From a virus, in the IMG/VR virus record IMGVR_UViG_3300036785_000717, positions 1 to 52,354 of that record: DNA of 52,354 nt; one strand, 5' to 3'. Each line of letters starts with the position of its first letter. Position 1 is the stretch's first letter. The translations under genes were made by a program, and so were the position numbers. This document shows, one piece after another, positions 1-52,354 of this stretch. A model generated the notes under the pieces. That model did not search any database. It was not told where the DNA came from and saw nothing but the letters and a program-made list of their open reading frames with translations.

Positions 1-14
1 GGGAGGATGCACTG

Positions 15-614
15 ATGCCCCGCGTCAACGGCCCAGGAGGCCGCTTCGTCCAGGCGGACGCCGAGGCGAGCGATGTCGAGGCCCTGGCCTCTGAATTTCA
101 GCGGTCGGAGGAGTTGCGCCCGGACGGCGCGCGTGAGGAATCGTCCCGCGACCGCGCAGCCAGGCGCGCCGCCGAGATCATGGGCCACCTTGAGGGCGCG
201 CTGGACGAGGGTCAGGACGAACTGTCGCTCGACAACATCAAGATCCCCGATGGCTGGAGCTACGAGTGGAAGCGCCAGACTTGCCTCGGCAAGGGGGATC
301 CAGCCTACGACAGCCGGCTCGCCAGGACCGGCTGGGAATTCGTGCCCGCCGAGCGGCATGCGCACATGATGCCCAAGGGCCACCGGGGCGAGATCGTCCG
401 CGACGGCCTCGCCCTCATGGAGCGCCCGAAGGTGATCACCGAGCGCGTCCAGAAGATCATGTACGACCGCGCCCTCGGCGCCGTGCGGCTGAAGGAGCGG
501 CAGCTGAACGAGGCCCCGGACGGCACCTTCCAGCGGGTGGACGAGCGCGGGCGTCCCACGGCGCGGGTTCACACCAGCCATAGCCCGGTCGAGATCCCGG
601 TCCCAACCGAGTGA
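15..614 (+). CDS. phage protein of unknown function, probable morphogenesis gene
   Basis: A 199-residue soluble, charged protein. A GGGAGG ribosome site at 1-6 lies 8 bases before the ATG. The N-terminal 70 residues are acidic and probably disordered. The rest carries a compact motif beginning IPDGWSYEWKR, then ARTGWEFVPAERH and a helical, Arg/Lys-rich tail. I recall proteins of this type from many tailed-phage genomes near portal and capsid genes, but know no assigned activity. Its place ahead of the virion operon suggests a head-assembly role; that is inference from position only. The true upstream neighbours lie outside the window. Confidence 0.8.
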   Translation: MPRVNGPGGRFVQADAEASDVEALASEFQRSEELRPDGAREESSRDRAARRAAEIMGHLEGALDEGQDELSLDNIKIPDGWSYEWKRQTCLGKGDPAYDSRLARTGWEFVPAERHAHMMPKGHRGEIVRDGLALMERPKVITERVQKIMYDRALGAVRLKERQLNEAPDGTFQRVDERGRPTARVHTSHSPVEIPVPTE

Positions 615-736
615 TCCGGCTGCTGGCCGCGCTGCTGGCGCTCTCCCTGGGGGCCTGCACCATCATGCTCGACCAGAACGTGACGCGGCCGGCGTGCCCG
701 AACACGGATCATCGCGGCGACTTGACATCGAAGTAA
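611..736 (+). CDS. small lipoprotein, possibly Rz1-like outer spanin
   Basis: A 41-codon GTG-initiated frame that overlaps the previous stop. It encodes a short hydrophobic leader (VIRLLAALLALSLGAC) ending in a good lipobox, LGAC, so the mature peptide would be a 26-residue lipoprotein starting at Cys16. Small lipoproteins of this kind in phages are often outer-membrane spanins, but no overlapping inner spanin gene is seen here, so lysis function is only a guess. Its last codons overlap an operator-like motif at 720-739, which weakens confidence in the exact 3' end. Confidence 0.55.
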   Translation: MIRLLAALLALSLGACTIMLDQNVTRPACPNTDHRGDLTSK

Positions 737-762
737 AGTCTCACTTGACAGTCTAGGAAAGT
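720..762 (+). promoter_or_regulatory. two tandem copies of the dispersed 20-bp operator/promoter motif
   Basis: Copy one (720-739) is ACTTGACATCGAAGTAAAGT and copy two (743-762) is ACTTGACAGTCTAGGAAAGT, 3 bases apart and in the same orientation. They match the motif at the repressor/Cro-like interval (46763). Each contains a TTGACA that could be a -35 box, but no clear -10 follows at 16-18 bases. They sit directly before the accessory cassette. A hairpin (GTGGCC 761-766 with GGCCAC 774-779) abuts the next start codon. Confidence 0.65.
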
Positions 763-779
763 GGCCGCCAACTGGCCAC

Positions 780-1736
780 ATGACGCACGATCCTTTCAGG
801 GTCGAACCTCCGGCGCTCATCTCGTTCTCGGGCGGGCGCACGTCCGCCTACATGCTCCGCCGCATCCTCCAGGCCTACGACGGCGAACTGCCGGACGGCG
901 TCGTCGTGCAGTTCTCCAACACCGGCAAGGAACGCGCCGAGACCCTGCGCTTCGTGCATGAGTGCGGCGCGCGCTGGGGCGTCGAGATCCACTGGCTGGA
1001 GTGGCGCCCGAGGCCGGCGGACGTCGGCAAGCGCGAGACCTTCAAGGCCTGGCTCGCCGCCGATCCGGCCCGCGCCGCCCTGGTCTGCGACGAGGGGTTC
1101 GCCGAAGTCGGCCTCAACAGCGCCTCGCGGCGCGGCGAGCCGTTCCTGGCGCTGATCGCCATGCGCCAGTACGCGCCCAACGCCGTCACCCGGTTCTGTT
1201 CAGTCACCTTGAAAGTCAAAACGGCGCAGCGCTTCGCCCAGCGGGCGCTCGGCTGGAAGCACTGGAACAACGTCGTCGGCCTGCGCCACGACGAGGGCCA
1301 CCGCATCTTCAAGATGCTGGCGCGCAACGACGCCAACAAGGAGCCGTTCAAGGCGACCGCGCCACTCGGCGCGGCGAAGATCACCAAGCGCGACGTGCTG
1401 GCGTTCTGGTGGGGCGAGGGTCGCCACTTCGACACCCGGCAGGCGCCGCAGGGCTTCGATCTGGATCTGCGCGACTACGAGGGCAACTGCGACCTCTGCT
1501 TCCTGAAGAGCCGCGCCAAGAAGACCACCATCATCCGCGAGCACCCGGAGACGGCGGGCTGGTGGATCGACGCCGAGGTGCTGGCGCGCCAGAAGGCGAC
1601 CGGCCGGGGCGGGCGGTTCGTGACCGAGTACGGCTACGCCGAGCTCCAGGCCGACGCCCGCAGCCAGGCGGTCTTCGACTTCGGCGAGGACGATGACCAC
1701 GACGTCGAGTGCGGCCTGCACTGCGAGCCGGCGTGA
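780..1736 (+). CDS. PAPS reductase-like adenine nucleotide alpha-hydrolase family protein
   Basis: A 318-residue protein. Near the N-terminus it has the PP-loop SFSGGRTS (residues 15-22), which in PAPS reductases, ATP sulfurylases and DndC-like proteins binds ATP or PAPS pyrophosphate. A C-x2-C pair at Cys237 and Cys240 (GNCDLCFLKS) could bind metal or a cluster. Phage members are usually labelled phosphoadenosine phosphosulfate reductase, although assimilatory sulfate reduction is an unlikely role in a phage. The stop codon overlaps the start of a DNA methyltransferase gene, so a nucleic-acid modification or anti-defence role is plausible. Substrate is unknown. Confidence 0.8.
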   Translation: MTHDPFRVEPPALISFSGGRTSAYMLRRILQAYDGELPDGVVVQFSNTGKERAETLRFVHECGARWGVEIHWLEWRPRPADVGKRETFKAWLAADPARAALVCDEGFAEVGLNSASRRGEPFLALIAMRQYAPNAVTRFCSVTLKVKTAQRFAQRALGWKHWNNVVGLRHDEGHRIFKMLARNDANKEPFKATAPLGAAKITKRDVLAFWWGEGRHFDTRQAPQGFDLDLRDYEGNCDLCFLKSRAKKTTIIREHPETAGWWIDAEVLARQKATGRGGRFVTEYGYAELQADARSQAVFDFGEDDDHDVECGLHCEPA

Positions 1737-3613
1737 TGATCACCTACGGCAGCGTTTGCAGCGGGATCGAGGCAGCGTCGAAGAGCCGCCCTGGCCTATC
1801 TAGCGGTGGCGGGCTGATGCGCTACCTCTCCATGTTCAGCGGCATCGAGGGCGCCAGCCAGGCCTGGGTTCCACTTGGGTGGACGCCAGTCGGTGTCTGC
1901 GAGATCGAGGCGTTCCCGCGAGCGGTCCTCGCCCATCACTACCCCGAGGTTCCCAACCTAGGGGACGTGTCCAAGATCACCGAGGGAGACATCCGTAGAC
2001 TTGGCCGGGTCGATCTGATCGTCGGCGGCTTTCCCTGCCAGGATGTGTCTATCGCCGGGAAGCGAAAGGGTCTGAAGAACGATGACGACACCCTCACGCG
2101 AAGCGGACTGTTCTTTGAGGCAATGCGACTTGTTCGCATCGCCCGAGAACATTGTGGCCTTCGATGGCTCGTCATCGAAAACGTCCCTGGGTTATACTCA
2201 AGCAACCAGGGACGAGACTTTGCTGCGGTGGTTAGTGAGGTCGTTGGATGCGGCTTTGACGTTCCACGAGGTGGCTGGGAAAACAGCGGTTGTGCAGCCG
2301 GCCCGGACGGGTTCGTCGAATGGGCTACTCTGGATGCGCAATTCTGGGGACTGGCGCAACGGCGCAAGCGTGTGTTCTTTGTCGTCGACTTTGGAGACTG
2401 GGCCAGTCGATCCCCGGTACTTCTTGAGCGCGACAGCCTGCAAGGGGATCCTGCGCCGCGCCGCCAAGCGCAACAAAGAGCTACCCCCGCAGCTGGCGCA
2501 GGCGCTGCGGCAGGCGGCGGGGAGCCTGAACTCTTCAAGGCCCTGATGACGCCCTCGGGGGGGATCGACCGCGAGGACCGGCACACCCTCATCGTCGGCG
2601 ACGACGCCGCCCCGGCCCTGACCGCTGCAGGGGGCACGGAGCGCAAGCACGGCCAGGGGTGGGGGCAGCGGGAGTACGAGCAGCCCGGCTTCCTGCAGGT
2701 CGCCTACGGCGGCAACCGCACCGGGGGCCCCATCGACGTCGCGACTGCGATGCGCGCCAAGGGCGGCACGGGCCACGGCGACTTCGAGAGCGAGACGTTC
2801 ATCGCCCACAGCCTGACCGCCGACGGGTTCGACGCCAGCGAGGACGGCAGCGGGCGCGGCACGCCGCTGATCGCCTGGCCCCTCGTCGCCGACCCGGTGA
2901 CCGCCGTCGAGGGCAAGACCTACACCCACGAGGGCAAGAACAACTTCCGCCTGCACAACGTGGTCGAACACCCCGTGTTCACCCTCGCCGCGAGGGGGCG
3001 CGACGGTAGCCCGCAGCTGGAGTTCCGCGATGATGAACTCGCCAACGCCATCCTGACGCCCAGCGGCGGGCGCGCCGGCATCGGCGTCGGCGCCGTGGCC
3101 ATCGGCATCACCCTGCACGGCAGCGATGGAACGAGGAGCACCGCGACCGAAACGGAGACCGCGAGTTCGCTCCGCGCCCGCCCGCCAGGCGGGATCGACA
3201 ACTGCACCACGACGGCGGTGCTGGCCTTCACCGCCAAAGACCACGGCGCGGACGCGGACGAGGAGGTGGCGCCGACGCTGCGGGCGGGCGGCCACGACAA
3301 GAGCCATGCGAACGCAGGCGTGATGCCGGCGGTGGCGACAAGCCAGACGGGAGAAGGCGCAGGCCTCCTGAGAAAGGAGGTTGGGGTCAGTGCGGTTCGT
3401 CGTCTGACCCCACGAATACGGGAATGTTGCAGATTGCAGGGCTACCCCGACGACTATCTGGACATCGAGTTCCGCGGCAAGCCGGCGGCGGACGGGCCGA
3501 AGTACAAGGCGCTGGGGAATGCCTTCGCGACCCCCGTTGTTCGTTATATCGGCGAGCGGATCGCGGCCTGCTGCGGCAATGCGCGCCTTGCCGAACCGAC
3601 GGCCGAACGGTAA
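1736..3613 (+). CDS. DNA cytosine-5 methyltransferase, mosaic gene
   Basis: C5-methyltransferase motifs are in order: motif I FSGIEGASQ, motif IV GGFPCQDVSIAG (catalytic Cys near residue 74 counted from the ATG at 1817), motif VI ENVPGL, motif VIII QRRKRVFFV, a long variable target-recognition region, and motif X LGNAFATPVVRYI at the C-terminus. It transfers a methyl group from SAM to cytosine in a recognition sequence, probably to protect phage DNA. Two starts are possible. The ATG at 1736 overlaps the previous stop and adds 27 residues containing a second motif I-like start (YGSVCSGIEAAS). The ATG at 1817 gives a normal 598-residue enzyme. Base composition changes sharply inside the gene, suggesting recombination. 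Confidence 0.92.
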   Translation: MITYGSVCSGIEAASKSRPGLSSGGGLMRYLSMFSGIEGASQAWVPLGWTPVGVCEIEAFPRAVLAHHYPEVPNLGDVSKITEGDIRRLGRVDLIVGGFPCQDVSIAGKRKGLKNDDDTLTRSGLFFEAMRLVRIAREHCGLRWLVIENVPGLYSSNQGRDFAAVVSEVVGCGFDVPRGGWENSGCAAGPDGFVEWATLDAQFWGLAQRRKRVFFVVDFGDWASRSPVLLERDSLQGDPAPRRQAQQRATPAAGAGAAAGGGEPELFKALMTPSGGIDREDRHTLIVGDDAAPALTAAGGTERKHGQGWGQREYEQPGFLQVAYGGNRTGGPIDVATAMRAKGGTGHGDFESETFIAHSLTADGFDASEDGSGRGTPLIAWPLVADPVTAVEGKTYTHEGKNNFRLHNVVEHPVFTLAARGRDGSPQLEFRDDELANAILTPSGGRAGIGVGAVAIGITLHGSDGTRSTATETETASSLRARPPGGIDNCTTTAVLAFTAKDHGADADEEVAPTLRAGGHDKSHANAGVMPAVATSQTGEGAGLLRKEVGVSAVRRLTPRIRECCRLQGYPDDYLDIEFRGKPAADGPKYKALGNAFATPVVRYIGERIAACCGNARLAEPTAER

Positions 3614-3619
3614 TGGTCT

Positions 3620-3653
3620 GAGGGTCAAGGAAGCGGCACGGGCCGCGACCCTC
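3620..3653. promoter_or_regulatory. strong hairpin in the leader of the GHKL ATPase gene
   Basis: GAGGGTC (3620-3626) pairs with GACCCTC (3647-3653), and an inner GCGGC/GCCGC stem closes on a 4-base loop. It starts 7 bases after the methyltransferase stop and ends 15 bases before the next ATG, just ahead of the AAAGGGA ribosome site. No U-tract follows, so attenuation, RNA processing or translational control is likelier than a simple terminator. Confidence 0.5.
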
Positions 3654-3668
3654 AAAGGGAAAGAACCC

Positions 3669-5567
3669 ATGAAAACCAAGCCTGAAACCCGCGCTTTCAA
3701 GATCCACCCGCAGCTGCTGTTCGACGTCATCCAGCGGCAGGCCGGGACGCTGACCAAGGCGCTCTGCGAAGGCGTGATGAACTCCATCGACGCCGGGGCG
3801 ACCAAGGTCGAGGTCGAACTCTACGCCAACGCCGCCCGCATCCGCGACGACGGCAAAGGCTTCCCCACCCGCGAGAGCATCGAACTGTTCTTCGAAACCT
3901 TCGGCCAGCCGCACACGGCGGGCGACGCCGTCTACGGCACGTTCCGCATGGGGCGCGGCCAAATGTTCAGCTTCGGCGTCAACGAGTGGTGCTCTGGCCG
4001 CTTTGAGATGAAGGTCGATATCAAGGGGCGCGGCCTCGACTACGAACTGACGGAGAAAAAGGGCGATGAGCAGGCTGGCTGCGACATCGCCATCGATCTC
4101 TACAAGCCGCTGTCCTTGCTGGAGCAGCGCGGCATCGCCGACGATCTGCGCCGCATGGTGCGCTACGTCGATGTCCCCGTGCTGCTGAACGGCGAGCAGA
4201 TCAACAAGATCGCCGCCCGCGAGACGTGGGACTTCGAAGACGAGTATGCCTACTACAGGTTGGGCCAAGGGCGCCTCGCCATCTACAACTTGGGCGTCTT
4301 CGTCAACGACAGCCGCGCCTACAACCTTGGCATCGGCGGCACTGTGGTCGCCAAGAAGCAGCTTCGCCTGAACTTCGCGCGCAACGACGTGCTGAACGAC
4401 TGCACCGTCTGGCAGAAGATCGCCAAGGTGCTGCGCGCCCGCGCCGACAACAATATCAAGGCCAAGCGCGGCGCCCTCTCCGCTGAGGAGCGCGCTCTGC
4501 TCGCGCAGCGCCTGCGCTCTGGCGACCTGACCAGAACGGAGCGCGCTCACGCAGCGGTGTTTCAGGACGTCTCAGGCCGCTGGCTGACCCTCGACAAACT
4601 GCTAAGCGCCCTCATCGGCTGCAACCACACGCTCAGCGTCGGCCCCAAGTCTCCGCGCGCGGAGAAGGTGCAGCGGGCGAAGCTGGCGGTCGTCCTCAAC
4701 GAGGCGCTGCTGGACGAGTTCTTCCGCGTCGATACGCTGGATGCGCTGGTGGCCAAGGTCATCAAGCCCAACGTGCGTTTCTGGCCCGCCGACATCAAGA
4801 CGGCGCCGCTGTCGGCGTTCGCGCCCGACGAGGGCGAACGCTACGAGATCATCCCGCCGCAGGCCTACACACCTGCCGAGGCGATCATCCTTGAGGTCTG
4901 CAACACCCTGTCCGCGCCCGACTTCGCGCGGGAGCGCAGGATCGTGTTGGGCGACGCCGACAATGCCGATGGCTGGACCGACGGCGCCTCCTACATCGCC
5001 ATCGGACGGTCTTTCCTGAAGGGCCGCGACATCGCCTCGCCCGCGACGTGGACCGCCATCGCGCTGCTGCTCTGCCATGAGTACAGCCACGGCGGCGGGT
5101 CCAACGGCTCGACGCACGTCCACTCGCCTGAATTCCACGAGCAGTACCACGACGGCAGCGTCACGGCGGTTCCCCAGTGGATCGGCGAGGCGCTGAAGGC
5201 GGTGCGCGAGGCGGTCGAAAAGACCACGGCGCGCGTCAACAGGGACGCCCTGCGGTGGCTGGACAGGATCGACGCGGCGGCCAAGGCGCCAGCGGCGCTG
5301 GAGGGGGCGCTGATGGCCGCGCGCGCCAAGCACGGGCGCGCCGCGCCCAAGACGGCACCCAAGGCGACAGGCGGCAGCTACGCCACCATCCTGACCGCGC
5401 AAGGCTACAGCCGCGATCAGAAGGCGCCTGCGGGCCACCAACTGTGGGTCAAGGCGAACGCGTGCTGCCTGATCGACACCAAGAACGGCAAGTGGACGCT
5501 CACCCGCGCGGGTCAGGAGAAGACGGGCCGTCTGACGCCGTCGCTGGCCAAGGTCTTTGAAGGATGA
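3669..5567 (+). CDS. GHKL-family ATPase fused to a zincin-like metal-binding region
   Basis: A 632-residue protein. The N-terminus has the GHKL (gyrase, Hsp90, histidine kinase, MutL) ATP-binding motifs: E34-x3-N38-x2-D41 in EGVMNSIDAGA, DDGKGF at 60-65, and GTFRMGRGQ near 90-98. Around residues 470-490 it has HEYSHGGG followed by THVHSPEFHE, which resembles the HExxH...H metal site of SprT-like or other small zincins. The C-terminal 70 residues look like a separate small domain. The ATG at 3669 follows AAAGGGA at good spacing. T4 rIIA and MORC-like proteins are other GHKL proteins in phage or defence contexts, but I cannot assign this one. It is coupled to the next gene by an ATGA overlap. 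Confidence 0.8.
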   Translation: MKTKPETRAFKIHPQLLFDVIQRQAGTLTKALCEGVMNSIDAGATKVEVELYANAARIRDDGKGFPTRESIELFFETFGQPHTAGDAVYGTFRMGRGQMFSFGVNEWCSGRFEMKVDIKGRGLDYELTEKKGDEQAGCDIAIDLYKPLSLLEQRGIADDLRRMVRYVDVPVLLNGEQINKIAARETWDFEDEYAYYRLGQGRLAIYNLGVFVNDSRAYNLGIGGTVVAKKQLRLNFARNDVLNDCTVWQKIAKVLRARADNNIKAKRGALSAEERALLAQRLRSGDLTRTERAHAAVFQDVSGRWLTLDKLLSALIGCNHTLSVGPKSPRAEKVQRAKLAVVLNEALLDEFFRVDTLDALVAKVIKPNVRFWPADIKTAPLSAFAPDEGERYEIIPPQAYTPAEAIILEVCNTLSAPDFARERRIVLGDADNADGWTDGASYIAIGRSFLKGRDIASPATWTAIALLLCHEYSHGGGSNGSTHVHSPEFHEQYHDGSVTAVPQWIGEALKAVREAVEKTTARVNRDALRWLDRIDAAAKAPAALEGALMAARAKHGRAAPKTAPKATGGSYATILTAQGYSRDQKAPAGHQLWVKANACCLIDTKNGKWTLTRAGQEKTGRLTPSLAKVFEG

Positions 5568-5755
5568 ACGAGCGCGCCTGCCTCGACATCCCCGGTGACG
5601 CCGAGGGCGGTCGCCTCGTGGTGGTCGCCGACTACCTGAAGTCCGTGGACAGGAGCCTCTGGAGCGCCGTCCTGACCACGCTGGCGCAGGGGCGCCCGTA
5701 CCGCAGCATCAACGGCGCATGGTCGCTGACCCCGCTGAAGGAGAGTGCTGAATAA
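5564..5755 (+). CDS. small protein of unknown function
   Basis: A 63-residue protein overlapping the GHKL ATPase stop by four bases (ATGA), so translation is probably coupled. It has one likely amphipathic helix (VVVADYLKSVDRSLWSAVL) and no Cys, membrane segment or motif I recognise. The tight coupling suggests it is made together with the ATPase. Confidence 0.65.
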   Translation: MNERACLDIPGDAEGGRLVVVADYLKSVDRSLWSAVLTTLAQGRPYRSINGAWSLTPLKESAE

Positions 5756-6132
5756 TGCATAACATATCACCGATAATAATCTTGCTGGCCATTCCCGTCG
5801 TCTGGTGGCTGGTCAAGAAACTTTGGGCGATCTTAGTGGTTATTGGCGTTGGTGTGGTTGGTCTGATGCTCATCGGCCCATTGGGTCTGTCATTGAGCCC
5901 GTTCGCGCTGTTCCTCATCTACATGGCGATGAAGAACGAAGGCGCCCGCCAGCAGCGGTACATAGACCAAACTGAGACTTACCAGCGCCATCAGGAGGTG
6001 CTGACGGCGACGGCTAACCTCCAGCGGAACATAGACGAGGCGCGCCAACAGGAGATGCTGAGGGCGTCGATGGCGTCGTGGCGCGATCTCCATGGCGCCC
6101 CCGGCGACAGGATCGGCCCATGGGGAATCTGA
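5755..6132 (+). CDS. small inner-membrane protein
   Basis: A 125-residue protein. Two or three hydrophobic segments fill residues 4-60 (IIILLAIPVVWWLV, then ILVVIGVGVVGLMLIG and a third weaker one). A long polar helix rich in Gln, Arg and Glu follows, probably coiled-coil and cytoplasmic. TAATG overlaps the previous stop. Codon use is more A/T-rich than that of its neighbours, which fits recent acquisition. Function is unknown; holin-like or superinfection-exclusion roles are possible but unsupported. Confidence 0.65.
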   Translation: MHNISPIIILLAIPVVWWLVKKLWAILVVIGVGVVGLMLIGPLGLSLSPFALFLIYMAMKNEGARQQRYIDQTETYQRHQEVLTATANLQRNIDEARQQEMLRASMASWRDLHGAPGDRIGPWGI

Positions 6133-6368
6133 CCAACGCTGAGGCCGTCGCTGACGTCGGCCAACGCCTCTGGGGCGTCAACTGGGCCTACGGCATGAGC
6201 CAGTTCGCCGACATCAACCCGCGCACCCTCACGCGCATCCAGGCGGCGGCGCTGGTGGGGCAGGACTATCCTGCCGCGCGCGGCGTCATCGCCGCCCTGC
6301 ATGAGCGGCTGGTCGCCACGCTGCACGATCTGGAACCGGCGCGCCGTCGCGCGGACACCGCCCCGTGA
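6120..6368 (+). CDS. small protein of unknown function
   Basis: An 82-residue helical protein starting inside the 3' end of the membrane protein gene, in another frame. I chose the ATG at 6120 because it gives a compact protein beginning MGNLTNAEAVADVG; the upstream extension would overlap the previous gene much further. No motif is recognised. It overlaps the following GTG start by four bases. Confidence 0.55.
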   Translation: MGNLTNAEAVADVGQRLWGVNWAYGMSQFADINPRTLTRIQAAALVGQDYPAARGVIAALHERLVATLHDLEPARRRADTAP

Positions 6369-6574
6369 CAGCCCTGGAGGTGCGCGCGGCGATGAAGGCG
6401 CTGCGGCTCAACACACCCGATCTGGCGCAGGAGGCCGGGGTGACGACGCGCACGGTGAACCGCTGGCAGGAGGACGGCGTAGACGGCTCCGCTGACACGC
6501 TGCTGCGGCTGTGGCTGCGGCTGGACGCGCGCGGCGTGGAGTGGCGTCGACACCTCGGGACGCTGTACATCTGA
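6365..6574 (+). CDS. small helix-turn-helix DNA-binding protein
   Basis: A 69-residue, GTG-started protein with an XRE-like helix-turn-helix near residues 10-35 (LNTPDLAQEAGVTTRTVNRW). It is small enough to be a Cro-type regulator. GTGA and ATGA overlaps couple it to both neighbours. It may regulate this accessory cassette, for example at the tandem motif at 720-762, but that is inference. Confidence 0.7.
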   Translation: MTALEVRAAMKALRLNTPDLAQEAGVTTRTVNRWQEDGVDGSADTLLRLWLRLDARGVEWRRHLGTLYI

Positions 6575-7173
6575 TGAAGCCGCTTCCGCCCATTCCTGAG
6601 CGGATGCGCCACCTCGACCGCGACCGACGCGGCCTGCCGATCCCGTTCGTCGTCTACCGCGACACGACGGGCAGGCCGCACTTCACGATCAACGACCACT
6701 TCAAGGTGGATCGCGCCGCTGAGTTCCGTCTGTGCGCCATCTGCGGCGACCGCCTGGGCGCCCACAAATGGTTCGTCGGCGGCCCGGCGTCGGCCTTCCA
6801 CCCGAACGGTCGCTATCTCGACGGGCCGATCCACCGCGACTGCGGGCGCTTCGCGCTGCAGGCCTGCCCATTCCTCATGGCGACGAGCTACGCGCACAGG
6901 ATCGACGCCGCGACGCTGCGGGTCGAGGACGCGCACCCCGGCATGGGCCTGATCGACTACACCCAGCACCCGGTCCAGCCGGTGGTCTTCGTGTTCGCCG
7001 ACACGAACGCCTACACACGCTCGGCCACCGGCATTTTCGACCCGGTGCGCCCCTGGAGGGCGGTCGAGTTCTGGCGCAGGGGGGTCAGGATCGACCCGGT
7101 CGAGGCGCGCGCGCTGGTCGAGGCCGCCGCCGATCCGGCGCGCCCGTTTGATGAACTGCGTTGGCCCTCATGA
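6574..7173 (+). CDS. Cys/His-rich phage protein, paralogue of the gene at 42828-43496
   Basis: A 199-residue protein with a probable zinc site: C-x2-C in LCAICGDRLG, then H-x2-C before ALQACPFL. The order DRRGLPIPFVVYRDT, C-x2-C, H-x2-C, ACPFL and a C-terminal W-R-x-G segment is the same as in the leftward gene at 42828-43496, so the two are diverged paralogues. I remember this family from alphaproteobacterial prophages without an assigned function. ATGA overlap couples it to the HTH gene. It ends convergently with the gene at 7168, overlapping by 6 bases. Confidence 0.75.
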   Translation: MKPLPPIPERMRHLDRDRRGLPIPFVVYRDTTGRPHFTINDHFKVDRAAEFRLCAICGDRLGAHKWFVGGPASAFHPNGRYLDGPIHRDCGRFALQACPFLMATSYAHRIDAATLRVEDAHPGMGLIDYTQHPVQPVVFVFADTNAYTRSATGIFDPVRPWRAVEFWRRGVRIDPVEARALVEAAADPARPFDELRWPS

Positions 7174-7554
7174 CCCCGCTCCGTCCAGCAGATTATCCAC
7201 GGTGCGCCTGAGCTTGATCAGCACCTCATCGTCTACCCGACTCCAAGTGTCCGTTCCTGCGTGCGCCGATAAGGTCGTGTAGGCTGTTTTCAGCGTCTCG
7301 ATGAGGGCGGATCCGTTCAGCAGATCGACCACCCGACGCCCCAACAGCGCCTCCTCGCCCTGACGCATCGCCTCCAGATCCAGTCGCACCGTCGCCGCCA
7401 GATCCACCGACACCGCACCTTCCGCGCAGCCTTCATCCAGCGCCATCTCCATCGCCAGGCGCACGCCCGCTATCCGCTTGGCCGCTTCGTTTTCCAACAT
7501 GATCGTTCTCCGGGCCCCCGGTTTCGATGCGTCGCCGTAGCGACGCGCGTTCAT
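7168..7554 (-). CDS. protein of unknown function
   Basis: A 128-residue helical protein. The ATG at 7554 overlaps the upstream gene's stop (ATGA), which favours it over the later ATG at 7500 (MLENEAAKR). The C-terminal half has regular helices (EVLIKLRRTVDNLLDG). No motif is recognised. It is the last gene of the leftward run that begins at 10388. Confidence 0.6.
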   Translation of the reverse strand: MNARRYGDASKPGARRTIMLENEAAKRIAGVRLAMEMALDEGCAEGAVSVDLAATVRLDLEAMRQGEEALLGRRVVDLLNGSALIETLKTAYTTLSAHAGTDTWSRVDDEVLIKLRRTVDNLLDGAGS

Positions 7555-7958
7555 GGCGCCGCCACCTGCATCGCGACGACCATCCCTTCGCCGCGCCCGA
7601 CGCGCACATGGCCCTGCACGATCACGGCCAGACACGCGCCCAGGTGCTCGTCGTCGCTCTTGAACAGCACCCTCGGCCGCAGCGCCCGCAGCAGGTGCGC
7701 CAGCGCCTCGCTCTCCTCTGGCGACACCTCGCCGAGCGGCGCCAGATAGTCCACAGGCGCGACCTTGGCCTCCAGCTTGGCGACCTTCGCCTCAGCCGCC
7801 TCAGCCCGCGCCGTCGCGCCCTCGGCGTGCCCCAGCCAGAACGCCAGCAGTTCGCCGAGGTGCTTGATCCGCACAGGATCATCATCGGCCACCTCGGCCA
7901 GCGCCTCGTCGGCGATCTTAGCCAGCATCTTGCGGGTGGGTTCGCTCATCGGGTTCAT
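7551..7958 (-). CDS. protein of unknown function with a short coiled coil
   Basis: A 135-residue protein. Residues about 47-66 form an Ala/Glu/Lys heptad-like helix (ARAEAAEAKVAKLEAKV), probably a short coiled coil. The C-terminal part is beta-rich (HLGACLAVIVQGHVRVG). An internal ATG at 7949 is an alternative start. No homologue is recognised. Confidence 0.6.
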   Translation of the reverse strand: MNPMSEPTRKMLAKIADEALAEVADDDPVRIKHLGELLAFWLGHAEGATARAEAAEAKVAKLEAKVAPVDYLAPLGEVSPEESEALAHLLRALRPRVLFKSDDEHLGACLAVIVQGHVRVGRGEGMVVAMQVAAP

Positions 7959-7997
7959 CGGGCAGTCCCTCTTTCGTGGCCCCCGGAAGTGATCCCC

Positions 7998-8351
7998 TCA
8001 ATGCACGCTCGGGCGCTTCTCCTCGGGCTCATCGGCGAACGACGCCTGGATCGCCACCACGACGCCCTGGTGCACAGCCTCCATGAGCATCTGGAACTTC
8101 TGCTCGTGCAGTTCAGCGATCCGCCGCCAGCGGCCTGCCATCCAGTACGCGCCGCGCCGCGCCGCAATCTGAACCACCAGCGCGAACACCCAGACCAGCC
8201 GCGACAGCAGCGTCGCGGGGTCATGCGGATGAAGACCGATCCCCGCGCCAGCCCAGCTGCAGGCGGCCACCACCGTGGCGCCGTCGAGAAACCACAGCAG
8301 GCGTCGCTGCAGGGGACTCATGATCGGGGGGAGGCCGGGCTGATCGGTCAT
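7998..8351 (-). CDS. small membrane protein
   Basis: A 117-residue protein with two hydrophobic segments near residues 17-38 (LLWFLDGATVVAACSWAGAG) and 48-66 (LLSRLVWVFALVVQIAA), followed by a cytoplasmic helical tail. The start overlaps the stop of the upstream gene (ATGA). The two-TM topology is compatible with a holin-like or exclusion protein, but there is no direct evidence. Confidence 0.6.
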   Translation of the reverse strand: MTDQPGLPPIMSPLQRRLLWFLDGATVVAACSWAGAGIGLHPHDPATLLSRLVWVFALVVQIAARRGAYWMAGRWRRIAELHEQKFQMLMEAVHQGVVVAIQASFADEPEEKRPSVH

Positions 8352-8596
8352 GGTTGCAGATCCGGGTTGGCGTGGGTCTCCAGCACCCGCCGGCCGCTGA
8401 ACTCCACCAGTTCGATCTTCAGGCAGACGCCCATCGCTCGCATTGCCATCGGCCGCAGGCTCTCGATCCTGTCGTGATCGGCGCCGATCAGCGGTAGCGC
8501 CATGTCGTCGACCCGCATCGCCGGGATGCCTTGTCCGCCGTCCGCCTCGGTCGCGACCCAGGCGTAGAGGCGGTCGATTCTCTTGGGGCCGCTCAT
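8348..8596 (-). CDS. small protein of unknown function
   Basis: An 82-residue protein beginning MSGPKRIDRLYAWVATEADG, with a beta-strand-rich C-terminus (CLKIELVEFSGRRVL). It is joined by four-base overlaps to both neighbours. I recall similar small proteins in alphaproteobacterial prophages, all without function. Confidence 0.65.
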   Translation of the reverse strand: MSGPKRIDRLYAWVATEADGGQGIPAMRVDDMALPLIGADHDRIESLRPMAMRAMGVCLKIELVEFSGRRVLETHANPDLQP

Positions 8597-9168
8597 GCCG
8601 GCGCGTACCCCAGCAACGCTTCGCTGATCTCCGCGAGGCTCCGGCGCACGTTCGGGCGGAAGTCGAAGTCCGGCGCGCCGATCTGGAGGCCGCCGCCGAT
8701 GAAAAAGTCGGGATAGTCGGCCTTGGCGTAGACCGCGCCCAGCGGCGTGAAGATGTGGCTGGCCAGCACGCCCTGGCCGATCGCCACCAGGGCGTTCAGT
8801 TCGAAGGCGAGTTCAGTGAACCTGGCGCGCGCCCAGGGCGTGTCCCAAGCGTCGGGGCGGGCTGGATCCACGCCCACCGTGATCACCAGCGGCCACTGGA
8901 AGGGATCGCCGATCCACAGCGCGAAGCCGCTCTCGGCTGGGCGGAATTCGTCGGCGAGCGCGGTGTCAGACAAGCGCCATACGCACAGGAACGAGCGGCA
9001 GTCGGCCGGCCGGCGTTCGTAGATCAGGCAGTTGCGGCCCGCCGGGGCCAGCGCCGTCAGATGCCGGCAGCGCCGGCCCGCAGGCTTGCTGAGAGCCGCG
9101 ACGCTGGCCACCGTGCAGCAGAGGTCGCACCCCTCGCAGGTCCGTCTGGGCGCCAGTTTCCGCATCAT
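8593..9168 (-). CDS. YkgJ-type CxxCxxCC zinc/iron-chelating domain protein
   Basis: A 191-residue protein with the CxxCxxCC cluster at residues 11-18 (CEGCDLCC), followed by the spaced C...C.Y..RP..CR.F.C pattern typical of YkgJ proteins (NCLIYERRPADCRSFLCVW). The family binds a zinc or iron ion and is widespread in bacteria, but its biological role is poorly known. Presence in a phage operon is unusual enough to note. It lies 9 bases after a DNA-binding gene and overlaps the next gene by four bases. Confidence 0.75.
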   Translation of the reverse strand: MMRKLAPRRTCEGCDLCCTVASVAALSKPAGRRCRHLTALAPAGRNCLIYERRPADCRSFLCVWRLSDTALADEFRPAESGFALWIGDPFQWPLVITVGVDPARPDAWDTPWARARFTELAFELNALVAIGQGVLASHIFTPLGAVYAKADYPDFFIGGGLQIGAPDFDFRPNVRRSLAEISEALLGYAPA

Positions 9169-9177
9169 GTCGTGCGC

Positions 9178-10032
9178 TCATGCCTCTCCGCCGACCCGCG
9201 CACGAGCGCCGAGGCCGACGATGGACCGGGCGTAGTCCGCCGCCGCTTGGGTCGCCGTGTAGCCGCACTGGGTCAGCACGCCGTAGACTTGGTGCTCAGA
9301 GATCTGGAGGTCCCGCGCGACCTGACTTGGCGCTACCCCGCTCTTGACGCGCTGAACGATGTCGTACCGCTGAGCGACGTACTGGCGCAGCGTCATGCCG
9401 TGCCGGTTGGCCGCAGCCTGCAACACCTTGAAGTTCATTGAGGACATCGGGCCTGCGAACGCGATGGTGCGCGTGCTGTTGTCCACCACGGTCGGCAGCA
9501 GCGACGGGTTGTCCCAAACCGGGCTCGCCGGGTCCTCCCACCACCACGGGCCGCTCTTAGGCACCTTCATCTTGCCGTTGACGCGCCGCATGAACTTCGA
9601 GGCCTTCGAGATGTTCGCGCCCCGCTCGTCGCCGGGGAACACGATCTGACCCTCGGCGCGCGCCTTGGCCTGGAGCCGGTAGACGACCTCGACGTGGATG
9701 CCGAGGCTGTCGGCGATGCGCTTGGGCGTCTCGCCGCGCAGGGCGCGTTCGATGATCTGACCCTCGGTGCTGGTGGCGCTCAGGCGGTCGCCCAACAGCG
9801 GCGTCTGCGGCTCGGGCTTTTCGCCCCGCCACTGGATCATCGGCTCAGGCGGCGGCGCTGGAGCGGCCCACGCCTGAATCGGTGGCGCCGAGGCGTGGGC
9901 GAGCGCCTGAGCGTGCGCCACGATGCTCGCGCGCACCGGGCCGGGAGGGATCGCGGAGAACGCCTCCACAAGCTCGACAGCGCCAGGCATGACGAAGAAT
10001 TGCGCGATCCGCGCCGGGTCCAGCATGTTCAT
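9178..10032 (-). CDS. putative regulator with two helix-turn-helix segments
   Basis: A 284-residue protein. The N-terminus (ELVEAFSAIPPGPVRASIV) resembles the helix found after the HTH in phage regulators. A Pro-rich linker follows. Two helix-turn-helix-like stretches are present: near residues 91-120 (ALRGETPKRIADSLGIHVEV) and near 230-255 (VKSGVAPSQVARDLQISEHQ). A two-HTH layout fits a repressor or an activator of late genes, or a packaging-type DNA-binding protein. Its start overlaps the stop of the next upstream regulator gene. Confidence 0.6.
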   Translation of the reverse strand: MNMLDPARIAQFFVMPGAVELVEAFSAIPPGPVRASIVAHAQALAHASAPPIQAWAAPAPPPEPMIQWRGEKPEPQTPLLGDRLSATSTEGQIIERALRGETPKRIADSLGIHVEVVYRLQAKARAEGQIVFPGDERGANISKASKFMRRVNGKMKVPKSGPWWWEDPASPVWDNPSLLPTVVDNSTRTIAFAGPMSSMNFKVLQAAANRHGMTLRQYVAQRYDIVQRVKSGVAPSQVARDLQISEHQVYGVLTQCGYTATQAAADYARSIVGLGARARVGGEA

Positions 10033-10388
10033 CGACGAGCAACACCTTTGCGGTTTCCATTGGCTGAGGCCAGCGGCCCCCAGGTTTTCGAATAGCCGAG
10101 CGCGAGGGCGACGATCGTCATGGTGTAGTTTTGAGGTCGTCGCACCGACTTATAGAGCCAGCCCATGATCGTGTAGCGCGAGACCTTGTGACCCAAACTC
10201 TCGGTCTCTTGCTCGATGTCTTCAGGACTTAGGCCGCTCTCACCAATAAGGCCGACAATGAAGTCCATGTCTGGATCTTTATCTATCCAGTTGTAGGACA
10301 GATAATTAGGTGTCGAAGGGATAAAATTCGGCCTTTTGGGCGCTGGCCTCCGCGCCTGCGACAGATAATGGGTGTCTGACAACCGCAT
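10029..10388 (-). CDS. putative XRE-like DNA-binding protein
   Basis: A 119-residue protein with a helical core around residues 45-90 (GLIGESGLSPEDIEQETESL) that resembles a divergent HTH. I chose the ATG at 10388, preceded by a purine-rich GGAAGAGGAGGA; a GTG at 10406 would add six residues. Codon use is more A/T-rich than its neighbours. It is promoter-proximal in the leftward run ending at 7168, so it may autoregulate it. Confidence 0.6.
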   Translation of the reverse strand: MRLSDTHYLSQARRPAPKRPNFIPSTPNYLSYNWIDKDPDMDFIVGLIGESGLSPEDIEQETESLGHKVSRYTIMGWLYKSVRRPQNYTMTIVALALGYSKTWGPLASANGNRKGVARR

Positions 10389-10406
10389 TCCTCCTCTTCC
10401 GCTCAC

Positions 10407-10508
10407 TTACCTAGCGGGCTCTGACAAGTGTGGATTGACGCGATAAGTAAGCGCGCGAACGCCGGTACGTCAATGAAAAGGGGACGTTTGGCCTCGTCCT
10501 GGGCGAAA
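10407..10508. promoter_or_regulatory. intergenic control region with one copy of the dispersed motif
   Basis: The copy at 10433-10452 (GATTGACGCGATAAGTAAGC) is the most diverged of the set. On the minus strand, ACTTGTCA followed 12 bases later by GTAAGT lies just before the gene at 10388, so this is probably the promoter for the leftward run 10388-7168. No terminator is obvious between here and the gene at 10509. Confidence 0.5.
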
Positions 10509-10847
10509 CTAGCCCCTTTTGGGCTTGTCGTGCCGCGACTTGGCATGTCGGGCGCCGCTAGTTGGGGCGTCATCATACGCTTCGACCTCGGCGCTCTCTT
10601 TCTCGACCTCGGGCTCCTTCTCGGGCTCAGGTTCGGGCTTCGCAGCCTTCGGCTCATGTGGCGCATCGACCCCGTAGGTTTTGGCGACCTCGGCCGCCTC
10701 GTCCTGCGTCAGCCGGGGCGGGTTGGCGCTGACGTCGTCGGCCAGCGCCTGTTCGAGGTTGTGCGTCCACTGCTCAAGGTCGGCCTTCGCGCGCACCAGA
10801 CCTTGCACGCTGGCTTGGGTCGCGGGGCTCAAGGTGGGTTCGGTCAT
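10509..10847 (-). CDS. acidic protein of unknown function
   Basis: A 112-residue protein. The N-terminal half is helical (QASVQGLVRAKADLEQWTHN). The C-terminal half is a disordered Glu/Pro/Lys run with Ala-Pro repeats (PEPEPEKEPEVEKESAEVE) and a basic end. It is transcribed away from the virion operon that starts at 11013, with the shared control region between them. Function is unknown. Confidence 0.6.
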   Translation of the reverse strand: MTEPTLSPATQASVQGLVRAKADLEQWTHNLEQALADDVSANPPRLTQDEAAEVAKTYGVDAPHEPKAAKPEPEPEKEPEVEKESAEVEAYDDAPTSGARHAKSRHDKPKRG

Positions 10848-10864
10848 GTTCCATTGTCCAAAGG

Positions 10865-10889
10865 GCTTGACATCGGACGTAAGTTGACA
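10865..10889 (+). promoter_or_regulatory. dispersed motif overlapping a possible promoter of the virion operon
   Basis: GCTTGACATCGGACGTAAGT (10865-10884) matches the dispersed motif. A second TTGACA overlaps its end (10884-10889), with ATAGGT 17 bases further on (10907-10912) as a weak -10. A GC hairpin (GGCCTCTC with GAGGGGCC, about 10925-10945) lies in the leader. This is the only long gap before the capsid genes, so control of the late operon from here is likely. Confidence 0.5.
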
Positions 10890-11012
10890 GGTTCGCGCGC
10901 CTGGGCATAGGTTTCGCGCCCAGACCGGCCTCTCTCGGGAGGGGCCACGCAGCCATCCAGTCTGACCGGCCCGGCGCTGGCAACGGACTTCCCACCTTCA
11001 GGTGAGAACCCG

Positions 11013-11621
11013 TTGCCAAACGTCAACGCGCCTTTTGGCTTCCAAGATTCCGGTGGGCTCGGCTCGCCCCCCACCTTCGAACAGCAGCAGGAACAGATCG
11101 CGTCGACCACGGCGCCGATCTTCACGGGTGATCCCGTGTTCCGCCTCGCAGATGGCACGATCGCGGGCGCGACCACCGGGCCGGGGCCTGGAGCGGGGGT
11201 GCTCGCCGGCATCTTCCAGGGCTGCGAATACATGTCCGTCGCCAACAAGCGCCCGACCTGGGCGAACTACTGGCCGGCGGGGGATGTGGCGGCCGGGAGC
11301 CTGTCGCGCTGCTGGATCAACAACGCTCCGGGCGCCCGTTTTCGGGTGCAGGCCGGCAACTCGACCACGGTCGGGTTCGTCCAGGCCGACGTCGGGATGA
11401 ACGCGCAGTTCGGCTACGGGACCGGCAATACCGCCAACGGGCTCTCGGGCGCGTACATCGACATGGCCGTCGCGCGCGCCGTCACCGCCACGCTGCCGTT
11501 CAGGATCATCGCCCTCATTGTGGATCCGCCAGGCGGCCCAGGCACCCAGGCCGGCGCCTACAACTGGGCGATCGTCGGCTTCAACAACGTCGAGACCAAG
11601 TCTCTGACGGCGCAGGCATAG
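11013..11621 (+). CDS. putative head decoration or capsid-associated protein
   Basis: A 202-residue protein with a TTG start, beginning MPNVNAPFGFQDSGG. It is beta-rich, Gly/Ala-rich and free of membrane segments. Its position immediately before the major capsid gene, its size and its style (long loops, TGDPVFRLADG) fit phage head decoration or stabilising proteins. The assignment rests mainly on context. No ATG is available further upstream in frame without crossing the control region. Confidence 0.6.
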   Translation: MPNVNAPFGFQDSGGLGSPPTFEQQQEQIASTTAPIFTGDPVFRLADGTIAGATTGPGPGAGVLAGIFQGCEYMSVANKRPTWANYWPAGDVAAGSLSRCWINNAPGARFRVQAGNSTTVGFVQADVGMNAQFGYGTGNTANGLSGAYIDMAVARAVTATLPFRIIALIVDPPGGPGTQAGAYNWAIVGFNNVETKSLTAQA

Positions 11622-11630
11622 GGGAGCGAG

Positions 11631-12545
11631 ATGGCTGTCAACATTGCGGCTATCAAGGATCTCCTCTTCCCCGGCCTGCGAGGCGTCGAAGGTCGTTACG
11701 AGCAGATCCCCAGCCAGTGGGACAAGGTCTACACCCGGCACACCTCGAAGATGGCGCTGGAGCGCACCGTCGAGATGCGCTTCCTGGGCCTGGCCCAGCT
11801 GAAGACCGAGGGTGGCCAAACCCAGTTCGACAACGCTGCGGGCGAGCGCTTCATCTTCAACCAAGAACACCGCGAGATCGGCCTCGGCTACGCGATGACG
11901 CGCAAGTCGATCGACGACAACCTCTACAAGAGCCAGTTCCACCCCTCGAACATGGGCCTGGTGGAGAGCTACCAGCAAACCAAGGAACTCTACGGCGCCA
12001 ACGTCTTCAACGTCGGCCAGGTCTACGATCCGTCCATCGGCGGCGATGGGGTGGCGCTGTTCGCGCCGAACCACCCGATCGACGGCGGCGTATACTCGAA
12101 CATCGCCTCCGCGCCGGTCGATCTCAACGAAGCGTCACTATTGAACGGCATGGTCCAGGTCCGCACCCAGTTCCGCGACCAGGCCGGGCTGCGGATGTTC
12201 AGCCGCGCCAGGAAACTGATCGGGCCGCCGCAACTTGAGCCGGTGATGATCAGACTGACCAAGACCGAGGCGCGTCCTGGGACAGCAGACAACGACGTCA
12301 ACGCCATTCACTCCACCGCCGGTGGCCTGACTGAAGGCTATATGGTGATGGACTTCTTGACGTCACCCTATGCGTGGTTTTTGCTAACCAATATAGATGG
12401 CCTCAGTTACATGACCCGCATAGCATTCGAGACAGATATGCAAGTCGACTTCATCACAGATAACCTATTGGTGAAGGCATACGAGAGGTATTCGTTCGCG
12501 TATTACAACCCGCGGGCCGGTTGGGCGAGCTATCCGACGTCTTAA
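11631..12545 (+). CDS. major capsid protein, HK97 fold, Mu gpT-like
   Basis: A 304-residue protein with features of capsid proteins of the Mu gpT-like group: IPSQWDKVYTRHTSK near the N-terminus, TEGGQTQFDNAAGERF, and REIGLGYAMTRKSIDDNLY. It assembles the icosahedral head. GGGAGCGAG precedes the ATG. The last 60-70 codons use many more A/T-ending codons (from about 12350) than the first part, possibly marking a recombination boundary. Neighbouring decoration and adaptor genes support the call. Confidence 0.85.
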   Translation: MAVNIAAIKDLLFPGLRGVEGRYEQIPSQWDKVYTRHTSKMALERTVEMRFLGLAQLKTEGGQTQFDNAAGERFIFNQEHREIGLGYAMTRKSIDDNLYKSQFHPSNMGLVESYQQTKELYGANVFNVGQVYDPSIGGDGVALFAPNHPIDGGVYSNIASAPVDLNEASLLNGMVQVRTQFRDQAGLRMFSRARKLIGPPQLEPVMIRLTKTEARPGTADNDVNAIHSTAGGLTEGYMVMDFLTSPYAWFLLTNIDGLSYMTRIAFETDMQVDFITDNLLVKAYERYSFAYYNPRAGWASYPTS

Positions 12546-12563
12546 TGCTGGGGAGAACGGCTG

Positions 12564-13106
12564 ATGAACGTCCGAGGCGGCCAACTGAACCAAACAACTC
12601 TAAACCCCGTGTTTCCGGGGACGCGGTTCACTGGCCCGATCCTGGCCGGCAACATCCTGCGCTCGGGCGGCCCGAACCTGGCGGGCCTCGGCTCACAGGA
12701 CCAGAACACGCTCGCCAACGTCGGCTACGCCAAGATGGTTCAGGTCGGCCGCGTCACCCAGGCGGCCTCGCCAGGGCAGCCGGCGGGCGTCTTCGTGAGC
12801 CCCGACCTGATCATCCCGGCCCAGTCGATGATCCTCTCGATCACGTCCCTCGTGCTCGTCGCCTTCACGGGGACGGCCTCGACGTTCGGGGTCGGCAATA
12901 CGACGAACCCCACCGCCTTCACGGCGGCGGGCGCGCTCACCGCGCCGCAGACGGCGCTCATCAGCGCCGCCGGAGCCGCGCAGGCCAACTGGACGAACAC
13001 CGGCAACATCGACGAGCAGCTGGTCTTCACGTCGACCAACACGGGCGCGGGCGTGATGCTCGCCATCGTCGAGTACCTCCAGGGGATCAACGCCCCGCTT
13101 TCCTGA
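12564..13106 (+). CDS. virion structural protein of unknown role
   Basis: A 180-residue Ala/Thr/Gly-rich, beta-strand-rich protein with no Cys or charged clusters (FTGTASTFGVGNTTNPTAF). The composition and position directly after the major capsid gene fit a head-surface or capsid-stabilising protein. No named family is recognised. Confidence 0.6.
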   Translation: MNVRGGQLNQTTLNPVFPGTRFTGPILAGNILRSGGPNLAGLGSQDQNTLANVGYAKMVQVGRVTQAASPGQPAGVFVSPDLIIPAQSMILSITSLVLVAFTGTASTFGVGNTTNPTAFTAAGALTAPQTALISAAGAAQANWTNTGNIDEQLVFTSTNTGAGVMLAIVEYLQGINAPLS

Positions 13107-13134
13107 CCACAACCAGAACCAAGGGTCTTAAGCG

Positions 13135-13392
13135 ATGAAGACGAAGATGCGCCGTCGTGGCGGCGAGGCCGCCGATGAAAAGGGCCGTGAGCGGCCCGCC
13201 AAGCACCACGAGCAGATGGAAGACCTCGACTACGCCAAGGAGGTTGGTCCGGTGCGCGGCGAGCATGGCAAGGCCACCGCCGGCAGGTCGCCGCGCAAGG
13301 CCGGCGGCGGCGTCGGCGCCGATACCAAGCCGTTCTCCTCGGCGAAGGGCGGCGAGAAGCCAGCCGGTCGCCACACGATGACGAGCGACTGA
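13135..13392 (+). CDS. small basic disordered protein
   Basis: An 85-residue protein made almost wholly of Lys, Arg, Glu, Gly and Ala (MKTKMRRRGGEAADEKGRER). It has no hydrophobic core and is probably disordered. Such proteins in head operons may bind DNA or the capsid interior; that is inference. A 15-base gap separates it from the next gene. Confidence 0.6.
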   Translation: MKTKMRRRGGEAADEKGRERPAKHHEQMEDLDYAKEVGPVRGEHGKATAGRSPRKAGGGVGADTKPFSSAKGGEKPAGRHTMTSD

Positions 13393-13407
13393 CGCGAGTA
13401 GGACGCC

Positions 13408-14049
13408 ATGCGGCCGGTCACCTTCACGATGGGGCCCTACGCGGCGGCCTCCCAGACGGCGATCTGCCTCGCCCAGACGCCAGCTGCAGCCGGGCCGCTC
13501 ATCCTCAACGGCCCCACCGTGGCAGGCGGCGTCGCCACCCTCGATATCGCCCGCAATGTCGTGATCAACACGACCGCCGACGAGCGGCCCCGCACCCTCA
13601 CCATCGAGGGGACCGACTGGCGCGGCGATCCGATCGGCGAGGTGCTGCAGGGCGTCAACGTCGGGACCGTGGTGAGCGTCAACAACTACCTCACCATCAC
13701 CGCCGTGCGGATCAGCGGCCCGGCCGCAGGCGCCATCACGGTCGGCACCGCCTTGCCCGTCTACTCGCCCTGGGTGCGGCTGGACGACTACGGCGGCGCG
13801 TTCCTGAACTACTCGCTCGCAGTGTCGGGCGCGGCGACCTACACCGTGCAGCAGAGCTTCGATGACCCGAACTCGCCGACCAACCCGGTGGCGCCTGCGG
13901 CGGTGAACTGGCAGCCGTCGTCGATCGCCGCGCTCGTCGGCGCCTCGACCACGCAGCAGGGCGCCTACGGCTCCGTCCCGCCGTGGCTGCGAGTGATGTT
14001 CAGTGCAGGGACGGGATCGCTCACGGCGACGTTCCTGCAGCCCGGCTAG
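13408..14049 (+). CDS. virion structural protein of unknown role
   Basis: A 213-residue beta-rich protein (PWVRLDDYGGAFLNYSLAVS) with the hydroxyl-rich composition typical of phage surface or neck proteins. It lies between head genes and fibre-like genes. No specific family is recognised. Confidence 0.6.
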   Translation: MRPVTFTMGPYAAASQTAICLAQTPAAAGPLILNGPTVAGGVATLDIARNVVINTTADERPRTLTIEGTDWRGDPIGEVLQGVNVGTVVSVNNYLTITAVRISGPAAGAITVGTALPVYSPWVRLDDYGGAFLNYSLAVSGAATYTVQQSFDDPNSPTNPVAPAAVNWQPSSIAALVGASTTQQGAYGSVPPWLRVMFSAGTGSLTATFLQPG

Positions 14050-14054
14050 GGTCA

Positions 14055-15128
14055 ATGGGCGACCCCTTTCCCTACCCGACCCAGACCATCCCCGGTCTGC
14101 CGCCGGCAGGCGCCCTGCTGGGCGATGAAGAGGTCTGGGTGAACCAGGCGGGCGTCGATGCGCGCACCACGCTCAGCGACATCGTGGAGATCTCCTTCCT
14201 GGCGGGCGCCTCGACCACCGTTCCGCTGATCGATGTGGCCTGGGGCGCCGTCGGCGTGGGTTTGACCTGGGCGCGGGCCGATCACGCCCACCCGATGCCT
14301 CGGCTCGACCAGATCCTGCCGCCCGCCAACATCGTTTCGATGAACGGCTACAGCCTCATCGGCGTGGCCACCCCGGTGAGCCCCACTGACGCGGCCACCA
14401 AAGCCTATGTCGATGCGCTCATCCAGGGCATGGTGCTCAAGCCCAATGCGAACCTGGCCACCACCGCCGGCCTGCCCGCCAACACCTACAACAACGGCTC
14501 CGCAGGCTCCGGCGCGACGCTGACCGCCACGGCCAACGGCCTGCTCTCCGTCGACGGCTTCGCGACGGCGTCCGGCCAGATCATCCTCGTCAAGAACGAG
14601 GCCAACGCCGCCAACAACGGCCTCTACGACGTGACCCAGCCTGGATCCGCGTCCACCCCCTATATCCTCACGCGCAACGCCAGCATGAACCAGGCCGCCG
14701 AGATATCGGGCGCCCTGGTGTCGATCCTGCAAGGAACCGCCAACGCCAATGGGCTCTGGCTGGCCAACCCGACGGCCCCGGTGACGATCGGCACCACGCT
14801 GATCCCCTGGACACAGCTGAACGCCCAGACGGCGCTCCAGGCGGGCCTGGGCATCAGCATCGCCGCGAACACCGTCTCGGCGGTCGCCTACAACGGCATC
14901 TCCGTCACCGCCTCGGGCATCGGCGCGGTGGGCGTCGCGGGTCAGATCAGGGTCACGGCGGCGGGGATCGGCATCGACCCGGCCTACGTCGGCCAGGCCT
15001 CGATCACGACGGTGGGGGCCATCGCCACAGGAACGTGGACTGCGGGGGCCGTCACCGCGCCGTCGGTGACCGGGGCCACGCCGACGGCGGTGCTGGACTC
15101 GTTCGTCATCGATGCGGGGACGTTTTGA
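14055..15128 (+). CDS. fibre-like virion protein, paralogue of the gene at 18763
   Basis: A 357-residue Ala/Gly/Thr-rich protein. The N-terminus (TQTIPGLPPAG, then VWVNQAGVDARTT) closely matches the gene at 18763, and both end in F-x-x-DAGTF. Near residue 115 it has SPTDAATKAYVDALIQG, the short helix motif common in tail fibres. A role as a fibre or fibre-attachment protein is likely. The ATG at 14055 is favoured over in-frame upstream codons because those overlap the previous gene. Confidence 0.7.
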   Translation: MGDPFPYPTQTIPGLPPAGALLGDEEVWVNQAGVDARTTLSDIVEISFLAGASTTVPLIDVAWGAVGVGLTWARADHAHPMPRLDQILPPANIVSMNGYSLIGVATPVSPTDAATKAYVDALIQGMVLKPNANLATTAGLPANTYNNGSAGSGATLTATANGLLSVDGFATASGQIILVKNEANAANNGLYDVTQPGSASTPYILTRNASMNQAAEISGALVSILQGTANANGLWLANPTAPVTIGTTLIPWTQLNAQTALQAGLGISIAANTVSAVAYNGISVTASGIGAVGVAGQIRVTAAGIGIDPAYVGQASITTVGAIATGTWTAGAVTAPSVTGATPTAVLDSFVIDAGTF

Positions 15129-15132
15129 GTGG

Positions 15133-15170
15133 CTGGAATATTCCAGTGACGGAGTTCTCCTAAATAGGAG
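15133..15170 (+). promoter_or_regulatory. perfect palindrome plus hairpin covering a ribosome site
   Basis: CTGGAATATTCCAG (15133-15146) is a perfect 14-base palindrome. CTCCT (15157-15161) can pair with AGGAG (15166-15170), which is the ribosome site of the next gene. Pairing would hide the Shine-Dalgarno and lower expression of the long fibre gene. Confidence 0.45.
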
Positions 15171-15176
15171 GTGGTC

Positions 15177-17156
15177 ATGGTCAATAAGGTTCTCACGCTC
15201 CGGTCTACCGTCACCGGCAACCGTCCGCCAGCGGGGCATCTGCCTGGCGAACTGTACGTGAACCTTGCCGACAACCAACTCGGCATCGTCAATACATCAA
15301 GCGCCAACCAAGACCTCCTGGCCGTGCGCTACTTTTCCACCACCGCCAACTATGCAGTGGGCGACTTTGTGCTGCAGGGCGGCAACCTCTACCGCGCCAC
15401 GACGGCGAGCGCGCCGGGGGCGTTCAACGCCGCCAACTGGTCCATGGTGGCCACGGCGGCGACCCTCTCGGCGGGGTATCTGCCCCTCACGGGGGGAACA
15501 CTCACTGGCCCGCTTCAGGTCGGTGGCAACGTCACCCTAAACGCCCCGGCTGGCGCTGGCGCCCTCGTGGCTGTCAACGCCGGCCCTGGTTGGGGCAAGA
15601 ACCTTGCCTTCCAGACTGCAGGCGTTAACCGTTGGGTCGTCTACTCCAACAACACCGCCGAGAACCCCCCGAACAACACCGGGTCGGACTTCAGCATCAG
15701 TCGCTACACCGACGCAGGTGCCCTGGTCGACAACCCGCTCGCCATCACCCGCAGCAGCGGCGCGGTGGCCATCGGCGCGGGCGGGCTCACGGTGGCGGGC
15801 CCAGCGACGGTCTCCGGTCCCAACCCCACTATAACTCTGAGCGGCGCGAGTACAGTCAACCGCATGATCTACATGGAGAGCAACGGCTCCCTGCGCTGGA
15901 TCATGGGGGCGGATGCCGAGAACGAGACCGGGTCCAACGCCGGATCTAATTTGCTCATCCAACGGTTCAACGACAGCGGCGCGATGATCGACAACCCGGT
16001 TGTCATCTACCGCAACGACGGCTCAGTGCGCATCTCGAACCCCCTCTGGACGCCCCAAGCCAACCTCAACGCTGCCGCAGGAGTCTCTAAAGCCCTCTAC
16101 TTCATGACCGGCGGCAGCCCTCGCTGGGTTCTCTACAGCGACGGCTCAGCGGAGTCCGGCGGTAATGCTGGGTCAACTCTACAACTCACCAGCTACACCG
16201 ACGCCGGGGCTGGCCTATGCAACGTGATGAGCATCACGCGCGCCGGGGTTGTCACGTTCAACGCCACGCAACCCATCATCCACAGCGGCCCGGCCGCGAC
16301 CAACAGGGGGATGGCGATCTATACCGGCGCGACTTGCCGCTGGCAGGTGCTGGGCGACGCTACGGCCGAGAGCGGCGGCAACGCCGGGACCAACTTCGCC
16401 ATCGCCCGCTACAACGACGCCGGGGCCTACCTCGACGAGCCGATCACCATTCAGCGCAGCACCGGCGTGGTCGGTTTGAACATTGGCGCTGCCGCTCCCA
16501 CCAAGGGCTTGCAGGACAACTCCACCAACGTCGCTACCACCGCCTACGTCTTCAACAACGGCATACAAAGCGGTCTAAACACCGAGATCAACAGCCCGGC
16601 GACCCTGACGCTGGGCCAAGCCAACGCCGGCCATTTGGTGGGGCTGAACCGGACCTCGGGGACCATCACCACCGTCGTCTTTCCTTCGACGGGAGGCGCG
16701 GGCGCTTACGGGACTTTCCTTCTCAACAACCAGGGCGGCACCGCGATCGCCCTCAGCTTCCCCCTCGGCTGCGACTACGGGGGCACCCTCGCCGCCGGCA
16801 AACAGGTGATGGTGTCGGGCGACGGCAACGGCTTCTACCGCACCATCGCGACGGGCGGTTCCGGGACGCTCCTGATCGCGCCCGCCCAATTCGAGGCCGA
16901 CCACACCCTCACCGAGGCCGACTGGGACGACGGCAGCCTCCACTTCACCGAGGACGCCACGGTGACCATCCCGGCCGACTTCCCGCCCCGCGCGAAGGTC
17001 GAGGTCTCGTGCGCCAGGGGGGCGACGGTCACCTTCGCCTATGAGGGCGTGATGCTTGCCATCCCCGGCGGCGATGAGGGTCCCCACGACCTGGTCGGCC
17101 CGGCGATCACCATGATCCGGCGCCGGGGCGACGAGATCTGGCTGGGGTGCTGCTAG
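15177..17156 (+). CDS. tail fibre-like protein with four internal repeats
   Basis: A 659-residue protein. The ATG at 15177 lies 5 bases after AGGAGG; the GTG at 15171 overlaps that site and is rejected. After an N-terminal attachment-like segment (NRPPAGHLPGELYVNLAD) come four diverged repeats of about 70-90 residues. Each starts with RW and carries a G-x-N/T-x-G-S-x-[FL] core (about residues 151, 239, 315 and 387). A fifth copy lies in the gene at 18763. The C-terminus is a different beta-rich domain and may bind receptor. It is probably a trimeric virion fibre. Confidence 0.75.
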   Translation: MVNKVLTLRSTVTGNRPPAGHLPGELYVNLADNQLGIVNTSSANQDLLAVRYFSTTANYAVGDFVLQGGNLYRATTASAPGAFNAANWSMVATAATLSAGYLPLTGGTLTGPLQVGGNVTLNAPAGAGALVAVNAGPGWGKNLAFQTAGVNRWVVYSNNTAENPPNNTGSDFSISRYTDAGALVDNPLAITRSSGAVAIGAGGLTVAGPATVSGPNPTITLSGASTVNRMIYMESNGSLRWIMGADAENETGSNAGSNLLIQRFNDSGAMIDNPVVIYRNDGSVRISNPLWTPQANLNAAAGVSKALYFMTGGSPRWVLYSDGSAESGGNAGSTLQLTSYTDAGAGLCNVMSITRAGVVTFNATQPIIHSGPAATNRGMAIYTGATCRWQVLGDATAESGGNAGTNFAIARYNDAGAYLDEPITIQRSTGVVGLNIGAAAPTKGLQDNSTNVATTAYVFNNGIQSGLNTEINSPATLTLGQANAGHLVGLNRTSGTITTVVFPSTGGAGAYGTFLLNNQGGTAIALSFPLGCDYGGTLAAGKQVMVSGDGNGFYRTIATGGSGTLLIAPAQFEADHTLTEADWDDGSLHFTEDATVTIPADFPPRAKVEVSCARGATVTFAYEGVMLAIPGGDEGPHDLVGPAITMIRRRGDEIWLGCC

Positions 17157-17849
17157 ATGAACGCGACGTCGGGAACCTACGGCTTTGAGCCGTCGCTGGG
17201 CGAGTTGACGCTGTACAGCTTCAACCTGGCCGGCGTGCGCCAGACCGCGCTCACCCAGAGCCACATGGAATCGGCGCGGATGGCGGCCAATATGGTCAAC
17301 GCCAGGTGGTCGGCGATGGGGGTGAACCTCTGGTCCGTCGATCTGCAGACGATCCAGCTGGTCCCTGGAAACGCGACCTATTCGGTCCCCAGGAACACCG
17401 TGGCCATCCTCGACGCCTATGCGACGCGCGGCCAGGGCGCCGGCCTGCGCAACCGCCCCCTCGTGCCGATCTCGCGCACGGAATTCGCCTCGTACTCCAA
17501 CCCCAACCAGCCCGGCGCCGTGAACGTCTACTGGTACGACCAGCTGCTCGCGCCGACGCTCACCCTGTATCTCTGCCCCGACGGGACCGATGACAGCATC
17601 TCCTACTACCGCCTGCGGCAGATGCAGGACGCCCAGCTGGCCAACGCCGCATCGCCGGAGATGCCGTTCTATTTCCTCGAAGCCTACGCCTATGGGCTCG
17701 CCCAGCGCCTGGCGACGATCTGGAACCCCGCACTGGCGACTGGCCTCAAGGCGTTGGCGGACGAGAGCTACGAGATCGCCGCCAACCGGAACACGGAGCA
17801 GGCGGCGTTCTATATATCACCGCAGATAGCGGGCTATTTCAGGACCTGA
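17157..17849 (+). CDS. head-tail adaptor / tail accessory protein, P22 gp4-like
   Basis: A 230-residue protein starting one base after the previous stop. Its pattern, SGTYGFEPSLGELTLYSFNL, HMESARMAANMVNARWSAMG and ATYSVPRNTVAILDAY, is one I associate with head-completion proteins of podoviruses, which plug the portal and seat the tail. Protein length and position agree. The exact counterpart in P22 is inferred, not demonstrated. Confidence 0.65.
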   Translation: MNATSGTYGFEPSLGELTLYSFNLAGVRQTALTQSHMESARMAANMVNARWSAMGVNLWSVDLQTIQLVPGNATYSVPRNTVAILDAYATRGQGAGLRNRPLVPISRTEFASYSNPNQPGAVNVYWYDQLLAPTLTLYLCPDGTDDSISYYRLRQMQDAQLANAASPEMPFYFLEAYAYGLAQRLATIWNPALATGLKALADESYEIAANRNTEQAAFYISPQIAGYFRT

Positions 17850-17854
17850 CGCAG

Positions 17855-18763
17855 ATGGCGTACGCCAGCAGAGCCGGTCGAGCGAGGGTAAGCGCCAGCA
17901 AGCCGCGCGCCTTCGCCGTCTGTCAGCGGTGCGGCTTCTGGTACAACCGCGACCAGCTGCAGAACCAGCGGGCGTGGCGCGGCGCGGCCCTGCTGCAGAC
18001 CTGGCTGTTCGTGTGCCCCCGCTGCCTGGACGTGCCGCAGGAGAACGACAGGGTGGTGGCTTTGCCGGCCGATCCCGTGCCGGTGCAGCTGCCCTTCCCT
18101 GAGGACTTCAGCGTCGCCCAGTCGGTGATGGGGCTCGCCGCGGCCGCGGAGATCGACCCGCACACGGGGCTCGCCAAGCCGCTCGCCACGACGGCGATGC
18201 AGACCACGGGTCTGACGCAGCTGCCGCTTCAGGCCGCCACCCTGGCGAGCGAAGCGGGCGGCGGTGTCGCCATGGTCACCACCAACGCGGCGTCGATGAT
18301 CATGGGCCCGGCTTCGCCCTGGGGTGCGCCCCAGAACACGGGTGCTATCATCATGGCGCCGACGCCGAGCGGACGGCCGCCCGGCTACGCCCTGGAGGCA
18401 GTGATGCCGACCGCCCAGACCAATGGCCAGACCGTGGAGTACGGCGTGCCGCTCCCCATCACCTCGATCATCGCCGATGGCACGCCGCTGGTGCGGGTCA
18501 CCTGCAACGCCCCGCACGGGCTTACCCTGAACAAGCAGATTGTGGTGCGCGGCACGCTCAACCCGCTCGCCGACGGCGCCTTCAGCGCGACGCCGATGAC
18601 CGCCACCGTATTCAGCTACGGCTGCTATTCCCCCGTGGAACGCGGCTCGCTGCTGGGCCCCGAGACGGTGATCGTCACCGCCCAGGTCGGCCTGCCGAGG
18701 GACTTCCCCGCGCTGCCGCAGACGGGCCTGCCGCAGTCCCGCAAGACCAAGCAGGCGCAGTGA
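17855..18763 (+). CDS. virion protein with N-terminal zinc ribbon
   Basis: A 302-residue protein. Residues about 23-60 contain C-x2-C (VCQRCGFWYN) and a second C-x2-C (FVCPRCLDVPQE), a zinc ribbon. The remainder is beta-rich and has VRVTCNAPHGLTLNKQIVVRG, typical of phage tail proteins. I recall the same ribbon arrangement in podovirus neck/tail operons. A structural or assembly role is likely; no enzymatic motif is seen. Confidence 0.65.
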   Translation: MAYASRAGRARVSASKPRAFAVCQRCGFWYNRDQLQNQRAWRGAALLQTWLFVCPRCLDVPQENDRVVALPADPVPVQLPFPEDFSVAQSVMGLAAAAEIDPHTGLAKPLATTAMQTTGLTQLPLQAATLASEAGGGVAMVTTNAASMIMGPASPWGAPQNTGAIIMAPTPSGRPPGYALEAVMPTAQTNGQTVEYGVPLPITSIIADGTPLVRVTCNAPHGLTLNKQIVVRGTLNPLADGAFSATPMTATVFSYGCYSPVERGSLLGPETVIVTAQVGLPRDFPALPQTGLPQSRKTKQAQ

Positions 18764-19368
18764 TGGCCGACGGCGGCTCCCCGATCCAGACCATCCCCAA
18801 CCTGCCGCCCGCGATCAGCCTCGCGGGCCCTGAGCAGCTGTGGATCAACCAGGCGGGCGTCGACCGGCGCGCCGGCATCGATGACATCGCCAATTTCGTG
18901 GAACTCCAACTCGGCTTTGCGGGATCCGTGGTCACCTCGTTCAACGGTCGCCACGGCGACATCCTCCTCACCGCCGCCGACGTCACGGCGACGGGCTTCG
19001 GGGCGGGCTCGTTCGTGCCCGTGACGGGCTACGCGACGGTCACGGGTCCGCTCACCTTCACGCCCGCAGCCGGGCGCGATGCCTACATCGTGTTGAACAA
19101 GAGCGCCTCCGGCCCCGCCGACTACATCCTGGGTCAGACCGCCGGTCTCGCACGCTGGCAGGTGACGCTCGGCGACACCGCCCCTGAGAGCGGCTCGAAC
19201 ACGGGCTCCAACTTCGCGATCTCGGCCACCGCCGATGACGGTGTCACGTCGCTCGGCGCCTGGCTGAGCATCGCCCGCGCCACGGGCGTCGTCACCATCA
19301 CCTCCCTCCTGGGCGCCGGATCCGGGGGGACGATCAACAACTTCACCCTGGACGCCGGCACGTTCTGA
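18763..19368 (+). CDS. fibre-like virion protein, short paralogue of the gene at 14055
   Basis: A 201-residue protein whose ATG overlaps the previous stop. The N-terminus (IQTIPNLPPAI, then LWINQAGVDRRAG) and the C-terminal DAGTF match the 357-residue protein at 14055. The middle (about residues 128-178) holds one copy of the RW...SGSNTGSNFAIS repeat found four times in the fibre gene at 15177. It is thus a chimera of pieces of its two relatives. Confidence 0.7.
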   Translation: MADGGSPIQTIPNLPPAISLAGPEQLWINQAGVDRRAGIDDIANFVELQLGFAGSVVTSFNGRHGDILLTAADVTATGFGAGSFVPVTGYATVTGPLTFTPAAGRDAYIVLNKSASGPADYILGQTAGLARWQVTLGDTAPESGSNTGSNFAISATADDGVTSLGAWLSIARATGVVTITSLLGAGSGGTINNFTLDAGTF

Positions 19369-20129
19369 TGGCGAGCCCCAACGCCCTCACCTACAACGGC
19401 CTCGTCCAACAGGTGGCGCTGCTCGCCGCCTACAAGACCCAGACGGTGAACGGCGTCCTTCAGGGCATGGAGCCGGACTTCACCAGCCTCATCCCGCAGA
19501 TGCTGAACTACGCCGAGGACCGCGTGCAGCGCGACCTCGAACTCCTGGCGCTGCAGACGCTCAGCCCCGCCTACACCTTGACCGCCGGCAACCCGATCCT
19601 CGCCGTCCCCACCGCCGACTTCACCGTCGTGCAGGACGTACTGGTCAGCGGCGAGCCCTTGAACCCCGTGGCGCGCAGCTACATCCAGACCCTGTGGCCG
19701 CCGACCTCGACGCCCGGCCTGCCCAGGGTGTTCGCCATGCTGGGCGGCGACCTCGCCACGGCGGGCGTCACCTCGACCCTGATCCTCGTCGGCCCGACGC
19801 CCGACCAGCCCTACCCGACGACGCTGATCGGCGAGGTGCGCTCACCATCACTCGCGACCTACGCCAACCCCTCGCAGGCGGCCCTGACGACCACATGGAT
19901 CTCGACCTGGCTGCCTGAACTCCTGGTCATGGCGGCGATGGTCTACGTCAGCGCCTACCAGCGCGACTTCGGCCGCCAGGCCGACGATCCGCAGATGGCG
20001 CAGTCCTACGAGAACCAATACGGGACGCTGCTGCAGGCGGCGAAGGGGGAGGACTTCCGACGCCGCCTGGAGGCCGATGCATGGACCGCCAGGGAGGCCT
20101 CGCCGGTCGCCACGCCGACCCGCACATAG
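19368..20129 (+). CDS. head-tail joining (adaptor) protein
   Basis: A 253-residue protein. The N-terminal part (TSLIPQMLNYAEDRVQRDLELLAL) resembles phage adaptor proteins that sit under the portal. The C-terminal helix (ELLVMAAMVYVSAYQRDFG) followed by QSYENQYGTLL is also characteristic of that family. It is likely to form the neck ring. The ATG overlaps the previous TGA. Confidence 0.65.
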   Translation: MASPNALTYNGLVQQVALLAAYKTQTVNGVLQGMEPDFTSLIPQMLNYAEDRVQRDLELLALQTLSPAYTLTAGNPILAVPTADFTVVQDVLVSGEPLNPVARSYIQTLWPPTSTPGLPRVFAMLGGDLATAGVTSTLILVGPTPDQPYPTTLIGEVRSPSLATYANPSQAALTTTWISTWLPELLVMAAMVYVSAYQRDFGRQADDPQMAQSYENQYGTLLQAAKGEDFRRRLEADAWTAREASPVATPTRT

Positions 20130-20139
20130 GAGACGTGCG

Positions 20140-20304
20140 ATGACCCTCGACCTGATGACCTTCGTCCTGTTCGTGCTGCTGATCTTCAGCGGCGTCGGGT
20201 GGTGGGGGCCGCCGGGTCCGTGGACCGGCCAGCGCGTGGGCTACGGGATCCTGGGGCTGTGCTGCCTCATCGCCTTCCTCGGCCACCTGTTCGGGAAGTT
20301 CTGA
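20140..20304 (+). CDS. small two-TM membrane protein, holin-like
   Basis: A 54-residue protein that is nearly all hydrophobic, with segments at residues 5-20 (LMTFVLFVLLIFSGVG) and 34-50 (VGYGILGLCCLIAFLG) split by a Trp/Pro/Gly turn. GGAGACGTGCG precedes the ATG at 20140. It is located just before a control region and is followed by a stem (CTGAGG/CCTCAG). Its topology suits a small holin, but it also resembles short uncharacterised membrane proteins of alphaproteobacteria. Function is unproven. Confidence 0.6.
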   Translation: MTLDLMTFVLFVLLIFSGVGWWGPPGPWTGQRVGYGILGLCCLIAFLGHLFGKF

Positions 20305-20347
20305 GGTCGCCCCCTCAGGGGGGCCTTACTTGACGCAAAAAGAAAGT
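20301..20347 (+). promoter_or_regulatory. stem-loop followed by a copy of the dispersed motif
   Basis: CTGAGG (20301-20306) pairs with CCTCAG (20313-20318). Then ACTTGACGCAAAAAGAAAGT (20328-20347) differs at only one base from the copy between repressor and Cro-like genes. It divides the virion operon before the tail-hub gene, so it likely marks an internal promoter or operator. Confidence 0.65.
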
Positions 20348-20387
20348 CGGCACAGGTTGGCCGAGGGGGCCGATCAGAGCCGTAGCC

Positions 20388-22475
20388 ATGCCGCATCAGG
20401 CCGTGCAGCTTGCCGATGGGGTGAACGTCAACCGCACGCCTGCGCTCAACCAGTTCGGCATCTCGGCCTCGCAGCTGATCCGCTACCAGCACGACGACAC
20501 GGGTGCGCCGATGGTTCAGAAACTCGGCGGCTGGGCCAAGTATCTGACCACGACCACGCCCGCGCCCGTCAGGGCGCTCTGGGGCTGGGAGGACACCAAC
20601 GCGGTCAAGCGCCTGGCCTATGGCACCCAGGCCTTCAGCGGGCGCTCGCAGCTGGCGGTGGTCACCGCTGGCGTCGTGCAGGACATCACGCCGAGTTCGC
20701 TCACAACCAACTCGCCGCCGGCAGCTTCGACGACCGCCGGCTCGCCCGTCGTCACCATCACCGACCCCAACGCGCCGACGCTGACCGCCTTCAACACGGT
20801 CTACATCCAGACCTACGTCGCCGTTGGCGGCCTGGTCCTGTTCGGCGCCTATCCGGTGACCCCGGTCGACGCCACGCACTACCAGATCACCGCCCGCGAC
20901 GTGCTCGGCAATCCGCAGAACGCCGTCACCACCGACACCGCCCCGGCCGTCTCGACCCGCCAGACCACGGCGGGGTCAGCCTTCGTCACCGTCGCGCTGA
21001 ACAACCACGGCTATACGGTCGGCGCCAACTACGCCGTCCTCGTGCCGCAGACCATCGGCGGTCTCACCATCTCGGGCAACTACACGGTCCAGCAGGTGAT
21101 CTCGGCAAGTCAGTTCACCATCCTCGCCAACACCGTCGCCACCTCCAGCGCAGGACCCACGGCGGCCAACAATGGCAATGCGCAGTATCTCTACTCATTC
21201 GGCGCCGGGCCCGCGCAGGCGGGGACAGGCTTCGGGATGGGTGGGTTCGGGATGGGGCCGTTCGGCGGCACGGGCCAACCCGCCAACCCCCCGGCCGGCG
21301 CGCCGATCACCGCCGACGACTGGGTGATCGATAATTTTGGCCAGATCCTGCTCGCGTGCCCGATCAACAACACCCAGTTCCAGCCGATCTACGCCTGGGA
21401 TCCGCTGGCGGGCGCGCCCCAGGCCTCGGTGATCCCCAACGCGCCGGTCGTGAACGACGGCTTTTTCGTCGCCATGCCGCAACGCCAGGTCGTCTGCTGG
21501 GGATCGACCGATACCGGCGTGCAGGATCCGCTTTTGGTGCGCTGGTGTGACGTTTCGAACTACAGTTCCTGGGTCGGCCTCCCGACCAACCAGGCCGGCA
21601 AATACCGCCTGCCGCGCGGCTCGAAGATCATCGGCGGCATCCAGGGTCCGCAGCAGGGGCTCCTCTGGACCGACCTCTCGGTCTGGTCCATGCAGTTCAT
21701 CGGCCTGCCCTACGTCTACGGGTTCAACGAGGTCGGCACGGGCTGCGGCCTGATCGGGCGCAAGGCGGCGGCGAGCGCCAACGGCGTCGTGTACTGGATG
21801 GGGGTCTCGCAGTTCTTCAGCTTGACCAGCGAGGGCGTGCAGCCGCTCGCGTGCCCCGTATGGGACGTGGCCTTCCAAGATACCGACCCCACACAGGTCA
21901 GCAAGATCCGCGTCGCCGTCAACGCCCGGTTCAACGAGATCAGCTGGTTCATCCCGACGCTCAACAGCGGCGGCGAGGTGGGTACGTTCCTGAAATTTAA
22001 TTACTCGCTCGGCTGGTGGGACTACGGCCAGCTGGCGCGCTCGGCCTGGATCGACCAGTCGGTGCTGGGCGCGCCGATCGGCGCCGACCCCAACCGCCTG
22101 CTGATCTATCAGCACGAGACCAGCCTCGACGCCGATGACCAGCCGCTGATCTCGTCGTTCCAGACGGGCTACTTCACGATGAGCGAGGGCGACTTCAAAA
22201 CCTTCATCGACGAGGTCTGGCCGGACGCGCGGTATGGTGAATACGGCTCGCCCCAGAGCGCCACGCTGCAGATTACCCTCCTGCTCGCCGACTTCCCTGA
22301 GGAGGCGCCGGTCATCATCGGACCCTTCACGGTCAACCAGGCCTCGACGTGGTTCAACCTGCGGGCCCGCGCGCGGCTCTTCGCCATGCAGATCCTCTCC
22401 AACGACTACGGGTCGTTCTGGCGCCTGGGCCGCTTCCGCTACCGCGCGCAGCCCGCCGGGCGGTACGGGCCATGA
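20388..22475 (+). CDS. tail hub / packaged-DNA stabilisation protein (P22 gp10-like)
   Basis: A 695-residue beta-rich protein. The opening (AVQLADGVNVNRTPALNQFG), the Gly/Thr-rich insert near residues 110-310 and the C-terminal propeller-like part (GSKIIGGIQGPQQGLLWTDL, then YWMGVSQFFSLTSEGVQP) match what I know of podovirus stabilisation proteins, which close the portal after packaging. The insert is probably a surface domain. The start follows the dispersed motif by 40 bases. Confidence 0.7.
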   Translation: MPHQAVQLADGVNVNRTPALNQFGISASQLIRYQHDDTGAPMVQKLGGWAKYLTTTTPAPVRALWGWEDTNAVKRLAYGTQAFSGRSQLAVVTAGVVQDITPSSLTTNSPPAASTTAGSPVVTITDPNAPTLTAFNTVYIQTYVAVGGLVLFGAYPVTPVDATHYQITARDVLGNPQNAVTTDTAPAVSTRQTTAGSAFVTVALNNHGYTVGANYAVLVPQTIGGLTISGNYTVQQVISASQFTILANTVATSSAGPTAANNGNAQYLYSFGAGPAQAGTGFGMGGFGMGPFGGTGQPANPPAGAPITADDWVIDNFGQILLACPINNTQFQPIYAWDPLAGAPQASVIPNAPVVNDGFFVAMPQRQVVCWGSTDTGVQDPLLVRWCDVSNYSSWVGLPTNQAGKYRLPRGSKIIGGIQGPQQGLLWTDLSVWSMQFIGLPYVYGFNEVGTGCGLIGRKAAASANGVVYWMGVSQFFSLTSEGVQPLACPVWDVAFQDTDPTQVSKIRVAVNARFNEISWFIPTLNSGGEVGTFLKFNYSLGWWDYGQLARSAWIDQSVLGAPIGADPNRLLIYQHETSLDADDQPLISSFQTGYFTMSEGDFKTFIDEVWPDARYGEYGSPQSATLQITLLLADFPEEAPVIIGPFTVNQASTWFNLRARARLFAMQILSNDYGSFWRLGRFRYRAQPAGRYGP

Positions 22476-22876
22476 GCGACGTCAACTCCAACATCCCGCG
22501 CCCACACCCAGGCCACGGCGCTGGCCCCTCGGGCGCGTCGCTGTCCGACATCCTGACCGCCGTCCAGCACGTCGCCTCGAACATCGCCACCGCCGCTGAT
22601 CGCTACATGCGCGCCCAGGGACAGGGGATCGGCGCGGCGCTGACGGCGCCCACGGTGCTCAAGCAGGGGACCGGACGCGTCGTCATGGTGAGCGTCACGA
22701 CGGCCGGCACGACGACCGGCCAGATCATCGACGCAGCGCTCGCCACCGCGACCCACCCCGTCATCGCCATCATCCCTACTGCGGCCGGCGCCCCCGTCAC
22801 CGTCAACCTGCCGTTCCAACTCGGCCTGCTGGTCGTGCCTGGCGCGGGCATGACGGTCTCTGTGAGCTACAGTTAG
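22472..22876 (+). CDS. small virion protein of unknown role
   Basis: A 134-residue protein coupled by ATGA to the tail-hub gene. A helical N-terminal half (SLSDILTAVQHVASNIATAA) is followed by a beta-rich C-terminal half (VVMVSVTTAGTTTG). It could be a tail accessory protein; no family is recognised. Confidence 0.6.
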   Translation: MSDVNSNIPRPHPGHGAGPSGASLSDILTAVQHVASNIATAADRYMRAQGQGIGAALTAPTVLKQGTGRVVMVSVTTAGTTTGQIIDAALATATHPVIAIIPTAAGAPVTVNLPFQLGLLVVPGAGMTVSVSYS

Positions 22877-25759
22877 ATGCCCCTCGCGCACGGATCCTCG
22901 CAGAAGGTCGTGAGCCGGAACATTGCAGAAATGCGTCACTCAGGCTTCCCGCAGGACCAGGCGGTCGCCGCCGCCATGCAGGCCGCGCGTCAGGGCCGGG
23001 CTGTCAGGGCGACCGGCGGTCGGACCTATCCTCTGGCCCCGCGCTCAGAGTGGTACGGCAACGCCAACTACCAGCAGACCGGCGGCAAGCTACAGCACAT
23101 GGCCCCGCAGGAATTCCTCTCTCAGGCGCGGCCCCTGACGATCGATGAGACGTCCCGCGACAACATCGATGACCTGAAGAACCACATCCAGTCAGGCCGC
23201 ACGCTGGACCCACTGACCATCGACCAGAACGGCAAGGAGGATGGTCGCCACCGCGCCCACGCCGCCCAGGAACTGGGGATCAGCAAGGTGCCGGTGATCA
23301 CATGGCCGAGGGCCGCCAAGGCGAAGGGCGGCGAGAACGCTCCAGGCGGCAAAAGTTTCTTCGAGGTGGCGCCAGGGCACACCTGGGACGCCAAGCAGCA
23401 GCAGCAGTGGGAGCGCCTGCATCCGCGAGCGAAGGCGGAGATCTCCGGGCGGATGATCGATGAGTTCATGCCCCGCTGGATGCGCGACACGGGGATCACG
23501 GGCAAGCTGAAGCCTGGCCTGGGCGGGTTCGAGGGCTCGACCAACCCCAATTTCGCTTTCGAGCCGGACGACCCCACCCGCCTGGCCGAGGCGTCGAACG
23601 GCCTGGGGAACCTGTACCGCCAGGACAGCATGATGGCGGCGCATGAGCACCCCTTCGCCGGCAGTTCACCCTCCGGCCTCGTGCGGGTGCATCTGCCGCA
23701 GGGCATGGCGCCTGAGCAGATCCACGCGCTCTACAGTCGCCTGCATGGTCAGGGCCTCGCCGAGGGCCACAGCACCGACCCTGGCGCGGGGACGATGGAT
23801 ATTCTGGCCGGAGCGAACGGCGACGAGGCGAAAGAGCACGCGAAGAAGGTGGATCAGGCGCTGGGCGGCAAGTATGACGTCTCGTCCGCCGACACGCACA
23901 TCGCGTTCCCGCAGCATGGAGAAGACTATGGCGTACCGGGGACACATCCCGCCGGGGCCGGATCACCCGCATCACAAGCCGACAGTGCTGTCCAGCAGCA
24001 AGCCCGCACCCGCCTCCAAACCCTCATCCAGCAAGCGACCCGCCAAGGGGGCGGCCACAAAGAAGGACCGCTGAACCTCGCGCCGAGGGCTCGCGGGCAG
24101 ACCGTCGACGAGCCCGTCGGCAACCGCTACCCCGGCATCTACGGAGACCCTAGAGCCCTGGCGGCTGAGGCGGCCTCGCGGGTCGCACCAGAAAGCCCCG
24201 CCCTGAAGCGCCTGTTCGGCGTGACACGCGCCGAGATGTACGAGCGCGGCGCGTTCAGGCAGGGCAACATCGAGCCCAATTTGCCGTTCGGCCCCAGCGC
24301 GAAAGTGAACCCCGCTGCGGCGAGGGTGATGACCCGGCGCAACGCGCAGCGGCTGCAGGACATCCTGCACGAGGGGACGCAGCACGAGGGCCTGCGCCAC
24401 GGCATGATGGCTTGGTACTACATGGACCCGGTCTTCGACCGGCTGCACGACATCGTCGGCCAGCACGAGGCCGTGCGCCACTACAACCGGGTGAACACCC
24501 TGATGGGCATGGCCAGCCCGGCCTCGGAGGTGGAGACGGAGATCAACCGGGGGCTCGCGGCCAACTACGCCGCGCAGCAGGGCCGCTTCGGTGAGTTCGT
24601 CAAGCACGCCGGCACCGCCGAGGCGCAGCGCGGCGCGGACTTCCCAGCCGATCTGCGGACGGTGATGGCGCACCCCTACCACCGCACGTCGCATTCCGGG
24701 CCGATGCAGCGTTACCTTGAGCGCGGCGACATCTCCGACATGCAGACGGTGAAGGTGCCGACCTACATCCCGGCCAGCGGGACGGCGGCGACGGGCTTCC
24801 AGACGCGCTGGCCGGTGCCGGACGCGCACTTCACCCGCCTGCTGGGCATGGCCGACACACGCGACACCAGCGAGCCTGGCGTGTCGATGAAGCCGGGCGA
24901 GTACAAGCCGATCGCGCCGTGGTGGCGAGAGAAGGTCGCGGGTCCGATGGGCATGCAAGCGGTGCCTGGGCAGGCCTTGGCGTGGGGGACAGGCAGCGGC
25001 GCGACCGGCGTCACCTCGCCGATCGGCGCGCCGAAGCTGGAACTCCTGGCCAACCACATCATGGGCGTGGCGCAGCGACATGGGATCGCCCCGGAGGCCG
25101 CCAGGGACGCGGTGATCAAGGGAGACATCTACGCGAAAGGCGGTCGCGTACCCCTAGCCGAAGGCTTCGCCCGTGGTGGCCGCGCCGAGGGCGGCCCGCT
25201 GCTCTTCCACTCCAACCTGCACGGCGGCGAGCACCACGGCGTCGCCGCGCATGCGCCTGGCGTCCACCGGATGCACGTCGGCCCCATTCACTCCCCGGTG
25301 GCCGGGCGCACCGACCATCTCCCCATGCATGTGCCGTCGGGCTCCTATGTGTTGCCCGCCGATGTTGTGTCCAGCTACGGGGAAGGAAACACGAGCGCCG
25401 GCTTCAAGGTCATGAAACGCCTGTTCGGCGGCGCGCCGTACGGCCACCAGGGCGGCCCCTATGGGCAGTCTGGCGCGCCCTACAACCAGACGGGCGGCCC
25501 CTACGGCCAGGGCTCAGGCCCCTACGGCGAGGCCCTGCAGAACCAGTCGCGCGGCGGCCGGGCGACCGACGGCGCCCGCGACAAGGGCGTGCCGATCGTC
25601 GCGGCCGGCGGCGAATACGTCCTCTCGCCTGACCAAGTCCGGGCGCAGGGGAAGGGCGATCCTGAACTGGGCTGCCGCGTGCTCGACCAGTTCGTTAGAC
25701 GCAGCCGCGACAAGCACATAAAAACGCTGAAGGGCCTGCCAGGGCCCGCAAAAGACTGA
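22877..25759 (+). CDS. large ejection-type virion protein with ParB-like domain
   Basis: A 960-residue protein. The N-terminus carries the small motif KVVSRNIAEMRHSGFPQDQA known from phage proteins. Residues about 74-143 resemble a ParB/sulfiredoxin-like domain (LDPLTIDQNG, DGRHRAHAAQELGISKVPV). The centre is helical. The C-terminus has a Gly/Tyr run (GGPYGQ repeats, about 855-890) and two copies of a short domain, PSGSYVLPADVVSSYGEGN near 820 and AGGEYVLSPDQVRAQGKGD near 908. It is probably injected with DNA or lines the tail channel. A 49-codon alternative frame lies inside at 23928-24074. Confidence 0.7.
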   Translation: MPLAHGSSQKVVSRNIAEMRHSGFPQDQAVAAAMQAARQGRAVRATGGRTYPLAPRSEWYGNANYQQTGGKLQHMAPQEFLSQARPLTIDETSRDNIDDLKNHIQSGRTLDPLTIDQNGKEDGRHRAHAAQELGISKVPVITWPRAAKAKGGENAPGGKSFFEVAPGHTWDAKQQQQWERLHPRAKAEISGRMIDEFMPRWMRDTGITGKLKPGLGGFEGSTNPNFAFEPDDPTRLAEASNGLGNLYRQDSMMAAHEHPFAGSSPSGLVRVHLPQGMAPEQIHALYSRLHGQGLAEGHSTDPGAGTMDILAGANGDEAKEHAKKVDQALGGKYDVSSADTHIAFPQHGEDYGVPGTHPAGAGSPASQADSAVQQQARTRLQTLIQQATRQGGGHKEGPLNLAPRARGQTVDEPVGNRYPGIYGDPRALAAEAASRVAPESPALKRLFGVTRAEMYERGAFRQGNIEPNLPFGPSAKVNPAAARVMTRRNAQRLQDILHEGTQHEGLRHGMMAWYYMDPVFDRLHDIVGQHEAVRHYNRVNTLMGMASPASEVETEINRGLAANYAAQQGRFGEFVKHAGTAEAQRGADFPADLRTVMAHPYHRTSHSGPMQRYLERGDISDMQTVKVPTYIPASGTAATGFQTRWPVPDAHFTRLLGMADTRDTSEPGVSMKPGEYKPIAPWWREKVAGPMGMQAVPGQALAWGTGSGATGVTSPIGAPKLELLANHIMGVAQRHGIAPEAARDAVIKGDIYAKGGRVPLAEGFARGGRAEGGPLLFHSNLHGGEHHGVAAHAPGVHRMHVGPIHSPVAGRTDHLPMHVPSGSYVLPADVVSSYGEGNTSAGFKVMKRLFGGAPYGHQGGPYGQSGAPYNQTGGPYGQGSGPYGEALQNQSRGGRATDGARDKGVPIVAAGGEYVLSPDQVRAQGKGDPELGCRVLDQFVRRSRDKHIKTLKGLPGPAKD
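23928..24074 (+). CDS. possible nested small basic protein in another frame
   Basis: A 48-residue frame, MAYRGHIPPGPDHPHHKPTV onward, ending in a Lys/Ser/Pro/Ala-rich basic tail. GGAG lies six bases before the ATG. In this stretch the third-codon G/C content of this frame exceeds that of the long frame (roughly four fifths against under two thirds by my count), whereas on both sides the long frame is the better one. It may be an independent gene, a programmed shift or a remnant. Confidence 0.4.
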   Translation: MAYRGHIPPGPDHPHHKPTVLSSSKPAPASKPSSSKRPAKGAATKKDR

Positions 25760-25762
25760 CCA

Positions 25763-26293
25763 ATGACCGACGCCATCGACATGGTGCGCGACGTGAAGCC
25801 CGAGGCGACCGACCGGCCGCATGTCCGGGTGGCGACGCCCGACGAGGTCGATGCGGTGATGGAATTGGCCCTGATGGGCTGCGCCGAGAACGAGTTTCTT
25901 CCGCATGACCCGGTTCTCGTCCTGAACGACGTGTGGGCGGCGCTCAACCATGACCACGGCATCGTCGGCGTCATCGGCGCGCCCGGCAGCCAGCCGCTTG
26001 AGGCTGCGGTGCTGCTGCGCATCGGCAATATCTGGTACTCGCGGGCGCCGCATGTGGAGGAACGGGCGATCTTCGTCCACCCGCAGTTCCGACAGGCGCG
26101 CGGCGGGCGGGCGGCGCGCCTCGCCGAGTTTTCGAAGGACGTCGCCGACGGCCTCGGTCTGCCGCTGACGATCGGGGTGCTCTCGGCGTCGCGCGTCGAA
26201 GCCAAGATGCGGCTTTACCAACGCGTGCTCGGTAAACCCAGTGGCTGCTACTGGATCTACTGGCCGAATTCGCGCAAGGCTGAGGAGTCGTAG
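25763..26293 (+). CDS. GNAT-family N-acetyltransferase
   Basis: A 176-residue protein with GNAT fold signs: an N-terminal VRVATPDEVDAVMELAL helix, central strands (AVLLRIGNIWYSRAPHVEE), then IFVHPQFRQARGGRAARLAE, equivalent to the acetyl-CoA-binding loop, and the last strand/helix (MRLYQRVLGKPSGCYWIY). It would move an acetyl group from acetyl-CoA to an amine, target unknown. Similar genes are frequent among podovirus ejection genes. It sits between two very large virion genes. Confidence 0.75.
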   Translation: MTDAIDMVRDVKPEATDRPHVRVATPDEVDAVMELALMGCAENEFLPHDPVLVLNDVWAALNHDHGIVGVIGAPGSQPLEAAVLLRIGNIWYSRAPHVEERAIFVHPQFRQARGGRAARLAEFSKDVADGLGLPLTIGVLSASRVEAKMRLYQRVLGKPSGCYWIYWPNSRKAEES

Positions 26294-26295
26294 CG

Positions 26296-29200
26296 GTGGG
26301 CGGCAAGACCTCCCAGTCGAGTTCGCAAGTCTCCATACCACCTGAAGTATTGGCTCGATATAATAGCGTCAACACTCAGGCTCAGCAAGTCGCAGCGACG
26401 CCCTTCCAGCAGTACTCGACGGACCCCAACGCCTTCGTCGCGCCAGTCACGCCTGAGCAGAACACCGGGATCGGCACGATCAACCAGGCCGGCGCGAACG
26501 TGAACCCGATGTTCAACACCGCCGCCAACACGGCGGTGAACGCCTATCAGGGCGCCGTGCCGGGCCTACAGGCGGCGGGCCAGACGGGCGCGGCGGGCTT
26601 CGGGGGCGCGCAGAACTACCTCAACGCGGCGACCGGCTACACGGCGGCGGGAGGGCAGGCGGTCGATCCCTCGCAGATCACGCCAGGCGCCATCGGCCAG
26701 TACATGAACCCCTACCTGGGGACCGTGCTGGGCTCGACCGAGGCGCTGATCAACCAACAAAACCAGCAGCAGCAAGCCGGGCAGATGGGCACCGCGATCT
26801 CGTCCGGCGCCTTCGGCGGCGATCGCTCTGGCATCGCCGCTGCGGTGCTGGCGGGCCAGCAGCAGCTGGCGGCCGGGCAGACCTACTCGGGCATCACCTC
26901 GGACGCCTACAACCAGGCGCTGGCGACCGCGCAGCAGCAGCAGGGCGTCGGCCTCGCCGCCGGCCAAGCCAACCGCGCCGCGCTCCAGCAGACCGGCCAG
27001 AGCCTGGCGGGCCTCGGCGCGCAGGGGTTCGGGCAGGCGCAGACCGAGGCGCAGCTGCAGGCCGCGCTCGCGGGGCAGGGCTTCGGTATGGGGCAGACCG
27101 AGGCGCAGACCCTGGCCGGTCTGGCGCAAGGCCAGCAGCAGGCCGGACTGGCGCAAGGACAGGCGGAACTCGGCGCCGGGCAGGTTCAGCAACAGACCGA
27201 ACAGGCCGGAAAGACGGCCCTCTACAACCAGTTCCTGCAGCAGCAGTCCTACCCGTTCCAGACCGCGCAGTTCCTGGCCAACATCGCCGAGGGCACTGGA
27301 GCACTGTCGGGCTCGACCACAACTGCCATACAGCCGCAGTCGATCTTCTCCGACGAGCGCCTGAAGGAGGACATGACGCCAGTCGGCAAGGGCTTCGACG
27401 GCGCCAACATCTATCGGTTCCGCTACAAGGGCGATCCGACTTGGCGCATGGGCCTCTCCGCCCAGGAGACCGAGCGCCGGCACCCCGAGGCGGTCGCCGA
27501 GGCCCCGTCCGGCTTCAAGGCGGTGGACTATGGCCGCGCCACCCAGGAGGCCGCACACCTCGGCGGCTTCGCCAGGGCGGTCAACGACAACGACATCTAC
27601 GCAGAGCCGCAGCGCGTCGCGCGCCAGGCTGGCGGCTACCAGGGCTTCGGCGGCGTCGCCTATCCATCTGGCGTGAACCAGTTCGACCTCGCCGGGATGC
27701 TGCAGGCGCAGGAGGGGATGTACGGACCCTACGCGGAAAGCGGCCTCTACGGCGGCAAGGCCGGTGGCGCGCCGCACGGCGGTTCGAGCTACGTGCCGGC
27801 GGGCAATATGCCGATCTCGCACCTGTCCCCGGCGGCGGCGCCGAAGATGTCAAATACAAGCGCGCTGCATCAGGCCGCCCAGGCCGCCGATGATGTGAAG
27901 ACCGCTCGGGAGGGCGCCGCCACGATCAGCAAGGGCTTCAACACGATCAAGGACAAGCTGTCGGGCGAAGACACCATGGACAGCAACACCCCTGGCCATC
28001 AAGGCGAGGGGACGGTGGCTCAGGCCTCCACCGACCTCAACCAAGGCCTGAGCCAGATCGGCGGCACTACGCCGGCCGCCGACAGCAGCACCCCGCCGCC
28101 GTCCGACGACAGCACCACCCCGGCGCCGACCGACGGCGGCGAACCGCTCGGTGACTATGCCCGTGGCGGCTTCGCCCGCGCCCGGCGCCGCCAGGATGGC
28201 GGCGGCACGGACGATTTCAACTCCAACCCGCAGCCCGACGATCCCTACGACCCGCAGGGGCCCAGCCTCCACATCCCCGACACCGCGTCGAAGGTCACGC
28301 CGCTGGAGCCCGCCAAGCCGCCCAGTTCGGGAGATGGCAGCAGCAGCACGATGGGCGACCTGAAGGACATCGCCACCATCGCGAAGATGTTCATGAGGAG
28401 CGGCGGCCGGGTCGGTCGCCAGGGATACGGCGTCGGCGGATGGCTGAAGGATGTCGCCGACACCGTCGGTGGCTTTGAGGGCGGGCTCTTCAAGGACGTC
28501 ACGGGAGAGACGCCTCAACTCGCTCACGGCGGTCGCGCCGGGTTCAGGGCGGCGGCGGGCGGACGGCAGGGGTTTCAAGATGGGGGCAGCCCGGATAACC
28601 CCGATCTTGCCGGGGGGTTCTGGAACGCGGCTGGTCAGTTCGTCAGTGGCATCCCAACCGGCTTCGCGCGGGCGGCGTCCAACACCGCGAACTACGCGCC
28701 TGATCTCCCTACTGCGCCAGCGAAGGGAGCGGGCGAGATGGCTGGCTCGATTCCGGGGGTCATCGTTGGAGCGGGCGAGCAGGCGTTGAACGATGTCGGG
28801 ACGGGTCTTGCTCATGCTGGAGCCAGCTTCGGGCGTGGCCTGTTCAACCAGCCCAATCCTACTCCCGTGGCTCCCGCCAACCCGGCGGATGTGCCGGTCT
28901 CGACATTCGGACCCCCGCCGCAGCAGACAGCCGCCACCGCCGCCGCCGCTCATGCCCAAGCGGCGCAGCACCACGCGACCGTCGCGCGTCAGGCGGCGCA
29001 TCAGGCGGCAGCGGCGCCCGCTGCACCTCCTGCTGGGTTTGCAGGCGCCTCACCGTCCGCCGCCACGCCTGGCGCCGGGTTTTCGCCAGCCGCCGCCACT
29101 GCCCCGCCGCAGACTCCCGACGCCGCGATGGCCAACGCTCAAGCCGGGCAGGGGCCGGTGGACGTGGGCGCCCTCGACGCCGCCTACGGGGCCTCCGGGT

Positions 29201-30531
29201 TTGGGGCCGCCGGCAGTGGCGCGCCAGGTGCGCCCGCAGCAGCCACTGCGCCCCCCAGCGCGCCAACCGGAGGCGGCGCAGCCACGCCCAGCGGGCAGGC
29301 GCCGCAACACCACGGCGGCATCGGCAGCGCGCTCGCGGGCGCGGCCGAGGGCCTCGTCGGCTACGACCCGAAGAGCGGCAAGTTCAACACCGACCAACTG
29401 ATGCGTCTGTTCTCGGGCATCGCGGCGATGGGCGCCACGCCCACCGTGCATCCGCTGTTCGCGCTCTCCCAGGGCCTCGGCGGCTACGCCAACGCCTACT
29501 ACGGACAGCAGCAGGAGAGGGCCGAGATCGCGCGGACGGAGGCCCAGACCGGCCAGATACAGGCCGCTGGACGCGACACCGACGCCAACATCGTGGCGCG
29601 TGTCGCAGCCGCCAACGGTATCCCTGCAGGGTGGACGTTGGATAAGGGTCCCGCAACGGGAGGCGGGAGGACCATCCAGGGAGAACCGACGTCCTACAAC
29701 CCCAGCGGCATCTGGCATGCGGTGCCAGCGGCGAGCGCTCTGGGTCCGGGTTCACCGGGGTCCGCCACCTGGGCCGGCGCCACGCCTCTGACACCGGACA
29801 TCGCCTTCGACCGCTACAACCGGAACCAGGCGACCATGTCGCCGCAACAACGGCAGGACAACAGCCAGGCCATCCAGCGGACGCTCAGCGCCGGACCCCA
29901 GGCGGCCGGCAGTCTCGTCAACGATCTCGAAACGGCCGACACCGTCAGCGCCCTCAAGGACAGTCACGTCAGCGGCGACATGCTCGCCCCCATCAAGCAA
30001 CGCTACGTCAGCACCATCAACGGCATCGCCCGCATGCTCGGGGCGCCTGAACTCGCCTCCGGCGACGTTACCAATGCTCAGTTGCTGACCAAATTGCAGA
30101 CCATGGGCGCGATGGCTGATCCGGCGACGAAGGCCAGCATCGAGCATTTGCAGGCCGGCCTGATCTCCCGCCCCGGCGTCCAGCTGGACAAGGCGGCGCA
30201 GGCGGCGCTCGCCGCCCGCATTCTGGTCAACGACCGTTCCGTGATCGACTCGTCCAACACCTACCGGGACATCGGCAACAGCACGACGGTGCCCAACTCC
30301 TTCATGGCCAGCGACGCGCAGCAGGAAAACGTCCGGCGCCATGCGCCGCAGACCTACGAAACCAACGTCAACGACCTCGGCCACCTGATGCTCGACAAGC
30401 GTTGGAACACATGGCGAAGCATCATGGGCCGTGATCCGAGCGATGAAGCCAGGCAGGGCCTCGTGCAGCGTCTGGACGGCAAGTACGGCCAAGGCTTCTC
30501 GGAAAGCTATCTGAGCGGGCGGGGCATGTGA
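26296..30531 (+). CDS. very large ejection-type virion protein with internal S74-like domain
   Basis: A 1411-residue, GTG-started protein. Residues 1-340 are a Gln/Ala/Gly-rich low-complexity region with repeated GQAQTEAQ and AGLAQGQ units. Near residues 349-415 lies SDERLKEDMTPVG ... YRFRYKG ... MGLSAQETERRHPEAV, the pattern of the S74 intramolecular chaperone domain. That domain is normally C-terminal but here sits at the first quarter. Disordered Pro/Ala stretches and GGR-x-G motifs shared with the 960-residue protein follow. The last 300 residues are helical. It is likely an internal core protein. Confidence 0.7.
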   Translation: MGGKTSQSSSQVSIPPEVLARYNSVNTQAQQVAATPFQQYSTDPNAFVAPVTPEQNTGIGTINQAGANVNPMFNTAANTAVNAYQGAVPGLQAAGQTGAAGFGGAQNYLNAATGYTAAGGQAVDPSQITPGAIGQYMNPYLGTVLGSTEALINQQNQQQQAGQMGTAISSGAFGGDRSGIAAAVLAGQQQLAAGQTYSGITSDAYNQALATAQQQQGVGLAAGQANRAALQQTGQSLAGLGAQGFGQAQTEAQLQAALAGQGFGMGQTEAQTLAGLAQGQQQAGLAQGQAELGAGQVQQQTEQAGKTALYNQFLQQQSYPFQTAQFLANIAEGTGALSGSTTTAIQPQSIFSDERLKEDMTPVGKGFDGANIYRFRYKGDPTWRMGLSAQETERRHPEAVAEAPSGFKAVDYGRATQEAAHLGGFARAVNDNDIYAEPQRVARQAGGYQGFGGVAYPSGVNQFDLAGMLQAQEGMYGPYAESGLYGGKAGGAPHGGSSYVPAGNMPISHLSPAAAPKMSNTSALHQAAQAADDVKTAREGAATISKGFNTIKDKLSGEDTMDSNTPGHQGEGTVAQASTDLNQGLSQIGGTTPAADSSTPPPSDDSTTPAPTDGGEPLGDYARGGFARARRRQDGGGTDDFNSNPQPDDPYDPQGPSLHIPDTASKVTPLEPAKPPSSGDGSSSTMGDLKDIATIAKMFMRSGGRVGRQGYGVGGWLKDVADTVGGFEGGLFKDVTGETPQLAHGGRAGFRAAAGGRQGFQDGGSPDNPDLAGGFWNAAGQFVSGIPTGFARAASNTANYAPDLPTAPAKGAGEMAGSIPGVIVGAGEQALNDVGTGLAHAGASFGRGLFNQPNPTPVAPANPADVPVSTFGPPPQQTAATAAAAHAQAAQHHATVARQAAHQAAAAPAAPPAGFAGASPSAATPGAGFSPAAATAPPQTPDAAMANAQAGQGPVDVGALDAAYGASGFGAAGSGAPGAPAAATAPPSAPTGGGAATPSGQAPQHHGGIGSALAGAAEGLVGYDPKSGKFNTDQLMRLFSGIAAMGATPTVHPLFALSQGLGGYANAYYGQQQERAEIARTEAQTGQIQAAGRDTDANIVARVAAANGIPAGWTLDKGPATGGGRTIQGEPTSYNPSGIWHAVPAASALGPGSPGSATWAGATPLTPDIAFDRYNRNQATMSPQQRQDNSQAIQRTLSAGPQAAGSLVNDLETADTVSALKDSHVSGDMLAPIKQRYVSTINGIARMLGAPELASGDVTNAQLLTKLQTMGAMADPATKASIEHLQAGLISRPGVQLDKAAQAALAARILVNDRSVIDSSNTYRDIGNSTTVPNSFMASDAQQENVRRHAPQTYETNVNDLGHLMLDKRWNTWRSIMGRDPSDEARQGLVQRLDGKYGQGFSESYLSGRGM

Positions 30532-33398
30532 TGGCCGTCAGCCCGGAAGATCAGGCCGCTCTCGACGCCGCCGATACTCTGCCGGCGAGCCAAGGGGCGA
30601 CGCCGAATAAGCCAGGCGGTATCAGCCCGGAAGATCAAGCGGCGATCGCCGCCGTCGATGATCTGCCCCCTTCCGGCACGATGCCCGGATCGACACCGGA
30701 TGAACCAGCCCCGACACGCTCCCTGGGACCAGCGCGCCTGCACATGCAGGCTCACCAGCCGCGACAGACGCCGCCCAGCGCTCCGCCTGCGGCGCAACCC
30801 CCGCCCGCGCCCAGCTGGAGCCAGGTGCCGGGCCTCTTTGCGCAGAACATCCTGCCCAACACCGGCCAGGTGATCGGCCAGACGCTTGAGGCGCTCAAGC
30901 CGGCGAACTGGGGCCACGATGTCGGCGCCGTAAACGATCTCGCGGTCGGCGCGCTCTCGAAAGCGGGCATCTATGGCGGCTCAGCGGCTCAGAAGAAGCA
31001 GGATCAGGCGCTGCTGGACGCCGTGATCGCCGCCAAGAAGCAGCAGTGGTGGGGTCAGAACGGCGAAGGCCTGCGCCGCTCGCTCGCCTACACCCCCGCT
31101 GAGGATCTGATGGATGTCGCCACTGCGGCCAGCCTCGTTGGCGCTCCAGCTGAACTCGCGGCCAGGGCGCCGGGGATCGTTGGCGACGCCACGGCGGCCG
31201 GCGCCGACGCCATCGCGCGCGCGGCCAGAGGGGTCGAGGGGGTCACCAACCCGCTCAGCTATCCGCTGAAAGCTGCGAACCTCGCCGCTCGCGCGCCAGG
31301 CGCCGTGGTGCGCGGCGTGACCGGCGGCGCTCGCGCTGCGACGGGCGCGGCCGGCGCGGCGACGACCGCCGAAGACGCGCTACGGGCCGTCCATCCTACG
31401 GAGCCGATCCCGACCGAGATGCTCACAGGCGAGGCCGCCCCGCCTGAGGCCGCCACCCAGGTGGCGAACTCGCGCGCGACGTGGCGCGGCCACGCAGCCG
31501 ACGCGGCCACCGCCCTCACGGGCGCCGATGCGCCAGATCCCGCCGCGCTCGGTGCCGCCCTTGAGAAGCAGCAGATCGCCGCCCACAACGGCGCGATCGA
31601 CGGCTACGACACGGTCAGGCAAAACACGGGCCAGTTCGCGCCCGGTTTCGCGCCGATGCTGCACGCCGCCGTCGATGATGCGTTCAAGAAAACTGGACTG
31701 CCGCCGATCAACGGGCCGGGCGCGCTCAGCACGTTGCCGGGGACCTACGGCAAGACGCTGGACGCGATGAAGGCGATGCACGCCCAGGTCGATGACCTGG
31801 CGGCGAACAACGCCCTGACCCCGAACAACCTGATGAACGTGCGCCAGGAGATCGGCGCGGCCTACAGGGGCGCGAGCGGCTCCGACGTGAAGGGTCTGCG
31901 CACGCTGCAGGACGCGCTCGACACCCACATCACCAACATGGCCAACGCGGGCGCCTACAGCGGGGGCGACGGCGCTGCGGTCGCCGCCAGCATGCGCAAC
32001 GCCATCGACGGCATGCGCAACTACCACGAGACCTTCAACGAGGGCCCCGCCTCCACGGCGGTCGGACTGCTGAGGCGCGGCCAGGTCACAGATCCCACCG
32101 GGCGGCTGACGCCATCGGTCGCGGGAACGCAGGAGGCGGTCACCGCGAACCTGGGCAAGGGCCTGATCAACTCGAACCTGTCGACGCCCGGCACGGCTCC
32201 GCTTCTCTACAACCACCTCCAGAAGATCATGGGTGGCCCCGGCTCAGAGGGCGCGAAGACCCTCGACAATTTCGTCCGCCAGAGCGCCACCCGGACGAAC
32301 ACCGTCGGCGACCAGACCACGCTCGCCGCCAAGCCGGCGCAGATGCAGAACTTCCTGACGTCGCCGACGAGCCTGAGCGGCAAGGTCTTCACCCCCGAAG
32401 AGCACGCGCATCTCAGCAACATCGCCGCGACGGATCGACTGGCGCAGCAGGCGCCGGCACGCAGCACGCGCGGCAAAAGTTTCCTGAAGAGCCTCGTCTA
32501 TGCGGGCAGCCGCCACGCGGCCGGGGCTATCCTCGGATCGCATTTCGGGCCACCCGGCGCGTTCGCTGGCGAGCAGTTCGTCAGCCATGTCGTCGATCCG
32601 ATGATCGCGGCGCGAACCGCCGCCAAGGCGTTCAAGGGGGCGAAGCGCGCGCGCGCGTCCTTCGTCAACCCGCGTACGGTCGCCACGATGGCCAATCTGG
32701 GCTACGGCGCGACGCCGCAGTCCCCTCAGGAGCGGCAGCAGGAAGCCCAGCAGAACGACCAAGCCATCACCGCCGCCGCGCCACCCGTCGCGGACGTCGC
32801 CAAGGGCGCCGACATGGGCAAGGCGCCGCCCGCGACGCCGACCGATATCGACGCCGTCGTACGCATGGCCGCCGCCGAGGGCGACCAGACGCCGCAAGGG
32901 TGGCAGGCCGTCGCGGCGGTGATGCGCAACCGCGCCTTGCAGAGCGGCCAGGCGTTGACGGATGTCGCCGCCGAACCCCGACAGTTCGAGGCCTACGGCA
33001 ACCGGAACTACACGGCCCTGACCCCTAGCACGCCGCAGTACGCGCGGATCCTGGCGGCCATCGCCCCCGTCCTCGCCGGCAAAGTCGATCCCACCGGGGG
33101 CGCCGACAGCTACTACGCGCCGAAGCTACAGGCGCAAAAGAACCGCCCGAAGCCGGGCTGGGATGACGGCAGCGGGCAGCCGATCGGCTCGCAACTGTTC
33201 TTCCATGGGAAGTACCGCCGCCCGGAAGAGCAGGTCGCGGCCCGCGCCGCAGGCGGCCAGGTCGTCGATATGACGGAGCAGCTGATGCGACGCGCGGAAC
33301 GGGCCCAGAAGGTCGCCCAGGCGTCCACCAAGCCATTGCTTGGACTCTCGGACGATACGGTGGCTCGCGCGCTCCAAGTGGCTCAGCGAGGTTTTTGA
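30531..33398 (+). CDS. ejection-type virion protein with C-terminal SleB-like cell-wall hydrolase domain
   Basis: A 955-residue protein. An N-terminal duplication (SPEDQAALDAAD then SPEDQAAIAAVD) and a Pro-rich segment lead into a long helical body. Residues about 770-905 match the cell wall hydrolase/SleB family: DIDAVVRMAAAEGDQTPQGW, AAVMRNRALQSGQ, EPRQFEAYGN and the late GADSYYAP. This domain would open peptidoglycan during genome entry. The ATG at 30531 overlaps the previous stop, and the GTG one codon earlier is rejected. It ends convergently with the HNH gene 12 bases on. Confidence 0.75.
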   Translation: MAVSPEDQAALDAADTLPASQGATPNKPGGISPEDQAAIAAVDDLPPSGTMPGSTPDEPAPTRSLGPARLHMQAHQPRQTPPSAPPAAQPPPAPSWSQVPGLFAQNILPNTGQVIGQTLEALKPANWGHDVGAVNDLAVGALSKAGIYGGSAAQKKQDQALLDAVIAAKKQQWWGQNGEGLRRSLAYTPAEDLMDVATAASLVGAPAELAARAPGIVGDATAAGADAIARAARGVEGVTNPLSYPLKAANLAARAPGAVVRGVTGGARAATGAAGAATTAEDALRAVHPTEPIPTEMLTGEAAPPEAATQVANSRATWRGHAADAATALTGADAPDPAALGAALEKQQIAAHNGAIDGYDTVRQNTGQFAPGFAPMLHAAVDDAFKKTGLPPINGPGALSTLPGTYGKTLDAMKAMHAQVDDLAANNALTPNNLMNVRQEIGAAYRGASGSDVKGLRTLQDALDTHITNMANAGAYSGGDGAAVAASMRNAIDGMRNYHETFNEGPASTAVGLLRRGQVTDPTGRLTPSVAGTQEAVTANLGKGLINSNLSTPGTAPLLYNHLQKIMGGPGSEGAKTLDNFVRQSATRTNTVGDQTTLAAKPAQMQNFLTSPTSLSGKVFTPEEHAHLSNIAATDRLAQQAPARSTRGKSFLKSLVYAGSRHAAGAILGSHFGPPGAFAGEQFVSHVVDPMIAARTAAKAFKGAKRARASFVNPRTVATMANLGYGATPQSPQERQQEAQQNDQAITAAAPPVADVAKGADMGKAPPATPTDIDAVVRMAAAEGDQTPQGWQAVAAVMRNRALQSGQALTDVAAEPRQFEAYGNRNYTALTPSTPQYARILAAIAPVLAGKVDPTGGADSYYAPKLQAQKNRPKPGWDDGSGQPIGSQLFFHGKYRRPEEQVAARAAGGQVVDMTEQLMRRAERAQKVAQASTKPLLGLSDDTVARALQVAQRGF

Positions 33399-33409
33399 TG
33401 GGTTTCCGT

Positions 33410-33874
33410 CTAGACGTGCGCCCAACGGAACCGTCGTCGAATCTGGCTAATCGTCTCCCGGCTGACTCCGTACATCGCGCCCATCACACGGTGTGGCACA
33501 TCGAGCGGGATCGCTCGAATTTCGAGGACTTCGACCTCAGTCAGCTTCGCTTTCCCGTGATTCTCGCCGCTGAGTTGCCGTCCCTTGGCGACCTTGTCGG
33601 CCATGTTGTCTGCGTTCGTCCCCAGGAAAAGATGGTCGATGTTGCGGCATGGCGGGTTGTCGCAAGAGTGCAGCACTTGCAGTCCAGCCGGAATCGGCCC
33701 ACGCTCGCACTCCCATGTCGCGCGGTGAGCCAGCATTTCCTGGCCCCGCCACCACACTCGCCCGTAACCCCGGGTTGTGCCGCCCAACCACAATTGACAG
33801 CGGCCGGGAACGCGGGGCTCGGAGTGAAATGCGAGCGCCTCTTCAAGCGATACCTTACGAGGTCGTCTCGCCAT
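33410..33874 (-). CDS. free-standing HNH homing endonuclease
   Basis: A 154-residue protein. The HNH core is CQLWLGGTTRGYGRVWW, then LQVLHSCDNPPCRNIDHLFL and GTNADNMADKVAKGR. A C-terminal helix-turn-helix (VMGAMYGVSRETISQIRRRF) probably reads the target. Such genes cut DNA near their own site and spread by repair. It is the only leftward gene within the virion region, and its codon use is more A/T-rich than the flanking genes, both typical of an inserted selfish gene. Confidence 0.85.
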   Translation of the reverse strand: MARRPRKVSLEEALAFHSEPRVPGRCQLWLGGTTRGYGRVWWRGQEMLAHRATWECERGPIPAGLQVLHSCDNPPCRNIDHLFLGTNADNMADKVAKGRQLSGENHGKAKLTEVEVLEIRAIPLDVPHRVMGAMYGVSRETISQIRRRFRWAHV

Positions 33875-33918
33875 CGACCGCCTCAGAGAAGGGCTGCTGG
33901 GCTATCGATCCGACCGAG

Positions 33919-33938
33919 ACTTGACATATTTGTCAAGT
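33919..33938. promoter_or_regulatory. perfectly palindromic copy of the dispersed motif
   Basis: ACTTGACATATTTGTCAAGT has 8-base perfect arms (ACTTGACA/TGTCAAGT) around TATT. It lies between the divergent HNH gene and the tail-fibre gene. It shows that the other, less symmetrical copies are probably dimer-binding operators. TTGACA here has only a poor -10 (TTTACG) 17 bases on. Confidence 0.7.
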
Positions 33939-33969
33939 GCCACTTTACGCGGGGAGGCTGACGACCGAC

Positions 33970-34869
33970 ATGACCACCCAGAATCTCGCGCTCCAAGAAC
34001 CGGCCAACAACACCCTGAACGGAACGTGGGACACAGTAATCAACGCCAACTCCACGGTGATCGACAGCGCCCTCGGCAGCGTCGCCACGCTGAACGCGAC
34101 CGGCCTGACCGGCGTGCAGACGCTGACGCTGGCCCAGTACAGCTGCGCGAGCCTGGTGGTCACGGGCGCGCCCACGGGCAATGTCACCTACCAGCTGCCG
34201 GCGGGCGTCGGACGTTTCTTCTTCGTCAACAACACCACCACGGGCGCGTTCAGCGTCTCATTCGCCTCGGCCAGCGGCGGCGCCGTCATCGCCGTGCCGC
34301 AGGGGGCTGCGGCGGCTGTCGTGATCAACGCCAACGGCGCCCGGCTCGGCAACACGATCGCCACGGGCGCTGGCGGTGCGGCGAACCAAGTGCAGGTCAA
34401 CGCGGGCGGGGCGCTCGCAGGCGCTCCAGGCCTCGTCTACGCCCCGGCGACCAGCGGCCTGACCGTCGGAGGCCCGCTCAGCGTCAGCGGCCCTGTGGCC
34501 CTGTCTGGGGCCGTCACGACGCCATTGGACGTGCAGGCCAGCGCCGCCACCCTCACCCAGGTGCTCGCCTTCCAGACCGCCGCCATGCCGATCGACTGCA
34601 GCCGCTCGAACGTCTTCCGCGTCACGCTCACCACCAACATGAGTTCGCCCCCCGTGCTGTCGAACATGGCCGACGGTCAGTCGGTCAACATCCTCCTGCA
34701 GCAGGACGCGACCGGCAACCGCACGGCGCTCTGGCCCAGCAGCTTCAAGTGGGTGAACGGAACGCCAGGGGTGCTGTCGACGGCCCCGAACGCCCTTGAT
34801 CTGCTGGTCGCGACCTACATCGGCGGCCTGAGCGCGTGGCTGGCCGCGCTCCTGAGGGGGTTTGCGTGA
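33970..34869 (+). CDS. tail fibre or tail-tip protein
   Basis: A 299-residue, Thr/Ala/Gly/Val-rich beta protein. The opening NLALQEPANNTLNGTWDTVI is common at the N-terminus of phage tail proteins that attach to the baseplate or tail hub. The C-terminal part (SVNILLQQDATGNRTALWPS, then FKWVNGTPGVLSTAPNALDL) resembles receptor-side domains. I chose the ATG at 33970; an ATG at 33937 would lie inside the operator. Confidence 0.65.
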   Translation: MTTQNLALQEPANNTLNGTWDTVINANSTVIDSALGSVATLNATGLTGVQTLTLAQYSCASLVVTGAPTGNVTYQLPAGVGRFFFVNNTTTGAFSVSFASASGGAVIAVPQGAAAAVVINANGARLGNTIATGAGGAANQVQVNAGGALAGAPGLVYAPATSGLTVGGPLSVSGPVALSGAVTTPLDVQASAATLTQVLAFQTAAMPIDCSRSNVFRVTLTTNMSSPPVLSNMADGQSVNILLQQDATGNRTALWPSSFKWVNGTPGVLSTAPNALDLLVATYIGGLSAWLAALLRGFA

Positions 34870-35381
34870 CGTTTGCGGCGCGCGAGGCGTTCAGCGCCGC
34901 CGTCGGCCCCGGCCCCGGCTTCGCGCCCGTCACGCACCTCTACCAGACGCCTGGGATCTACACCGAGACCGCGCCATCGGGCGCGACGAGCCTGACGCTG
35001 CAGGTCGGCGGCCCTGGCGGCGGCGGCGGTGTCGGCGGCGGCGGATCCGGCGGCTGGTGCGAGCAGACCATCCCGGTGGGCAGTGTGGGGCTGTCCTTCA
35101 CCGTCGTGGTCATGGCCGGCGGCGCGCCGGGCCAGACCGGGGCGGCCTCAAGCGTGGTCGGCGCCGGCCTCAACCTGATCGCAGGCGGCGGCGGTGGTGA
35201 CGCCAATGGCAGCGGCGGCGCAGGCGGCGTCGCCTCGGCCGGCGGCGGCATCGTCGTCTCAGGCAACCAGGGCTCTCCCACCGCAGGCGGGGCGCCCGTC
35301 ATCGGGATCATCTCAAGCGGCGCGGGGGGCGCTCCTGGCGCGGCTGGGCAGGCCGGCGCGGCGGCGTTCGCCTACAGCTGA
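34866..35381 (+). CDS. glycine-rich tail-tip protein, possible adhesin
   Basis: A 171-residue protein, GTG-started and overlapping the previous gene by four bases. After a short strand region (YQTPGIYTETAPSGATSLTL) it has Gly runs (GGPGGGGGVGGGGSGG, GGGGGDANGSGGAGG), then a C-terminal short strand. Glycine-rich adhesins with polyglycine helices at the tail tip bind host receptors in other phages, for example T4-like gp38. This one may do the same. It ends exactly where the convergent Xis-like gene ends. Confidence 0.65.
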   Translation: MTFAAREAFSAAVGPGPGFAPVTHLYQTPGIYTETAPSGATSLTLQVGGPGGGGGVGGGGSGGWCEQTIPVGSVGLSFTVVVMAGGAPGQTGAASSVVGAGLNLIAGGGGGDANGSGGAGGVASAGGGIVVSGNQGSPTAGGAPVIGIISSGAGGAPGAAGQAGAAAFAYS

Positions 35382-35651
35382 TCATTCGGCGGCGCTCTGC
35401 CTCAGGTAGCGCTGGAGTTCCTCGTCCATGATCAGCACCCGCGATCTGACGCGGATCTTGTGCAGCCGGCCGGCGCGGACCTCGCGGGCGATCGTACTGA
35501 CGCCCAGACCCGTCACCTTCGCGGCTTCCTTGAACGTGTAGGCCAGCGGGCGCGGGTCAGGCTCTCGTCGTGGGTCTGGCTCCGGGGGCGGCGGGGGTTT
35601 CTCAGCCTCGATCAGGGCGGCGATGCGTTCAGCGAGGGTTTGGTCAGGCAT
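35382..35651 (-). CDS. excisionase-like HTH protein
   Basis: An 89-residue protein from the ATG at 35651 (an upstream start at 35681 would add ten residues). A Pro-rich stretch (PPPPPEPDPR) precedes a winged-helix/MerR-like domain, YTFKEAAKVTGLGVSTIARE, then RAGRLHKIRVRSRVLIMDEE. This is the usual excisionase/HTH_17 layout, in which the protein bends DNA at the att site and directs excision. Its position next to the integrase, facing away, supports the call. A copy of the dispersed motif at 35692-35711 lies just upstream. Confidence 0.7.
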   Translation of the reverse strand: MPDQTLAERIAALIEAEKPPPPPEPDPRREPDPRPLAYTFKEAAKVTGLGVSTIAREVRAGRLHKIRVRSRVLIMDEELQRYLRQSAAE

Positions 35652-35691
35652 GGTCTCGAGCCTTCCATGGCGCCCCCACATTCGGTCCCAA

Positions 35692-35711
35692 ACTATCTAT
35701 TCATGTCAAGT
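35692..35711 (-). promoter_or_regulatory. dispersed motif upstream of the Xis-like gene
   Basis: Read leftward this is ACTTGACATGAATAGATAGT. It is placed 41 bases before the Xis-like ATG at 35651, a natural promoter or operator position. This fits repression of excision in the lysogen. Confidence 0.55.
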
Positions 35712-35780
35712 GAAATTGGACCCTGTCGCCCGTCCGGCCATAGCGGTAGCATGGCGGACAGAAAAAAATTGACCAGCGCG

Positions 35781-35989
35781 GTTTCCAGCGCATTTCCAGC
35801 GCAGAGCCTGCCAAGGAGTTGAAATTATTCAATGTTTGAGGTCATTTCCCCTCCCCCAGAGTGAAGGGAACGGGGGTTTTGGACCGCATGTGACCATGTT
35901 TTCCTCCTGTTTTCTCTTGTAAAAACAACGTCGGTGTGGTCCTTGGCGGTCAGGGGATGTCCCCCTGTTTCCAGCGCATTTCCAGCGCA
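35781..35989. repeat. two 23-bp direct repeats, candidate integrase/Xis arm sites (attP region)
   Basis: GTTTCCAGCGCATTTCCAGC plus GCA occurs at 35781-35803 and again at 35967-35989, identical over 23 bases, 186 bases apart. Each copy is itself a tandem of TTTCCAGCGCA, so there are four 11-base units. They lie in the 355-base gap between Xis-like and integrase genes, where attP arm-type sites are expected. The gap also holds pyrimidine-rich and A/T-rich stretches. The core crossover site cannot be identified without the host sequence. Confidence 0.6.
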
Positions 35990-36006
35990 CCAAGTGAGCA
36001 TGAAAG

Positions 36007-37140
36007 ATGGCCAAGGCCAAGATCGATCTCAGCACCGTCAAAGCGCGCGACGCGCTGCGCCCCAAACCCAACCGGCACCCCCACTGGCAGCGGCTGCGGC
36101 CCGGCTGCTTCGTCGGCTACCGCCCCTCGACAGATGGCAGCGCGGGCTCTTGGTCCGCCCAGGCCTATGTCAACAGCAAGACGCGGGAGCAGGTGCTTGG
36201 CTCATTCGGCCAGTTCCCCCCGAACGAGCGCTTCGCCAAGGCCAAGGCTGCGGCTGAGGCGTTCATGGCATTCGAGGAGTCGGGCGGGCGGTTGCAGAAA
36301 GCGCTCGTCACCGTGGCGGATGCGGCCCGCAGCTACCAGCAGGACCACCCCGCCGCAGAGCAGTACTTCCGGCTCAGCGTCTATAACGACCCCATCGGCG
36401 CGATCCCGCTGGCGAAACTGCGCCCCCAAGACCTTGCTGAGTGGCGCAAGGGCGTCACGACGCGGCCTGTGAAGGGTACCACGCGCGAGCGCGCGCCAGC
36501 CTCCGTCAACCGCGAGATCTCGCCGTTGCGGGCCGCGCTGCGCAAGGCGCTGGCGCCGGGAAAGTGGCAGGAAGAACTCAAGCCGATCTCCCGCGCCATC
36601 GCGGTGCGGCGCAGGACGCTCTATCTGGAGCGCCAAGAGCGCCAAGCCCTGCTCGACAACATCAGCACTGAGGCTGAACCGTTCGTGCGCGCCCTCTGCC
36701 TGCTCCCGGTGCGTGTTGGGGCTATCGCCAATCTCACCGTGGGTGACTTCGACCGCAAGACGGGCAGTCTCACGGTACGCGAGGACAAGGGCCACCCTGA
36801 GCGCTTCATCCACGTCGGGACCGCCGCCGCTGCGCTGCTGACCGCACAGAGCCGCGACAAAACGCCATCGACGCTGCTGTTCATGCGGGACAACCGCGAA
36901 AAGTGGACGCGCGCCACTTGGAAGACACCGATCAAGGCCGCCGCCGCCGCCGCTGGACTTGATCGCAGGACCGTCGCCTACACGCTGCGCCACAGCGTCA
37001 TCACCGACCTCGTCAACGCGGGCATCCCGATCCTGACCATCGCACAGATCTCGGGAACCAGCGTCGAGATGATCGAAAAGCACTACGGGCAGTATCGCCA
37101 AGACGCGGCGCGCAAGGCGCTCGACGCCATCGCCCTGTAG
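36007..37140 (+). CDS. int: tyrosine recombinase / phage integrase
   Basis: A 377-residue protein with an N-terminal arm- and core-binding part and a C-terminal catalytic domain. Residues seen: Arg236 (LPVRVGAI), a Lys in VREDKGHPERF, a box II reading YTLRHS with Arg328 and a Tyr325 in place of the usual His, and the nucleophile Tyr360 in IEKHYGQY. Members with Tyr at box II are common in alphaproteobacteria. It joins attP and attB. An acceptable ATG lies at 36007, 17 bases after the second direct repeat. Confidence 0.88.
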   Translation: MAKAKIDLSTVKARDALRPKPNRHPHWQRLRPGCFVGYRPSTDGSAGSWSAQAYVNSKTREQVLGSFGQFPPNERFAKAKAAAEAFMAFEESGGRLQKALVTVADAARSYQQDHPAAEQYFRLSVYNDPIGAIPLAKLRPQDLAEWRKGVTTRPVKGTTRERAPASVNREISPLRAALRKALAPGKWQEELKPISRAIAVRRRTLYLERQERQALLDNISTEAEPFVRALCLLPVRVGAIANLTVGDFDRKTGSLTVREDKGHPERFIHVGTAAAALLTAQSRDKTPSTLLFMRDNREKWTRATWKTPIKAAAAAAGLDRRTVAYTLRHSVITDLVNAGIPILTIAQISGTSVEMIEKHYGQYRQDAARKALDAIAL

Positions 37141-37334
37141 GGTTTCCAAGCCGGGGTCGCTTCGACGCGTCTCACATTCGGAGATCGTCTTGCGACCCCA
37201 AGTCTTCGCAGGCTTTTAAGAACGGCCGCCTCATTAACACCCTGCGCTTCGCTGATCTCGCGCACTGTCCATCCATGAAGGTACAAAAACGCCGCCGCCA
37301 AATGTTCAGCTTTTGACCTATGCGAGGGGTGCAT
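37083..37334 (-). CDS. small HTH protein overlapping the integrase 3' end
   Basis: An 83-residue protein with a helix-turn-helix-like segment, GWTVREISEAQGVNEAAVLK, followed by a basic region (RRLGVARRSPNVRR). The last 20 residues are read from the antisense of the integrase end. This suggests a relatively recent junction or a C-terminus that was altered by integration of neighbouring DNA. A regulatory role is possible. Confidence 0.5.
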   Translation of the reverse strand: MHPSHRSKAEHLAAAFLYLHGWTVREISEAQGVNEAAVLKSLRRLGVARRSPNVRRVEATPAWKPYRAMASSALRAASWRYCP

Positions 37335-37343
37335 CGTTGACGA

Positions 37344-37811
37344 TCAGGGCGGCGTGAGCGGGGGCGGCCACGCCTCAGGGACCTTCGCCGCCAGCCACGC
37401 CTTCACCTCCTCGGTCACGGCCGGCAGCGGGGTGAGCCTATCTGTGAAGCGGTAGGCGATGGTGGCGACGTCCGCCACCGGCACCTTGCGGGTCGGACGC
37501 AGCGCACGCCTGGGCGCGTCCTCCGGCCCCGGCGACGGCTTGCGGGCCTCGGGCGGCTGCTCGACCGTCAGGTAGGAAACGTCCCGCAGGAAGGCGTAGG
37601 CCAGCTGCGTGGCCCGCGCGTCTCGCCGCAGGATCGCCGTGCGGTGGTGATGCATGCTGTCATACTCGGCGTGCAGCGCCGCCCGCGCGTCCAGGGCGAT
37701 CTGCTTCTCGGCGAGCCTGCGCCAGGTCTTCCGGGCGCGCTGTTCCTCGTGGCGGATGATCCTGCTCTCGGCCACCAGGGTCTTCAGCTTCACTCTCAGT
37801 GTGGCGTGCAT
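37344..37811 (-). CDS. protein of unknown function, helical and basic
   Basis: A 155-residue protein, strongly helical and rich in Arg and Ala over residues 1-85 (LRVKLKTLVAESRIIRHEEQ), with a more extended Pro-rich C-terminus. It is the last gene of typical composition in the leftward early operon. No family is recognised. Confidence 0.6.
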   Translation of the reverse strand: MHATLRVKLKTLVAESRIIRHEEQRARKTWRRLAEKQIALDARAALHAEYDSMHHHRTAILRRDARATQLAYAFLRDVSYLTVEQPPEARKPSPGPEDAPRRALRPTRKVPVADVATIAYRFTDRLTPLPAVTEEVKAWLAAKVPEAWPPPLTPP

Positions 37812-37833
37812 CTCTACTCTCCCTTCGCCTGCG

Positions 37834-38082
37834 TCACGGGTGCGCCTCCCACACCGCTTCCACGCCCTCGCCGTCGCTGGTCTTGCGGTAGCGGACGTAG
37901 CGGATCAGCTGCCCCTGCTTGTCGAACCGCCAGCGCTCCAGATGGCCGTCGACCACCCGCTCCCAGGCGGCGTGTGGGGGCGGCTCAGGCACCTGATCGC
38001 GGGGGATTGCGCGCTCCGCGAAGAGGTCGGCGAGGCCCAGCGTGACGACCGTCTTGCGGCCCTGGTGACTGATCTCGGCCAT
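37834..38082 (-). CDS. small protein of unknown function
   Basis: An 82-residue protein, MAEISHQGRKTVVTLGLADL. It has a beta-rich C-terminus (GHLERWRFDKQGQLIRYVRY) that looks like a small independent fold. The ATG at 38082 overlaps the previous gene's stop. Function unknown. Confidence 0.6.
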   Translation of the reverse strand: MAEISHQGRKTVVTLGLADLFAERAIPRDQVPEPPPHAAWERVVDGHLERWRFDKQGQLIRYVRYRKTSDGEGVEAVWEAHP

Positions 38083-38339
38083 CAGGACACCGGCCTGCAC
38101 GCCATCTTGACGCTGCGCGGATCGTCCGGTCGCCCGGCCGTGGTGATCGCCATCGACAGGCCGCACACGTCGCAGACCACGATGAAGACGCCGCACCGCT
38201 TGGCCGGGTAGGGCAGGGCCACGCTGCAGGCCCGCTCCGCGCCCATCGTGGCGTCGATGTCGATCCCCTCGGGGTAGTTCGGGTTCGGCTTCTCCTGCGG
38301 CTCGCGGCCGAAGTCTTGCCATTCGACCGAGAGCGTCAT
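38082..38339 (-). CDS. small Cys-containing protein of unknown function
   Basis: An 85-residue protein with a C-x2-C pair near its end (VVCDVCGLSMAI) and two more Cys (MGAERACSV; VKMACRPVS), possibly a metal site. The ATG at 38339 overlaps the neighbour's stop. The upstream in-frame extension would overlap a real gene and is rejected. Confidence 0.6.
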   Translation of the reverse strand: MTLSVEWQDFGREPQEKPNPNYPEGIDIDATMGAERACSVALPYPAKRCGVFIVVCDVCGLSMAITTAGRPDDPRSVKMACRPVS

Positions 38340-38674
38340 CGCACCGACTCCCTTGATGCGTCGCGGTAGTCGGCGGCGGCGGCGCACAGCACCTTGTTGA
38401 TCCACCACAGCTTCCTGACGTTCTCCGTCGCGTCCGTCGTCGCGCGGGCTTCGAGGATCACCTTCCTGACGGCCTCGGCCAGCGCCTCGCCGGCCTCGGC
38501 CGGGACGTAGCGGACGCCTTCCTTGTCGTCCGGGTGCGTCGGTCCGAGGTAGGCCGTCGCTGTCATCGCCGGGCCGTTCCAAGCCGTTCCACCCCACTCG
38601 TGCGGGTACAGGACCACCTCGCGCGGCATGGCGCCGTGCCCGTGGTGAGGGTTGTCGAAGGGCTCGTCGATCAT
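38336..38674 (-). CDS. protein of unknown function
   Basis: A 112-residue protein with MIDEPFDNPHHGHGAMPREV at the start and a helical C-terminal half (EALAEAVRKVILEARATTDA). A His-rich opening could bind metal. It is coupled at both ends by four-base overlaps. Confidence 0.6.
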   Translation of the reverse strand: MIDEPFDNPHHGHGAMPREVVLYPHEWGGTAWNGPAMTATAYLGPTHPDDKEGVRYVPAEAGEALAEAVRKVILEARATTDATENVRKLWWINKVLCAAAADYRDASRESVR

Positions 38675-38910
38675 ATCCACGTCTCCACGATCACCGGGAG
38701 GTCGTTCGGATAGCGGTCCATGCGCACCAGCCCGCGGCGGCGCATTTCCTCGCGGATCGGTTCGAGCGCCGCGCACGCGAACCCCTCGTCGGTCGGGCCT
38801 GCCTGCGGGCCGTAGGCGACGTGCCGGCGCACGGTGAACAGGCCGGGCGCGTCGCTGGGGTTTTCGCAGACCACCCAGATCGACAGGGCGTCGGGGACGG
38901 CGTCACTCAT
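38671..38910 (-). CDS. small protein of unknown function
   Basis: A 79-residue protein that looks like a single small beta-alpha fold: SIWVVCENPSDAPGLFTVRR, then CAALEPIREEMRRRGLVRMD and VIVETWI. I recall similar small proteins from alphaproteobacterial prophages, function unknown. Confidence 0.65.
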   Translation of the reverse strand: MSDAVPDALSIWVVCENPSDAPGLFTVRRHVAYGPQAGPTDEGFACAALEPIREEMRRRGLVRMDRYPNDLPVIVETWI

Positions 38911-39178
38911 TGCGGCCCCCGTAGACGTCGCGCCAGGCCCTCAGCATCAGCTTCACGTCCGGATGCTCCAGGGCCTCGGCCAGCAGGGCTTGGTCCGGCT
39001 TGGCCATCTTCATGGCGTCGTCGAACACCAGCAGGAAGCCGCACTTGATGCACATCGTGATGTCGCCAGGCTTGGGCTTGGTGGGGCCGTCGTCCATGGC
39101 CGTGGCCGCATCGAGGGGGTGCCCGCAGTAGGCGCAGGCGTCCGGGGCGAGGCGCGTGGTGACCTTAAGTGTCGGCAC
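38903..39178 (-). CDS. small zinc-ribbon protein
   Basis: A 91-residue protein with paired C-x2-C motifs, ACAYCGHPLDAATAMDDG and TMCIKCGFLLVFDD, a classic zinc ribbon. The GTG at 39178 gives the best boundary. It overlaps the upstream gene by 14 bases. It may act on nucleic acid or host transcription; no direct evidence. Confidence 0.65.
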   Translation of the reverse strand: MPTLKVTTRLAPDACAYCGHPLDAATAMDDGPTKPKPGDITMCIKCGFLLVFDDAMKMAKPDQALLAEALEHPDVKLMLRAWRDVYGGRNE

Positions 39179-39659
39179 TGGAGGAGCCGCTGTCCGACCA
39201 GTCGGCGCTCGCCCCGCCGCCGCCGCCGTCTCCGCCGCCGCCGCTGAAGTCGGGCGCGGGGTCCGGTTCGCTGGGGCTCTCGACCGCCGAGACGATCTCC
39301 TCGGCCGCGAGCGTCGCGCCGAGCGCGGAGGTGGCGTCGTCATCCTCCTCCCGTGGTTCGCCGGACCTGCGGATATCAAGGCCGCCGCCCTCCAGGGGGC
39401 GCATGGCGTGCGACAACGGGTACGAGCCGAACAGTTTGGGGTCCAGGTGCGGCTCCCAGTCCGGGTGGTCGGGCGCGTGCTCGAACTGTTTCACCTCGCC
39501 GGTCGGCTTATGTCGGAACCAGGGCCAGTGCAGCATCGCCGTCTCCTTACGTTTCAGGGTTTCGTAAAGCTCTTCGAAGAGGTCGCCGATGTGCCCGTAC
39601 TCAGGGCCGTAGGCCTCGACCACCGTGACGCCATGCGGGCCATGGTGGGCGATCCTCAT
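39165..39659 (-). CDS. protein of unknown function with Gly/Ser/Asp tail
   Basis: A 164-residue protein. A structured N-terminal half (HWPWFRHKPTGEVKQFEHAP) is followed by an acidic linker and a tail of Gly, Ser and Asp (DFSGGGGDGGGGGASADWSD). Tails of this type are common on small phage and bacterial membrane-associated proteins, but no membrane segment is seen here. Function is unknown. Confidence 0.6.
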   Translation of the reverse strand: MRIAHHGPHGVTVVEAYGPEYGHIGDLFEELYETLKRKETAMLHWPWFRHKPTGEVKQFEHAPDHPDWEPHLDPKLFGSYPLSHAMRPLEGGGLDIRRSGEPREEDDDATSALGATLAAEEIVSAVESPSEPDPAPDFSGGGGDGGGGGASADWSDSGSSSADT

Positions 39660-39892
39660 GGCCCGCGACGCTCCGTCATCGCCCTCGCCATCCTCACGAT
39701 GGCCGTCAGCCGCTCCAACGCCTCCAGCGCCACCGCAGGGCCCTCCAGCATCGCGACCCGATGCGCCGCCCCCACCATGACCCGAAACGCCGCCTGCGCG
39801 TCGAGCGAGCCCACATACGTCCGCTCCTCGGGCGTCGGCGTCGCCGCCTCATCGTCCCACCGCATCGGCTTTCCCTTGCGCCGGGTCATCAC
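39656..39892 (-). CDS. small helical protein of unknown function
   Basis: A 78-residue protein, mostly helical (SLDAQAAFRVMVGAAHRVAM, then AVALEALERLTAIVRMARAM). The ATG at 39892 overlaps the previous gene. No family recognised. Confidence 0.6.
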   Translation of the reverse strand: MMTRRKGKPMRWDDEAATPTPEERTYVGSLDAQAAFRVMVGAAHRVAMLEGPAVALEALERLTAIVRMARAMTERRGP

Positions 39893-40065
39893 TCGATCCT
39901 CGTCCGGTAGGCTGTGCCATCGGCATTGTACTGCTGGACCCAGCCCGCGCCGGTCTCATCGATGAACACCGCGCGATCCTTCTCCCTGATCTCCAGGCCC
40001 TCGCAGCCCACGGGCAGGTCCCAGAACCACTGATCAGACTTGGGCGGGGCGGGTGCGTCGCTCAT
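39889..40065 (-). CDS. small protein of unknown function
   Basis: A 58-residue protein, MSDAPAPPKSDQWFWDLPVG, with short strands ending GWVQQYNADGTAYRTRIE. The ATG at 40065 overlaps the neighbouring stop, which decides it against the longer frame. Confidence 0.55.
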   Translation of the reverse strand: MSDAPAPPKSDQWFWDLPVGCEGLEIREKDRAVFIDETGAGWVQQYNADGTAYRTRIE

Positions 40066-40310
40066 TCGGTCTCTCCGTTCGAGTAGTTCTGGAGCGACAC
40101 CGACAGGGCCTTCTCGAAAAACTGGGTGCATTCCTCGGCGCCCGCCGGGCTGTCCACGCCGTGCAGGATGGTGGCGGCCGTGAAGGCCAGCGCGTTCAAC
40201 GCCTCGTAGACCCGATCTCGCCCAGCCGGCCCGCGCAGATAATGGTCGCGGATGTCGCCCAGGATCTCGGTGGCGAGCGCTTTCACGCGTTCCTGATCCA
40301 TCATCATCAC
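40062..40310 (-). CDS. small helical protein of unknown function
   Basis: An 82-residue protein starting with four Met codons (MMMMDQERVKALATEILGDI), so the true start is uncertain by up to three residues. It is helical throughout, with one Cys. No motif recognised. Confidence 0.6.
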   Translation of the reverse strand: MMMMDQERVKALATEILGDIRDHYLRGPAGRDRVYEALNALAFTAATILHGVDSPAGAEECTQFFEKALSVSLQNYSNGETE

Positions 40311-40921
40311 GTGCCTGAGCCCGGCCTAGTGGCGGCGTCGGTCATGATCCCTGGGCACGCGCCGATCAGGTTGTCGTCCACCTGCGCGCGGCTGGCGCCG
40401 CAGACGCTGCAGTTGTTGGTGGCGAAGTCCCATGTGTGGGTGAACACCACTTTGCGATGCTCGGCTGAGCGGTGGAATTCGGCCCAGGCCCCGTCGCGAT
40501 GGTTCTGCACCTGCGGATCGATCCACGTCTTACTGGCGGTGACCGCCTCGTGGTACGCCAGCAGGCCCGGCCAGTAGATGCGGTCCATGCCCAGTTCGAC
40601 CACGGCGCGCAGTTCAGCCTCGCTCAGCTTCTCCACGGCCCGCTTGGCGGCCAGGAACACGGCTTCCATCTCCGGCCGGGTGGGGCGCGCCGCCTGGGGT
40701 TCCGTCTGCAGGACAGAGCGTCTGGGCAACCGCGCCAGGACCGCTTCATACTCGGCCTCGGTCTCGTCGATCTTCGCGATCTGCTCAGGGCTCGGGTTCT
40801 CGGAAAACATGCGCTCCAGCAGCTGGCGCAGCGGCGTGCGGGTGTCGCCAGGGCTCGCCGTGGTCAGGCCTGTGCCGCCCCGCAGGGCCTCCGGGTCCAT
40901 CATGATGGTCTCCTTGGTCAT
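40307..40921 (-). CDS. protein of unknown function
   Basis: A 204-residue protein, helical in the middle (EAVFLAAKRAVEKLSEAELR) with two late Cys (NCSVCGASRAQVDDN). One C-x2-C alone is not enough for a zinc call. It ends four bases inside the next gene and begins two bases after the upstream gene. An internal ATG at MMDP is an alternative start. Confidence 0.6.
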   Translation of the reverse strand: MTKETIMMDPEALRGGTGLTTASPGDTRTPLRQLLERMFSENPSPEQIAKIDETEAEYEAVLARLPRRSVLQTEPQAARPTRPEMEAVFLAAKRAVEKLSEAELRAVVELGMDRIYWPGLLAYHEAVTASKTWIDPQVQNHRDGAWAEFHRSAEHRKVVFTHTWDFATNNCSVCGASRAQVDDNLIGACPGIMTDAATRPGSGT

Positions 40922-40922
40922 G

Positions 40923-41315
40923 TCATGTCTTCCTCAGGATGCGCCGCAGGGTCTCGGCCTGGACCTGCAGCGCCGCCTCCTGCTTGGGCGTGTACTGGTC
41001 GCGCAGTTCCGTCTTGGCCTCGACGGCGCGCTGGTAGGCCTCGTTGAGGGCCATGCCGGGATCAAACCGGCGGCTGAGCCGCTCATCGAGGAGTTCAGCC
41101 TCTGAGTACTGCACGATCGCCTGGGTGGCGGCCATGCTGTAGAGGCCGTCCAACTCTAGCTGCAGATGCTTTTTGAAGTAGGCCATCTGCGTCGTCGTGA
41201 ACGGCTCGTCCGTGTCGCTGAGGAACGATACGTCATGCTTGGCGCGGTCGGTCAGCGCCCACGTCAGCAGCGCCGCGCCCAAGCGGGCGACCCGGTTCCG
41301 CCACGCTTCTTTCAT
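40923..41315 (-). CDS. helical protein of unknown function
   Basis: A 130-residue protein, MKEAWRNRVARLGAALLTWA. It continues as long amphipathic helices (MAYFKKHLQLELDGLYSMAA, KQEAALQVQAETLRRILRKT). The ATG at 41315 overlaps the J-domain-like gene's stop. Function unknown. Confidence 0.6.
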   Translation of the reverse strand: MKEAWRNRVARLGAALLTWALTDRAKHDVSFLSDTDEPFTTTQMAYFKKHLQLELDGLYSMAATQAIVQYSEAELLDERLSRRFDPGMALNEAYQRAVEAKTELRDQYTPKQEAALQVQAETLRRILRKT

Positions 41316-41998
41316 GCGATCTCCTCCTGGGCGAGCGTGGCGAGGCCCTCGTCGCGGGCGATGTTGAGCCGCGCTAGGGCGGTATCGCCCAGGCCGTTGG
41401 CCAGGACCGCCTTGGCCTCTTTGCGATAGCAGCCGTTGATCACCAGCCGGGCGACGTCGGCTGGGCCGAGATCGGGCGGATGGTCGGCGGGGGTGATGTT
41501 GAGCACCCGCCACCAGCGGGCCTCGCCGGTCGGCGCCGGGCCGCTCGTCGGCGGCGGCAGGGCGGCGAACGCCTGCAGCGTCTCAGCTGCGGTGGCGACG
41601 CCGTAGCGGGTGATCGCCCTGGTCGCGGCGATGTGCGCGGCCAGAGCAGCGATGTTCTGGGCGACGGATGAATAGGTGTCGCACGCCATGGTGTAGGGCT
41701 CGCCGCCCATCGTGAAATAGAGGGCGACGCCAGGGTCGGACGGCGCGCTACGATCGCTCCGTGGACGTCCATCGATCCGGGTTTCGACATTGGTGGAGAG
41801 CACTGCGTAGCGCCCTCCCAACCGGTCGACCTCTGCCTCAAGGCGTTCGACGGCCATGGCGATCGTCAGTTCGCGCGCCTGGCGCCAGCCCTTGCCGGTG
41901 TCTTCCGATCGCTTGAAATTGCCGCCGCGACGCTTGCCAACCGGCGTGCGTGGGCGACCGATTGGCCAGGCGAGTGGGTAGCGTTGCGGGGCGCTCAC
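41312..41998 (-). CDS. degenerate J-domain-like phage protein
   Basis: A 228-residue protein. The N-terminus (LAWPIGRPRTPVGKRRGGNF) and the middle (YAVLSTNVETRIDGRPRSD, then DPGVALYFTMGG and MACDTYSSVAQNIAAL) match a family I recall from alphaproteobacterial prophages that normally ends in a DnaJ J-domain with an HPD motif. Here the C-terminal part begins WWRVLNITPADHPPDLGPAD and lacks a clean HPD. J-domains stimulate DnaK, so host chaperone capture is the family idea. In this copy that activity may be lost. Confidence 0.65.
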   Translation of the reverse strand: MSAPQRYPLAWPIGRPRTPVGKRRGGNFKRSEDTGKGWRQARELTIAMAVERLEAEVDRLGGRYAVLSTNVETRIDGRPRSDRSAPSDPGVALYFTMGGEPYTMACDTYSSVAQNIAALAAHIAATRAITRYGVATAAETLQAFAALPPPTSGPAPTGEARWWRVLNITPADHPPDLGPADVARLVINGCYRKEAKAVLANGLGDTALARLNIARDEGLATLAQEEIA

Positions 41999-42237
41999 CC
42001 TGCCGCCTCACCTGGCATGCATTTCTGTTTCCCCTTCGAACGTCGGCTGGCCCGCTCTTCGAGTTCACCCTCCAGCTGCGCGAACCAACCTTCGACCGCC
42101 TCTTGGATGGTTTGGGCCAGGCGGCGCTGAAGACCGATGAGTTCAGCCTCGGTGTAGCCCACTTTGAGCAACCGGGAGCGCTCCGGGGGGTCATCGATGA
42201 ACACCTCGGCGAGTTCTTCACAGGCTGGGTCGTACAT
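41995..42237 (-). CDS. small acidic helical protein of unknown function
   Basis: An 80-residue protein, MYDPACEELAEVFIDDPPER. A long helix (LIGLQRRLAQTIQEAVEGWF) is followed by a basic tail (ERASRRSKGKQKCMPGEAAG). It overlaps the upstream gene by 20 bases. Confidence 0.6.
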   Translation of the reverse strand: MYDPACEELAEVFIDDPPERSRLLKVGYTEAELIGLQRRLAQTIQEAVEGWFAQLEGELEERASRRSKGKQKCMPGEAAG

Positions 42238-42550
42238 TTCGCGTCCCTTTCTGGCGTTCGACCTGCAACTCGCCGCAGAGCCGGACGATCACTTGCCGCG
42301 CCTGCTCCAGCGACAGCTTGTCGATGCGCTCGACGAAGCCCCCGTCTTCGAGGAAGACGTGCGTCGCGGACGGCTGGGCCACCAGCTGCTCCTCCTCAAG
42401 GCTCGCCACGATCGCCTCCATGCCGGCCAACTCCCGATCGGCCGCGTCGGGTTTCATGCGTCCGCCAGCCACCCACTTCGGGTAGACGTTCCGGCGCATC
42501 GCCAACTCGCGCCTGGCGCACTTGATCTGGTCGGGGAGCGAGACGGTCAT
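42218..42550 (-). CDS. small helical phage protein of unknown function
   Basis: A 110-residue protein. The opening (QIKCARRELAMRRNVYPKWV, then AGGRMKPDAADRELAGMEAI) is a pattern I recall from many alphaproteobacterial phages, where it sits in early operons without assigned function. The ATG at 42550 overlaps the adjacent stop. Confidence 0.65.
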   Translation of the reverse strand: MTVSLPDQIKCARRELAMRRNVYPKWVAGGRMKPDAADRELAGMEAIVASLEEEQLVAQPSATHVFLEDGGFVERIDKLSLEQARQVIVRLCGELQVERQKGTRNVRPSL

Positions 42551-42831
42551 GGCGTCGACTCGTCGTCGACGGTGTCGAAGGTGACCGAAAACTCGGTCAG
42601 CGGCCGGTTCGGTCGGCCATCTGCGCGGAGCGGTCGACGGCGGCTCTGCGTCTTCCAAGTCGCCATGGCGTCAGCCAGATCCTTGAAGCGGAGCGCCTCC
42701 TTCGGATCATCGGTGAATTCAGCATCGCCACCGCCATCGAACGCTTCGGCATCGAACGCTTTCAGCCATTGATCCACGACGGCCTCGTGCTCAGGCCGTG
42801 TGGCCATGGCGACGCGCATCAGGATGCTCAT
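42547..42831 (-). CDS. small protein of unknown function
   Basis: A 94-residue protein, MSILMRVAMATRPEHEAVVD, acidic in the centre (DAEAFDGGGDAEFTDDPKEA) and strand-rich at the end. The ATG at 42831 overlaps the paralogous Cys/His gene's stop. No family recognised. Confidence 0.6.
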   Translation of the reverse strand: MSILMRVAMATRPEHEAVVDQWLKAFDAEAFDGGGDAEFTDDPKEALRFKDLADAMATWKTQSRRRPLRADGRPNRPLTEFSVTFDTVDDESTP

Positions 42832-43496
42832 GCCGTCTCCGCCGGGAACAGCGCCTCCACCTTCTTCGTGGCCTCCGCCAGGGTGTCGATCGCCTCTTGG
42901 CCCTCCGCCACGGCGATCGCGGCTAGGGCTGGCAGACCCGTAGCAAGCGCCTCCTCCACCTCCTCCCGCGTCGCGGGGCGTCCTTCGCGCCACCATGTCA
43001 CGCGATGCGGCGCGCCCAGATTGAAGAGCACGCCCGAATTGCCGTACTGCGGGTGGAACGGCTTCGAGGGATGCAGGCTCTCCCAGATCACCAGGACGCC
43101 TGGGTTGCGATCGATCGGGAGACCAGCCGCGTCGCGGCGATCCTCAGGCAGATCCTTCTCGTTGCGCCGGGCCCTGGGCTTCGACAGGAACGGGCAGGCT
43201 GCGATGGCGTAGTGCGCGCACAGCGGGTGGGCCGGCGGCTCGCTGGTGATCCGGTTGACGCAGCACATCGGGCCGATGACAGACGCGCTCATCCGCCCCA
43301 GCTTGACGCCGCAGATCCAGCAGCGCTTCTCCTTGACGGCGCGCACCAGCTTGCGGGCGTCGGCCACACGGTGGTCAGGCTTGCCGTTCCGGTAGTCCAC
43401 AAACCAGGGCACCGGAAATCCCCGGTCGTCGATCGGCAGCTGGACGATGCTGGCCGGCCGGGAAATATCGCGGAGGCTCGCGTTCAGGCTGCTCAT
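42828..43496 (-). CDS. Cys/His-rich phage protein, paralogue of the gene at 6574-7173
   Basis: A 222-residue protein. It matches the rightward gene at 6574 through DDRGFPVPWFVDYRNGKPDH, C-x2-C in KRCWICGVKLG, a second part with SEPPAHPLCAHY, ACPFL, and a late WWREGRPATREE. The Cys/His residues probably bind zinc. It is longer at the C-terminus than its paralogue. The ATG at 43496 overlaps the upstream stop. Two copies in one phage suggest distinct targets or separate acquisition. Confidence 0.7.
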   Translation of the reverse strand: MSSLNASLRDISRPASIVQLPIDDRGFPVPWFVDYRNGKPDHRVADARKLVRAVKEKRCWICGVKLGRMSASVIGPMCCVNRITSEPPAHPLCAHYAIAACPFLSKPRARRNEKDLPEDRRDAAGLPIDRNPGVLVIWESLHPSKPFHPQYGNSGVLFNLGAPHRVTWWREGRPATREEVEEALATGLPALAAIAVAEGQEAIDTLAEATKKVEALFPAETA

Positions 43497-43867
43497 CGGT
43501 GCCACCATCCTTCGCCATCGACGCCCCAGTCGTAGAATAGTTCGCGCATCGCTCGCGCGCTCTTGTGGCCTATCCACGGTTGTCGCACGAATACGCTGCG
43601 CCCTTGCTGATAGACATCGTAGAGGTCGCGGTACTGCGCCGGCTCACCGTCTGGCATGTCTGTCATCGCTCGCATGAGAGCGGGCGTCAGGCGCCCCTCT
43701 TCACCCATGTGCTCCCTGACCCACTTGCGGTCCCGCTCTGTCAGGAACGCCGCATCCGGCGCTGGAGGGCGCAAGGCGCGCAAGGCGATGTGGCCACCCC
43801 GCGCCGCCCCCAGCGTGTCCGCGATGCGTTCCAGGGCCTCGGCGATGCGCTCTATCGCCTGCGTCAT
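43493..43867 (-). CDS. protein of unknown function
   Basis: A 124-residue protein. A coiled-coil-like N-terminus (IERIAEALERIADTLGAARG) is followed by a helical region and SARAMRELFYDWGVDGEGWW. The ATG at 43867 overlaps the stop of the 37-residue gene before it. No family recognised. Confidence 0.6.
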   Translation of the reverse strand: MTQAIERIAEALERIADTLGAARGGHIALRALRPPAPDAAFLTERDRKWVREHMGEEGRLTPALMRAMTDMPDGEPAQYRDLYDVYQQGRSVFVRQPWIGHKSARAMRELFYDWGVDGEGWWHR

Positions 43868-43977
43868 TGCAGCCACCCGCGTAGTGCCGCCCAAAGTCGG
43901 GCCAGCAGGCCGGGAGGGCGCTCCCCCTTGCTGGCGGCTTCGATCGCCTCGACGGCGACGACGCGAACCGGACGCAT
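43864..43977 (-). CDS. 37-residue protein, coupled small gene
   Basis: A 38-codon frame, MRPVRVVAVEAIEAASKGER, ending LLARLWAALRGWLQ. Its ATG overlaps the stop of the annealing-protein gene and its stop overlaps the next ATG, both as ATGA. The amphipathic C-terminal helix could bind a membrane or a partner. Coupling at both ends is strong evidence that it is translated. Confidence 0.6.
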   Translation of the reverse strand: MRPVRVVAVEAIEAASKGERPPGLLARLWAALRGWLQ

Positions 43978-44939
43978 CAGCCTTCCTCGCCCGGCTCACG
44001 CTCCTCCGTGGGGGAGGAAAGGACGTCGTCTTCCACAGGGCCGAGGCCCGGCGGCGGATCTTTCTTGCTGGAGCCGCGCAGCCGCTGCTTCAGACCCTCG
44101 CTGCCCTTCGCTTCCACCGCAGGCTGGCCCTCGGCGGACTCCGCCGGCTTGGCCGGGAACCAGTCATTGACCACGGACATGCCGTCGTTCAGCGACGCCC
44201 ACACCTTTCTCAACTGCACGATCTGGGCCGGGCGAATGCTATCAATGTGGCGCTGGATGCGGGCCTCGACCATCTCCCGCGAGACGCCGAACTGCTGGAA
44301 GGCCTTGAGCAGTTTCTCGACCGCATCCGGCGAGGTGTCGGCCTTCGCCAGCAGCGTCGCCTCGCACTGCTGCACGGCGGCCTCGACGACGTCGCCGGGG
44401 ATCACCGCCAGGATGCAGGCGCGCAGGCGCCGCGCGGCCTGGTTGGCCGTCGCCTCGTAGATGTCGCGCCCGTCAGTCAACTTGGTGACCCGCTCGCGCG
44501 AGTGGCGCTCGTGCTTGACCTGAAAGACGCGCTCGTCGCGCACGTTGGTCTCCAGATCCCAGCAGAAGGTGTGCATCGTGCTTTCGCCGGCCTTGCCCGC
44601 ATAGGCGCGCTGCTCGACCTCGCGCTGCCCGAAGGACATATTTCCCCAGTTCTGGGCCAGCACCTCGGCGAGCCGGATCGACGGGCCGGTGATCTCCGTG
44701 CCGCCGCGCGAGTAGCTGTAGAGCGCGCTCTCGGCCAGCGACCGGCGGGTGCAGGCCGACAGGATCCGGTCCATCGCCCGGATCTGGTCGCGCGGATAGC
44801 GGCGGGCCATTACAATAGCGCCCTGCACCTCGGCGAGTTCACGCTGGGCGGCGACCTCGATGGCGGCCTCGCGGGCGGCGACCTCGGTGGCAGGGGGCCC
44901 GAACGGGTTGGCGACGACCGCTTGGTATTCATCGGACAT
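43977..44939 (-). CDS. probable single-strand annealing recombination protein
   Basis: A 320-residue protein. The conserved part (SALYSYSRGGTEITGPSIRL, AEVLAQNWGNMSFGQREVEQ, ATANQAARRLRACILAVIPG) is one I recall from many alphaproteobacterial and other phages beside YqaJ-type exonucleases. Its function is not named in my memory, but the pairing mirrors lambda Exo-Bet and RecE-RecT. The C-terminal 60 residues are a charged disordered tail. It overlaps the exonuclease gene by 11 bases. A strand-annealing role is inference from context. Confidence 0.6.
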   Translation of the reverse strand: MSDEYQAVVANPFGPPATEVAAREAAIEVAAQRELAEVQGAIVMARRYPRDQIRAMDRILSACTRRSLAESALYSYSRGGTEITGPSIRLAEVLAQNWGNMSFGQREVEQRAYAGKAGESTMHTFCWDLETNVRDERVFQVKHERHSRERVTKLTDGRDIYEATANQAARRLRACILAVIPGDVVEAAVQQCEATLLAKADTSPDAVEKLLKAFQQFGVSREMVEARIQRHIDSIRPAQIVQLRKVWASLNDGMSVVNDWFPAKPAESAEGQPAVEAKGSEGLKQRLRGSSKKDPPPGLGPVEDDVLSSPTEEREPGEEG

Positions 44940-45825
44940 CGGCGTCCTCCGGTTGCTTCACGAGAAAGCGGCGGGCCGGTTCGCGCGCCGCTACGCTGTA
45001 GGCCTTGCGGCCATTGTCCAATGCCCACGTCACCAGCACGTCGCCGCTGCCGTCCACGAGGCGCAGGCCGTCGTCGCCCATCGCCTCCATCAGCAGCTTC
45101 TTCATCTGCTCCTCGGTCGCCGCGAGTTCCTTCTGCTGCCGGTGCAGCCGACGCAGCACTTCGACGGCGGTGATCTCGGGCACGCCGGCCATAACCTCGC
45201 CCTGGGCGTCGTAGCGACCCCAGCGGCGCACCGCATCCTGCATGGTCATCGGCGGCGGCGGCTGGTCACTGGTGACGAACGCCCAGAACGCCGCCTCGCC
45301 CTCGACCAGCTGCGCCTCGATCTCCGGGTCGTGGCGGACCTGATAGAGCCGGAAGTCCTGGCCGCCGATCAGCACGGCGACGTCGCAGATCTCCGACTGC
45401 GTGACCGACAGGGCGTGGTGACATTGGGTCAGGTAGTTGAGCGGGATCTCGTCGGTCTCTTCCTCGCCCCAGCCCTGGCCCGTGCGCGCGGTCTTCACTT
45501 CGAGGATCACGCGGTGGCCCGCCCCGATCACCTGGCCGTCGAGGTGGACAAACATCCACGGGTGCTGCGGGTGGCGGATCATGTCCTTGACCGGCCTCGC
45601 CTCCAGGCCGGTGCGGCGGGCATACTCGCGGCGGACGATGTCCTCCAGCAGCTGGCCCCAGAGCATGGGTTCGTTCTGCTCGACAGGCGGCGCGCGGCCG
45701 GTCTTGAGTTCCCAGAGTTCGTACGGGGTCTGCCAGGGCGACAGGCCCAGCGCGGCGGCGGCCTCGGATCCGCCTATGCCGGTGCGGCGCTCCTCTGGCG
45801 TGCCGGCGTTGCCGAGCGGTTCCAT
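44929..45825 (-). CDS. YqaJ-type viral recombinase / PD-(D/E)XK exonuclease
   Basis: A 298-residue protein with the YqaJ signature: IGGSEAAAALGLSPWQTPYE, LWGQLLEDIVRREYARRTG, MFVHLDGQV (catalytic Asp), ILEVKTAR (E-x-K), and YLTQCHHALSVTQ. It would resect double-stranded DNA to give ssDNA for annealing. The C-terminal third (residues about 200-298) has a helical segment (VEVLRRLHRQQKELAATEEQ) not needed for the nuclease fold. It is promoter-proximal in the leftward early operon, two bases from the next gene. Confidence 0.85.
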   Translation of the reverse strand: MEPLGNAGTPEERRTGIGGSEAAAALGLSPWQTPYELWELKTGRAPPVEQNEPMLWGQLLEDIVRREYARRTGLEARPVKDMIRHPQHPWMFVHLDGQVIGAGHRVILEVKTARTGQGWGEEETDEIPLNYLTQCHHALSVTQSEICDVAVLIGGQDFRLYQVRHDPEIEAQLVEGEAAFWAFVTSDQPPPPMTMQDAVRRWGRYDAQGEVMAGVPEITAVEVLRRLHRQQKELAATEEQMKKLLMEAMGDDGLRLVDGSGDVLVTWALDNGRKAYSVAAREPARRFLVKQPEDADVR

Positions 45826-45826
45826 C

Positions 45827-46084
45827 TCATGGTCCCCCGCTCAAACCCTCGGCTGTCTCGAAGCCCTCCACCATCAACGCGAGGGCGCCCTGCGGCCCGC
45901 GCGCCTTCGCGGCGACGGCGATCAGGGTGCACAGGGTGTGGCTCAGGAACTGGTCGCGGGCGGTCTCGCCCCCCAGTTCGTCGATTACCTCGAACGCCCG
46001 CCGCACGCGGTCGTCGGTGCGCAGCTGAATGTTGGTGATAAGCGACGAGGCTTCTGCATCCGGGTCGAGCATGGCAACAACCAT
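45827..46084 (-). CDS. small protein of unknown function, first gene of the leftward early operon
   Basis: An 85-residue helical protein (VRRAFEVIDELGGETARDQF, LSHTLCTLIAVAAKARG). Start is uncertain: ATGs at 46084 and 46072 and a TTG at 46102 are all in frame. GGGGAG lies between the TTG and the first ATG and best serves 46072. It has no recognised motif and sits directly after the regulatory motif at 46102. Confidence 0.6.
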   Translation of the reverse strand: MVVAMLDPDAEASSLITNIQLRTDDRVRRAFEVIDELGGETARDQFLSHTLCTLIAVAAKARGPQGALALMVEGFETAEGLSGGP

Positions 46085-46189
46085 CTCCCCTCTGATCTTC
46101 AACTTGACGCCGAGCGTAAGTCCCGGTCGCGGCGAGGGTCAAGTGCTAATTGACGACCCCCGCGCGCCATCCGTTCGATCCCGGACGAT
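46085..46189 (-). promoter_or_regulatory. leftward early promoter region with a copy of the dispersed motif
   Basis: ACTTGACGCCGAGCGTAAGT lies at 46102-46121 (plus orientation). On the minus strand, TTGACC (46142-46137) is followed after 17 bases by TTACGC (46119-46114), which overlaps the motif. This fits a leftward promoter whose -10 is covered by an operator, so a bound repressor would shut the early operon. Confidence 0.55.
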
Positions 46190-46750
46190 TCAGAGGGCGC
46201 GATAAAGACCCACAGCGTAGCCGACGATGCGGGCGTCGCCTCTCAGAGGGGTCTCTTGCAGACGCGCCAATTCCGCGTCGTAGGCGACCAATGCTACGCC
46301 CTTGCCCTTGTGGCGCCGGGTGTTGATCACCACCTTATCGCCCCGCTGAATCGGCCCGGCGTCGTTGGGCGCGACGATCACCACCATGTGATCGTGGACG
46401 GCCAACGGCAGCTTGGCGAACATCCCCATGGGCAGAAACCAGTGGCGACCGTTGGCGAGGTCGCAGGGATCGGCGATCTGCGGCGTCAGGCGCTCCACGT
46501 TGATCTCACGTAGCTTCAGCGGTTTGTCCAGCACGCTGGGCGACTTGCCCCGGCCATATTCGAACCACTCCGGGTCGGAATTGAACAGGTCGGCCAGCAG
46601 GTCGAGGACCTTGGCGCGGGGCCGGATCTTGTCCTGTTCATACTGGCTGATCGCCGCGCGCGTGATGCCCAGATTGGCGGCCAGCTGGGCTTGGTTGAGG
46701 TTGTAGTCCTTTCGCGCCGCGAGGATGCGCTGACCGACACTGTCGCTCAT
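46190..46750 (-). CDS. CI-like lysogeny repressor, XRE HTH plus S24-type domain
   Basis: A 186-residue protein. The HTH is near residues 6-40 (RILAARKDYNLNQAQLAANL, GITRAAISQYEQD). The C-terminal domain has the S24/LexA-like layout (IQRGDKVVINTRR, then ARLQETPLRGDARIVGYAVG). The usual Ser of the D-S-M-E motif is replaced by Ala-Gly (PNDAGPIQRGD), and the Lys expected before RLQ is also absent. Self-cleavage is therefore unlikely. The ATG at 46750 is 13 bases from the operator at 46763-46782. It probably maintains lysogeny. Confidence 0.8.
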   Translation of the reverse strand: MSDSVGQRILAARKDYNLNQAQLAANLGITRAAISQYEQDKIRPRAKVLDLLADLFNSDPEWFEYGRGKSPSVLDKPLKLREINVERLTPQIADPCDLANGRHWFLPMGMFAKLPLAVHDHMVVIVAPNDAGPIQRGDKVVINTRRHKGKGVALVAYDAELARLQETPLRGDARIVGYAVGLYRAL

Positions 46751-46762
46751 TGGACAGGCTCC

Positions 46763-46782
46763 ACTTGACGCAAAAAGTAAGT
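46763..46782 (+). promoter_or_regulatory. dispersed motif in the repressor/Cro-like interval
   Basis: ACTTGACGCAAAAAGTAAGT, with CC before and GG after, giving outer arms CCACTT/AAGTGG. It lies between divergent repressor and Cro-like genes, the standard place for a CI/Cro operator. The TTGACG can serve as the -35 of the rightward promoter. Confidence 0.75.
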
Positions 46783-46828
46783 GGGACAAGAGTGCCCACG
46801 GGTGGAAGCACCAAAGGCAAAGATCGCC

Positions 46829-47083
46829 ATGGCAAAGCGCATCGGCATCCCTACTGAAGCGGCGGAGCGAGCGGTCGAGGCCTTCCGGTACTCGCAGTAC
46901 GGACGATTCGCGGAGATCGGTCGCGAGCTTGGCATCTCCAAGCAAGCGATCTCTGGCTGGCGGGCGGTCCCTGCCGAATGGGTTCGCCAGCTTTCAGACA
47001 TCACGGGCATTCCTGCGTGGCGCCTCCGACCCGACCTGTACGACGCGCCGCCCCCCGAGACGACCGACGCAACAGGCCGATAG
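46829..47083 (+). CDS. Cro-like (YdaS-type) regulator
   Basis: An 84-residue protein with an HTH near residues 27-47 (FAEIGRELGISKQAISGWRA), followed by VPAEWVRQLSDITGIPAWRL, the layout of YdaS/Cro-type phage proteins. It is divergent from the repressor and probably competes for the same operator to start lytic growth. The ATG at 46829 is chosen; a GTG at 46781 would overlap the operator. Confidence 0.75.
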   Translation: MAKRIGIPTEAAERAVEAFRYSQYGRFAEIGRELGISKQAISGWRAVPAEWVRQLSDITGIPAWRLRPDLYDAPPPETTDATGR

Positions 47084-47085
47084 CG

Positions 47086-47105
47086 CCTTACTTTCCTTGT
47101 CAAGC
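47086..47105 (-). promoter_or_regulatory. dispersed motif, reverse orientation
   Basis: Leftward it reads GCTTGACAAGGAAAGTAAGG. It is in the 63-base gap between the Cro-like gene and the resolvase gene. A second partly symmetrical GGCTTGTCAAGCC follows at about 47108-47120. Together they could control the replication genes. Confidence 0.6.
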
Positions 47106-47146
47106 GTGGCTTGTCAAGCCGCGCTTCTTCTGAAGGAATGCAAACA

Positions 47147-47641
47147 ATGGTTGCGGTGGTTCTTGGAATTGACATCGGTGCTAATGGAGCCATTGCGATA
47201 CTCACTATCTCTGGTGAGTTGCTTAACGTCGTCGACATGCCTTCGTTGCCTGAGGCGAATGGTCGCCGCGCCACCAACGCCGCCCTGCTCTCGAACATCA
47301 TCGCCGAGTCGAACGCCGACCGGATCTTCTGCGAGTTCGTGGCCGCTAGACCCACGGACGCCAAGGTCGCCGCCTTCGCCTTCGGGCGCGCTCGTGGAGT
47401 CATCGAGGGTATTGCCGGCGCCTTCGACCTTCCCATCGTCTGGATCACGCCGCCCGTCTGGAAGCGGTTCGCCGGAGTGCCGCCTGGCAAGGAGAACAAG
47501 GACGTGGCCCGGAGCCGGGCCATCGCCCGCTGGCCCAAGCACGCGCAGCGGTTCGCCCGCAAGACGGACATCGACCGCGCCGAGGCCTGCCTCATCGGCG
47601 CTGCAGGCCTGGCGCGGGCTGGCCTGGAGGTCGCGGCATGA
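47147..47641 (+). CDS. RuvC-like Holliday junction resolvase
   Basis: A 164-residue RNase H-fold protein. Acidic residues match RuvC: Asp9 in GIDIGANGA, Glu63 in FCEFVAARP, and Asp143/Glu146 in IDRAEACLIGAAG. It cuts four-way junctions formed in recombination or before packaging. The ATG at 47147 is nine bases after GAAGGA; the earlier ATG at 47138 touches that site. It overlaps the ParB-like gene by four bases. Confidence 0.8.
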   Translation: MVAVVLGIDIGANGAIAILTISGELLNVVDMPSLPEANGRRATNAALLSNIIAESNADRIFCEFVAARPTDAKVAAFAFGRARGVIEGIAGAFDLPIVWITPPVWKRFAGVPPGKENKDVARSRAIARWPKHAQRFARKTDIDRAEACLIGAAGLARAGLEVAA

Positions 47642-48492
47642 CCCATCACCATCCACTCGCCGATCTGTTCCCGATGATGGCGGACGATGACCTTGCCGAC
47701 TTGGCGGCGGATATCCGCGACCACGGCCAGCTGCATCCGATTCTGGTGGACGAGGAGGACCGCATCGTCGACGGGCGCAACCGAGCCAGGGCGTGCGAGA
47801 TCGCGGGCGTCGAACCCCGCACGGAGGTGTTCACGGGCGACATCGCGGCGCTCGTCGTCTCGGCGAACCTCGCCCGCCGGAACCTGAAGAAAGGCCAGCA
47901 GGCGATGGCGCTGGCGATGATCTACCCGGAGACGCGGCGCGGGCGGGGTGCGCAGGACGGCGCGAGAAAAGGCGCAGAAACTTCGTCTTTTAGCTACCGC
48001 CGGCTTCAGCAGGCCCGGACTGTTCTCAGCCACTCGCGCGCCTTGGCCGAGGACGTGATCGCCGACCGGGTGTCGCTGGATGTGGCGCTGAACCAGGTGC
48101 AAGCCGAGCAGCGGGCGTCGGAGACGGCTACGGAGAAGCGGGCGCGGCTGGGCGCGATAGCCCCTGACTTGGCCGATCTGGTGGATGACGAGCGGCTGGG
48201 GTTGGATGAAGCGCTGGCCGCCGCCGATGAGCGCAAGCGGCAGGCGGACGCCATGGAGACGAACAAGCGCGAGACGTTCTATCGCCTTGCCGAAGGCGCG
48301 TTCCACGGCACGACAGCGTTTGCGAACGAAGGCTTCACGCAAGGGTTCGTGGAACGCCTCGCCGATCCTGAGTTCGCGCGGATGCTGCTGCTGCGTGTGA
48401 GGCCGCAGGGCGGGCGGCTCGCCGACATAGTGGCGGGGGCCGAGGTGTTCATCGAAATTCTGAAACGGGTCACAAAGACGGAGGCCACATGA
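47638..48492 (+). CDS. ParB/Spo0J-like protein
   Basis: A 284-residue protein. The N-terminal domain has LAADIRDHGQLHPILVDEED and IVDGRNRARACEIAG, the ParB/sulfiredoxin-like CTP-binding motifs, then a helical region (LKKGQQAMALAMIYPETRRG). A C-terminal coiled stretch may dimerise. Its role may be replication control, partition or DNA-transaction regulation. It is joined by ATGA overlaps to the resolvase and the next gene. Confidence 0.75.
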   Translation: MTHHHPLADLFPMMADDDLADLAADIRDHGQLHPILVDEEDRIVDGRNRARACEIAGVEPRTEVFTGDIAALVVSANLARRNLKKGQQAMALAMIYPETRRGRGAQDGARKGAETSSFSYRRLQQARTVLSHSRALAEDVIADRVSLDVALNQVQAEQRASETATEKRARLGAIAPDLADLVDDERLGLDEALAAADERKRQADAMETNKRETFYRLAEGAFHGTTAFANEGFTQGFVERLADPEFARMLLLRVRPQGGRLADIVAGAEVFIEILKRVTKTEAT

Positions 48493-49028
48493 TGTCGGAG
48501 ATGTCGGCTTATCTCAGCAATGAGAAGCGCAACTATCTAGAGGCCACCAAGCAGACAGGGGGCACCGCGCGCGGGTTTCGCGAACTCATCAAGCGGAAGT
48601 ACGAGGCCGACAAGGACAGCTTCCTGAAGATGGCGCTCGACGCCACGATGGAGGCGACGACGCATGTTTGGCAAAGGGCGCCGCGCCGGGTTGGCCCGGA
48701 TCTGTTCAGTTTGGCGGGTTACACGATCCCCGAGTATCTGACGCGCCCCCGCTATGCGGTGCCGGATGCTGACGACGACGCTGAAGACACTGAAGACACT
48801 GAAGACGAAGAGGACGAGGACAGCTTCGAGAAGGTCGCCCAGGCTTACGCGACGGTTCAAGACCTCGTCGCCGACGCAACGCTGAAACTTCGGAAGGCGG
48901 CGCAGTCAGCGACGGCCGCTGAGCGCGAAATGAAGGCCGCCGACGAGGCGCTGCGCCGTGCGCGCGGCGTGCGCTCAGCGTTGCTTGCCGATATCGCTGA
49001 TCGCGCACTGCCCCGCGCTGCCGAATGA
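48489..49028 (+). CDS. protein of unknown function with acidic repeat
   Basis: A 179-residue protein with a helical N-terminus (GFRELIKRKYEADKDSFLKM), a tandem acidic run (DDDAEDTEDTEDEEDEDSF, from repeated GAAGACACT codons) and a coiled-coil C-terminus rich in Ala, Arg and Glu. It may interact with the ParB-like protein or the helicase. It is coupled upstream. An alternative second ATG follows one codon later. Confidence 0.65.
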   Translation: MMSEMSAYLSNEKRNYLEATKQTGGTARGFRELIKRKYEADKDSFLKMALDATMEATTHVWQRAPRRVGPDLFSLAGYTIPEYLTRPRYAVPDADDDAEDTEDTEDEEDEDSFEKVAQAYATVQDLVADATLKLRKAAQSATAAEREMKAADEALRRARGVRSALLADIADRALPRAAE

Positions 49029-49035
49029 AAGCCTC

Positions 49036-50979
49036 GTGCCCGGTGAGGATCATCTCCGCACCTTCATGGAGCCCGTAGCCCGGTTGCTACTCGGCGATCC
49101 CAACCCACACCTCTCGAACGCCAAGATCCTCCGCTGGGGATCGCGCGGCTCCCTGGCCGTCGACGTCGAGAAGGGCGTGTTCTTCAACAATGAAGCCGGC
49201 GAGGGCGGCGGCGTCCTCGCCTTCATCGAACAGCACGAGATGATCAGCCACGCCGCCGCCCGCGACTGGCTGCACGATCACTTCCCCGAGTCCAAGCCGC
49301 GGCCCAACGGCCACGACCCCGCCGGCATCAAGGAGGCCTACCCCTACCACGACGTCGACGGAACGCTGCTGTCCGAGGTCTGCCGCAAATTCCCAAAGGC
49401 CTTCGTCCAGCGCAAGCCCGACGGCCACGACGGCTGGATATGGTCGACCAAGGGCGTCAAGCCCGTCCCCTACCGCCTGCCTGACCTCATCGCCGCCATC
49501 GCCGCCGGCAAGACCATCTGGATCGTCGAGGGCGAGAAGGACGTCGATCGGCTGCGCTCTCTGGGCCTAGCGGCCACCACCAACCCCGGCGGGGCCGGCA
49601 AGTGGAAGCCGGCGCTCAACGCCTACTTCATCGGCGCCGACGTCGTCGTGGTCAGCGACCACGACCCGCAGTCCAAAAGCCCTCAGGGCGAGCCCCTGTG
49701 GCACGCAGACGGGCGTCCGGTGCTGCCCGGCCAGGATCATGCCCAGGCCGTGGCAAGGGCCCTGACGGGCGTCGCAGCGCGCGTACGGGTGCTCGACCTC
49801 GGCACGGCCTGGCCCAGCTGCCCACCCAAGGGCGACGCCTCCGACTACCTCGACGCCGGCCACACCGCCGCCGACCTCGAAGCCCTCGCCGAGGGCCTGC
49901 AGGTCCCAGCCGTCAAGGCCCCCGCCATCCACCGGAACCTGTTCACGGGCGACCAGCTGGAAGGCGTCCCCGTGCCGCCGCGCCTCTGGCACGTCCGCGA
50001 CCTCATCCCCGCCCGCACCGTCACCCTCCTGGGCGGCGACGGCGGGGTCGGCAAGTCCACCCTCGCCCTGCAGCTGGCGATCGCCACCGCCGCCGAAATG
50101 CGGTGGCTGGGCTATGAGGTGCGCGGCGGACGCGCCCTCTACGTCTCCGCCGAAGACGATCGCGACGAGATCCACCGACGCACCGACTATATCACCCTGC
50201 ACTACGGCATCGCCTACGAACGCCTCGCAGGCCTCATCCTGTGGACCCTCGCCGACGAAGACGCCGTGCTGGTGTCGGGCTCCCCAGGGCAGCGCCTGGA
50301 GGTCATGGCGCGCTGGGAGGAACTGGAGGGCCTGGTGCGGCGTGAGCGACCCACGCTCATCGTCCTCGACAGCCTGGCCGACTTCTACGGCGCCAATGAG
50401 AACGAGCGCGCCCAGGTGCGCCAGTTCGTCCGCATCCTGCGCGGCCTGGCGGCGCCAGACGACGCCGCCGTCGTCCTCCTGAGCCACCCCTCGCTCACCG
50501 GGTTGTCGACTGGCACAGGCCTCTCAGGATCCACCGCCTGGAATAACTCAGTGCGCTCACGCCTCTCCTTCGCCGCCGTCGTCGACGAAGAAGGCAAAAC
50601 CTCCCCGGATCTACGCACGCTCACCGTCAAAAAAGCCAACTACGCCCAGGCCGGCAGCGAGATGCGACTGCACTGGGCCGGCGGCGCCTTCGTCAACGAC
50701 GACGCCGAGCGGATGTCCTTCGACAAACGCATCGACGACGACGAGCGCTTCCTCATGCTGCTCGACGCCTTCGCCGCCGACGGGCGCACCGTCAGCCACA
50801 ACCCAGGACACGCCTACGCCCCCGCCCTGTTCGCACAGGATCCACGCGGCCGCGGCGTCACCTCCAAGGCCTTCGGCGCGGCCATGAACCGCCTGTTTGC
50901 AAATGGTATCGTCCGCGCCGACACCAGAGGCCCGCCCTCTAAACGGGTCAGCTTTATCGCCCGGACGGTGGCCATTTAA
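49036..50979 (+). CDS. TOPRIM primase / RecA-type (AAA_25) helicase
   Basis: A 647-residue protein. The TOPRIM motif is IVEGEKDVD with Glu165 and VVSDHDPQ with Asp208/Asp210. The RecA-like ATPase has Walker A LLGGDGGVGKSTLAL (Lys340) and Walker B LIVLDSLADFYG (Asp445), followed by an HPSLTG-type motif. It combines primer synthesis-related and unwinding functions, like phage RepA-type primase-helicases. The N-terminus lacks a Cys zinc finger. GTG 49036 is chosen, with ATG 49066 as an alternative. It probably starts replication at the downstream origin-like region. Confidence 0.8.
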   Translation: MPGEDHLRTFMEPVARLLLGDPNPHLSNAKILRWGSRGSLAVDVEKGVFFNNEAGEGGGVLAFIEQHEMISHAAARDWLHDHFPESKPRPNGHDPAGIKEAYPYHDVDGTLLSEVCRKFPKAFVQRKPDGHDGWIWSTKGVKPVPYRLPDLIAAIAAGKTIWIVEGEKDVDRLRSLGLAATTNPGGAGKWKPALNAYFIGADVVVVSDHDPQSKSPQGEPLWHADGRPVLPGQDHAQAVARALTGVAARVRVLDLGTAWPSCPPKGDASDYLDAGHTAADLEALAEGLQVPAVKAPAIHRNLFTGDQLEGVPVPPRLWHVRDLIPARTVTLLGGDGGVGKSTLALQLAIATAAEMRWLGYEVRGGRALYVSAEDDRDEIHRRTDYITLHYGIAYERLAGLILWTLADEDAVLVSGSPGQRLEVMARWEELEGLVRRERPTLIVLDSLADFYGANENERAQVRQFVRILRGLAAPDDAAVVLLSHPSLTGLSTGTGLSGSTAWNNSVRSRLSFAAVVDEEGKTSPDLRTLTVKKANYAQAGSEMRLHWAGGAFVNDDAERMSFDKRIDDDERFLMLLDAFAADGRTVSHNPGHAYAPALFAQDPRGRGVTSKAFGAAMNRLFANGIVRADTRGPPSKRVSFIARTVAI

Positions 50980-51048
50980 CGGCGCAAAGTGCAAGACGTC
51001 CCCCACTTCACTCGCCTGCGTTCGCTCGCCACGATCCTACACTCACCC

Positions 51049-51101
51049 CTTCTCACGCCAATTTGCATGAATTCACTCGACCCTTCTCTCGCCAATTTGC
51101 A
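51049..51101. repeat. two direct repeats, iteron-like
   Basis: CTTCTCACGCCAATTTGCA (51049-51067) and CTTCTCTCGCCAATTTGCA (51083-51101) match at 18 of 19 bases and are 34 bases apart. CACTC-containing words recur around them (51006, 51040, 51073, 51107). They follow the primase-helicase gene and precede an AT-rich tract, which is the usual layout of a replication origin. Confidence 0.6.
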
Positions 51102-51171
51102 GGGTACACTCGCTCGAAACCACCATTCGATCGCCATTCACACGACCAGCTAAGGTTGTTCTTCTCTCCCC

Positions 51172-51194
51172 TATATATACTACGTATATATATA
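51172..51194. other. AT-rich tract, candidate unwinding element
   Basis: TATATATACTACGTATATAT and three more A/T bases form a nearly pure A/T, near-palindromic run in an otherwise GC-rich genome. It lies between the iterons and the long inverted repeat. Confidence 0.5.
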
Positions 51195-51198
51195 CCCC

Positions 51199-51254
51199 AG
51201 CCCCCGCCTCCGGCGGCGGGGCTCGCTAGGGCTCGCCCGCCGGAGGCGGGGGCT
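51199..51254. terminator. long GC-rich inverted repeat, terminator or cruciform
   Basis: An 18-base arm starting AGCCCCCGCCTCCGGCGG (51199-51216) pairs perfectly with 51237-51254 around a 20-base loop. No U-run follows, so a bidirectional terminator or an origin cruciform is more likely than a simple terminator. It could end transcription from the replication operon. Confidence 0.6.
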
Positions 51255-51283
51255 ATAGCCGCTGGATCGTTTATCATCCGGCC

Positions 51284-51364
51284 ATGACCCCCGAGCGCGC
51301 CTTCGCCTGGATCCTGTTCCTCCTCGCCGCAGGCCTGCTCGTCTTCCTGCTCTGGCCGGCGTAG
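51284..51364 (+). CDS. 26-residue single-TM peptide
   Basis: An ATG-started frame, MTPERAFAWILFLLAAGLLV, ending FLLWPA. It is one hydrophobic helix with a charged start. G/C-ending codons agree with the host phage style. No clear ribosome site is seen, so it may not be expressed. Small one-TM peptides can be holin regulators or toxins; nothing specific supports either. Confidence 0.4.
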   Translation: MTPERAFAWILFLLAAGLLVFLLWPA

Positions 51365-51503
51365 CATCAGGCGTTGCGGCGGCGTGGAGAGCAGACACGC
51401 GTCGGAGGTGCAACCGGACCAGCGAGCCAGCCCCCCGCTGAACACCGGGAGCGTCGAGGCCGGAGTTCCGAGCCAGAGCCGGCGTCGCGCCCGGCCCGCA
51501 ACA

Positions 51504-51550
51504 ACCCTGATATCCAAGTGGTTGACACCATGATATCAGGGTCGTAGGGT
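51504..51550 (+). promoter_or_regulatory. promoter embedded in an 11-base inverted repeat
   Basis: ACCCTGATATC (51504-51514) is inverted at GATATCAGGGT (51532-51542). Between them lies TTGACA (51522-51527), and 17 bases on is TAGGGT (51545-51550), a plausible -10. Binding to the arms would cover the -35, so this looks like an operator controlling the genes at 51573 and 51749. Confidence 0.55.
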
Positions 51551-51572
51551 GAGGTCTCGAAACGGAGACACC

Positions 51573-51752
51573 ATGCGCCACACAGTCACCATCACCGCCG
51601 ACGGCCTCGGCCCTCGCAATTTCCATCTGCTCGACAAAGACCGCGCCGACCGCTTCGCAGCCAAGATCCTCCGCGACGGCGGCGAGGTTCACACCGTCCG
51701 CCCCACGACCCGCGAGGAAATCATCGCGCTCATCCGCAGCATCTCCGCATGA
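51573..51752 (+). CDS. small protein of unknown function
   Basis: A 59-residue protein, MRHTVTITADGLGPRNFHLL, with a C-terminal TTREEIIALIRSIS helix. GGAG lies 5 bases before the ATG at 51573 and is the closing arm of a GTCTC/GAGAC hairpin. It overlaps the next gene by four bases. Together they look like a small two-gene unit. Confidence 0.6.
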   Translation: MRHTVTITADGLGPRNFHLLDKDRADRFAAKILRDGGEVHTVRPTTREEIIALIRSISA

Positions 51753-51937
51753 GCCACAAGCGCCAAACCCCCCGCACGGGCATCCTGCTCAGGCTTGAAC
51801 CCGACGAACTCGCCGCCATCGACGCCGCACGAGGCGACACGCCACGCACCCAGTGGATCGTCGCCAAGGCGATGGCCAACACCGAATGCCCGCGCTGCGG
51901 GCTGATCAACGGGCATCGCTACCCCTGCGTCCAATGA
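51749..51937 (+). CDS. small ribbon-helix-helix-like protein with Cys pair
   Basis: A 62-residue protein. The N-terminus (TGILLRLEPDELAAIDAARG, then TPRTQWIVAKAMAN) resembles a ribbon-helix-helix DNA-binding protein. It ends with CPRCGLINGHRYPC, three Cys and a His that could bind zinc. It may bind the inverted repeat at 51504-51542 as an autoregulator; that is inference. Confidence 0.6.
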   Translation: MSHKRQTPRTGILLRLEPDELAAIDAARGDTPRTQWIVAKAMANTECPRCGLINGHRYPCVQ

Positions 51938-51966
51938 CCCCGTAGGGGTGCTTCACGATCAACATC

Positions 51967-51995
51967 GCGCCCGTCAGGCCTAGCTTGGCGGGCGC
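51967..51995 (+). terminator. stem-loop terminator after the RHH-like gene
   Basis: A 7-base GC stem (GCGCCCG with CGGGCGC) and a 15-base loop is followed by TTTG, 30 bases after the RHH-like stop. The U-tract is short, so strength is uncertain. Confidence 0.45.
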
Positions 51996-52055
51996 TTTGC
52001 TGTGGCCACGCGGCCATCCGCCCCCCCCCAGAACATCACCGGAACGCCCCGATCA

Positions 52056-52088
52056 CCAAAACCTCCGCGCTTTTCGTCGAGGTTTTGG
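52056..52088. terminator. stem-loop, probable terminator
   Basis: A perfect 10-base stem CCAAAACCTC/GAGGTTTTGG has a 13-base loop containing TTTT. One side ends in TTTTGGGGTTG, and the reverse side also has a T-rich arm, so it could stop transcription in either direction. Confidence 0.5.
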
Positions 52089-52354
52089 GGTTGCTTTCCT
52101 CAAGGCGACGCACTGGCTCAGCTTTTTAAGCCGCGCCCTCGAACGCAAGGCGAACCGGGGGCGGAACGAATCGGGGACGTACCGGACAATTCAGGGTGTC
52201 CGGGCCTTGTCCGGGAGGAAAATTCCGGAGGTTTATTCCCCTTGACACAGAGGGGAGGCCTCTTGCGCAGGCCCTCTTGCGCCCATATCGAACCGCCCTC
52301 TCGGCCCCTTCTCGCACGTCGTCAAGCTGTTGTAAGATCGCGCGCGGATGCCTC

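Follow-up and report, generated by a model that had tools for sequence, protein, structure and literature searches.

An orphan phage C5-cytosine methyltransferase with a putative modular target-recognition array, flanked by PAPS-reductase-like and GHKL-zincin genes

Results

Three co-directional genes in a probable temperate phage

The window analyzed here is the whole of a 52,354-nucleotide stretch of viral DNA, IMG/VR record IMGVR_UViG_3300036785_000717 (positions 1 to 52,354). It encodes an integrase, a ParB-like protein, and a primase-helicase and is therefore probably a temperate phage. Three adjacent open reading frames (780-1736, 1736-3613, and 3669-5567) lie co-directionally on its + strand, as a first-pass annotation of the sequence had described, and the domain names given there agree with matches to PHROG 424, PF00145, and HATPase_c_3. 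The locus contains the following features:

720..762, + strand: two 20-nt direct repeats (ACTTGACA...AAAGT), 5' of the PAPS-like gene, of putative function
780..1736, + strand: PAPS-reductase-like/NinC-like PP-loop protein, 318 aa (PHROG 424, SspD homology)
1736..1816, + strand: leader of 27 codons with a vestigial second motif I (MITYGSVCSGIEAAS), a probable rearrangement junction from its sequence
1817..3613, + strand: C5-cytosine DNA methyltransferase, core protein of 598 aa (PF00145, TIGR00675, M.HhaI match, core model)
3669..5567, + strand: GHKL (Hsp90/MutL-type) ATPase with a C-terminal zincin-like domain, 632 aa (HATPase_c_3, alignment, model)

Upstream of the first gene, where two tandem operators had been proposed, two 20-nt copies of a repeat indeed exist at positions 720-739 and 743-762 (start-to-start spacing of 23 nt), and their role as operators is putative. 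The pair is conserved, because the related locus L003 carries one with the identical 23-nt spacing (9128-9173) before its orthologous PAPS gene. For the third gene, position 3519 is the mechanical ORF start and not the true gene start. We place the start at ATG 3669 on the basis of an alignment with relatives and of the A/G-rich stretch that directly precedes it; this ATG lies ~55 nt past the methyltransferase stop, with no overlap between the two genes.

The first two genes had been described as coupled at position 1736. The stop codon of the PAPS-like gene does overlap an ATG there (TGATG), but a conserved functional coupling does not hold: this ATG opens a 27-aa leader carrying a second, broken motif I (MITYGSVCSGIEAAS), and the conserved methyltransferase core begins at ATG 1817 (MRYLSMFSGIEGAS). 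The leader motif matches the methyltransferase starts in L001 (LTYGSVCSGIEGAS) and L017 (YGSVCSGIEAAT) and is absent from L003, which is the closest relative of the locus (83% identity in the PAPS-like protein and 73% in the methyltransferase core) and has a separate endonuclease VII gene between the two. Because of the broken motif I in the leader and the endonuclease VII gene at this place in L003, the coupling at 1736 looks like a local junction left by replacement or rearrangement and not like a conserved trait.

The PAPS-reductase-like protein resembles SspD

The product of the first gene matches PHROG 424, annotated as phosphoadenosine phosphosulfate reductase (E = 1.8e-38); homologues of this enzyme have been noted earlier in phages and in defense systems (PMC11437467; PMC12839542). 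The protein has an SGGRTS loop, an RFC...K motif, a CxxC motif, and a C-terminal cysteine tail. Among 96 relatives, RFC...K is conserved in 86, CxxC in 95, and the cysteine tail in 91, the tail reading ECGLHC in the window and CFCGD or CFCHD elsewhere.

Its database name would make the protein an ordinary assimilatory CysH encoded by an auxiliary metabolic gene. Such cysH genes are widely reported in phages, and the ECGLH-like tail presumably recalls the CysH active-site motif. We nevertheless consider this identity quite unlikely. The Pfam PAPS_reduct model scored 17.4 bits, below its cutoff of 22.5, and a profile of nine family members matched no PDB chain, CysH or otherwise, with an E value of ≤1; on these two grounds CysH was rejected. 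The SGGRTS loop, moreover, is intact and of the ATP-pyrophosphatase type. In contrast to PAPS_reduct, the PADLOC SspD model matched the window protein (1.1e-9) and all nine members of the profile (9/9), and hhalign of this profile with a Piscinibacter SspD, which adjoins a DUF4007 gene and a large ATPase-like gene, gave a probability of 98.3 (E = 1.3e-14). SspD of the SspABCD phosphorothioation system and NinC-type phage PAPS-reductase homologues have in common with the window protein the PP-loop, RFC/RWC...K, CxxC, and a C-terminal cysteine pair; the SspD comparison protein too ends in CLVC, in a tail that reads ACLVCHK where the window protein has ECGLHC.

On these sequence comparisons, we take the protein to be detectably homologous with SspD and nearest to it rather than to CysH. 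The label "cysH auxiliary metabolic gene" is doubtful for this gene, and a nucleic-acid or Fe-S role seems at least as likely as a cysH-type metabolic one. The common label (phage cysH or "PAPS reductase") would thus cover proteins whose nearest characterized relative found is a DNA phosphorothioation protein. Whereas the SspABCD system has the partners SspA, SspB (DUF4007), and SspC (an ATPase), none of these, and no cysteine desulfurase, was recognized among the examined neighbors of the PAPS-like gene (the rest of the window is annotated in part); in many phages, too, this gene occurs with no partners of this kind.

The third gene encodes a GHKL ATPase with a zincin-like domain

The third protein matches HATPase_c_3 above the cutoff (E = 2e-7). 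In an alignment of 12 such proteins from phages and bacterial genomes, the ATPase motifs are common to all and the pattern HExxH-(10 aa)-H-xxx-F-xxxx-H is invariant; the window protein has HEYSH...HSPEF...HD at aa 470-495. A structural model (mean pLDDT of 79) matches Hsp90/TRAP1 in the PDB and RIIA proteins in a viral fold library, where RIIA proteins dominate the matches. Both sets of matches most likely arise via the ATPase and transducer, since an N-terminal GHKL ATPase plus transducer fold is what the window protein has in common with T4 RIIA and with the Hsp90/MutL/MORC GHKL ATPases.

Three candidate identities were considered and not adopted. Unlike the window protein, T4 RIIA lacks HExxH. 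Its hhalign alignment with the window family was limited to the ATPase (probability of 12%), and no rIIB partner was recognized beside the gene, where two short ORFs follow (63 and 125 aa), the longer of which matches no family; the alignment and the missing partner argued against T4 RIIA itself. A metallopeptidase of the SprT/minigluzincin type would have HExxH and a third ligand downstream of it, which the invariant pattern may provide, but the zincin part gave no Pfam peptidase match and, in the PDB, only proabylysin at a weak E value of 0.9. A MORC/paraMORC restriction-modification ATPase, which would be linked to restriction-modification genes and helicases, does not fit the neighbors of 10 homologues, read as sequence, among which a C5-methyltransferase lies ~3 kb away in L023 and L001 only. 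From its motifs and model, the protein most likely combines an ATP-driven clamp with a metallopeptidase-like domain. RIIA orthologues have been described as counter-defense proteins with variable C termini (PMC7824862), and by analogy the GHKL-zincin protein is perhaps one as well.

The three genes do not recur together

The first-pass annotation had joined the three genes into one cassette with a combined role in DNA modification or anti-defense. This proposal failed when recurrence was checked. Profile searches covering 95 PAPS, 89 methyltransferase, and 17 GHKL loci found no relative with all three genes. GHKL and PAPS genes co-occurred in 0 of 17 GHKL loci and in 0 of 37 PAPS-bearing records of at least 20 kb, and a PAPS gene was found in 0 of 5 GHKL phage records (an empty result that is weak without a positive control). 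Several records in these counts are fragments. By profile, the GHKL and methyltransferase genes co-occurred once, in L001, where they are 3 kb apart and not adjacent. The GHKL proteins of L001 and the window are 77% identical and the methyltransferase cores 49%, so the two genes were not inherited together in L001. L003 has the PAPS and methyltransferase genes with an endonuclease gene between them and no GHKL gene.

A single cassette could still be argued from the adjacency and common direction of the genes in the window, from the recurrence of PAPS-methyltransferase pairs, and from a host-defense precedent for a PP-loop enzyme with a GHKL protein, since a bacterial SspBCD-type locus carries SspD and then a GHKL gene. 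That host GHKL protein, however, differs in domain layout. Together with the separate occurrence of GHKL and PAPS genes and the arrangement in L003, this makes one cassette of all three genes very improbable.

The PAPS-like and C5-methyltransferase genes, on the other hand, are recurrent close neighbors. Both are present in 27 of the 95 PAPS loci; in 23 of the 95 they share a strand and are at most 500 bp apart, and these close pairs occur in both gene orders and in 7 of 40 PAPS clusters (defined at 65% identity). A C5-methyltransferase occurs anywhere in 16 of the 37 larger PAPS records, and 21 have none. An early-gene-clustering control that used the primase-helicase of the window phage found only one relative, and the strength of the association is therefore uncertain. 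The pair might constitute a functional unit in which the PP-loop enzyme either adds a modification of its own to the methylated DNA (by a phosphorothioate-like change or base thiolation) or supplies sulfur or SAM to the methylation reaction. Besides the close pairs in both orders, the homology to SspD with the same cysteine layout is consistent with such a unit, as is the report that type II methyltransferase genes accompany SspD-like genes in Sinorhizobium prophages (PMC12429752). Against it, most PAPS genes lack a nearby C5-methyltransferase, SspA, SspB, and SspC are not seen beside the gene, and part of the association may reflect shared residence in an early region; we regard the unit as distinctly improbable. 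What stands of the combined system is that the PAPS-like and methyltransferase genes recur together and that both point to DNA modification. An anti-defense role is plausible for each gene singly, but a joint three-gene system is not supported.

The methyltransferase carries a modular array in its target-recognition region

The methyltransferase scored above the cutoff against Pfam PF00145 (E = 1.6e-37) and dcm TIGR00675, and M.HhaI is among its PDB matches. Motifs I, IV (PCQ), VI (ENV), VIII, IX, and X were found in the alignment, the sequences QRRKR and GNA were recognized in the enzyme, and all catalytic motifs are common to this enzyme and the monospecific C5-methyltransferases of the M.HhaI type. 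Motif IX contains a two-residue insertion (LTPRIREC for LTPxEC) that might weaken the window enzyme. Target recognition in C5-methyltransferases sits between motifs VIII and IX. Whereas M.HhaI has one target-recognition domain (TRD) at this place, the window enzyme has an array within a 340-aa region, a feature missing from the earlier description of this protein. Its modules, identified by profile HMM, are as follows:

2378..3397, + strand: target-recognition region, motifs VIII to IX, 340 aa, holding the module array
2618..2680, + strand: TRD-like module h
2735..2803, + strand: TRD-like module a, which follows h here and precedes h in L003
2807..2872, + strand: TRD-like module b (ADGFDASEDGTGRGTPL), with a pN/pS of 0.23 over 257 pairs
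2888..2965, + strand: TRD-like module c, also in L040, L050, and L067
2978..3100, + strand: TRD-like module d, the sole module of the minimal enzyme of L037
3221..3334, + strand: TRD-like module e (APTLRAGGHDKSHANAG)

Modules of this kind, ~20 to 45 aa each, are common to many phage C5-methyltransferases, in which their number and order vary. The motif VIII-IX region ranges from 83 to 530 aa among 83 members of the methyltransferase family, and the smallest members carry about one module. Many modules have an AxTLxA core, which occurs 48 times in 81 regions versus 2.3 ± 1.5 times in shuffled sequence. The core resembles the sequence AITLSAYGGG that precedes motif IX in M.HhaI, which phmmer aligned to the end of the array, just before motif IX.

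The 353-aa enzyme of L037 has a single module, d, that is 73 to 83% identical to module d in the arrays of L001, L003, and the window; in these larger enzymes, module d stands mid-array. The lone module of L037 should be its TRD, and the copies in the arrays are best read as TRDs also, because the motif VIII-IX region holds C5-methyltransferase recognition and L037 has only d there. A single catalytic core thus has several modules between its motifs VIII and IX, and from this placement we infer that they act as TRDs and bind DNA.

Modules are shuffled and conserved at the amino acid level

IMG/VR contains more than 560 loci with related methyltransferases. In the four proteins that provided the module seeds, and in which module coverage is consequently highest, the order is h-a-b-c-d-e (window), a-h-i-b-d-f-j-e-q-g (L003), h-l-i-b-j-b-e-p-q-d-k-g-o (L001), and l-m-b-e-f-g-d (Caulobacter phage DMCA, XIJ71596.1). 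Twenty-six pairs of module types were found in both orders. The whole array, used as the query, gave few matches among named phages and plasmids, probably because the modules are shuffled. Module pN/pS ranged from 0.04 to 0.40 (most values 0.2 to 0.4, with a pS of 0.5 to 0.8). The selection of pairs with at least 50% identity and the use of profiles to find the modules bias these values downward. From these ratios, the modules look conserved by selection at the amino acid level.

Module d of the window and that of L001 are 88% identical in amino acids and 89% in nucleotides, and the corresponding cores are 49% and 61% identical. Because the nucleotide identity of the module so exceeds that of the core (89% versus 61%), the comparison points to a recent exchange of module d for this pair. 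Across all 1,125 module pairs, median identity was 0.64 for the module versus 0.61 for the core. Modules are therefore generally no closer than cores, and recent exchange applies to some pairs and is not general.

The array could instead be a disordered, low-information linker grown by slippage or recombination, with a single specificity supplied by one module beside motif IX. This would agree with its Gly-rich composition, with the continuous variation in region length, and with an AlphaFold2 model in which the catalytic core is modeled well and pLDDT is 23 to 33 across the array. That model was built from only eight rows, whose alignment breaks down over the array, and it therefore neither supports nor refutes TRD folds. 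A linker would not be expected, however, to keep its modules at the amino acid level while synonymous sites differ, to carry the same modules in different orders in distant enzymes, or to hold mid-array the module of a one-module enzyme, and we consider this explanation fairly unlikely.

Discussion

We favor, with a probability of about 0.68, the reading that the locus consists of three side-by-side accessory genes of a temperate phage, centered on an orphan C5-methyltransferase with a modular array, and that they are not one system. The methyltransferase would have one catalytic domain and, at the place of the TRD, a series of small interchangeable modules, at least six and perhaps seven or eight in number; each module probably recognizes its own short DNA target. 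A single enzyme could in this way methylate several sequences and shield the phage DNA from several restriction enzymes, and the target set would change whenever modules were gained, lost, or rearranged by recombination. The PAPS-like gene would encode a PP-loop protein of the SspD/NinC type, probably an Fe-S enzyme, with a possible role on nucleic acids or in sulfur chemistry; its pairing with methyltransferases of this kind is recurrent. The GHKL-zincin gene would move independently, its clamp and metallopeptidase-like domain serving perhaps in counter-defense in the manner of T4 RIIA.

The architecture of the methyltransferase fits that of a multispecific anti-restriction enzyme. To our knowledge, such arrays have so far been described only as small arrays in Bacillus phages, and we found no description of large TRD arrays in proteobacterial phages in the literature searched, mostly outside subscription papers. 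In Bacillus temperate phages, several TRDs arrayed in one polypeptide protect against many restriction-modification systems (PMC12707154). These enzymes (M.SPRI, M.phi3TI, and their kin) are orphan methyltransferases with one core and arrayed TRDs, and the window enzyme is alike in anatomy. The likeness is one of architecture. The window family, by contrast, is found in proteobacterial phages, its multiple specificity is putative, and its modules are more numerous and smaller (~6 in the window and up to ~13 in L001), being shuffled and shared among many phages.

More broadly, we propose tentatively that proteobacterial phages share a shuffled pool of small C5-methyltransferase TRD modules, with about one to thirteen specificities per enzyme, that may constitute a general and rapidly re-programmable anti-restriction system. 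If so, phages would match host restriction through the exchange of modules and not through new genes. Phage genomes would also contain a large natural library of ~40-aa C5-methyltransferase specificity modules, provided that each module reads its target independently. One-module enzymes are ready test objects for module specificity, and the idea is testable at once in Caulobacter phage DMCA, an isolated phage whose enzyme has seven modules.

Cysteine tail of the PAPS-like proteins

The C-terminal cysteine tail (ECGxxC, CFCGD or CFCHD) is kept in the phage "PAPS reductases" at 91 of the 96 loci compared, and a comparable tail, CLVC, is found in one SspD, the PP-loop protein of phosphorothioation systems. 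An SspD is encoded in this bacterial locus:

G046:C9:95000-112000 (L211), SspBCD-like locus with DUF4007, a large ATPase-like gene and SspD

Behind these genes stand those for a protein carrying two HATPase domains and for a 657-aa protein that gave no Pfam match and whose N-terminus, KNVLVVDDE, recalls a response regulator. L211 is read as a system of the phosphorothioation type in which a GHKL protein is the partner.

Methyltransferase and neighboring genes

Upstream of the real methyltransferase start in the window, positions 1736-1816 hold a second, vestigial motif I fused in frame, which looks like a recombination scar derived from an enzyme of the type in related loci L001 and L017. Motif IX (3397-3425) carries two extra residues (RRLTPRIREC versus RRL-(T/L)-(P/L)-x-EC in aligned relatives), an insertion that may affect activity or else be a sequence error. 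The array-type methyltransferase of another related locus (L039:5851-7811) is spread over two overlapping frames and is a putative frameshifted or broken copy. Pantoea plasmid matches to the module array (H67, H68, H71, H72 and H75) lie over genes annotated as Dam-family adenine methyltransferases, possibly C5/N6 fusion enzymes or misnamed.

In the closest relative, a recombination endonuclease VII gene (PF02945; L003:10200-10631) sits between the PAPS-like and methyltransferase genes. Three related phages share a small conserved protein (RACLDIPGD...GGR), close to GHKL or methyltransferase genes at differing positions:

window 5564-5755, small conserved protein
L001:2517-2720, small conserved protein
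L002 near 1100, small conserved protein
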